A stretch of DNA of 34,159 bases from Chloroflexota bacterium (GTDB lineage: Bacteria; Chloroflexota; Anaerolineae; Aggregatilineales; Phototrophicaceae): contig VXNO01000086.1 in the NCBI GenBank assembly GCA_009840575.1, positions 1 through 34,159 on the forward strand. The letters are read 5' to 3'. Below, one piece after another: positions 1-34,159 of the stretch. The number at the start of each line of letters is the position of its first letter. Within the stretch, counting starts at the first letter, position 1. Both the position numbers and the translations under genes were made by a program. The notes under the pieces are model-generated. The model made no database searches and was not told the origin of the DNA. It was given only the letters and a program-made list of their open reading frames with translations.

Positions 1-38
1 AGCAACGCGTATCCAGCAGATTCGCCACTCCCGCGGGC

Positions 39-3029
39 TTAGAAATCCGCCAGCAGGCTCAAGTCGGCAGCGCCAGCCTGCATACGGCTGATGATTTGCA
101 GCAAAGCGATGCGGTTGCGGCGCAGGGCGGCTTCTTCGGCATGCACCAGCACATTATCGAAGAAATCTGTAACCGCGGGCACCATCGTTTCGAAAGCCGC
201 CAGGAAACCCGACACATCGCCCGGGCGAAGCTCCACCTCAGCCGCTGCACTCACAGCCGCCCACAGCGCTTGTTCGCGAGCATCCGCCAGCAGCGCGGGG
301 TCGAATTGCTGCGGCGCTTCCTTGCGGGTGATGCGCACACAGCGCGCGAAACTATCCAGGATAAGCTCCCAATCTTCGCGGGTGACCCATTGCGAAAGCG
401 CCTCGATGCCAGCCAGCGCGCCTGCCGGGTTCTGCGCTTGCTCTGCCAAAACCGCATTGATGACATCACGCGGGTGGTTAAATTCATCGTCCAGCCAGTT
501 ATCCAGGCGGCGGCGCGCAAAGTCGAACACCTGCGCTTGCGCCTGGTCACTGACCGAGACGGGCTGCCTCGCCGCGGCCAGGGCGATCAATTCACGCAGG
601 TCAACCGCCAGCGAGCGCTCGACCAAAATCTGGATGATGCCCAGGGCGCTGCGCCGCAAGCCATAGGGGTCGGAAGTCGATTTTGGTGCCAAGCCCACCG
701 CGAACAAACCGACCAGGCTATCCAGTTTGTCCGCCAGCGCCAGGAGCCGCCCCGCCTCAGTAGCGGGCAGGGTATCGCCAGCGGCGCGTGGCAGCCAATG
801 TTCAAAGATGGCGGTGGCCACAAGCGGATTGACGCCCTCACGCAAGGCATATTCCCTGCCCATGACGCCTTGCAGGGATGTCATTTCGACCACCATGCTG
901 GTGGCTAAGTCGGCTTTGACGATGGCAGCGGCGCGACCAGCGATGTCGATGCTGCGCGCATCCAGCCCGAGCAATGCGCCCAAAGCTGGCACCATGGCGG
1001 CGACGCGGTCGTTCTTCTGGCGCATGGAGCCAAGCTTTGCCTGGAAGGTCAGTGTGTCCAGGCGCGGCAAGAAGTCAGTCAGCGGCTTGGCGGTATCGGC
1101 AGCGAAGAAAAAGCGAGCATCAGAGAAGCGAGCGCGGATTACCTGCTCGTTGCCCTGGATGACCGTGTCCAGACGCTGACTATCGCCGTTGCGCACGCCG
1201 ATGAAATAGGGCAGCAGCCCGCCAGCAGCACCCTGCACAGCGAAGTAGCGCTGGTGCTTGCGCATGACGGTCACCAGCACATCGCGGGGCAAATCCAGGA
1301 AATCGGGCGCAAATTCACCGCGGAAGGCTGTCGGCGCTTCGACCAGATTCGCCACTTCGGTCAGCAGGTCTTCATCAGCCGCCACATCGCCAGCGACTTC
1401 CTTCGCCAAGGCGCTGACCTGCGCGGCAATCACGGCTTTGCGCTCCTGCGCATCCAGCACAATGCCCTGCTCCGCGCAGAAGCGCTGATAGGCTTGCGGG
1501 TCGGTCAGCTCGAAAAGTGGCGAGCCATAGGGACGCAATCCGCGCGTCGACCGTCCGCTGGCGATACCGGCATAAGCGCAGGGGATGACCGAATCGCCAA
1601 GCAGCGCGACCAGCCAGCGAATCGGGCGCGAGAATGCCACGCCGCTTTCGTTCCAGCGCATGGATTTGGGGAAGCGCAGCCCGGCGATGAAACCCGGCAG
1701 CGCCTCCGCCAGCACTTCAGTCGCGGGCTTGCCAGCTGTGCGCACCAGCGCCGTTACATAGCGACCGCTTATGTTTTCAATGCGCAGTGCATCAACGGCG
1801 ACTCCCTTACCGCGCGCGAATCCCAAGGCGGCGCGGGTGGGTTGTCCATCGGCGTCATAGGCGCGGTCGGCTGGCGGACCCTTGGCAACCGCTTCTTTAT
1901 CGGGCTGTCGGGCTTTTAATTGCGACACCCGGATGATGAGGCGGCGCGGCGTGGCGTGAACCTCGATGCCTGCATGGTTCAAGCGCAGCTCATCAAAGAG
2001 CGTCACGGCGGCTATTCGGGCTTGCCGGGCAGCGCTTTCGACATCGGCGGCTGGCATTTCTTCGACGCCGATTTCCAGCAAGAAGTCGGCGGCTTGGCTG
2101 GGCGGCGCGGGCATGGCGGGGAGAACTTGTACAGCTGCGCCTGCCCAGCGCTGGCTCATTTTCATTAATGGATGGCCCAGTTGGGCGCGCTGAGCGATGT
2201 ATTCCGCGGCGATCTCGCGTGTCATTTCGCGCATGCGCCGGAAGTAATTGGCGCGTTCGGTAACGCCAATCGCTCCGCGCGTATCCAGTACATTAAAGAG
2301 GTGGCTGCATTTAAGCACATAGTCGTAGGCGGAGATCAGCGCATCGCCTTCCAGCGCCCGCGCATATTCGCGCTCATAGACCTGGAAGACCGTGCGCAGC
2401 GCATCAACATCGGCGACATCAAAATAATAGCGACAGTGTTCGACCTCGTCGCTGAACATCACATCGCCATAATTGACGCCTTCCAGCCAATCAATGTCCC
2501 AGGCACTGTCTACCCCTTGCAGCGCCAGCACGATGCGCTCAATGCCGTAGGTGATTTCGACGCTGACGGGGTCGAGGCTTTGCCCGCCCGCCTGCTGAAA
2601 ATAGGTAAACTGCGTGATTTCCTGCCCATCCAGCCAGACTTCCCAGCCCAGCCCCCAAGCCCCTAATGTCGGCGATTCCCAATTGTCTTCGACGAAACGA
2701 ATATCGTGCTCGCGCGGGTTGATGCCCAGCGCGGAGAGCGAGCCCAGGTACAGCTCCTGCGGGTTGCCGGGGTCGGGCTTGAGGATGACCTGGTACTGGT
2801 AATACTTCTGCATGCGGTTGGGGTTTTCACCGAAGCGGCCATCGTCCGGGCGCACCGACGGCTCGACATAAGCCACGCGCCAGGGCTCGGGGCCCAGCAC
2901 GCGCAGGGTGGTGGCGGGGTTGCCCGTGCCAGCGCCAAGCTGCACATTGTAGGGCTCCCAGATCAGGCAGTCTTGCGCAGCCCAGTATTCGTGCAGCTTC
3001 AAGATGGCTTGCTGAAAAGTTAGCGGCAT
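39..3029 (-). CDS. glyQS: Glycine--tRNA ligase, fused alpha and beta chains
   Basis: Charges tRNA-Gly with glycine in the cytoplasm. The 996-residue protein joins the two chains that are separate (GlyQ and GlyS) in most bacteria. Residues 1 to about 290 are the catalytic alpha chain, opening with [16 protein letters not shown] and containing the stretches [18 protein letters not shown] and [19 protein letters not shown]. From about residue 315 ([16 protein letters not shown]) the beta chain follows, with FPKSMRW and VMRKHQRYF and a C-terminal tRNA-binding region. The start ATG at 3029 opens exactly at the conserved alpha N-terminus. A GGGAG sequence lies about 11 bases upstream, and a TATAAT box is at 3075-3080. 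The gene appears monocistronic. Fused GlyRS is known from some lineages, for example Chlamydia. Identity is certain; only the exact alpha/beta junction is approximate. Confidence 0.97.
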
Positions 3030-3074
3030 AGGTCAGGATGCTCCCGCAGGGCAAGGCGCTGTCAGTGGGGCAGC

Positions 3075-3080
3075 ATTATA
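3075..3080 (-). promoter_or_regulatory. -10 box for glyQS
   Basis: On the minus strand these bases read TATAAT, a perfect -10 hexamer, about 46 bases upstream of the glyQS ATG. No good -35 is visible at 16-18 bases spacing, so this is a partial promoter call based on the -10 and its position alone. Confidence 0.4.
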
Positions 3081-3123
3081 GGCGGGCTGATAGGGCTGCG
3101 TAAGGGCGATAAAGCTGACGAGC

Positions 3124-4140
3124 TTACTCCCCGCCAGCGTCGCTTGCCGGCGCTTTGACCAGGTCCTCGCGGCTCAACTCCGCAAAGACCTGGTAGGCGG
3201 TCTCGCGCACGGCAACGAAGTAGTCGCTGCCACTGGACTTCAAGACGACATCGCCACTTTCCAGCGCCGCGCCAAAGGCAAGCGACAGCATCGCGTCCGT
3301 GAATTGCGGCTCGGCGATGCTTGCTTCGTTATCGGCATCCGCTCCTTCCGCAGGCTGAGTCTCGACCAACTGCTGATACTTCACTTCCACGATTACACTT
3401 GGATCCGCCATGCCATAATCATCCAGCACAGCCAAGCCCAGTGGCTCGACCAGGCGGATGGACGCGGCGTTGCGCAGGATGCTGGGGATTTTGGTATCTT
3501 CCAAGACTTCGTCCGCGCGCAAGCCGGCATAAGTCCAGCTTTCGCCATCTCGCAGCAAGGTGAACTCGCCCTGAGCATTTTGCACGCGGATTTCTTGCAC
3601 ATCCGCCTGGGCGATGTTGATATAGCTGGCATCGACCCAGGTGGCGATCTGCGTGGATAGCTCCCAGGCAGTTAAGCCGCCGCCCAGGTAGACCTGATTT
3701 TCATCAGCGCGACGTACATAGACGGTATCGCCGCCACCCAGGTAGAGGATGGCGCTGGCATCGCCGCCGCTCAGCTCAATACGCCGCCTATAGTCGTCGT
3801 CTTTGACTTCGAGCCGCGCGAAATTGACGGGGTTGGATGCCACCAGCCGGCGCGTATCCAAGCCCAGCAGCTTGCCCAAGGCCTCGTCGACTTTGTCGCC
3901 ATCGACGGGGAAGTCATCGGCAGCCGGCAAGACCCAGCCGGCGTCCTTGCGCGCGAAGATAACTGAGTCTTCAGGCGAGCTGACGATTGTCATGCGCTCG
4001 ATTTCCGGCGCGCTTAGCCCGGCAACAATCGGCTCGATGGCGCGCGATTGTGTCCCGCGGCTGCTCACAAGCGAAGCAGCCAGCAGCAAGACCTGCCCGA
4101 CGAGCAAGCCGGCGAGAATGACATTGCTGCGGCTGATCAT
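3124..4140 (-). CDS. DUF4340 domain-containing protein
   Basis: A 338-residue protein with one N-terminal transmembrane or signal-anchor segment (about residues 6-25, ILAGLLVGQVLLLAASLVSS). A mostly beta, probably extracytoplasmic region follows. Typical DUF4340 features are repeated cores of the type 'WVLPAADDFPVDGDKVDEAL', 'YLGGGDTVYVRR' and 'FTLLRDGESWTYAG'. The family commonly follows GldG-type ABC accessory genes, and that is the arrangement here. Its ATG overlaps the stop of the upstream GldFG fusion by one base (TAATG), so translation is probably coupled. Biochemical function is unknown; it is likely the third component of the same membrane complex. The last residues are acidic and low in complexity. 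Confidence 0.85.
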   Translation of the reverse strand: MISRSNVILAGLLVGQVLLLAASLVSSRGTQSRAIEPIVAGLSAPEIERMTIVSSPEDSVIFARKDAGWVLPAADDFPVDGDKVDEALGKLLGLDTRRLVASNPVNFARLEVKDDDYRRRIELSGGDASAILYLGGGDTVYVRRADENQVYLGGGLTAWELSTQIATWVDASYINIAQADVQEIRVQNAQGEFTLLRDGESWTYAGLRADEVLEDTKIPSILRNAASIRLVEPLGLAVLDDYGMADPSVIVEVKYQQLVETQPAEGADADNEASIAEPQFTDAMLSLAFGAALESGDVVLKSSGSDYFVAVRETAYQVFAELSREDLVKAPASDAGGE

Positions 4141-7019
4141 TAAGCGCCTCCTTGGCTGTCGTCAGGGCTGTATTCGGGCGGCGGCAGCTCCAGCGGCTTC
4201 TCACTGCGGCGCTGGACTTGCCAGACCAGCGCGATGCCCAGCAAGCCGAGCAGCGCGACCGCGTAATTGAGCAGCGCCCACTGGTTCTGCGCGCTTGCGC
4301 TGATGGGCGGCAGGATGCGCGCCACAGAGCCACGGCTGCGGATGGAAGCCAGCGAGACGTCTGCTGTGAAGGAATCGATGGCGTTGGCGACCAACTGCAA
4401 GTTGCTGGAGAAGCGGTCGACGCCAAAGCTCGAGGCGATCTGATAGACATTGTCATTGACGAATTCGCTGCTGCCCAAGATGACCAGGTGGGCGCTTTCG
4501 GGCGAGCGCTCAATCAAGCCGATGCCGTCGGGGGCTGCGCCGGATTCGTCCGCGAGCGCCGCGAAGGGCGAGGGCTTGTCGATGAAATAACTGTCGAACG
4601 CGCCAGCCGCGCTCACCGCCAGGGGATAGCGCGCCAGCTCCTCGCCGACCGGGAAGCCCAGCTCGGGGTAGGTTTCCAGGTCGGGCTGCGGGTTGGCTTC
4701 GGCTGTGAGCCAGGCATCCTCGCTGGACCAGATCAAGGTACTGGCGCGGGTAGCATCCAGCAGCGCCGCATCAATTGTAACCGGCGACGCCCAAGGCACA
4801 GTCAGCAAGGGCAGGCTGTTGACGATGTCGCTTTCGGGCTGCAAGCCATCCGTGCGCACATCCACGAAGAACGGGTAGGCGAGATCGACAATCTCGGTTA
4901 CGAACATGCCGCCCAGGTCGCGCTGGACCTGCTGCGGGAAGGGCGCATTCTGCCAGTCCATCACCAACCCCTCGCCGATGTGGATGCCATAGCCAGCCAG
5001 CATCTCGGCAAGCCCGGCTTCATTTTCTTCGAGCAGCAGCGCGCCGCTATAAGGGTCGATGCCCAGCCGGTATTGCCCCGCCGCAATGATGACTGCCCCG
5101 CCGCGCATGAGGTATTGGTCGATGGCGTAGCGTTGCAAATCGCTCAAGTTGTGTGGCGCTAAGAGGACGAGCACATCAATAGAGGCGGGGATCTCGCCAT
5201 TCTCCAAAGTCAATTGGCGCACTTCGTAGCTCTCGCGCAGGACATCTTCCAGGATGGCGTATTGCTGCAAGCTGGGCAGTTGCTGCCCAAATTGGTCGGG
5301 CGCATTAGCGGGCGGCGTCCACAAGCCGATGACTTTCAGGAAGCCCGCCGCCGACCGTTTCAGCGCGGCTTCGATGGCATTGCGAATCTCCACCTGGCTC
5401 AATGCGCCGGCTGGATAGATGACCTGGATTTCGTCAGCGGCTTCGATGACGAGGTGCAGATAAAAAGTCTCTTCGGCGAAGAAGCTGGTCGCAACCGGCT
5501 GAATCTGATAGCGGTCGAATAGCTCCTGCTCGCTGAGGCCAGCTTCGGGCGACGACATGTCGATGCGCTCAAAGAGCAGCTTGTCGGGATGGTCAGCCGC
5601 TAGCTCCTGGCTGACAGCTTGCATAGTCTGGCTGACATCCTGCATCATCGGCGGCAGAGTCGCGGAGGAATAATAAAGCGTCAGGCGCGCCGGTTGCTCA
5701 AGCGAAGCTAGCGCCGCGTCCAGGCTTTGGAAGCCGAATACGGCACGTTGGATCGCGCTGGTTAGATCGTATTCCAGGTTGCGCAGCCGCACCTCGCCGC
5801 CCGTGGCAGAAATCTCGATCAAATCCGAGAAATTGAGCGTCGCCACCTGGTCGCCATAGACGATCAAGACATCGAAATAGACATTGACCAGCGAAACGCC
5901 GCCGCGCTCATTGACTTGCAGGGGCGTGGGGCGGATGCCATAGACCTGCGTAGCTTCGCGCTCCAATTCGGGATTGGCCAGCGGGTCGATGAACTCCAGT
6001 TGCAGCTGCCCGCCCGCCAGCAGTTCATATTCGCGCAAGGCATCCTGGATGCGCGGTACCAGCGGCGCGAGGGCGGGGTGGCTGTCTTCGCTGAAGTAGC
6101 CGCGCACCAGCAGCGGTTCATTTAAGCCAGCCAGTAGGTTGATGGTCACATCAGACAAGCTGTATTCGCGTTGCTGGGTCAAATCCAGGCGGGCGAAGCT
6201 GGCGGGGGCAATCAGCAAGTTCAGCGCCAGCAGATTCAAGCCCAGCAGCCCCGCGCCCAGCCGCGCATCCAGCCGATGCGTCCGCAAGCGCGCGCCATGG
6301 CTCCAGCGTTTGCTATCCAGCGACAGCACATTCAGCGCCAGGAAGAAGATGGTCAGCGACAAATAATAAGCCAGGTCGCGGAAGTCAATGACGCCGCGCT
6401 CGATGCTCTCGAAACGGCTGCCCGTGCCAAATTGCCGCAGCAGGTCGCCCGTCGTCGCGCCAAAAAAGTCGGTGATAATGGGTGAGCCGACCGCTTGAAA
6501 TGCGCCGCAGATGATGACTGTGCCGATGAGCGCAACCAGTTGGTTGTCGGTGCGCGACGAGACAAACAAGCCGATGGCAACGTAGCTTGACGCCAGGAGC
6601 AGCGCCGCCAGATAGCCGCCGATGACAGGCCCCCAATCCAGGTTGCCCAGCGAGGCCACCGTGACGGGCAAGAAAAGCGTCAAGCCCAAAGCCAGCGCCA
6701 CCAGCGCCAACGCCGCCAGGAACTTGCCAGCCACCAGCTCGCTCAAACGCACCGGCATGGTCAGCAAGGTTTGCAGGTTGCCGCTGGCTTCTTCGCGGCT
6801 CCATTGGTGCATGCTTAGCGCGGGGGCAAGCAAGATGAGCAGCAGCGGCATCCACTCAAAAAGCGCGCGCGCATCGGCAATACCACGCGCGAAAAAGCTA
6901 TCGACCCAAAAGAAGACAAAGAGCGTCATAACCAGGAAGACGCCGACGAAAATCAGCGCCATGGGCGAGCCAAAATACAGGCGCAGCTCCTTGCCTGTGA
7001 CAGCCAGCAGCTTGTTCAT
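4140..7019 (-). CDS. ABC-2 permease fused to GldG-like auxiliary domain (GldF-GldG fusion)
   Basis: A 959-residue integral membrane protein. Residues 1 to about 260 are an ABC-2 permease with six hydrophobic segments, beginning MNKLLAVTGKELRLYFGSP and carrying the conserved stretch MHQWSREEASGNLQTLLTMP. A seventh segment near residue 280 leads into a large soluble GldG/ABC-auxiliary region (EYSLSDVTINLL, then EFIDPLANPELEREATQVYG and a Rossmann-like IDVLVLLAPHNLSD). A last transmembrane helix lies near residue 925 (LLNYAVALLGLLGIALVWQVQ). The frame stays open 103 codons further upstream, but that stretch runs antisense-like through the ATPase gene. The ATG at 7019 has a GAGGAGG site just before it. 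In Bacteroidota GldF and GldG work with the ATPase GldA in gliding; gliding is not implied here. The substrate is unknown. Confidence 0.9.
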   Translation of the reverse strand: MNKLLAVTGKELRLYFGSPMALIFVGVFLVMTLFVFFWVDSFFARGIADARALFEWMPLLLILLAPALSMHQWSREEASGNLQTLLTMPVRLSELVAGKFLAALALVALALGLTLFLPVTVASLGNLDWGPVIGGYLAALLLASSYVAIGLFVSSRTDNQLVALIGTVIICGAFQAVGSPIITDFFGATTGDLLRQFGTGSRFESIERGVIDFRDLAYYLSLTIFFLALNVLSLDSKRWSHGARLRTHRLDARLGAGLLGLNLLALNLLIAPASFARLDLTQQREYSLSDVTINLLAGLNEPLLVRGYFSEDSHPALAPLVPRIQDALREYELLAGGQLQLEFIDPLANPELEREATQVYGIRPTPLQVNERGGVSLVNVYFDVLIVYGDQVATLNFSDLIEISATGGEVRLRNLEYDLTSAIQRAVFGFQSLDAALASLEQPARLTLYYSSATLPPMMQDVSQTMQAVSQELAADHPDKLLFERIDMSSPEAGLSEQELFDRYQIQPVATSFFAEETFYLHLVIEAADEIQVIYPAGALSQVEIRNAIEAALKRSAAGFLKVIGLWTPPANAPDQFGQQLPSLQQYAILEDVLRESYEVRQLTLENGEIPASIDVLVLLAPHNLSDLQRYAIDQYLMRGGAVIIAAGQYRLGIDPYSGALLLEENEAGLAEMLAGYGIHIGEGLVMDWQNAPFPQQVQRDLGGMFVTEIVDLAYPFFVDVRTDGLQPESDIVNSLPLLTVPWASPVTIDAALLDATRASTLIWSSEDAWLTAEANPQPDLETYPELGFPVGEELARYPLAVSAAGAFDSYFIDKPSPFAALADESGAAPDGIGLIERSPESAHLVILGSSEFVNDNVYQIASSFGVDRFSSNLQLVANAIDSFTADVSLASIRSRGSVARILPPISASAQNQWALLNYAVALLGLLGIALVWQVQRRSEKPLELPPPEYSPDDSQGGA

Positions 7020-7029
7020 GGCAGCCTCC

Positions 7030-7944
7030 TCAGGCGCTGGTCGCCAATTGATTGAAAAAGGATTCCAGCGTGACGGTGTCGCGCCGCAGCTCGCGCAGCG
7101 CCCAGTTGTTCCGCCGCGCCAGCTCAAAGATGCCCGGCGTGATATCGCCGCCGCCGCTGATGCGCCAGGCAGGATAGCCATCGACCGATTGCGTCGGGCG
7201 CACCTGGGTGATGCCAGCCAGCGACCCAAGCGCCGCAGCCAGCCCTGCGGGCTCGCTCTGCAAAACCAGGGTGGCATCGTTGCTCTGGCTGAGTTCGCGC
7301 AGGCTTTGGTCGGCGCGCAGCTCGCCATTGATGATGATGATGACGCGGTCGCAGATGGCTTCGACCTCCGACAAGATATGCGAAGAAAAGAGGATGGTGC
7401 TGCGTTGCGCTAAGGACTTAATCAAGGCGCGGATCTCGACGATCTGGGTGGGGTCCAGCCCGACCGTCGGCTCGTCCAGGATTAAGAAGCGCGGCTCATG
7501 CAAAATGGCTTGCGCCAAGCCCAGCCGCTGCCGCAAGCCCTTGCTCAGCGAAGCGATCGGGCGCGCCAGATAATCCTGCAAGCCTGTACCATAGACCGCC
7601 GCCGAGAGCAGGCGCGGCAAATCGGGCTGGGGCAAGCCGCGCAAACGAGCGACTAGCTGCAAGTAGCCCTGCACAGAAAGCTCAGGATACAGCGGCGTAT
7701 CCTCCGACAAATAGCCGATTTTGGCTTGTACAGCGCGCAGTTGCTTCAAGACATCCAGTCCATCAATTTTCACCGCGCCCGCGTCGGGATGCAGGTAGCC
7801 GGTGATGATCTTGATAGCGGTGGATTTGCCCGCGCCGTTGGGCCCCAGCAAGCCGACGATCTCGCCCGGCTGGATATCAAAACTGAGGCTGCGCAGCGCC
7901 ACGATATCGCCATAGGCTTTGGAGATTTGCTGCACATGGATCAA
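7030..7944 (-). CDS. ABC transporter ATP-binding protein (GldA-like), TTG start
   Basis: A 304-residue ATPase partner of the GldF-GldG fusion. Walker A GPNGAGKST is at residues 34-42, the signature LSKGLRQR at about 133-140, Walker B FLILDEP at about 153-159, and the switch histidine lies in SSHIL. The frame is open to 7992, but the family N-terminus (IHVQQISKAYGDIVAL) starts right after a TTG at 7944. That TTG is preceded by AAGGAG with a 7-base spacer, so TTG is the likely start. The stop overlaps the ribosome-binding site of the next gene, only 10 bases away, which shows an operon. It may export a substrate or act on a cell-envelope component; nothing in the sequence tells which. Confidence 0.92.
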   Translation of the reverse strand: MIHVQQISKAYGDIVALRSLSFDIQPGEIVGLLGPNGAGKSTAIKIITGYLHPDAGAVKIDGLDVLKQLRAVQAKIGYLSEDTPLYPELSVQGYLQLVARLRGLPQPDLPRLLSAAVYGTGLQDYLARPIASLSKGLRQRLGLAQAILHEPRFLILDEPTVGLDPTQIVEIRALIKSLAQRSTILFSSHILSEVEAICDRVIIIINGELRADQSLRELSQSNDATLVLQSEPAGLAAALGSLAGITQVRPTQSVDGYPAWRISGGGDITPGIFELARRNNWALRELRRDTVTLESFFNQLATSA

Positions 7945-7951
7945 GCGGCTG

Positions 7952-7957
7952 CTCCTT
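7952..7957 (-). promoter_or_regulatory. Shine-Dalgarno site that decides the TTG start at 7944
   Basis: Reads AAGGAG on the minus strand, 7 bases before TTG at 7944. The only alternative start, 16 codons upstream, has no comparable site and would add a basic tail (RRARWTKRSSR) foreign to the family. Confidence 0.7.
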
Positions 7958-8031
7958 TTGGTCCATCTGGCGCGCCTAAAATATCGACACAAGAAGATAT
8001 ACGCGCTGTGTAAGAAAACTATTGGAAGAGC

Positions 8032-8982
8032 TTAAAGTCTTTGTAAAATGTCCAGCCGCGTCTGCGCCAGGATGCGTTGAAAATGGCTGTAAGGGAACTG
8101 CGCGCCACCGGCATACAGCGCATTGACTGTGCCCGCCGCCACGCCCCGCCGCAGCGCTTCTGCTGGCGATGCCCCGTCCCCCAGCGCAGTAACCAAGCCC
8201 GCGTGCAGGCAATCGCCACTGGCGATGGGGTCGACCGGCTGGATGACGGGCGGCGCTGCTTGAGCGACCAGTTCCTCAGTGATTAGCAGCGCGCCAGCCG
8301 CCCCCAGCGAGACAATAACCATGCGGATGCCGCCGCGCACCAGCTCGCGGGAGGCGTCAATGATGGCTTGCTTGCTGGGCAAATCCCTGCCCATAGCGCC
8401 TGCCAATTCTTCGCTGTTGATCTTGATAGCGGCAGGCTTGGCGACGATGGCATTGGCCAGCCAAAGTCCGCTACTATCCACCCAAACCGGCACGTCCAAG
8501 GCATTCAGGCGCGCAATCAGTTGGCTAGGCGCATCGTCTGGCGCGCCATCGGGCAGGCTGCCACAGAGACAGACCGCCGCAATCGTTTCCTTTGCCGCGG
8601 CAGTTGTGATGTCATCCGCCAAAGCTTGCCAGTCGGATGCTTCGATTTTTCCCGATTCGTTGATGACCGTCGAGACGCCTTCCGCATTGGCGATGATGGT
8701 GCAGGTGCGCGTCTCACCAGCGAAGCGCGTCCATTGGGCATGGTAGCCGCCCTCAGCCACCATGTCCGCGACCATGCGCCCGGTATGCCCGCCCAGCAAG
8801 CCCATCGCCAGCGCCCGCCCGCCCAAAATCTCCACCGCGCGCAGCACATTCAGCCCCTTGCCGCCCGGCACAGCGATTGCGCCGGGGATGCGCGATATGC
8901 TACCAATGGCAAAATCAGGCACGACCATGGTGCGGTCCAAGGCGGCATTGGGCGTAACACAGAGAATCGTCTGGGACGGCAT
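8032..8982 (-). CDS. PfkB-family kinase, 1-phosphofructokinase/tagatose-6-phosphate kinase type
   Basis: A 316-residue cytoplasmic sugar kinase that transfers phosphate from ATP to a phosphosugar such as fructose 1-phosphate or tagatose 6-phosphate. The N-terminus (ILCVTPNAALDRTMVV) and the GGKGLN motif at residues 40-45 are typical of the FruK/LacC branch. The C-terminal signature DPIASGDCLHAG places the catalytic base at about Asp256. The usual Gly-x-Gly-Asp is Ala-Ser-Gly-Asp here, which this branch tolerates. An in-frame start 20 codons upstream exists. The ATG at 8982 is chosen because AAGAGG precedes it and the family N-terminus begins there. No PTS gene is adjacent, so the exact substrate cannot be assigned. 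The gene stands alone, divergent from the chelatase gene. Confidence 0.88.
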   Translation of the reverse strand: MPSQTILCVTPNAALDRTMVVPDFAIGSISRIPGAIAVPGGKGLNVLRAVEILGGRALAMGLLGGHTGRMVADMVAEGGYHAQWTRFAGETRTCTIIANAEGVSTVINESGKIEASDWQALADDITTAAAKETIAAVCLCGSLPDGAPDDAPSQLIARLNALDVPVWVDSSGLWLANAIVAKPAAIKINSEELAGAMGRDLPSKQAIIDASRELVRGGIRMVIVSLGAAGALLITEELVAQAAPPVIQPVDPIASGDCLHAGLVTALGDGASPAEALRRGVAAGTVNALYAGGAQFPYSHFQRILAQTRLDILQRL

Positions 8983-9084
8983 GCAGCTTGCCTCTTGCAA
9001 TGCGTAGTGGCAAACCGTATACGAAGCGCCGTATCCATTCAAGGTAGAGTCGGTTAAAGGCGCAGGGCAATTGCATCAAAAAGC

Positions 9085-9107
9085 TTAACCACCGAGTAAA
9101 ACGAGTG
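9085..9107 (+). repeat. TTAACCACCGAGTA dispersed repeat, copy 1
   Basis: A 23-base unit starting TTAACCACCGAGTA. The reverse complement of 13430-13452 matches it at about 20 of 23 positions. Both copies are intergenic, each beside a GGGCGAG-type inverted repeat. Confidence 0.6.
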
Positions 9108-9112
9108 ATTTA

Positions 9113-9137
9113 GGGCGAGTTACTGCCTCGCCCCTAC
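9113..9137. repeat. GGGCGAG...CTCGCCCCTAC inverted-repeat element, copy 1
   Basis: GGGCGAG (9113-9119) and CTCGCCC (9127-9133) form a perfect 7-base stem around a 7-base loop and are followed by CTAC. The same layout recurs at 9233-9257, 13262-13288 and 32362-32386. Confidence 0.6.
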
Positions 9138-9232
9138 GCCAAATCTCAGTAGAATCAAGAAATTAATGCGAAAATCCAGGAATGAATGTAAGGGCGGCCC
9201 TTGGGTCGCTCGCCGTTTTCTGTGATGATTCT

Positions 9233-9257
9233 GGGCGAGCCAAGGCTCGTCCCTACA
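9233..9257. repeat. GGGCGAGCC...GGCTCGTCCCTAC inverted-repeat element, copy 2
   Basis: GGGCGAGCC AA GGCTCGTCCC pairs with a single bulged base and is followed by CTAC, as in copy 1. A weaker third version, GGGCGGCCC...CGCTCGCC, lies just upstream at 9191-9214. Confidence 0.5.
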
Positions 9258-9348
9258 GCTTCCATTCTCACGACTTACTTGGTTCTACTTCTGCGCCTCT
9301 GTGATGAATTAAGTTTGATACGGTTGCCCTGGCAGCCCAAGCTGGCAA

Positions 9349-9377
9349 TTGCCAAGTCCGCTACTATCGCCTATAGT
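9349..9377 (+). promoter_or_regulatory. Promoter of the chelatase gene
   Basis: TTGCCA at 9349-9354, 17-base spacer, TATAGT at 9372-9377. Transcription would start near 9384 and give a leader of about 35 bases before the ATG at 9419. Confidence 0.6.
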
Positions 9378-9418
9378 TGCGCATTCAATTGTCCTGGAGC
9401 GAGCCAAGCGGAGTCGTC

Positions 9419-10540
9419 ATGAGCAATCGACCGCCTGTTTATCCCTTCACCGCCATTGTCGGCCAAGACATGATGAAGCTGGCGCTGATCCTCAATGCTA
9501 TCGACATGCGTATTGGCGGCGTCTTGATCCGCGGCGAACGCGGCACTGGCAAGTCGACAGCGGCGCGCGCCTTGGCTGCCCTGCTGCCACAGATCAGCGT
9601 CATCGCCGATTCGCCATTTAATGACGACCCGGCTCGCCCCGAAAGCTGGTCGGACTTCGCCCGCCAGAAGTACGCCGACAGCGCCGACGTCCCCAGCCAA
9701 AAGCGGCGCATCAGCTTCGTAGACCTGCCGGTCAGCGCGACCGAAGACCGCGTCGTCGGCACCTTGGATATCGAAAAAGCTATCCAACTGGGCGAGCGGC
9801 ATTTTGATACCGGCGTGCTGGCAAACGCCAACCGCGGCATTTTGTATGTGGACGAGATCAACCTGCTGGATGACCACATCGTCGATCTGCTGCTGGATAG
9901 CGCGGCTATGGGCGTGAATATCGTCGAGCGCGAGGGCATCAGTTTCAGCCACCCCGCCCGTTTCATCCTGGTCGGCACCATGAACCCCGAAGAAGGTGAC
10001 CTGCGCCCGCAATTGCTGGACAGGTTCGCGCTTTCGGTTGATGTTACCGGCATCAAAGAAGCGCGCGAACGGATCGAAATCCTCGAGAGGCACATCGCCT
10101 ATGAAAACGGCCCGCTGGACTTCAAAGCGGAATGGCAGCCTGTCGACCAGCAGCTATCCGACCGCATCGCCGCTGCCCGCGAAATCATCGACCAGGTAAC
10201 GCATACTACCCAGGACCTGCGCGTCATCGCCAGCATCACCAGCGACCTGCGCATTGATGGGCACCGCGCCGACCTGGTGATTCTGAAAGCCGCGCGCGCC
10301 CATGCCGCCTACGAAGGGCGAACCGTCATCAATGACCGCGATATCACCCTGGCCATCCGTCTGACCATCCCGCACCGGCTCAAGCGCGGCCCTTTCAATG
10401 ATGCCCAAGCCGACCTCAACGCGGTCGAATCAGCGGTGGATGAAAAACGGCAGGAACTCGGCGAAGGCGAAGAAACGGGCGAGTTCAGCGACGAGAGCGA
10501 CGAAAACGCCGCGCAGTCTAAAAAAAAAGTGAGTCGGTAA
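9419..10540 (+). CDS. Magnesium/cobalt chelatase-type AAA+ ATPase (ChlI/BchI-like; N-terminal part of ChlD)
   Basis: Read in one frame this is a 373-residue AAA+ ATPase the size of a chelatase small subunit. It starts at ATG 9419, after GGAG in the leader. The N-terminus YPFTAIVGQDMMKLALILNA is typical. Walker A GERGTGKST is at residues 39-47 and Walker B ILYVDEINLLDD near 141-152. The sensor region GTMNPEEGDLRPQLLDRF and a C-terminal helical lid follow. The tail becomes acidic (ELGEGEETGEFSDESDEN) and ends four codons after three AAA lysine codons. In the ChlD family this acidic linker leads into a VWA domain, and that domain is found immediately downstream in the -1 frame. This product is therefore either a stand-alone small subunit or the early-terminated form of a 692-residue protein made by frameshifting. 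Confidence 0.9.
   Translation: MSNRPPVYPFTAIVGQDMMKLALILNAIDMRIGGVLIRGERGTGKSTAARALAALLPQISVIADSPFNDDPARPESWSDFARQKYADSADVPSQKRRISFVDLPVSATEDRVVGTLDIEKAIQLGERHFDTGVLANANRGILYVDEINLLDDHIVDLLLDSAAMGVNIVEREGISFSHPARFILVGTMNPEEGDLRPQLLDRFALSVDVTGIKEARERIEILERHIAYENGPLDFKAEWQPVDQQLSDRIAAAREIIDQVTHTTQDLRVIASITSDLRIDGHRADLVILKAARAHAAYEGRTVINDRDITLAIRLTIPHRLKRGPFNDAQADLNAVESAVDEKRQELGEGEETGEFSDESDENAAQSKKKVSR
10520..10528 (+). other. A9 slippery run: probable -1 frameshift or transcriptional slippage site
   Basis: Nine consecutive A bases give zero-frame codons AAA AAA AAA, a standard A-AAA-AAA -1 slippery heptamer. The zero frame stops at 10538-10540. The -1 frame is closed just upstream by TAA at 10519-10521, so the two frames can be joined only inside this 19-base interval, which is filled by the A run. 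After a -1 shift the acidic linker continues (SESVSGEGEQTEQELSQAE) into a VWA domain. A possible weak downstream pairing TCGGT/ACCGA (around 10533-10565) is seen. Ribosomal slippage and RNA-polymerase slippage cannot be told apart from the sequence. A homopolymer sequencing error is the alternative. Confidence 0.75.
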
Positions 10541-11496
10541 GCGGCGAAGGCGAACAGACCGAACAGGAGCTCAGCCAAGCCGAAGCCGCCCCGCAAGATG
10601 TCTTCCCCACCTCGGACGCGCGCTGGTGGGAAGGCGGACAGCAGGTTGAATCGCGGGCGGAGTTCGAGACGCGCAAGCTGAACACGCAACTGGACAGGAT
10701 GACGCGGCGGCAATCCGGGCGGCGCTCGACGACCCGTACCGATCGCAAACGTGGGCGTTATGTGCGCGCCAAGCAAGCCAGCGAAAAACCGCGCGACATC
10801 GCCTTTGACGCCACCCTGCGCGCCGCTGCGCCCCATCAGGTTGAGCGCGAAGAACAATTGCAAGAAACCGGCATGGCCTACGCGCTGCGCAAGAGCGACC
10901 TGCAAGAAAAGGTGCGCGTGCGCAAAGCCAGCAACCTTATCATGTTCACGGTCGATGCCTCATGGAGCATGGCGGTTTCCGAGCGTATGCAAGCCACCAA
11001 AGGCGCTATCATGTCGCTGCTGACCGATGCCTATCAGCGCCGGGACCGCGTCGGGCTGGTCGTCTTTCAGAAAGACCGCGCCTCGCTGGTGCTGCCGCCC
11101 ACCAATTCCGTCGTGCTGGCGAAAGAAGCCATGTCCGATATCCCGGTCGGCGGCAAGACCCCGCTTTCGGCAGGCTTGCTGATGACCTACGAAGCCGTGA
11201 TGCGCGAGAAGAACCTCAACCCTGATGTCATGCCGATGATGATCCTGCTCACCGATGGCGCGGGCAACGTGTCTATCAGCGATACCGTCTCGCCACAGGA
11301 CGAAGCCCACTCAATCGCGCGCCGCATCCACGAAGCCGACATCCGCACGGTCACCATCAATATGGAACATGTGGCGTTTGACCAGGGCCTGGCGCAGCGC
11401 CTAGCTGACCAGTTGGGCGGGCCTTGTTATACGCTGGCGCAGATCCGCGCGGATAACCTGCTGGATACCGTGCGCGCGGAGATGGAGAAGGTGTAG
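10528..11496 (+). CDS. VWA-domain C-terminal half of a ChlD-type chelatase subunit (-1 frame)
   Basis: About 322 codons in the -1 frame relative to the ATPase. The first in-frame ATG is only at 10699, yet family-like sequence lies before it: DVFPTSDARWWEGG, then the basic stretch with SGRRSTTRT and RGRYVRAK that straddles that ATG. No ATG, GTG or TTG lies between the upstream stop and 10699, so translation most likely enters by frameshift from the ATPase gene and gives a 692-residue protein. The VWA/integrin-I domain carries a complete MIDAS: DASWS (Asp encoded at 10954), the Thr in GGKTPLSAG, and LLTDG. In chelatases the D subunit docks the AAA+ ring on the large subunit. Whether the metal is Mg or Co is not shown, since no ChlH/CobN gene is in the window. 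Confidence 0.85.
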   Translation, partial: SESVSGEGEQTEQELSQAEAAPQDVFPTSDARWWEGGQQVESRAEFETRKLNTQLDRMTRRQSGRRSTTRTDRKRGRYVRAKQASEKPRDIAFDATLRAAAPHQVEREEQLQETGMAYALRKSDLQEKVRVRKASNLIMFTVDASWSMAVSERMQATKGAIMSLLTDAYQRRDRVGLVVFQKDRASLVLPPTNSVVLAKEAMSDIPVGGKTPLSAGLLMTYEAVMREKNLNPDVMPMMILLTDGAGNVSISDTVSPQDEAHSIARRIHEADIRTVTINMEHVAFDQGLAQRLADQLGGPCYTLAQIRADNLLDTVRAEMEKV

Positions 11497-11508
11497 GAGA
11501 TGGCTCAG

Positions 11509-11601
11509 CTAGAACCGTCTGATAATCACCCATACAATTGCCGCGAAGAGCGCAATTATTGAAATTATCAGAAGTTCAACTGTGAGTAATGAATCTGGCA
11601 T
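11509..11601 (-). CDS. 30-residue single-pass membrane peptide
   Basis: A small ORF starting MPDSLLTVELLIISII and ending VWVIIRRF. After a short acidic N-terminus it is one hydrophobic helix (about residues 9-27), closed by two arginines, which suggests N-out/C-in topology. A strong Shine-Dalgarno GAGGAG sits 6 bases before the ATG at 11601. The gene is convergent with the chelatase gene (12 bases between stops) and lies 77 bases downstream of the small secreted protein on the same strand, possibly in one transcript. No family is recognised. The strong ribosome-binding site and the ideal helix-plus-arginines pattern argue for a real microprotein. Confidence 0.55.
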   Translation of the reverse strand: MPDSLLTVELLIISIIALFAAIVWVIIRRF

Positions 11602-11678
11602 AAGTTACTCCTCAGCCTGTGGCTTCGAAATAACAATACCACAACAAGCGCCAAGCCAGCAGATGCCGCAGGTGGCGG

Positions 11679-12044
11679 TCAATCAGCGCACCGTCGCTCA
11701 ACATCGGTGTAGATATAATAGGGAAGCCGCTGCGTGCCTACATTGATGCCAACGGAGACAGTCGCGCGGCTGCTATTTTGACTGTGATAAACCTCGCTGA
11801 TGCTGCCGGTATAGCGTGGCCAGGGCGACCAGCCGCCTGTGCGAATTTTGATTGAAGCGCCTGGATCGTCTTCACTGGCTGTGTGGATGGTAACCGAGCC
11901 AAGAGCATGACCGCGCGATGTCAGGCTGTGTGTGCAGACGCCCGTATCATCAGGGAAATGCCAGGCGGGACTCGCTACTGACAAGCCTAGAATCGACAGC
12001 AAGGCTAAAATCAGCAACAGTGCCGCGCCGAATTTCTTTGACAT
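11679..12044 (-). CDS. Small secreted protein of unknown function
   Basis: 121 residues with a clear Sec signal peptide: MSKKF, then hydrophobic AALLLILALLSILGLSV, with likely cleavage after an Ala near residue 25. The mature part (about 95 residues) has two cysteines (CTHS and RRCAD, near the two ends of the mature chain) that could form a disulfide. It is rich in Ser, Thr and Gly and looks all-beta (TGGWSPWPRYTGSISEVYHS). No family is recognised. The start ATG at 12044 has a moderate AGGCGA site. The region is less GC-rich than its neighbours. It may be co-transcribed with the 30-residue peptide downstream. Confidence 0.65.
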   Translation of the reverse strand: MSKKFGAALLLILALLSILGLSVASPAWHFPDDTGVCTHSLTSRGHALGSVTIHTASEDDPGASIKIRTGGWSPWPRYTGSISEVYHSQNSSRATVSVGINVGTQRLPYYIYTDVERRCAD

Positions 12045-12124
12045 CGGGTAATCGCCTGGTATGTTTAGGAATCAATGTCATATACATAACAATTTCGCAG
12101 AAGTCTTTATTGCTACACTGAAGG

Positions 12125-13222
12125 ATGGAAAACACCCGCATGAAACCACTCCGCGTCATCGACCTGCAAGGCAGCCCCTATGCCATGGGCTACGTTCATG
12201 GAAAACGTTTCCATGACGAAATCCACATGTTCACCGAAGACCGCGTGCGCCTGTGCATGGACGAAAAATGGACGGGGCACAGCCTTTCGCGCGCTGCCGT
12301 CATTGAGCTGGCGGAAGCCTGCGTCGCCGAGCATATCGCCTATGCGCCGGAGCTGATGGAGGAGCTTCGCGGCATGGCGGACGCGACCGGGCTTAGCCTG
12401 GCGGAGCTGGTCATCAACAACGGCTTCACCGATTTCATCGATGTCGTCTACAATTGCGGCGGGCTGGCGCGCCCGACCTCGCGCGTTGCCAACAATTGCA
12501 CGGCATTTATGCTGCCGGGCGCTCGCAGCGCCGCGGGGGTCGGCTACTTCGGGCAGACCTGGGATATGCACGCCTCGGCGACGCCTTATGTTATTTTGCT
12601 GCGTGGCGAACCCGACGATGCGCCGGCTTTCCTGGCCTTCACTATCACCGGCTGCGTGGGCATGATCGGCATGAACAGCGCTGGCATCTGCGTGGGCATC
12701 AACAACCTGATGGCGGCGGATGGGCAGATCGGCGTCACCTGGGTCTTCGTGGTGCGCAAGATTTTGCAGCAGACGAGCATTGATGCGGCGCTGGCTTGCT
12801 TGACAGAAGCCAAACTCGCCGGCGCGCACAATTATATGCTGATGGACAAACAGGGGCGCGGCTACGAAGTCGAAGCCATGTCCACGCGCCAGCATGTACG
12901 CCCGCTGCGCGAGGAGACCATCATCCACACCAACCACTGCCTCATCCAGCAGAACCTGGACGCCGAGCGCGAACGCCCGCCCGAGTCGCAAGCCAGCTCC
13001 CGCAATCGGCTGCTGCGCGCCCAGGAATTGCTGGATAATCCCGCCGCCAACCTGGATGACCTGATGGCGCTGACCCGCGATGAAGTCGCCATCTGCACGC
13101 GACCCAAGCCGCCTATGCATGTAGAAAGCTGCGGCGCAGCCATCATGTGCCCAGCCAGCGGCGAATTCTGGGCGGTGTGGGGTCCGCCCGCCGATGGCAG
13201 CTACCAGCGTTTCGTCATCTGA
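12125..13222 (+). CDS. C45-family autoproteolytic acyltransferase/hydrolase (acyl-CoA:6-APA acyltransferase-like)
   Basis: A 365-residue Ntn-hydrolase-fold protein of peptidase family C45. Such enzymes cut themselves in front of a cysteine that becomes the N-terminal nucleophile and then act on amide or thioester bonds. The order of motifs fits: an N-terminal PYAMGYVHGKRF segment and helices with ELMEELRGMADATGLSLAEL. The likely nucleophile Cys125 is in NNCTAFM, followed by GQTWDMHASATPY, GCVGMIGMNSAGICVGINNL and HTNHCL. No signal peptide is present, so it is probably cytoplasmic. An ATG at 12140 (MKPLRVIDLQG) is an alternative start; neither has ideal spacing to a ribosome-binding site. The physiological substrate is unknown; penicillin synthesis is not implied. 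Confidence 0.85.
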   Translation: MENTRMKPLRVIDLQGSPYAMGYVHGKRFHDEIHMFTEDRVRLCMDEKWTGHSLSRAAVIELAEACVAEHIAYAPELMEELRGMADATGLSLAELVINNGFTDFIDVVYNCGGLARPTSRVANNCTAFMLPGARSAAGVGYFGQTWDMHASATPYVILLRGEPDDAPAFLAFTITGCVGMIGMNSAGICVGINNLMAADGQIGVTWVFVVRKILQQTSIDAALACLTEAKLAGAHNYMLMDKQGRGYEVEAMSTRQHVRPLREETIIHTNHCLIQQNLDAERERPPESQASSRNRLLRAQELLDNPAANLDDLMALTRDEVAICTRPKPPMHVESCGAAIMCPASGEFWAVWGPPADGSYQRFVI

Positions 13223-13429
13223 ATAATTACCACAGAGGCGCGGAAAGCGCAGAGGGCTGGTGTAGGGACGAAGCGGTGACTCGCCCGTTTCAATCCGCCT
13301 AAGCCCACTCCCGGCAGGTCGGGAAGCGAAGCGCGCAAGGATTCTGCTTTTATCTAGCGAGCGGATTGACAGATTGCCGCTACAAGTCGACGGTTTCGCG
13401 TGGATTCACAGCGTAAATCCATTGCTTAC

Positions 13430-13452
13430 CTCTCGGTGTACTCGGTGGTTAA
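13430..13452 (-). repeat. TTAACCACCGAGTA dispersed repeat, copy 2 (inverted)
   Basis: On the minus strand it reads TTAACCACCGAGTACACCGA plus three bases, matching copy 1 at 9085-9107 except for about three positions. Confidence 0.6.
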
Positions 13453-13535
13453 ACATTTGACGCGATTGCCTTGGGGGCAGGTTTTTGTACAATTTGTATG
13501 AATATCACTTGTAATTTTCCTGCATTGTGTATCAT

Positions 13536-13541
13536 TATAAT
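13536..13541 (+). promoter_or_regulatory. -10 box for alanine dehydrogenase
   Basis: A perfect TATAAT within ATTATAATATAAG, 24 bases before the ATG at 13566. A TTGTAA at 13509-13514 is 21 bases upstream of it, too far for a normal -35, so the promoter is only partly supported. Confidence 0.45.
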
Positions 13542-13565
13542 ATAAGTAGGAATTGGAGCAGCGAG

Positions 13566-14759
13566 ATGAACATCGGCATTCCGGCGGAGATCAAACGCGA
13601 CGAACGGCGAGTGGCTCTGCCACCGGCGGCAGTGGGCGACTTTGTGCAGCGCGGGCATCGCGTCTATGTGCAGCGGGGCGCGGGGGTGAGCAGCGGCTTC
13701 GCGGATAGCGATTATGCCAGCCACGGCGCAAGCTTGCTCGCGGGGGCGGCAGACGTCTGGGCGCGCGCCGACCTGGTCATCAAGGTCAAAGAGCCGCAGC
13801 CCAGCGAATACGAATGCCTGCGCCCGGGGCTAATCCTCTTCACCTACCTGCATTTGGCGGCAGAAGCGGCGTTGACTCGCGCGCTGCTGGACAATCATGT
13901 AAGCGCAGTCGCTTATGAGACGGTGAGCGATGCGCGGGGCCGGCTGCCTTTGCTGGAGCCGATGAGCGAAGTCGCGGGGCGGATGGCGGCGCAGGTCATT
14001 TCGCATCATTTGGAAGCGCCGCAGGGCGGGCGTGGCTTGCTGATGGGCGGTGTGCCTGGCGTCGCCCCGGCGCATGTGGTCATCCTGGGCGCGGGCACAG
14101 TCGGCGCGAATGCCGCCAAGATCGCCCTGGGCATGGGCGCGCGCGTCAGCTTGCTGGATATCAACCTGGAGCGGCTGCGTTACCTCAGCGAAGTGATGAG
14201 CGGCAACCTGGCCACACTCTATTCCACGCGCAACAACATCGCTGAGTCGCTGCGCAGCGCCGATGCTTTGATCGGCAGTGTGCTGATTGCGGGCACCAAA
14301 GCTCCCCTGCTGGTCACGCGCGACATGCTGCGGCTGATGCCGGCGGGCAGCGTCATCGTCGATGTGGCTGTCGACCAAGGCGGCTGCGTCGAAAGCACGC
14401 GCCCGACTTCGCACAGCGACCCGACCTACTTTGTCGACCAAGTGCTGCATTACGGCGTGCCCAATATGCCTGGCGCTGTGCCGCGTACCTCCAGCCTGGC
14501 GCTGGCAAATGCCATCCTGCCCTATGCGCTGAAAATCGCTGATAGCGGGCGGTCTGCGTTGGCGAATGACCCGGCGCTCATCGCAGGGGTAAATACCGCT
14601 GCGGGGCATTGCACGCACCCAGCCATCGCGCAGACATTCGGGCTGGACTATGTGGAGCCCTGGCGCGCACTGCAACCAGCTTTTATCTCAGCCACAGCCC
14701 CCAGACAAAGCCGAAAGGCAGGCCTGCAAGCCGTCCCGGAAGTTCTGGCGGCGCAGTAG
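13566..14759 (+). CDS. ald: Alanine dehydrogenase
   Basis: NAD-dependent interconversion of L-alanine with pyruvate and ammonium, a link between carbon and nitrogen metabolism. The 397-residue protein starts with the family N-terminus MNIGIPAEIKRDERRVALPP. Known active-site residues are in register: Lys75 (KVKEPQ) and His96 (FTYLHLAA). PMSEVAGRMAAQ, the Rossmann motif VVILGAGTVGANAAK and the C-terminal GVPNMPGAVPRTSSLAL all fit. It is about 25 residues longer than usual because of a C-terminal tail (TAPRQSRKAGLQAVPEVL). The ATG at 13566 has TTGGAG 8 bases upstream and is preferred over an in-frame ATG 13 codons earlier, inside the promoter region. It is monocistronic or followed by the flippase-like gene after 62 bases. 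Confidence 0.95.
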   Translation: MNIGIPAEIKRDERRVALPPAAVGDFVQRGHRVYVQRGAGVSSGFADSDYASHGASLLAGAADVWARADLVIKVKEPQPSEYECLRPGLILFTYLHLAAEAALTRALLDNHVSAVAYETVSDARGRLPLLEPMSEVAGRMAAQVISHHLEAPQGGRGLLMGGVPGVAPAHVVILGAGTVGANAAKIALGMGARVSLLDINLERLRYLSEVMSGNLATLYSTRNNIAESLRSADALIGSVLIAGTKAPLLVTRDMLRLMPAGSVIVDVAVDQGGCVESTRPTSHSDPTYFVDQVLHYGVPNMPGAVPRTSSLALANAILPYALKIADSGRSALANDPALIAGVNTAAGHCTHPAIAQTFGLDYVEPWRALQPAFISATAPRQSRKAGLQAVPEVLAAQ

Positions 14760-14821
14760 CCTCGCTCCAATAGAAAGCTACAGGGGCGCAGTATTGCCAG
14801 CTTGCGACTGGTCATTGCTGG

Positions 14822-15889
14822 GTGAATCTGCCAGACTCGCGCAATGAATCTTCAGCAGGCTCAACAAGCGAGCAGCGCGTGAAGGCAAACAGGAAGCGCC
14901 TGGCATTCAGCGGCGGCATCTGCATCAGCGGCTTATTCGCCTACCTGGCTTTTCGTGGCTTGCATCCAGAGCAAATGCTGCGGAGCCTGGGCAGCATCCA
15001 ACTGGGCTATGTGCTGGCGGGCATGTTGGGCTATGGGCTGGCGATAGTGGTCATCGCGCTGCGTTGGCAATTTCTGCTGCGGGCGGTGAAGCTGGTACCG
15101 CTGCGCGCGCTTTGTGAGCTGGTGACGATTGGCTATATGGGCAACAATGTCTATCCGCTGCGGGCTGGGGATGGCTTGCGCATTGTGCTGCTGCGGCGCG
15201 ATCATCAAGTGCCGCTGGCGCGCGTGACCACCGTTGTTGTCCTGGAGCGCGCCTTTGATGGCTGTGTGATGATCGCCTTTGTGCTCATCGGGCTGCTCTT
15301 CATCGATCTGCAATCCAGCGAAGTCGAAGGGATCCTGCGCCTGGCTGCGCCGGCATTTGTGGCGGCGATGCTGGTGGCTTTGTTCCTGGCCGCGAAGCCC
15401 GATCTATTGCGCGCGCTGGTCGGCTGGCTATCGAAGCGGCTGCCCAGCCGGCTGAGCCATTTGCTACTGCGCCTAAGCGAAGATGTTATCGCCGGCTTGA
15501 AAGGCTTGCGCAATCCGCTGCATTTCTTGGGCGCGGTCCTAAGCTCTTTCACCACCTGGAGCATCGAAGCGGGCACCTATTGGCTGGTTATGATGGCATT
15601 TTCGATGCGGCTGGATAACGCCTATGCAGTGAGCCTGCTGATCTGCGGCGCGGTGAACCTGGCGGGCATCATCCCAGCCTCGCCCGGGCAGATCGGCGTC
15701 AACGAATTCATCACCGTGGCGATATTGACCGCCTTGGGCGTGCCGGCGGCGCTGGCGGGCACCTATGCCATCGTCGCGCATATCGCTATCTGGCTGCCAA
15801 GCGTGCTGGGCGGGCTCTATTTTCTGCTGCGGAAGGGCTTAGGTTGGGCGGATATCGGCCGCGCTGGCGAGCTGGAAGGCGTTGGCTAG
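14822..15889 (+). CDS. Flippase-like/lysylphosphatidylglycerol synthase transmembrane-domain protein (UPF0104)
   Basis: About 355 residues with some eight hydrophobic helices, of the family of the MprF flippase domain and AglD. Family marks are ALRWQFLLRA in the second helix region, the GYMGNNVYPLRAGDGLRIVLL block, the LERAFDGCVMIAFVLIG helix, and GIIPASPGQIGVNEFI near the C-terminus. It probably moves lipid-linked sugars or aminoacyl lipids across the membrane; no synthetase domain is attached. The start is uncertain. GTG at 14822 gives the longest form, with a polar tail. GTG at 14879 is another choice, and the ATG at 14844 is out of frame. Its TAG stop shares CTAG with the stop of the convergent aldo/keto reductase. 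Confidence 0.82.
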   Translation: MNLPDSRNESSAGSTSEQRVKANRKRLAFSGGICISGLFAYLAFRGLHPEQMLRSLGSIQLGYVLAGMLGYGLAIVVIALRWQFLLRAVKLVPLRALCELVTIGYMGNNVYPLRAGDGLRIVLLRRDHQVPLARVTTVVVLERAFDGCVMIAFVLIGLLFIDLQSSEVEGILRLAAPAFVAAMLVALFLAAKPDLLRALVGWLSKRLPSRLSHLLLRLSEDVIAGLKGLRNPLHFLGAVLSSFTTWSIEAGTYWLVMMAFSMRLDNAYAVSLLICGAVNLAGIIPASPGQIGVNEFITVAILTALGVPAALAGTYAIVAHIAIWLPSVLGGLYFLLRKGLGWADIGRAGELEGVG

Positions 15890-16857
15890 ACGCTGATTGC
15901 CGTATCAAAATGCCGCAGCAGAGGGCGCAAGTCCTCCCACAGCCGCTCAGGGATAGGCAGTTGCGCCGCCGCCAGGCTGGATGTCGCTTCGGAGGGGACG
16001 CGGGCGCCGGGGATGGTCGAGGCGACCTGCGTATGCCGCGCGCAGTATTGTAGAGCTACCGCCAGCATCGGCACAGCATAATCGGCGCAAAGTTGCTGAA
16101 TGCGCGTTACATGATGGAGGCAAGCTTGGCTGAAGATGCGATTGAGGTAGCGCGTTTTGGCTTGAGGACCAGTAACGAGCAAGCCTCGTTCAAGCGGGGT
16201 CGCCACAACCAAGCCGACATCATGCGCGGCGGCGGCGGCGAAGATCTCGCGCTCGGCGATGCGGTTGATCAAACTCCAGGAATCGGCGATGACCGCGCAG
16301 TCGAATTCGCCCGTCTTGATATACGCGAGGTTGGTGGACGGGTCATTGGCTGCCGTGCCGATATGGTCGATGATGCCCTGCCGCTGCAAATCCCGCAATG
16401 CGCCCAGCGCGCCCCGCTGGGATAACACGAAGTCCATCGGCTTCCCCATGGCGTCATGGATGTAGACGACGGGCAGCCTTTGCAAGCCCATGCGCTCCAG
16501 GCTGGCGTAGACGCTGCCTTGCACCCCCGCATAACTGAAGTCGTAGCCGGCATGGCTGCTGCCCGCTTTGGTGGTGATGATGAGGCGGTCTTTGGCGGCT
16601 GGACGTTGGCGCAGCGCCTCGCCGAGCAGGCTTTCGCTTAGCCCCCGTCCATAGAGCGCGGCGGTATCAAAAAATGCGCAGCCGCTATCAATCGCCGCAA
16701 GCAGAGTCGCCAAGCCCAATTCCTGGTCGACCTGGCTAGGCGCGCCGGCATATTCGCCGACCGTTTGGTTCTGCGTGGGGATGCCGACAAATGCCGTGCC
16801 GATGCCTAGAATGGGCAACTGTAGTTCGGTGCGCCCCAGCCTCTTGTGTTGCATCAT
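15886..16857 (-). CDS. Aldo/keto reductase (D-threo-aldose/L-fucose dehydrogenase-like)
   Basis: A 323-residue NAD(P)H-dependent TIM-barrel oxidoreductase. The catalytic tetrad is visible as Asp64 and Tyr69 (FFDTAALYGRG), Lys97 (IITTKAG) and His134 (VVYIHDAMG). The YIHDAMG form and the long loop after residue 30 resemble the aldose/fucose dehydrogenase branch, so a sugar or lactone substrate is plausible but not shown. It is the last gene of the frr-uppS transcript: its ATG at 16857 overlaps the uppS stop (ATGA), with a second ATG three bases later. Its TAG stop overlaps the stop of the opposing flippase-like gene by four bases (CTAG, 15886-15889). Confidence 0.9.
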   Translation of the reverse strand: MMQHKRLGRTELQLPILGIGTAFVGIPTQNQTVGEYAGAPSQVDQELGLATLLAAIDSGCAFFDTAALYGRGLSESLLGEALRQRPAAKDRLIITTKAGSSHAGYDFSYAGVQGSVYASLERMGLQRLPVVYIHDAMGKPMDFVLSQRGALGALRDLQRQGIIDHIGTAANDPSTNLAYIKTGEFDCAVIADSWSLINRIAEREIFAAAAAHDVGLVVATPLERGLLVTGPQAKTRYLNRIFSQACLHHVTRIQQLCADYAVPMLAVALQYCARHTQVASTIPGARVPSEATSSLAAAQLPIPERLWEDLRPLLRHFDTAISV

Positions 16858-17657
16858 CGTCGCCCGGCGCGTTTGCCATTGCCGTTGCGGTATTCAGCCT
16901 CAATCTGCTCGTCTGTCTTGCCAAAGCGCCGCCGCCGATTGCCGTATTCCACCAGCGCCCGATAGAACTGCTCGCGGTCAAAGTCGGGCCAGAAGGTCTC
17001 GGTGGTATAGATTTCGCTGTAAGCGCCTTGCCAGATGAGAAAATTGCTCAGGCGAAACTCACCGCTGGTGCGGATGATCAAGTCGGGGTCGGGCAGGTCG
17101 CTGGTATAGACATACTCACTGATGGTGGCTTGGTTAATCTCTTCGGGCGGGATGCCAGCGCGGACGATTTGCTGCACAGCGTGTACAATTTCGTCGCGCC
17201 CACCATAATTAAACGCCACATTGAGGATGAGCCGCTGGTTGCCCCGCGTGTATTCGCAGGCAGCCTGCACTTTCTTCGCCAGCCGCTTGTCGACGCCGTC
17301 CAGCTCGCCAATATGTCGGATCTGCACGCCCTCGTCATGCAATTCCGCCAGTTCGCGGTCGATGACCATCTCCAGGATGCGCATAAGCAGCAGGACTTCG
17401 CGGCGCGGTCGTGACCAGTTTTCGGTGGAAAAGGCGTAGATGGTCATGATCTGCACGCCGAACTCCACCGCGGCGCGGATGATGCGGCGCAAGTTTTCTG
17501 TGCCTTGGCGATGCCCTTCGCCACGCGGCAAGCCACGTCGCCGCGCCCAGCGTCCATTGCCATCCATGATGATGGCTACATGCGCCGGCACTTTCTGCAA
17601 TGCCGGCAGGCTATTACTCATACGCGCGCGTTGCAGCTCTGTCGTTAATACAGTCAT
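16854..17657 (-). CDS. uppS: Isoprenyl transferase (undecaprenyl diphosphate synthase family)
   Basis: Adds isopentenyl units in cis to an allylic diphosphate to make the lipid carrier for cell-wall and glycan synthesis. About 267 residues. HVAIIMDGNGRWARRRGLPRG carries the catalytic Asp32. GHRQGTENLRRI, TIYAFSTENWSRP, NVAFNYGGRDEIV and DPDLIIRTSGEFRLSNFL complete the family pattern, and the C-terminus has the WPDFDREQFYRAL block. The start at 17657 has GGAAG about 6 bases upstream. GTG at 17729 and ATG at 17621 are in frame but have poor ribosome-binding sites. It sits 97 bases after frr and overlaps the next gene (ATGA). Confidence 0.95.
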   Translation of the reverse strand: MTVLTTELQRARMSNSLPALQKVPAHVAIIMDGNGRWARRRGLPRGEGHRQGTENLRRIIRAAVEFGVQIMTIYAFSTENWSRPRREVLLLMRILEMVIDRELAELHDEGVQIRHIGELDGVDKRLAKKVQAACEYTRGNQRLILNVAFNYGGRDEIVHAVQQIVRAGIPPEEINQATISEYVYTSDLPDPDLIIRTSGEFRLSNFLIWQGAYSEIYTTETFWPDFDREQFYRALVEYGNRRRRFGKTDEQIEAEYRNGNGKRAGRR

Positions 17658-17754
17658 GCTCGCTTCCCGGGCTGGCTGATTATGGGGTGGCTTTGCTGAC
17701 AACTCCATGTACACATTGTCGTGGCTCACACCTTAGCGTCAATCAGCGGCACAG

Positions 17755-18312
17755 CTAGACTTCCATGATGTCCTTTTCTTTGTCCGCGCCCAGCGAGCCG
17801 ATCTGCGCGATGAAGCTGTCGGTCAGCTTTTGCACTTCGACCTCGCCGCGTTTCTTTTCGTCTTCGGAGATCAGCTTTTCTTTTTCAAAGTCTTGCAAGT
17901 CGCTGTTGGCGGAACGGCGGATATTGCGAATGGCCACGCGGGTATCTTCCATACGGCGGTTGAGAAACTTGACCAGCTCCAGGCGGCGTTCGCGGGTCAG
18001 CGCCGGCATATTCAGGCGGATATTCTCGCCATCGATGTTGGGGTTGACGCCGATATCCGACATCTGGATGGCTTTTTCGATATTGCGGATGGCGGATTTG
18101 TCGTAGGGGCGGATGAGGATTTGCATGGCTTCGGGCGTGGAGATGCTCGCCAGTTGCCGCAATTCGCTGTCTTGCCCGTAGTATTCGACTGTGAGCCGGT
18201 CGACCAGGGCGGTGCTGGCGCGTCCGCTGCGCATGCGGCTCAGCTCATCGCGGAAAACCGCGAGCGTCGATTCCATTTTGCTCTTAGCTTCATCCAAAAT
18301 GTCTTCGATCAT
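17755..18312 (-). CDS. frr: Ribosome recycling factor
   Basis: Splits the post-termination ribosome together with EF-G. From ATG 18312 it is 185 residues, the standard length, starting MIEDILDEAKSKMESTLAVF. LSRMRSGRASTALVDRLTVEYYG and SISTPEAMQILIRPYDKSAI are the classical blocks; NIRLNMPALTRERRLELVK and IRNIRRSANSD follow. A GTG three codons upstream (18321) is an alternative start. In many genomes frr lies between pyrH and uppS; here uppS follows but pyrH is not upstream. The promoter at 18364-18392 is divergent from that of cdsA. Confidence 0.96.
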   Translation of the reverse strand: MIEDILDEAKSKMESTLAVFRDELSRMRSGRASTALVDRLTVEYYGQDSELRQLASISTPEAMQILIRPYDKSAIRNIEKAIQMSDIGVNPNIDGENIRLNMPALTRERRLELVKFLNRRMEDTRVAIRNIRRSANSDLQDFEKEKLISEDEKKRGEVEVQKLTDSFIAQIGSLGADKEKDIMEV

Positions 18313-18363
18313 GGCGTCCACTCGCTTCTATTCTGCCTTGCTATTCGCATCTGCGCTTGCCTG

Positions 18364-18392
18364 ATTATAACGCATCTGCCCGATAGTGTAAG
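18364..18392 (-). promoter_or_regulatory. Promoter of frr-uppS
   Basis: On the minus strand: CTTACA (18392-18387), 17 bases, TATAAT (18369-18364). The -10 is perfect and the -35 matches four of six. The -10 lies about 50 bases before the frr ATG. Confidence 0.6.
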
Positions 18393-18430
18393 CGACAAAC
18401 TCGCCGATGCCGCCGGGCAATCGCAGCGAC

Positions 18431-18459
18431 TTGACAAGCAGCGCGACTCGGCGGATACT
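18431..18459 (+). promoter_or_regulatory. Promoter of cdsA
   Basis: A perfect TTGACA at 18431-18436, 17-base spacer, then GATACT at 18454-18459 (four of six). It would start transcription near 18466, about 34 bases before the cdsA ATG. It lies back-to-back with the frr promoter, with 38 bases between the two -35 boxes. Confidence 0.6.
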
Positions 18460-18499
18460 CCCGTATAAGAATTGAGTAAGTCCTATTGAGGCGAGCGCA

Positions 18500-19351
18500 A
18501 TGCGTGAAGGGCTCGTCAGCGACTCCGCAGAATCGGCCAATCTGCGCGACCGCATCATCACAGCCAGTGTGCTCGTGCCAGTGGCTGTATTGGCGTCGCT
18601 GGCTGGCGGCTGGCTGTTTCTGTGCCTGGCGCTGCCCCTCATGTGCATCGGGATACTGGAGTTCTTCGTCATGGAGAAAGACAGACCCATGCAAGGCAGC
18701 TCCTTGACGGGCATCCCCACCGCTCTGGCCATCGTGCTGGGCTTTTATTTGGGCAGCGACTGGCTGTGGCAAGCCGCATTGGGCTTGGGGCTAGCCGCAA
18801 CCTTGGCGCTGGAGATCGCTCGCCAGCCGCGGCGACCTGATTACGCCCTGGCGCAGGTGGGCACCACCCTCTGCGGCATTCTTTACCTGGCTTTCCCGAC
18901 CGCCTTTTTGGTCAGCCTGCGCAATCGTCCGGAAGATGGCTTGATGTGGCTGTTTGTGGTCTATGCCATTACCTGGGGCACAGACACTTTTGCTTATGTC
19001 TTCGGGCGATTCTTCGGCAGGACGAAGCTGGCACCGCTCATCTCGCCCAACAAGACGGTGGAAGGCGCTATCGGCGGAATCATCTGCGCCTGGGTGTTGG
19101 CATTTTTTATCTTGTTGGTAGCGGGCAGGCTCGAGCCGCGCCTGGCGCCGATGATTGTGGTGGGCCCCTTTCTGGCGGTGGGTGGCGACCTCTTCGAGTC
19201 GGGGTTGAAGCGCATCTTCCGCGTCAAGGATAGTTATGTGGCGGGTTTCAATGTCTTCCCCGGGCATGGCGGCGTGCTGGATCGCATTGACGCGCTGGTC
19301 TGGGTGGCGAGCTGGGTCTTCTTCTACCTCGTGAGCAGCGGGACGGCATAG
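18500..19351 (+). CDS. cdsA: Phosphatidate cytidylyltransferase
   Basis: Makes CDP-diacylglycerol from phosphatidate and CTP at the membrane, the branch point of phospholipid synthesis. 283 residues with about seven transmembrane helices. The N-terminus NLRDRIITASVLVPVAVLAS is typical. The middle has TWGTDTFAYVFGRFFGRTKL and SPNKTVEGAIGG. The C-terminal family signature is present as GDLFESGLKRIFRVKDS followed by PGHGGVLDRIDALV. The start at 18500 has GAGG 8 bases upstream. Elsewhere cdsA often follows uppS on the same strand; here it is transcribed away from frr-uppS from its own promoter. Confidence 0.95.
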   Translation: MREGLVSDSAESANLRDRIITASVLVPVAVLASLAGGWLFLCLALPLMCIGILEFFVMEKDRPMQGSSLTGIPTALAIVLGFYLGSDWLWQAALGLGLAATLALEIARQPRRPDYALAQVGTTLCGILYLAFPTAFLVSLRNRPEDGLMWLFVVYAITWGTDTFAYVFGRFFGRTKLAPLISPNKTVEGAIGGIICAWVLAFFILLVAGRLEPRLAPMIVVGPFLAVGGDLFESGLKRIFRVKDSYVAGFNVFPGHGGVLDRIDALVWVASWVFFYLVSSGTA

Positions 19352-19357
19352 AGCCTT

Positions 19358-19386
19358 TTGTCGCGGCTGGTCGCATGCGCTATACT
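19358..19386 (+). promoter_or_regulatory. Promoter of the SRPBCC gene
   Basis: TTGTCG at 19358-19363, 17-base spacer, TATACT at 19381-19386. It begins seven bases after the cdsA stop and lies 33 bases before the ATG at 19419. Confidence 0.55.
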
Positions 19387-19418
19387 CTACATAGCGACTC
19401 GGGAAAACTGGTGCTGCC

Positions 19419-19877
19419 ATGCCAAAGTTCGAAACGCAAGTCTTGGTCAATCGTCCCGTCTTTCAAGTATTCCGTTATGTGGGCGACTTTCACAACGATG
19501 TGAACTGGCGCAATGTACAGAATATCGGCATCACCAGCGGCGATCCCATCCGCACTGGCTCCATGGTGGCGATGACGCGCCGCATCATGGGGCGCAAAGG
19601 CTTTGTCAACAGCGATGTAACCGACTTCGAGCGCAACAAGAAGATAGTCCTGAAGGGTTCTTACTGGGGCTTCCCCTTCATTTCCACCATCACCTTCGAC
19701 CATCGGGGCCAGCAGACCAACGTGCGCGAGACTCTGGAAATCCGCACGCGCTGGTTCTTCTGGTTCGGGGCCTTCTTCAACTTGACCTTGAAGGGCGTGC
19801 TGCGCCGCGAATGGGACACGCTAAAGCGCCTGCTCGACTCGCACGCCGATCTCAGCTCCAAGAGCAAACGCAGCTAG
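19419..19877 (+). CDS. SRPBCC-family (START-like) protein
   Basis: 152 residues with the polyketide cyclase/dehydrase type fold. The N-terminus KFETQVLVNRPVFQVFRYVGD is the usual first strand and helix (NRPVxxVFxYVxDF), followed by beta strands and a C-terminal helix (RREWDTLKRLLDSHADL). Such proteins bind small hydrophobic ligands in a cavity; no catalytic residue can be named. The ATG at 19419 starts at the fold boundary, though its ribosome-binding site is weak. The stop TAG shares CTAG with the stop of the convergent DUF4013 gene. Confidence 0.83.
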   Translation: MPKFETQVLVNRPVFQVFRYVGDFHNDVNWRNVQNIGITSGDPIRTGSMVAMTRRIMGRKGFVNSDVTDFERNKKIVLKGSYWGFPFISTITFDHRGQQTNVRETLEIRTRWFFWFGAFFNLTLKGVLRREWDTLKRLLDSHADLSSKSKRS

Positions 19878-20737
19878 ACAAGCATCGTCTCGCCCGCTTT
19901 GGCTTTGCCGTCACCGATGCCGATAGCCAGGGCATACTGGGCGATTAGATGCTGTGTGGAGAAATGCTGCATCAACTGGAAGAAGTAATACAGGATGATC
20001 GACAGCGTCGCCCCAGCCGCGCCCGCAAAGCCACCGAATACACCCCCCACCAGCGAGCTAATCATGCCATAACCCAGCGACAGCAAGACCATGTACAGCA
20101 GCAGGAAAGCGCCCCAGCGCCAGTTCTGCCGCGCGATGCGCATATTGTGCCGCAACTGCCAAGCCGCGCGCTGATTGCCCTCAGCCGCCATGCGCGCCAT
20201 GCCTACGAAGTAAGCCCAGCCCATCACCGCCGCCGCGCCTATCGTCAGCAAGAACACCGCCATACCCAAAAAGCCATTGATGGAGCCCAAGCCGCTGGTA
20301 AAGCCTAGCACGACCACCTCGCAGAAAATCAGCGCAAAAAATAGCAAGGCATAGCCGATGCCCGCCAGCAATAGGTACAAGCCAGCGATCATGTCGCGCC
20401 CGAATTGAATCGCCGGTAGCTGCTCGTCGTCTCGCAGCAGCGCGCGCAGCACCGACACGCTGTAGCCAGACAGCCACAAGCCGCTGACCACCGCCACAGC
20501 GAACATGCCAAACATGCCCATGATAGCAGGACCGCCCAGGCCAACATCCGGCAGCTCCAGGTGGCTGACATCAGGCGAGTTCACCCAATTGTCAAGCGCC
20601 GCCTCGAAGCCCGCGACATCGAATGAATTGAAGAAGAGCAAGGTGAATAGCGCCATAGCGATCGTCATCACCAGCACGATGCTGAAGACCTTGGCGAAAT
20701 TGACAAATGGATATCGTAACGCGCTGGAAAAGTTCAT
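19874..20737 (-). CDS. DUF4013-family membrane protein
   Basis: About 287 residues with five to seven hydrophobic helices. The N-terminus MNFSSALRYPFVNFAKVF and the central SGYSVSVLRALLRDDEQLPAIQ are characteristic of DUF4013, a membrane family of unknown function. Two Gly-rich hydrophobic helices lie near the C-terminus (SSLVGGVFGGFAGAAGATLS). ATG 20737 is preferred because GAGG stands 6 bases upstream and the family N-terminus begins there. ATGs at 20758 and 20773 are in frame but have no ribosome-binding site. It is separated by 73 bases from the aldo/keto reductase upstream on the same strand. Confidence 0.8.
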   Translation of the reverse strand: MNFSSALRYPFVNFAKVFSIVLVMTIAMALFTLLFFNSFDVAGFEAALDNWVNSPDVSHLELPDVGLGGPAIMGMFGMFAVAVVSGLWLSGYSVSVLRALLRDDEQLPAIQFGRDMIAGLYLLLAGIGYALLFFALIFCEVVVLGFTSGLGSINGFLGMAVFLLTIGAAAVMGWAYFVGMARMAAEGNQRAAWQLRHNMRIARQNWRWGAFLLLYMVLLSLGYGMISSLVGGVFGGFAGAAGATLSIILYYFFQLMQHFSTQHLIAQYALAIGIGDGKAKAGETMLV

Positions 20738-20810
20738 CTGCCGCCTCTGTGTGATCATTGGAGAATTGCTCATAGCTGCTTGGAAACCAGTCTAACACAG
20801 CTTTCGCCAA

Positions 20811-21782
20811 CTAGCGAACCTCTTCCAGGCGGTCGTGGGCGGGTGGCGGACTGGGGGAAAGCGCCGAAATATCCGCATAGCACTCGGCCGTCACCGCCAC
20901 ATCCAGCGCCGCCAGCGAGTCTTCCAGTTGCTCCAAGTTGCGCGCGCCGATGATAGGCGCAGTAACGCCCGGATGCGCCAGCACCCAAGCCACAGCCAAG
21001 GTAGCGGGGGCAATGCCACGTTCGGCGGCATGCGCGGCGAAGTCGGCGGCGGTCTGATGATAATCAGCTTGACCATAGCGCTTGATGTACATCTGGTTTT
21101 CGATCAGCCGCCCCGTTTGCGGTTTGTTTTCATGTCGATATTTGCCGGTCAGCAAACCGCCGCCCAACGGACTGTAGGGGATGACGCCGATCTGCTCTTG
21201 CTGCGCCATAGGCAGGATTTCCACTTCCGCCTGGCGCTTGACCAGGTTGTACATTGGCTGCAGGCATTCGATGCGCGCATAACCCGCCTGCGCCGCGATG
21301 CCCTGCGCTTTCATCACCTGCCAAGCCGCCCAATTGCTGACGGCCGGGTAGAGGATTTTGCCATGCCGCACCAGGTCGTCCAGCGCGCGCAGCATCTCGT
21401 CTATGGGCGTATCGGCATCGTAATGGTGCAGGAAGTAGACATCGATGCGGTCAGTTTGCAGCCGTCGCAGGCTGTCTTCCACCGCCAGTTGGATATGCCG
21501 CCGCGACGCGCCGCCGGCGTTGATATCGCTGCCCGCCTTGGAAACTACTTTGGTCGTCAGCACAATGTCATCGCGGCAATCGGCGATCAGACCGCCCAGG
21601 ATCTCTTCCGAGCGACCGCCAGCGTAGACATTGGCGCAATCAAAAAAGTTGATGCCCCGCTCACGACAGCGATGAAACATGCGCGCCGATTCGGCTGCGT
21701 CGGCGATGTCGCCAAAAGACATCGTACCAAAGCAAAGTGGCGAAACCTTCACGCCTGTGCGCCCCAAGATGCGGTAGTCCAT
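20811..21782 (-). CDS. Aldo/keto reductase
   Basis: A 323-residue NADP-dependent TIM-barrel reductase of the Tas/YajO/general-stress branch. The N-terminus MDYRILGRTGVKVSPLCFGT is standard. The catalytic residues are Asp48 and Tyr53 (NFFDCANVYAGGRSEE), Lys78 (VLTTKVV) and His119 (YFLHHYD). The cofactor region GVTAPIIGARNLEQLEDSL is at the C-terminus. AGGGAG stands 9 bases before the ATG at 21782. It is 20 bases downstream of the PhzF-family gene and probably ends the amine-oxidase/hydrolase operon. In that setting it could reduce an aldehyde made by the amine oxidase, which is inference only. Confidence 0.92.
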   Translation of the reverse strand: MDYRILGRTGVKVSPLCFGTMSFGDIADAAESARMFHRCRERGINFFDCANVYAGGRSEEILGGLIADCRDDIVLTTKVVSKAGSDINAGGASRRHIQLAVEDSLRRLQTDRIDVYFLHHYDADTPIDEMLRALDDLVRHGKILYPAVSNWAAWQVMKAQGIAAQAGYARIECLQPMYNLVKRQAEVEILPMAQQEQIGVIPYSPLGGGLLTGKYRHENKPQTGRLIENQMYIKRYGQADYHQTAADFAAHAAERGIAPATLAVAWVLAHPGVTAPIIGARNLEQLEDSLAALDVAVTAECYADISALSPSPPPAHDRLEEVR

Positions 21783-21802
21783 GTTGATTTTCTCCCTGTT
21801 GA

Positions 21803-22681
21803 TTAATCCGCTGCCAGCCGTCCCTGCGCCACCAGCTCGACCTGCCCGCCGACATAAATTGCCATCTCACCCGCTTCGCGCTGGGCTCGCAGATGCAGCA
21901 GCGATGGGCGGCCAATTTGATAACCTTGCTCGGCGCGCAGGCGCAATTCGCTCTCCGCGAAATAGCCATATTCCAGCATGTATGCCGCGATGCAGCCGCC
22001 GGCGCTGCCTGTGGCGGGGTCTTCGGGCGCGCCATAGATGTCGTCCAGGACGCGCACATGGATGTCGTTTTTGTCATGAATCGTCTCACGGCAGAAGACA
22101 GCCGGCCCAATCGCCTCATGCGCGCCCAGCAGCGCCCGCAGCCGATCAAGATTGACCCAGGCTCTTTGCAGCGCTTCCAGGGAGACCACCGGCACCAGCA
22201 CAAAGGGCAAGCCGGTCGATACCTCGATGATGGGGAAGCGCGGGTCGATATCAGCGGCGTCGATATTAAGCACGCGCGCCAGGTCCTCCGCGGAGAATTG
22301 ATGCCCAAAGCGCGGCGGATTCTGGCGCATCCACAAGACATCATCCGCGCCGAAGGCAACGGGAATCTGCCCAATCGGCAGATTCAAGGTCAGTTCAGCG
22401 ACAGGCGCGCCGATGAGTTCGCGCTGGATGATGTAGGCTGTGCCCAAAACGGGATGACCAGCGAAGTCGACCTCGACCTCAGGCATGAAGATGCGTGTAT
22501 TGTAGCCGCCATTCTGCGGCGTCTCGGAGGTGACAAAAGTAATCTCGGAAAAGTTGATTTCTTTCGCCAGTTGCTGCATCAGCGCGGTCGGCGGGTTGCC
22601 CAGGTAGACTGCCAGTTGGTTGCCGGTGTACTTGCGACCGATGGTGAAGACATCAACGATGAAGAATTCCATTTGCGCCAT
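21803..22681 (-). CDS. PhzF-family isomerase
   Basis: 292 residues of the PhzF/diaminopimelate-epimerase-like fold. The N-terminus FFIVDVFTIGRKYTGNQLAV and the conserved Glu46 in NFSEITFV (the PhzF catalytic glutamate) are present. RIFMPEVEVDFAGHPVLGTAY and the C-terminal DPATGSAGGCIAAYMLEYG are also typical. Most family members have nothing to do with phenazines, and no phenazine genes are near. The ATG overlaps the stop of the upstream nitrilase-type gene by one base (TGATG). A second ATG lies three codons later. Likely an enzyme acting on a small amino-acid-like compound of this operon. Confidence 0.9.
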   Translation of the reverse strand: MAQMEFFIVDVFTIGRKYTGNQLAVYLGNPPTALMQQLAKEINFSEITFVTSETPQNGGYNTRIFMPEVEVDFAGHPVLGTAYIIQRELIGAPVAELTLNLPIGQIPVAFGADDVLWMRQNPPRFGHQFSAEDLARVLNIDAADIDPRFPIIEVSTGLPFVLVPVVSLEALQRAWVNLDRLRALLGAHEAIGPAVFCRETIHDKNDIHVRVLDDIYGAPEDPATGSAGGCIAAYMLEYGYFAESELRLRAEQGYQIGRPSLLHLRAQREAGEMAIYVGGQVELVAQGRLAAD

Positions 22682-23583
22682 CAGTTCGCTCGTTCCTTCG
22701 CAAGTTGCCCAGCCCAGCGCGGCGGCGGCTTATGCGCGGCGGCTTGCAACAGGCGCCCATAGTGCTGTGGTTTGCGCTGGTGCATCAAAGGGAAGAGCGC
22801 CAGGTATTGTTCACGCATATCAGCGCGCAGCACCGCGTCTATCACCTGGTCGCTATCGCGGCTGGCTTGAGCGAGGACATTGCCCAGCGGGTCGCAGATG
22901 AAGCTGCTGCCATAAAAGGTAACGGCATTTTCGTGTCCCGTACGGTTGCAGGCGGCGATAAATACGCCATTCGCCACGGCGTGCCCGCGCATCACCAGCT
23001 GCCAGGCGGCGGCAGAATCGAAATCGGGCGCAGTCGGCTCGCTGCCGATGGCGGTGGGATAAAATATAAACTCCGCGCCTTCCAGGGCGTAAATGCGCGC
23101 CAACTCCGGGAACCATTGGTCGTAGCAGGTTGGCGCAGCCAGCTTCAGCGCGCCGATATCGTGCACGGGATATTGCCCCGCGCCAGCAAAATAGTCGGTC
23201 TCGTGATAGCCATCGCCGGACGGGATATGCACTTTGCGGGTGAGGCCTTTCAGCCTGCCAGCCGGGTCATGCAGGGTGGCTGTGTCCCAGTAGTCGCCAG
23301 CCGCATCGCGTTCAAACAGGCTGCCGATGAGAAACACGCCGTGCCGCCCTGCCAGTTCGCTGAAGAAGCGCTCGGATACGCCGCCGGGAATAGGCTCTGC
23401 CCAGCGAAATCCAGCTCGGTCGCGCACCCCAGGGAAGTAGGGCAAGATGGTGAATTCGGGCAAACAGACCAGCTCCGCGCCGGTTGCGGCGGCCTGCGCC
23501 ACCAGCTCGCGATAGAGCGCTTGTGTGCTGGCCTGGTCGCCCGTCCAGCGCCCTTGCGCCAGGGCGATGTGCAGGTCTTTCAT
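22681..23583 (-). CDS. Carbon-nitrogen hydrolase, N-carbamoylputrescine amidase-like
   Basis: 300 residues of the nitrilase superfamily. The Glu-Lys-Cys triad is Glu43 (CLPEFTILPYFPG), Lys117 (RKVHIPSGDGYHETDYF) and Cys153 (APTCYDQWFPELARIYAL). The Cys block with DQWFPE, followed by FYPTAIGSEPTAP, resembles AguB (N-carbamoylputrescine to putrescine, CO2 and ammonia) and beta-ureidopropionase more than aliphatic nitrilases. The neighbouring flavin amine oxidase and divergent polyamine importer support a polyamine substrate. The ATG at 23583 overlaps the amine oxidase stop (ATGA) and is at the family N-terminus (MKDLHIALAQ). A 35-codon upstream extension is rejected. The assignment to AguB is probable, not proven. 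Confidence 0.87.
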   Translation of the reverse strand: MKDLHIALAQGRWTGDQASTQALYRELVAQAAATGAELVCLPEFTILPYFPGVRDRAGFRWAEPIPGGVSERFFSELAGRHGVFLIGSLFERDAAGDYWDTATLHDPAGRLKGLTRKVHIPSGDGYHETDYFAGAGQYPVHDIGALKLAAPTCYDQWFPELARIYALEGAEFIFYPTAIGSEPTAPDFDSAAAWQLVMRGHAVANGVFIAACNRTGHENAVTFYGSSFICDPLGNVLAQASRDSDQVIDAVLRADMREQYLALFPLMHQRKPQHYGRLLQAAAHKPPPRWAGQLAKERAN

Positions 23584-24848
23584 GCCCCTGCCTCCGCGAT
23601 GATCTCTTGCGCCGCTCGCTGCCCGGTGTGATATGCGCCGTGCACCGTCGCCGCCATGTGATGGGGCGCGCTGGCTTCGCCCGCCCAATAGAGTGGCGGC
23701 GTGGGCTGCGCCAGTTTGTCACGCGCGGCATAATGACCGGGCAAACAGACACTATAGCCGCCCAGCGCAAATTCATCGTAATTCCAAGCCACCCAGCGCG
23801 ACTTGCTGGCGCGCAGGTCGGGCTGGTCAATCTCTTCGCGCAGTGTCGCCAAGCTTTTTTCGAGCGCGGCTGCTTCGCCCAGTTCCAGCAATTCCCGTGC
23901 ATAATCGCCGGTGGCAAATGCTGTCCAGACGACCGAGCCGCCTTGCCTGCCCAAAGAAGGCGACCACCACATGGGCGGGCAGCCAGCCGCATAGATCGCG
24001 CCGATTTTGGGGTCGAGTATGGGCGCGTCAAAAAGGTAGACCAGCTTGAGCACGGGTCCCATCTGCAAGCCAGCCAGCGCCTCGTTTTTGACAGCTGGCA
24101 GAATAGGCGCGAACCGCACCCGCGCAGCTTGCAGCACTGCCAGCGGCAAGGTAATCACGGCGACATCGGCGCAGTAGATCTCCCCAGAAGCCGTATGCGC
24201 CCGCAGGCCATGCGACCAGTCGATATGGCTGACCGCGCAATTCAGATGAATATCCAGCCCCGCCGCCAACTGCGAAGTATAGGCGTAATAGCCATCCAGA
24301 ATGCGGTGGTCGCTGTAATCTTCGTTGGCATCGCTGTCATGGAACAAATGGGCATGCGACTTGGCATTGAGGAAACGCATGTCATCGCCCTCGGCATTGG
24401 CGAAGGAGCGCTGCGCATAACGCATTTGCGCCGGGCTGAAGCCGATGCGCCGCAGGTAGCTGCCCAGGTCTTCGTTATCGCGCGGCTCAGGCGCGTCGCC
24501 CAACTGCCAAGAGCGCGTTACATCCAGCTCGGCTGATTGCGCACGCGCCTCGCCCATCGTCAGCCATTCGCCGCTTTCGGTGCGGATCATGGAATCATCA
24601 AGCTTGTTCCAGTGCCAAGTACGCAAGCCCAATTTGCGAACCCAGCGCCAGGTATTGACTTCCGCGCCGCGCCCGTGGATCAACTCCGCGCCGAACTCGA
24701 CCGGGATATCGGCAAAGTCGCGGTTGGTCCAGACTCTCCCGCCGATGCGATCTCGCGCTTCCAGCACGGTCGCGTCTATGCCGGCTTGTTTCAGATGATG
24801 GGCAGCCGAAAGCCCGGCGATGCCCGCGCCAATGACGATGACGTTCAT
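23580..24848 (-). CDS. Flavin monoamine/polyamine oxidase family protein
   Basis: 422 residues. The FAD-binding Rossmann motif VIGAGIAGLSAAHHLKQAG is at the N-terminus and LEARDRIGGRVWTNRDF follows. The C-terminus carries YWAGEASAPHHMAATVHGAY, the closing FAD motif of amine oxidases. The segment GAELIHG is also typical. Such enzymes oxidise amines to aldehydes or imines with release of hydrogen peroxide; there is no signal peptide, so it is likely cytoplasmic. It lies 6 bases after the GNAT gene and overlaps the hydrolase gene by four bases. Together with the potBCDA importer on the other strand, this suggests putrescine, spermidine or a related amine as substrate (inference). Confidence 0.9.
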   Translation of the reverse strand: MNVIVIGAGIAGLSAAHHLKQAGIDATVLEARDRIGGRVWTNRDFADIPVEFGAELIHGRGAEVNTWRWVRKLGLRTWHWNKLDDSMIRTESGEWLTMGEARAQSAELDVTRSWQLGDAPEPRDNEDLGSYLRRIGFSPAQMRYAQRSFANAEGDDMRFLNAKSHAHLFHDSDANEDYSDHRILDGYYAYTSQLAAGLDIHLNCAVSHIDWSHGLRAHTASGEIYCADVAVITLPLAVLQAARVRFAPILPAVKNEALAGLQMGPVLKLVYLFDAPILDPKIGAIYAAGCPPMWWSPSLGRQGGSVVWTAFATGDYARELLELGEAAALEKSLATLREEIDQPDLRASKSRWVAWNYDEFALGGYSVCLPGHYAARDKLAQPTPPLYWAGEASAPHHMAATVHGAYHTGQRAAQEIIAEAGA

Positions 24849-24854
24849 CTAAGT

Positions 24855-25508
24855 TCAATGTTCTCCAAAATAGGGATTCTCCCACATCAGCAAAACGCCG
24901 GCGTTGCCTGCGGACGGCGCCTCCATGTAATCGCGAACTAATTCGCTTCCGAACTCTGGAGGCCGCAATCCACATTTTATCATTCGTGTCACTAGCGGAT
25001 CCGACTTGTTTCTCCGAATCACCTCTGACGCATAGTCCTCCAACTCCATCTCTTCAGCCGCCTGCTGGTATCCAACAAGTAGAGGCACCGCGTATACACC
25101 TTGCAGACCTAACTGTACAGCTAATGTTAAGCAGGAACGAATGAGAGCGCTGCCCATTCCGCCACCACGATACCGGGGGTCAACCCAGAGCAACACAACA
25201 TAGAGCCATAGTCCATCTGGCTCATGACCGGCGAGCGTTTTATCGCCAATTGCTTCAAGCCAAGGAAGAGCGTCTTCATAAGGCGTCCGAGAAGTCCTCA
25301 ACGTGGCGCAGACACCAAAGTTAGCGGCACGTCGATCGCCTATGAATTGCCCTTCAGGAAATCTTTCGACGTGAGCCTGGAAATGATCATAGCCGAATGC
25401 CAGATGACGTATACCGGTGCGCCATGGGGGCGCTCTAAGAATATAGCCTCCCTTCCAACGTTCTACGATATAGTTGTCGACTTCTGGGTGATAGTTGCCA
25501 TTTGGCAT
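24855..25508 (-). CDS. GNAT-family acetyltransferase (paralogue A)
   Basis: 217 residues from ATG 25508; a TTG at 25532, six bases after the upstream stop, is an alternative start. The acetyl-CoA loop appears as DPRYRGGGMGSALIRSC, after a strand LWLYVVLLWV. The protein shares an unusual layout with its neighbour at 25539-26435: HxERFPEGQF, then LPWLEAIGD, then a C-terminal domain ending in GNAGVLLMWENPYF. It is thus a diverged tandem duplicate. Its codon use is much less GC-rich than that of both neighbours, which suggests a different history. It is translationally linked to the amine oxidase (6-base gap). The substrate could be a polyamine or amine, but nothing in the sequence proves it. Confidence 0.8.
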   Translation of the reverse strand: MPNGNYHPEVDNYIVERWKGGYILRAPPWRTGIRHLAFGYDHFQAHVERFPEGQFIGDRRAANFGVCATLRTSRTPYEDALPWLEAIGDKTLAGHEPDGLWLYVVLLWVDPRYRGGGMGSALIRSCLTLAVQLGLQGVYAVPLLVGYQQAAEEMELEDYASEVIRRNKSDPLVTRMIKCGLRPPEFGSELVRDYMEAPSAGNAGVLLMWENPYFGEH

Positions 25509-25538
25509 CTGAACTGCCCCAGTCAGAATCAAAGAGCG

Positions 25539-26435
25539 CTACCGCGCTGAGTAATCCGCATTCTCCCAGACAATTAGCACTCCCGCGTCGCCAGCCTGTG
25601 GCTCGTCGTCATAGTCTGTCACCACCTTCACCGCGCGGAAGCCACGATTCATCTGCATGGTCACGGTCGGGTCTTTTATCTCGCGGGCGATGACTTTCTG
25701 TCCATATTCGCGCACATCCATCTGCTCGGCGTAGTCGTGATAACCCATGAGCATGCCGACCGCATACCAGCCGCGCAGGTTGAGGGCGCGCGCCAGATCA
25801 AAGCGGACTTTGTATAAAGCCGTGCCGATGCCATTACGGCGATAGATCGGGTTCACCGCCACCTCCACGCCATAGAGCCAGTCGCCTTCGGGCTCGTGCG
25901 CCGCCAACTGGTAATCGCCGATGGCTTCAACCCAAGGCAGCACGGGCGCGGTGGGCGGGCGCGATGTGCGCATGGCGGATGCCATGCCGACGGCATTGCC
26001 CGCGCCGGGACCGCCCGTGCGAATGGCGACGAATTGCCCCTGCGGGAAGCGCTCAATATGCGCCAGGATGTCTTCTTCACTGAAGCAGCCTGCTTCTTCC
26101 CTTTGGTAAGCATAATCAATGGTAACGGCTGCCGAGCCCGCTGTCCAATGCTGGGTATGCAAAATGGAGATGCCTGGCAAACCCAACAGAACATCGCGCT
26201 CATCGTATTCGCGCAGCCACCAGCTATCGAAGCTCATGTGCAAGATACGCTGCCCCTTTGCGTCGGTCGTATAGTAGGGTTCGTAGGGGTCGATTTCCTC
26301 GCCAGTCTCTTGGCTCGCTTTTTTCGCGGCTTCTTCGATCAAGTGCTTTTGGATATCCGGGTAGTCGTAATCGAGTATCCGCTTTATATCGGAAGCATCG
26401 GGAACATCGGGTTGGTCGTCTTTGTGATTTGACAT
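25539..26435 (-). CDS. GNAT-family acetyltransferase (paralogue B)
   Basis: 298 residues. An acidic N-terminal extension of about 90 residues (DIKRILDYDYPDIQKHLIEEA) precedes the GNAT core. The core has HIERFPQGQFVAIRTGGPG, LPWVEAIGDYQLAAHEP, the acetyl-CoA site VNPIYRRNGIGTALYKV, and a C-terminal domain with GFRAVKVVTDYDDEP and GVLIVWENADY. The ATG at 26435 has GAGGAGGT about 12 bases upstream. It is probably the first gene of the leftward operon. Its GC content is normal for the window, unlike paralogue A. The C-terminal domain is also found in paralogue C at 32390-33019. Confidence 0.85.
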   Translation of the reverse strand: MSNHKDDQPDVPDASDIKRILDYDYPDIQKHLIEEAAKKASQETGEEIDPYEPYYTTDAKGQRILHMSFDSWWLREYDERDVLLGLPGISILHTQHWTAGSAAVTIDYAYQREEAGCFSEEDILAHIERFPQGQFVAIRTGGPGAGNAVGMASAMRTSRPPTAPVLPWVEAIGDYQLAAHEPEGDWLYGVEVAVNPIYRRNGIGTALYKVRFDLARALNLRGWYAVGMLMGYHDYAEQMDVREYGQKVIAREIKDPTVTMQMNRGFRAVKVVTDYDDEPQAGDAGVLIVWENADYSAR

Positions 26436-26699
26436 GGTCGGTATCTACCTCCTCTTTATTTTCCCCCTCGCCCCGACAGCTCGGGTGGAAGCGCGACTTA
26501 GGGGACATGGGATTATGGACGCGTCGCCACCGCGCCCCTACATTTTCCTGGCGTGGCGATATGGTCGAAGGACGAGCCAATGGCATCGCTCCTACCAAGC
26601 ACTCTATGCCTCCGTGGCGAATCAGTGGCAGCCACCCCTACAATAAGTTAACGTACATACTAGGTTTGCGCAAGTCGCGGGTGGGAAGGCGCTTATCTC
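26436..26699. other. Divergent intergenic region with degenerate repeats
   Basis: 264 bases between the leftward GNAT-B operon and the rightward potB. It holds the palindrome CCCGACAGCTCGGG (26472-26485) and several decayed copies of the GGGCGAG/CCCCTAC element (around 26515-26540, 26570-26600 and 26605-26643). No clear promoter with both boxes was found for either direction. Confidence 0.5.
26472..26485. repeat. CCCGA-CAGC-TCGGG palindrome
   Basis: A perfect 5-base stem with a 4-base loop in the leader of GNAT-B. It resembles the longer palindrome between potD and potA (29579-29598) and a weaker one at 13310-13323. Confidence 0.5.
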
Positions 26700-27557
26700 G
26701 TGTCCAGGTGGTTTCGGCGCTCACAGAAAGACGGTTCGCTGCTGGCATTGCCGACGGCGCTGTGGCTGCTGGTCTTTTTTGTGCTGCCTTTGGTAATTGT
26801 GCTGGGCGTCAGTTTGATGTCGCGGGGGCGCGGTGGCGTGGCGCAGATGCCGCTGACCCTAACGCATTATGAACGCACCTTCGGCATCTTTTCGATCATT
26901 TTGTGGCGGTCGATTGGGCTGGCTGGCTTGACGACGGTCCTTTGCCTGCTGGTCGGCTATCCGCTGGCATTTTTTATCAGTACCCGCCGCCGGCGCATCG
27001 TCCAGCAGAGCGCGCTCTTCCTGGTCATCCTGCCATTTTGGACGAACTTCCTCATCCGCACCTATGCCTGGCGCATCTTGCTGGGCGAAGAAGGCACGAT
27101 CAACGGCGTCCTGCGCGCGCTGGGTATCATCGGCGAGCCATTGCAACTACTGAATACGCAATTCGCGGTGCTGGTGGGCTTGGTGTATGGCTTCTTACCG
27201 TTTATGGCGCTGCCCATATTCGCGTCGGTCGAGCGCTTCAACTTCCGTTATGTGGATGCCGCGCAGGACCTGGGGGCGAATGAAACGCGGACTTTCCTGC
27301 GCGTCGTCTTGCCCTTGACCATGCCGGGCGTGCTGGCGGGCTGCGCGCTGGTCTTCATCCCATCCGTGGGCGCATTCGTCACGCCGGACTTGCTGGGCGG
27401 CACCAAAGGGCTGATGATTGGCAATTTGATTAACAACCAGTTCGGCGGCTCGGGCAATATGCCGCTGGGCTCGGCATTGTCGATTGTGATGATGGCTGTG
27501 GTGATGCTGTCGCTGCTGGTCTATGTCTTCGGCAATCGGCGGGGGGCGGGGTTGTAA
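26700..27557 (+). CDS. potB: Spermidine/putrescine-type ABC transporter permease PotB
   Basis: 285 residues with six transmembrane helices, one half of the membrane channel of a PotABCD-type importer. The family N-terminus LLALPTALWLLVFFVLPLVIVLG is present, and so is the QSALFLVILPFWTNFLIRTYAW block typical of PotB. The EAA-like cytoplasmic loop is DAAQDLGANETRTFLRVVLPLTMPG. The start is GTG at 26700, with GGAAGG about 10 bases upstream. Its TAA overlaps the potC ATG (TAATG). Substrate assignment rests on family resemblance and the presence of all four Pot components; related importers for opines or other amines cannot be excluded. Confidence 0.92.
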   Translation: MSRWFRRSQKDGSLLALPTALWLLVFFVLPLVIVLGVSLMSRGRGGVAQMPLTLTHYERTFGIFSIILWRSIGLAGLTTVLCLLVGYPLAFFISTRRRRIVQQSALFLVILPFWTNFLIRTYAWRILLGEEGTINGVLRALGIIGEPLQLLNTQFAVLVGLVYGFLPFMALPIFASVERFNFRYVDAAQDLGANETRTFLRVVLPLTMPGVLAGCALVFIPSVGAFVTPDLLGGTKGLMIGNLINNQFGGSGNMPLGSALSIVMMAVVMLSLLVYVFGNRRGAGL

Positions 27558-28450
27558 TGGCGCAGGCATTAATCAACGAAGGCGCGCTGGGGCGCAACCG
27601 GCGCGTCAAGCGGCTGGGCAGGCTGTGCCTGTGGCTGAACCCGCTGGTCGCTTATTTCTTCTTGTGGGCGCCTATCCTGGTGCTGGTGTTATTTTCATTC
27701 AATCAGAGCAAATCGGTGGCTTCATTCACTGGCTTCACACTGAAGTGGTACAGCAATATCCTCAACAATGTAGTCGGCGCGGAAAGCGCGTTTTCTACCG
27801 AGCTCATGCTCAACGCCTTTCGCAACAGCCTGTTCGTGGGCGCGATCGCCACAGCAATTGCCACCGTCCTGGGCACCATGATCGCCCTGTCCATGGCGCG
27901 CGGCAGCTTCCCTGGCAAGCGTCTGCTGGACGGCTTGCTCTTCCTGCCGGTGGTCATCCCGGAGATTACGCAAGCCATCTCGCTGGCGATCTTCTTCAAA
28001 GTGGCTTTTGACTGGATTCACCTGCTCAGTGGCGAGCGCGTCTTCCCCGGCTTCCACACCATCATCATGGCGCATGTCACATTCAATATCTCCTATGTGG
28101 CGATTGTCGTGCGGGCGCGGCTGGCGGATATGGACCCGACCCTGGAAGAAGCGGCGAGCGACCTGGGCGCAAACCCCTGGCAGACCTTCTGGCGCGTCAC
28201 TTTCCCCTTGATTTTGCCTGGCGTGATCGCGGGCGCGCTGCTGGCATTTACACTGTCGCTGGACGACTTCGTCATCACCTTTTTCACTTCTGGCGTGGGC
28301 ACGACCACCCTGCCCGTCTTCGTCTATGGCTTGCTGAAACTGACTGTCACGCCCGAGGTCAACGCCATCTCGACAATTATGATGCTTTTGAGTACATTTC
28401 TTATAGGCATCTCGCTGGCATTGCAGGGGCGTGGCGCGTCCCGAAGCTAG
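27557..28450 (+). CDS. potC: Spermidine/putrescine-type ABC transporter permease PotC
   Basis: 297 residues, six transmembrane helices. PotC marks are YFFLWAPILVLVLFSFNQSK near the N-terminus, the FLPVVIPEITQAISLAIFF helix, and the EAA loop EEAASDLGANPWQTFWRVTFPL. FTLSLDDFVITFFTSGVGT closes the pattern. It forms the second half of the channel with PotB. The start ATG at 27557 overlaps the potB stop by one base, and the stop precedes potD by 31 bases with a strong ribosome-binding site. Confidence 0.93.
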   Translation: MAQALINEGALGRNRRVKRLGRLCLWLNPLVAYFFLWAPILVLVLFSFNQSKSVASFTGFTLKWYSNILNNVVGAESAFSTELMLNAFRNSLFVGAIATAIATVLGTMIALSMARGSFPGKRLLDGLLFLPVVIPEITQAISLAIFFKVAFDWIHLLSGERVFPGFHTIIMAHVTFNISYVAIVVRARLADMDPTLEEAASDLGANPWQTFWRVTFPLILPGVIAGALLAFTLSLDDFVITFFTSGVGTTTLPVFVYGLLKLTVTPEVNAISTIMMLLSTFLIGISLALQGRGASRS

Positions 28451-28481
28451 TCCATTTTTGTATTCGCTGAGGAGGAAAAAC

Positions 28482-29561
28482 ATGAAACACATTCTTGTTC
28501 TGATACTGGCGGTATTGCTGGTTTTCCCAGCCGCTGCGGACGACGACATGGCGGCATGGAGCTGTCCGGAAGGCTATGAAGGGCAGACGCTGAGCATCTT
28601 CAACTGGTCGACCTATATCGCGGAAGACACTGTGCCCAATTTCGAAGCGGCTTGCGGCGTCACAGTCAATTACGACATCTACGAGAGCAACGAAGCCATG
28701 CTGGCGCGCATCCGCCAGGGCAACCCGGGCTATGACCTGGTCGTACCCAGCGGCGGCACCGTGCAGCGCATGGCGGAAGAAACGCTGCTCGTCCCGATTG
28801 ACCTGGAGATGATCCCCAATGTCGCCAATGTAATCGAAGACTTCCTCGCCCCGGCTTTCGACCCCGAAAATATGTACTCCCTGCCCTACCAGTGGGGCAC
28901 CCTGGGCGTTGGCTATCGCGTTGATGCCTTCCCCGATGGCATCAGCAGTTGGGATGACATTTGGGCTTATGACGGCAGTGTCGCCTGGATTGACGATCGC
29001 GACTCGATGTTTGGCATCGCGCTGACGATTTTGGGTTATGACCCCAATACCACCAACGGCGACGAAATCAACGAAGCGCGTGATTATCTCATTGAACACG
29101 GCGGCAATGTCGTAACGGTCGCCGCCGATGACGGACAGGTCTTGCTCGAGCGCGGCGAAGTCGATGTAGCGGTCGAATACAGCGGCGATATTTCGCAAAT
29201 TCAGTGGGACTGCGAATGCGAGGATTATGCCTATGTCCTGCCCGGCGGCGTGGGCAATGTCTGGTTCGATAACATGGCTATCCCGGTTGATGCGCCCAAC
29301 CCCGAACTGGCGATGGTCTTTATGGACTACATCCTCGATGCCAAGGTCGGCGCGGACTTGACGAACTACATCTGGTACGCCTCGCCCAACCAAGCCTCGA
29401 TCGACTCGGGCTATATCGACGAAGAAATTCTCAATGACCCGACGGTCTTCCCGCCCGCCGACCAGATGGCGAACCTCTTCGTCATCATCGACAAAGGCGC
29501 GGAAGCCGAGCAACTGATCAACGATGCCTGGGACGAGCTGCTGATTTTCCTGGGGCAATAG
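28482..29561 (+). CDS. potD: Spermidine/putrescine-binding protein PotD-like
   Basis: 359 residues. A Sec signal peptide (MKHILVLILAVLLVFPAAA) precedes the mature protein; there is no lipobox cysteine, so anchoring is not evident. The mature start GQTLSIFNWSTYIAEDTVPNF is the classic PotD/PotF opening, and ESNEAMLARIRQGNPGYDLVVPS follows. LPYQWGTLGVGYR and the acidic pocket residues around VEYSGDISQIQWDCECEDY fit a polyamine-binding fold. The Asp/Glu-rich composition suits cationic ligands. GAGGAGG stands 7 bases before the ATG at 28482; the 17-codon upstream extension is rejected. Confidence 0.92.
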   Translation: MKHILVLILAVLLVFPAAADDDMAAWSCPEGYEGQTLSIFNWSTYIAEDTVPNFEAACGVTVNYDIYESNEAMLARIRQGNPGYDLVVPSGGTVQRMAEETLLVPIDLEMIPNVANVIEDFLAPAFDPENMYSLPYQWGTLGVGYRVDAFPDGISSWDDIWAYDGSVAWIDDRDSMFGIALTILGYDPNTTNGDEINEARDYLIEHGGNVVTVAADDGQVLLERGEVDVAVEYSGDISQIQWDCECEDYAYVLPGGVGNVWFDNMAIPVDAPNPELAMVFMDYILDAKVGADLTNYIWYASPNQASIDSGYIDEEILNDPTVFPPADQMANLFVIIDKGAEAEQLINDAWDELLIFLGQ

Positions 29562-29578
29562 CCCCCACTTCGTAACAT

Positions 29579-29598
29579 CCCCCCGATACGTCGGGGGG
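29579..29598. repeat. Perfect hairpin between potD and potA
   Basis: CCCCCCGATACGTCGGGGGG: an 8-base perfect stem (6 G-C, 1 G-C, 1 A-T) with loop TACG. It lies 18 bases after the potD stop and 24 bases before the potA ATG. No T-run follows, so it is not a classical terminator. It could protect potD mRNA or reduce read-through into potA. Confidence 0.6.
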
Positions 29599-29621
29599 AA
29601 CAAGGCGGGTCGGTCAAATCT

Positions 29622-30737
29622 ATGACTGCATTCGACGTAGAGCTCATCGACATCGTCAAAGACTTCGACTCCGGCGGCGGGCGCGTGCGGGCGGTCGACC
29701 ATGTCAATGTGCAGATCGCCGATGGCGAGTTCTTCGCGCTGTTGGGACCCAGCGGCTGCGGCAAGACGACCACCCTGCGCTTAATCGCCGGTTTTGAACA
29801 ACCGTCGTCGGGGCGCGTCTTAATCCGCGGGCGCGCCATGGAGGGCATCCCGGCTTATCATCGTCCTGTCAACACGGTCTTCCAGGATTACGCGCTCTTC
29901 CCGCATCTGACGGTCGAGCAGAACATCATGTTCGGCTTGCAGATGGAAGGCGTGGACAAAAAAGAGGCGCAGAAACGGGCGCTGGAATCGCTGGAGCAGG
30001 TGCGCTTGCCCGGCGTGGGCAGGCGTCGACCGCACCAGCTTTCGGGCGGGCAGCAACAGCGGGTGGCGCTGGCGCGGGCGCTGGTCAAACAGCCGGCGGT
30101 ACTGCTGCTGGACGAGCCACTGGGCGCGCTGGATTTGAAATTGCGCAAGAATATGCAGGTTGAGCTCAAGGCGCTGCAGCGGGATGTAGGCATCACTTTC
30201 ATCTATGTAACGCACGACCAGGAAGAAGCCATCACCATGGCCGACCGCATCGCTGTGATGAACCAAGGCGAAATGCTGCAAGTCGGCGGCCCCAAAGAAA
30301 TCTACGAGCGGCCCGGCACGCACTTCGTAGCCGACTTCATCGGAGAGACCAACTTCGTCGATGGCACTTTGGTAGAGCGAGATGCGGACGGTTTTGGCAG
30401 GGTCAAGCTGATGAACGACGCTGTTATCCGCGCGCAGCTTTCGCATACGCTGGCGGCAAGCGATGGGCCGGTGCTGGTGGCAATCCGTCCTGAGCGCATC
30501 ACTATCAGCCCTGCCAATGCCGAGCCAGCTGAGCGGGGCACAACATCGCTGCCCGCCAAGCTGGTCGATAGCCAATACATCGGCACGGATACGCGCTACA
30601 TATTGCGAATCGGCGAGACAATTGAGCTGGTGGCGCGCTTGCAGAACCTCGACGACAGGCCCAAAGCGATATTCGCTGTCGGGCAGGCGGTCACAGTCCG
30701 CTGGAGCGATGCCAGCACGACAGTCCTGGATCACTGA
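29622..30737 (+). CDS. potA: Spermidine/putrescine-type ABC transporter ATPase PotA
   Basis: 371 residues. Walker A GPSGCGKTT is at 42-50, the Q-loop in TVFQDYALFPHLTVEQN, the signature LSGGQQQ at 140-146, Walker B LLLDEP at 161-166, and the switch His in YVTHDQEEAITMADR. A C-terminal TOBE-like regulatory domain follows from about residue 245 (ETNFVDGTLVERD) with PVLVAIRPERITISP. It energises PotBC. In most operons potA is first; here it is last, behind the potD hairpin. The next gene's ATG follows eight bases after the stop, so the dehalogenase homologue is in the same transcript. Confidence 0.95.
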   Translation: MTAFDVELIDIVKDFDSGGGRVRAVDHVNVQIADGEFFALLGPSGCGKTTTLRLIAGFEQPSSGRVLIRGRAMEGIPAYHRPVNTVFQDYALFPHLTVEQNIMFGLQMEGVDKKEAQKRALESLEQVRLPGVGRRRPHQLSGGQQQRVALARALVKQPAVLLLDEPLGALDLKLRKNMQVELKALQRDVGITFIYVTHDQEEAITMADRIAVMNQGEMLQVGGPKEIYERPGTHFVADFIGETNFVDGTLVERDADGFGRVKLMNDAVIRAQLSHTLAASDGPVLVAIRPERITISPANAEPAERGTTSLPAKLVDSQYIGTDTRYILRIGETIELVARLQNLDDRPKAIFAVGQAVTVRWSDASTTVLDH

Positions 30738-30744
30738 GGCGGCT

Positions 30745-31962
30745 ATGCCACAAGCCCTGCTCGCCCCCGACCAGATCGCCACGATTGACAGCTCCGCGCA
30801 TCAGCCATTGGATGCCAAGACCGGCTTCGTGGTGACGGAGGAGTTCAAGCGCTTCAACCAGAAATACGACATGTTCAATCGCGCCGTTTGGGATGAAGAA
30901 GTGCGTTCGCCGCGGGCGCAGAAATTCTTCGAATCCTACTTTACCGACCTCGCGCAATTCCGCACGGTTGAGGGCTTCCAACATCGTGATTATGCCCTGC
31001 GCAACGCCGCCTGGTACATCGCCGATTTCACCGCCGACCTGCTGGAACTCTCCGACGACCGCAAAGAAGGCTTCCTGGACAGCTACACCATGTTCCGCGA
31101 GGGCGCGACCCGGCAGCTAAACGCCCCGCCCGAGCAGCACAGCGCGGAGCTGAAACGGGCCGCCCGCTTCCTCGGCTGCGATGCCGTAGGCATCTGCGAC
31201 TTTGACGAGCGCTGGGTGTATACACACCGATACAGCCGCCAGCAACTGCGCGACAAGGAGATGGATTTGCCCGCCGGCTTGACGCATGTGGTCGTCATCG
31301 TGAATGAGTTGGATCATGAGACCATCCGCACAGTGCCATCGGCATTGAGCGGGGCGGCGACGGGCCAGGGCTACAGCCGCGACATCATCGGCGCGCTTTC
31401 GGTGGCGCAATACATCCGCAACCTTGGCTATCGCGCTGTCGCCAGCCTCAACGATACGGCGCTGTCTATCCCGCTGGCCATCCAAGCCGGCTTGGGACAG
31501 TACGGGCGGCATGGCTTGCTGATTACGCCGCAATATGGTCCGCGCGTGCGCATCGCCAAAGTCTTCACCGACTTGCCGCTGCTGGCGGACGAGCCTATTG
31601 ATTTCGGCGTTACAGAGACCTGCCATCTCTGCCGCCGCTGCAGCGATGGCTGCCCGGTTAAGGCGATACCGGCGGACGCGCCGAGTCTCGAAGCGCCCAA
31701 CAACGTCTCGCACTTGCAAGGCGTCAAGAAGTGGACGATTGATGCCCGGCGCTGCTTCCAATTTTGGGCGAATCAAGGCACGGATTGTTCGATCTGCATC
31801 CGCGTCTGCCCCTACAACAAAGATTTCAGCAAGCCATTTAACCGGCTTTTGGGCTGGATGTTGGGCAATCGCTGGCGGCGGCTGGCGCTGTGGCTGGATG
31901 AAAAACTGAACTACGGCGAACGCAAACGAGCCGGCTGGTGGTGGCGGGCTGCTGATGGCTAA
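30745..31962 (+). CDS. Corrinoid/iron-sulfur reductive dehalogenase-like protein (RdhA/PceA family), cytoplasmic type
   Basis: 405 residues. The vitamin-B12-binding core opens with ELKRAARFLGCDAVGICDFD and WVYTHRYS. Residues in register with the PceA active site Tyr246/Asn272/Arg305 are Tyr210 (GYSRDI), Asn236 (SLNDTALSIPLA) and Arg269 (GPRVRIAKVFTDLPL). The spacings of 26 and 33 residues are identical. Two ferredoxin clusters follow: Cys293-x2-Cys-x2-Cys-x3-CysPro (CHLCRRCSDGCP) and Cys337-x10-Cys348-x2-Cys-x3-CysPro (CSICIRVCPYNK). There is no twin-arginine signal and no RdhB gene, so it should be cytosolic. QueG shares the fold but lacks this Tyr/Asn/Arg pattern. The start ATG 30745 has GAGG 5 bases upstream. 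Substrate unknown. Confidence 0.88.
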   Translation: MPQALLAPDQIATIDSSAHQPLDAKTGFVVTEEFKRFNQKYDMFNRAVWDEEVRSPRAQKFFESYFTDLAQFRTVEGFQHRDYALRNAAWYIADFTADLLELSDDRKEGFLDSYTMFREGATRQLNAPPEQHSAELKRAARFLGCDAVGICDFDERWVYTHRYSRQQLRDKEMDLPAGLTHVVVIVNELDHETIRTVPSALSGAATGQGYSRDIIGALSVAQYIRNLGYRAVASLNDTALSIPLAIQAGLGQYGRHGLLITPQYGPRVRIAKVFTDLPLLADEPIDFGVTETCHLCRRCSDGCPVKAIPADAPSLEAPNNVSHLQGVKKWTIDARRCFQFWANQGTDCSICIRVCPYNKDFSKPFNRLLGWMLGNRWRRLALWLDEKLNYGERKRAGWWWRAADG

Positions 31963-32365
31963 GTGGCTGGCGCTTTTGCTACGTGGCTGCCTGGCGCTGG
32001 GCTGGACGGCGCTGCTATGCCTGCTGCTGCTCCAGCCAGAAGCCGACCCCCTGCTCGACCTGGGTATCCCCGAAGGCGAGAACACGATTTTGCGCGAGCT
32101 AGCTTTTGGCGCGGTGCATCTGGCTGCCTTCGCCTTCACATGCAGCTTGTGGACATGGACGTTTGTAGCGCGCTTTCGCCTGCAATCCAGTCTGCTGGCG
32201 GCTGTGGCGATATCGATCGCGCTGGGCTGCTTCACCGAGCTGGGGCAATCCCTCACGCCTGACCGCTACCCGTCCTGGCTGGATATCGGCGCGAATATCA
32301 CCGGCGCTTTGATTGCCGCGCGCCTGATGTGGCACCCGTCAAGCCCTGTCGAACTATCCGTGTAG
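31955..32365 (+). CDS. VanZ-like family membrane protein
   Basis: 136 residues with about four transmembrane helices. The VanZ pattern is seen in the second half: Glu in CFTELGQSLTPDRYPSWLD, then Asp, then an Asn-Ile-Thr-Gly-Ala helix (ANITGALIAARL), which corresponds to the family E-x2-Q...R...D...N-x2-G residues. The ATG overlaps the end of the dehalogenase homologue by eight bases, which suggests coupled translation. VanZ-like proteins have no firm biochemical role; a membrane docking role for the Fe-S protein is only speculation. The stop TAG is the beginning of a GGGGCGAG inverted repeat. Confidence 0.82.
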   Translation: MAKWLALLLRGCLALGWTALLCLLLLQPEADPLLDLGIPEGENTILRELAFGAVHLAAFAFTCSLWTWTFVARFRLQSSLLAAVAISIALGCFTELGQSLTPDRYPSWLDIGANITGALIAARLMWHPSSPVELSV

Positions 32366-32386
32366 GGGCGAGGCGCTGGCTCGCCC
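32362..32386. repeat. GGGCGAG...CTCGCCC inverted repeat between convergent genes
   Basis: GTAGGGGCGAG GCGCTGG CTCGCCC: a 7-base perfect stem (32366-32372 with 32380-32386) and a 7-base loop. It fills the 24-base gap between the VanZ-like stop and the GNAT-C stop, so it could act as a two-way transcription barrier, although no T-run is present. Confidence 0.6.
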
Positions 32387-32389
32387 GCG

Positions 32390-33019
32390 CTAGCCTGCAC
32401 GATACTCCGGGTTCTGCCAGACGATCAGCGTCGCCCAGTTGTCGCTGGCTGCGTCTTCGATATAGTCGCGCAGCAAGCCACGCACTTCAAAGCCGCGCCC
32501 CAATTGGAAAGACAAGGTGTTGTCGCGCAGTTGCCCCTGCACCACCTTGTCCACATAGTTTTGCGGCGTCATGGCATGTTTGTAGTCCGCGAAGCCGGGG
32601 ATCAGCCCGCCCGCCACGATGCCACGCCGGTTGAGGCGCTGGACGATGCCTTTGCGCGCCGCATACAGCCGCGAGCCAATCCCGCGCCGCCGATATTCGG
32701 GATGCACGCTGATATCGCTGCCGTAATACCAATCGCCGGCCGGGTCATGCTGGCTGTACCAGCCGCCATCGATGATCTCTTGATAGCTGTGCTGGGCATC
32801 ATCCAAGTCGAAGTCAATCAAAAAGCCCGAGCCCAAGCCGACAACCCGCTCGTCGGCCAGCGCCACGAAATTGCCTTCGGGGAAGAGGCGACAATGATTA
32901 AGAAAATGCTGCGCATTCATCAATTCGCCAGCGGCAAGCGTGGGGAAGCAATCACGCTGCAGTTGCTCCAGCGCGGCGGCATGTCGCGGCTGGATGGTTT
33001 GGATGCGGATGTCGTCCAT
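32390..33019 (-). CDS. GNAT-family acetyltransferase (paralogue C)
   Basis: 209 residues from ATG 33019 (MDDIRIQTIQPRHAAALEQLQ). A TTG at 33088 would add 23 residues but lacks a ribosome-binding site. The acetyl-CoA site is SVHPEYRRRGIGSRLYAARKG. PEGNFVALADERVVGLGSGF precedes it. The C-terminal domain contains YVDKVVQGQLRDNTLSFQLG and ends DNWATLIVWQNPEY, the same arrangement as in paralogues A and B. This GNAT type is, from memory, the one fused to a carbon-nitrogen hydrolase in YhcX-like proteins. It is convergent with the VanZ-like gene. Confidence 0.87.
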   Translation of the reverse strand: MDDIRIQTIQPRHAAALEQLQRDCFPTLAAGELMNAQHFLNHCRLFPEGNFVALADERVVGLGSGFLIDFDLDDAQHSYQEIIDGGWYSQHDPAGDWYYGSDISVHPEYRRRGIGSRLYAARKGIVQRLNRRGIVAGGLIPGFADYKHAMTPQNYVDKVVQGQLRDNTLSFQLGRGFEVRGLLRDYIEDAASDNWATLIVWQNPEYRAG

Positions 33020-33101
33020 AGCTGGTGGATGCCCTGCCCTTGCCGATAGCTCCTGAGAAGTATCGCCCGATTCATGCCAGAAATCCAAAATTGGACTGCA
33101 A

Positions 33102-33131
33102 TGGACATAACGGGTTTGACTGGATTATACT
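33102..33131 (+). promoter_or_regulatory. Promoter of pdxS
   Basis: TGGACA at 33102-33107, 18-base spacer, TATACT at 33126-33131. Each box matches five of six consensus bases. The leader to the ATG at 33172 is about 34 bases. Confidence 0.6.
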
Positions 33132-33171
33132 AGCATGGATGCCAGCGCGAGAATACAAGCGAGGTGAAGAC

Positions 33172-34077
33172 ATGGCTAGCAATGGACAACAGCCAAGCTC
33201 AAACGGAACCGGCACGGACAAGGTCAAACGCGGCTTGGCGCAGATGCTCAAGGGCGGCGTGATCATGGATGTGGTTACCCCCGAGCAAGCCAAAGTCGCC
33301 GAAGACGCCGGCGCAGCGGCTGTCATGGCGCTGGAGCGGGTGCCGGCGGACATCCGCGTGCAAGGTGGCGTGGCGCGCATGAGCGACCCCGACATGATCG
33401 AAGGCATCATCAACGCGGTTTCGATCCCCGTCATGGCAAAGGCGCGCATCGGGCACTTTGTGGAGGCGCAAATCCTCGAAGCGCTGGGCGTCGACTATAT
33501 TGACGAGAGCGAAGTGCTGACCCCCGCCGATGAAGAGCACCACATTAACAAGTGGACTTTCTCTGTGCCCTTCGTTTGTGGCTGCCGCAACCTGGGCGAG
33601 GCGCTGCGCCGCATCAACGAGGGCGCTGCTATGATGCGCACCAAAGGCGAAGCCGGCACCGGCGATGTCGTCGAAGCCGTGCGCCATGCTCGCTCGGTCA
33701 ATGGCGAAATCCGCCGCATCAGCTGCATGGAAGAAGACGAGCTCTATACCTACGCCAAAGAGATCCGCGCGCCTTATCACCTGGTGAAAGAGACGGCTCA
33801 GCTGGGGCGGCTGCCGGTGGTCAACTTCGCTGCTGGTGGCGTGGCGACGCCAGCCGATGCCGCGCTGATGATGCAGTTGGGCGTGGATGGCGTCTTCGTC
33901 GGCAGCGGCATATTCAAAAGCGGCAACCCGGCGCAACGGGCAAAAGCCATCGTCAAGGCGGTTACGCATTATCAGGACGCGCAGATCCTGGCTGATGTCA
34001 GCCGCAACCTGGGTGAAGCCATGGTCGGCATCCATGTAACGCCGGATGAGGTCATCCTGGGCAAGCGCGGCTGGTAG
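33172..34077 (+). CDS. pdxS: Pyridoxal 5'-phosphate synthase, PdxS (synthase) subunit
   Basis: Makes pyridoxal phosphate from ribose 5-phosphate, glyceraldehyde 3-phosphate and ammonia that the glutaminase PdxT supplies. 301 residues with a polar N-terminal tail, then [58 protein letters not shown] (Lys90 corresponds to the Schiff-base lysine), [11 protein letters not shown] (Lys158, the second reactive lysine) and [20 protein letters not shown]. The ATG at 33172 has GAGGTGA 5-6 bases upstream; the frame runs 49 codons further back without support. The usual partner pdxT would be expected next, but only 82 bases of window remain and no start is convincing. Confidence 0.97.
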
Positions 34078-34159
34078 ACTCCACCGGGCAATCGCATTAA
34101 ATATATTGGTAGTGGTGGCGCGATAAGTGATATGAGATGAAAATGCTCCCTATGATACA

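Follow-up and report, generated by a model that had tools for sequence, protein, structure and literature searches.

The gene at positions 30745–31962 on the forward strand of a 34,159-nucleotide contig of a Chloroflexota bacterium (the window, meaning the whole stretch of DNA that was analysed) encodes a 405-residue-long cytosolic homologue of the reductive dehalogenase RdhA. The protein is likely to be a stand-alone RdhA-family reductive dehalogenase with a halogenated aromatic substrate, for which a bromo- or iodophenol is the foremost candidate. It probably takes bromine or iodine off aromatic compounds inside an oxygen-breathing bacterium.

Product, fold and active site of the RdhA homologue

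Profile searches with the 405-residue-long protein gave 191.1 bits for TIGR02486 (cut-off 160.35) and 27.4 bits for PF13486 (cut-off 24.3), and the protein has a double 4Fe-4S domain. The original prediction of an RdhA homologue in this reading frame is thus borne out by both curated cut-offs, and its coordinates are right. The gene is under purifying selection, with dN/dS values of 0.08–0.11 relative to four relatives. As had been predicted, the N-terminus contains no Tat motif, and it also has no transmembrane stretch; respiratory RdhA controls were positive for both. The Tat signal is absent from 39 of 40 aligned relatives, and the remaining one has a motif match without a hydrophobic stretch. 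TatC is encoded in the genome of the window. The chain stops at residue 405 and does not include a C-terminal reductase domain. The earlier reading noted this absence correctly, but it is nothing out of the ordinary, as the whole clade is without a fused reductase. No redox partner gene linked to rdhA was found, and no dehalogenation-pathway genes lie beside rdhA in the window. The absence of an RdhB partner, also noted earlier, is borne out only in part: the next gene, at 31955–32365 on the forward strand, encodes a VanZ-family membrane protein that nothing marks as an RdhB. It overlaps the rdhA stop by eight bases, an arrangement that the window shares with its nearest relatives. Elsewhere in the genus, many members have an open reading frame of 110–140 codons without a Pfam match between rdhA and the VanZ-family gene.

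The most similar proteins of known structure are the tetrachloroethene reductive dehalogenases PceA of Desulfitobacterium hafniense (8q4h, phmmer E = 1.6e-57) and Sulfurospirillum multivorans (4uqu, E = 2.7e-49), and the profile match to PceA has a value of 7e-71. An AlphaFold2 model built from a 41-member alignment has a mean pLDDT of 87.7 and a pTM of 0.88. Comparison of the model with known structures by VIA-align places it nearest to PceA of D. hafniense (Z 41.2, 368 residues, 2.2 Å), followed by S. multivorans PceA entries, among them complexes with halophenols (Z 36–38), NpRdhA (Z 32–33), and QueG (Z 14–15 over about 200 residues). The predicted structure thus resembles RdhA rather than QueG, in line with the earlier proposal of an RdhA homologue. 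The fold shared with the two PceA enzymes (Z 41 and 37) extends over nearly the whole chain, and the match over 368 residues indicates that the N-terminal region of the model also has the RdhA fold. The window protein and PceA have in common the Tyr, Asn, Arg, and Trp residues of the pocket and two 4Fe-4S clusters; however, their sequences are only 28–34% identical. Furthermore, PceA is exported by the Tat system, anchored to the membrane by RdhB, and respiratory, whereas the window protein lacks the Tat signal and is cytosolic.

Residues 170–400 of the window protein align to residues 206–436 of S. multivorans PceA with a constant offset of +36 and without gaps through the active site. The correspondence of Tyr210 (codon 31372–31374), Asn236 (31450–31452), and Arg269 (31549–31551), all on the forward strand, to PceA Tyr246, the proposed proton donor, Asn272, and Arg305 had been suggested from their equal spacing. 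The ungapped alignment establishes the residues as homologous, and they are invariant in all 53 family sequences. The two complete cysteine clusters that had been described are also present. The first cluster motif, CHLCRRCSDGCP (Cys293–Pro304, 31621–31656, forward strand), fits CXXCXXCXXXCP and provides C293, C296, C299, and C303. The second group begins with Cys337 (codon 31753–31755, forward strand) and continues with C348, C351, and C355 in CSICIRVCP (Cys348–Pro356, 31786–31812, forward strand), which fits CXXCXXXCP. The eight cysteines are conserved almost without exception among 53 relatives, with C355 replaced in one sequence from a metagenome-assembled genome (MAG).

The counterpart of PceA Trp376 is the conserved Trp341. 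Position 382 of the PceA pocket, a tyrosine, is occupied by Asp347 in the window protein, so the range of substrates may differ. Asp347 was considered as a signature of an amine-binding pocket; however, one Sulfurospirillum RdhA has an aspartate in the same column, and the residue is therefore not specific. Sequence alignment gave no confident counterparts of PceA Phe38, Trp56, Trp96, and Tyr102.

A clade of cytosolic RdhA proteins that probably includes a tested debrominase

A scan of GTDB genomes identified 171 related stretches, of which the best 80 were retained. About 33 of these 80 are from Anaerolineae and have 70–92% identity to the window protein. The remainder, with 48–56% identity, belong to Binatota, Gemmatimonadota, Acidobacteriota, Deinococcota, Actinomycetota, Planctomycetota, Myxococcota, Latescibacterota, Fidelibacterota, Pseudomonadota (including Thioglobus/SUP05), and other Chloroflexota. 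The clade spans at least ten bacterial phyla. The phylogenetic tree, which was obtained by a short search and carries single-branch support only, also included QueG, RdhA of the respiratory type from Dehalococcoidia and Sulfurospirillum, further RdhA homologues of Chloroflexota, and the fused catabolic RdhA of Comamonas 7D-2, Nitratireductor, Jannaschia, and Ruegeria. The window protein is positioned inside a 53-member clade (SH-aLRT 99), apart from respiratory RdhA and from the fused BhbA/NpRdhA enzymes.

Although NpRdhA and BhbA are cytosolic and their catalytic domain has the same fold as the window protein (Z 33), they contain a vestigial N-terminal domain and the C-terminal reductase that the window protein lacks. 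In the core alignment, they have Asp at the position of Asn236 and Lys at that of Arg269. They form a clade of their own. The architecture together with the tree rules out that the window protein is of the fused type. QueG, the tRNA epoxyqueuosine reductase, has the cobalamin-binding core and the double 4Fe-4S domain in common with the window protein, but superposes onto it over only about 200 residues and is separated from the 53-member clade with an SH-aLRT of 100. The window protein scores 65 bits against the QueG profile TIGR00276, which has a cut-off of 200, and the same genome encodes a separate QueG with a score of 342 bits. Membership in QueG is ruled out by the score, the tree, the structure, and the separate genomic QueG, and the placement of the protein outside QueG, for which the original prediction had called for a phylogeny, is confirmed.

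Of 81 members, 80 carry the signature C-x-[IV]-C-x-R-[VT]-C-P in the second cluster, which follows the first cluster motif with nearly constant spacing, whereas none of 38 outsiders has it. The mean column identity within the family is 59%. The signature may serve as a simple sorter of Tat-less RdhA homologues for picking assay candidates. An alphaproteobacterial protein that has been biochemically tested, Ros_A3X954 of Roseobacter sp. MED193, does not have a Tat signal and debrominates 2,6-dibromophenol (PMC13101508). Its relative from Pararhodobacter, A0A2T7UTL8, likewise a catabolic enzyme without a Tat signal and 72% identical, deiodinates triiodophenol (PMC13101508). In Ros_A3X954, PF13486 covers residues 174–269, CDICTKCADACP is located at 283–294, and CAICMRVCP at 337–345 (PMC13101508). 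Ros_A3X954, compared here by its published motifs and coordinates, shares with the window protein the clade signature in the form C-x-I-C-x-R-V-C-P, the 54-residue spacing, and the step of 14 residues from the end of PF13486 to the first cluster (279 to 293 in the window protein). The domain and clusters have nearly the same residue numbers in the two proteins, which argues against an NpRdhA-type vestigial N-terminal domain. Judged by these motifs and coordinates, Ros_A3X954 probably belongs to the clade of the window protein. The shared signature makes a cytosolic halophenol reductase the most likely function of the window protein and points to a halophenol as its substrate. To our knowledge, no activity has been reported for any member from Chloroflexota.

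Gene neighbourhood and alternative substrates

The rdhA gene follows four genes on the forward strand that were assigned by homology to a polyamine importer: a potB-like permease (26700–27557), a potC-like permease (27557–28450), a potD/potF-like solute-binding protein (28431–29561), and a potA-like ATPase (29622–30737). The PotD-like protein scores 171–184 bits against equivalog cut-offs of 582–636, and the label "polyamine" therefore rests on homology. The potA stop at 30737 and the rdhA start at 30745 are separated by seven bases, which makes co-transcription of the two genes in the window plausible. The block lies between related genes for GNAT acetyltransferases, three in all, on the reverse strand (24855–26435 and 32390–33088). 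A gene for an FAD-dependent amine-oxidase-like protein (23580–24848) adjoins the GNAT genes, and gene order in the block is collinear across the genus.

The original prediction suggested that RdhA may act on a substrate, here taken to be an amine, that is brought in by the adjacent Pot ABC transporter or handled together with it. The pot cassette and rdhA are neighbours in most of the genus, where the order GNAT-potB-potC-potD-potA-rdhA is frequent, and the seven- to eight-base gap in the subclade of the window would suit this model. However, collinearity extends to the GNAT genes and pdxS on the flanks, so the adjacency of pot and rdhA looks like background synteny. The gap is about 12–170 bases in most other genomes, 282–489 in several, and 787 in one (L030). 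One member of the genus (G399) has the complete pot cassette, but no rdhA in the 2.5 kb behind potA, and two genomes of the same family (G240 and G355) have the cassette without rdhA. Conversely, rdhA is found without pot genes nearby in the sister genera (G345 and G386), and pot genes are not a shared neighbour of rdhA among the loci from other phyla, so the orthologues do not always follow potBCDA. Presence, absence, and spacing do not support a functional coupling with potBCDA; the adjacency is a lineage-level arrangement rather than a mark of shared function, and an imported amine is a very improbable substrate.

No rdhA neighbour that could provide a clue to the substrate or redox partner is conserved across the phyla, and the neighbours differ among Binatota, Gemmatimonadota, and Thioglobus. 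In two Anaerolineales MAGs, a NIPSNAP-domain gene is located directly after rdhA (L069:7240–7563, a Pfam match, and L079:5491–5877, of the same cluster). PrnB uses chlorotryptophan as a substrate in pyrrolnitrin synthesis, and PrnB-family genes (L067:2–1117 and L070:1872–3086; 584 and 614 bits) are divergent from rdhA in two gammaproteobacterial MAGs. Four other loci of the same gammaproteobacterial subclade (L064, L074, L080, and L081) contain HgmA, fumarylacetoacetase, and an SNF-family symporter within about 5 kb downstream of rdhA. For this subclade alone, these neighbours hint at halogenated aromatic amino acids. A dehalogenase of halotyrosine or halotryptophan that feeds tyrosine or tryptophan catabolism is improbable in the window, because such neighbours were not seen in other lineages, and a search for the homogentisate dioxygenase HgmA, carried out as a test of the halotyrosine reading, found none in the genome of the window. 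It is quite improbable, too, that RdhA debrominates a tyrosine- or tryptophan-derived metabolite of a sponge host, possibly an amine, imported by the neighbouring transporter, as an aerobic cytosolic counterpart of anaerobic Desulfoluna debrominators. A reductase with the RdhA fold that uses B12 to convert a non-halogenated metabolite, as QueG converts epoxyqueuosine, is unlikely. The very broad retention over many phyla, including aerobes, the missing fixed dehalogenation neighbourhood, and the mean column identity, which suggests a defined metabolite, are in its favour; however, PceA and not QueG is closest in both fold and sequence, the Tyr, Asn, and Arg residues and Trp341 are retained, and the clade signature is that of a tested debrominase.

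Proposed reaction and sponge setting

The reading preferred here is the reductive dehalogenation of a halophenol. By analogy with the mechanism of PceA and NpRdhA (PMC5500849), a base-off cobamide would be reduced to Co(I) via the two 4Fe-4S clusters, which would receive electrons from a putative low-potential donor, ferredoxin or flavodoxin. A halogenated aromatic substrate, with bromo- and iodophenols as the likeliest candidates, would bind above the cobalt with its phenol ring by Tyr210. Tyr210 would donate a proton during cleavage of the carbon-halogen bond, assisted by Arg269 and Asn236. The halide would be expelled and the dehalogenated aromatic would remain in the cytosol, where the reaction would serve detoxification or the salvage of carbon. 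The genome of the window contains the cobamide-related genes for CobS and the B12-dependent methionine synthase MetH, and a haem-copper oxidase gene. The prediction of a B12-dependent reductase with a non-respiratory function fits the sequence of a cytosolic RdhA homologue outside QueG, with the non-respiratory role presumed.

The rdhA homologue is present in 31 of the 33 genomes of the genus and is sparse in the rest of the family. One copy, in the genome G425, is broken by a frame change. In a related genus, a decayed remnant encoding the last 83 residues of RdhA is located behind an unrelated gene (L176, G240:C253, about 9360–9605). Brominated aromatics are abundant in sponges. Many close relatives bear isolate names (RHO, COS, CAR, and APA) that match the set of sponge MAGs of PMC8163846, which suggests that the genus is mostly sponge-derived. 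Sponge Chloroflexi have been reconstructed as aerobic heterotrophs (PMC6306507), and the debrominators known from sponges belong to the anaerobic Desulfoluna (PMC12203066). Dehalogenation is not mentioned in the main text of the genome papers on sponge symbionts PMC6306507 and PMC8163846.

The window protein is an ordinary but under-described cytosolic RdhA, a further member of a kind that is already known. It is of moderate interest because of its retention throughout the genus and the spread of its clade over phyla that include aerobes. Cytosolic RdhA is carried by almost all genomes of a sponge-associated genus of Anaerolineae that appears to be aerobic, and relatives of it by at least nine further phyla. 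If the proposed function is correct, oxygenated habitats would therefore host reductive dehalogenation more widely than the organohalide-respiring specialists suggest.
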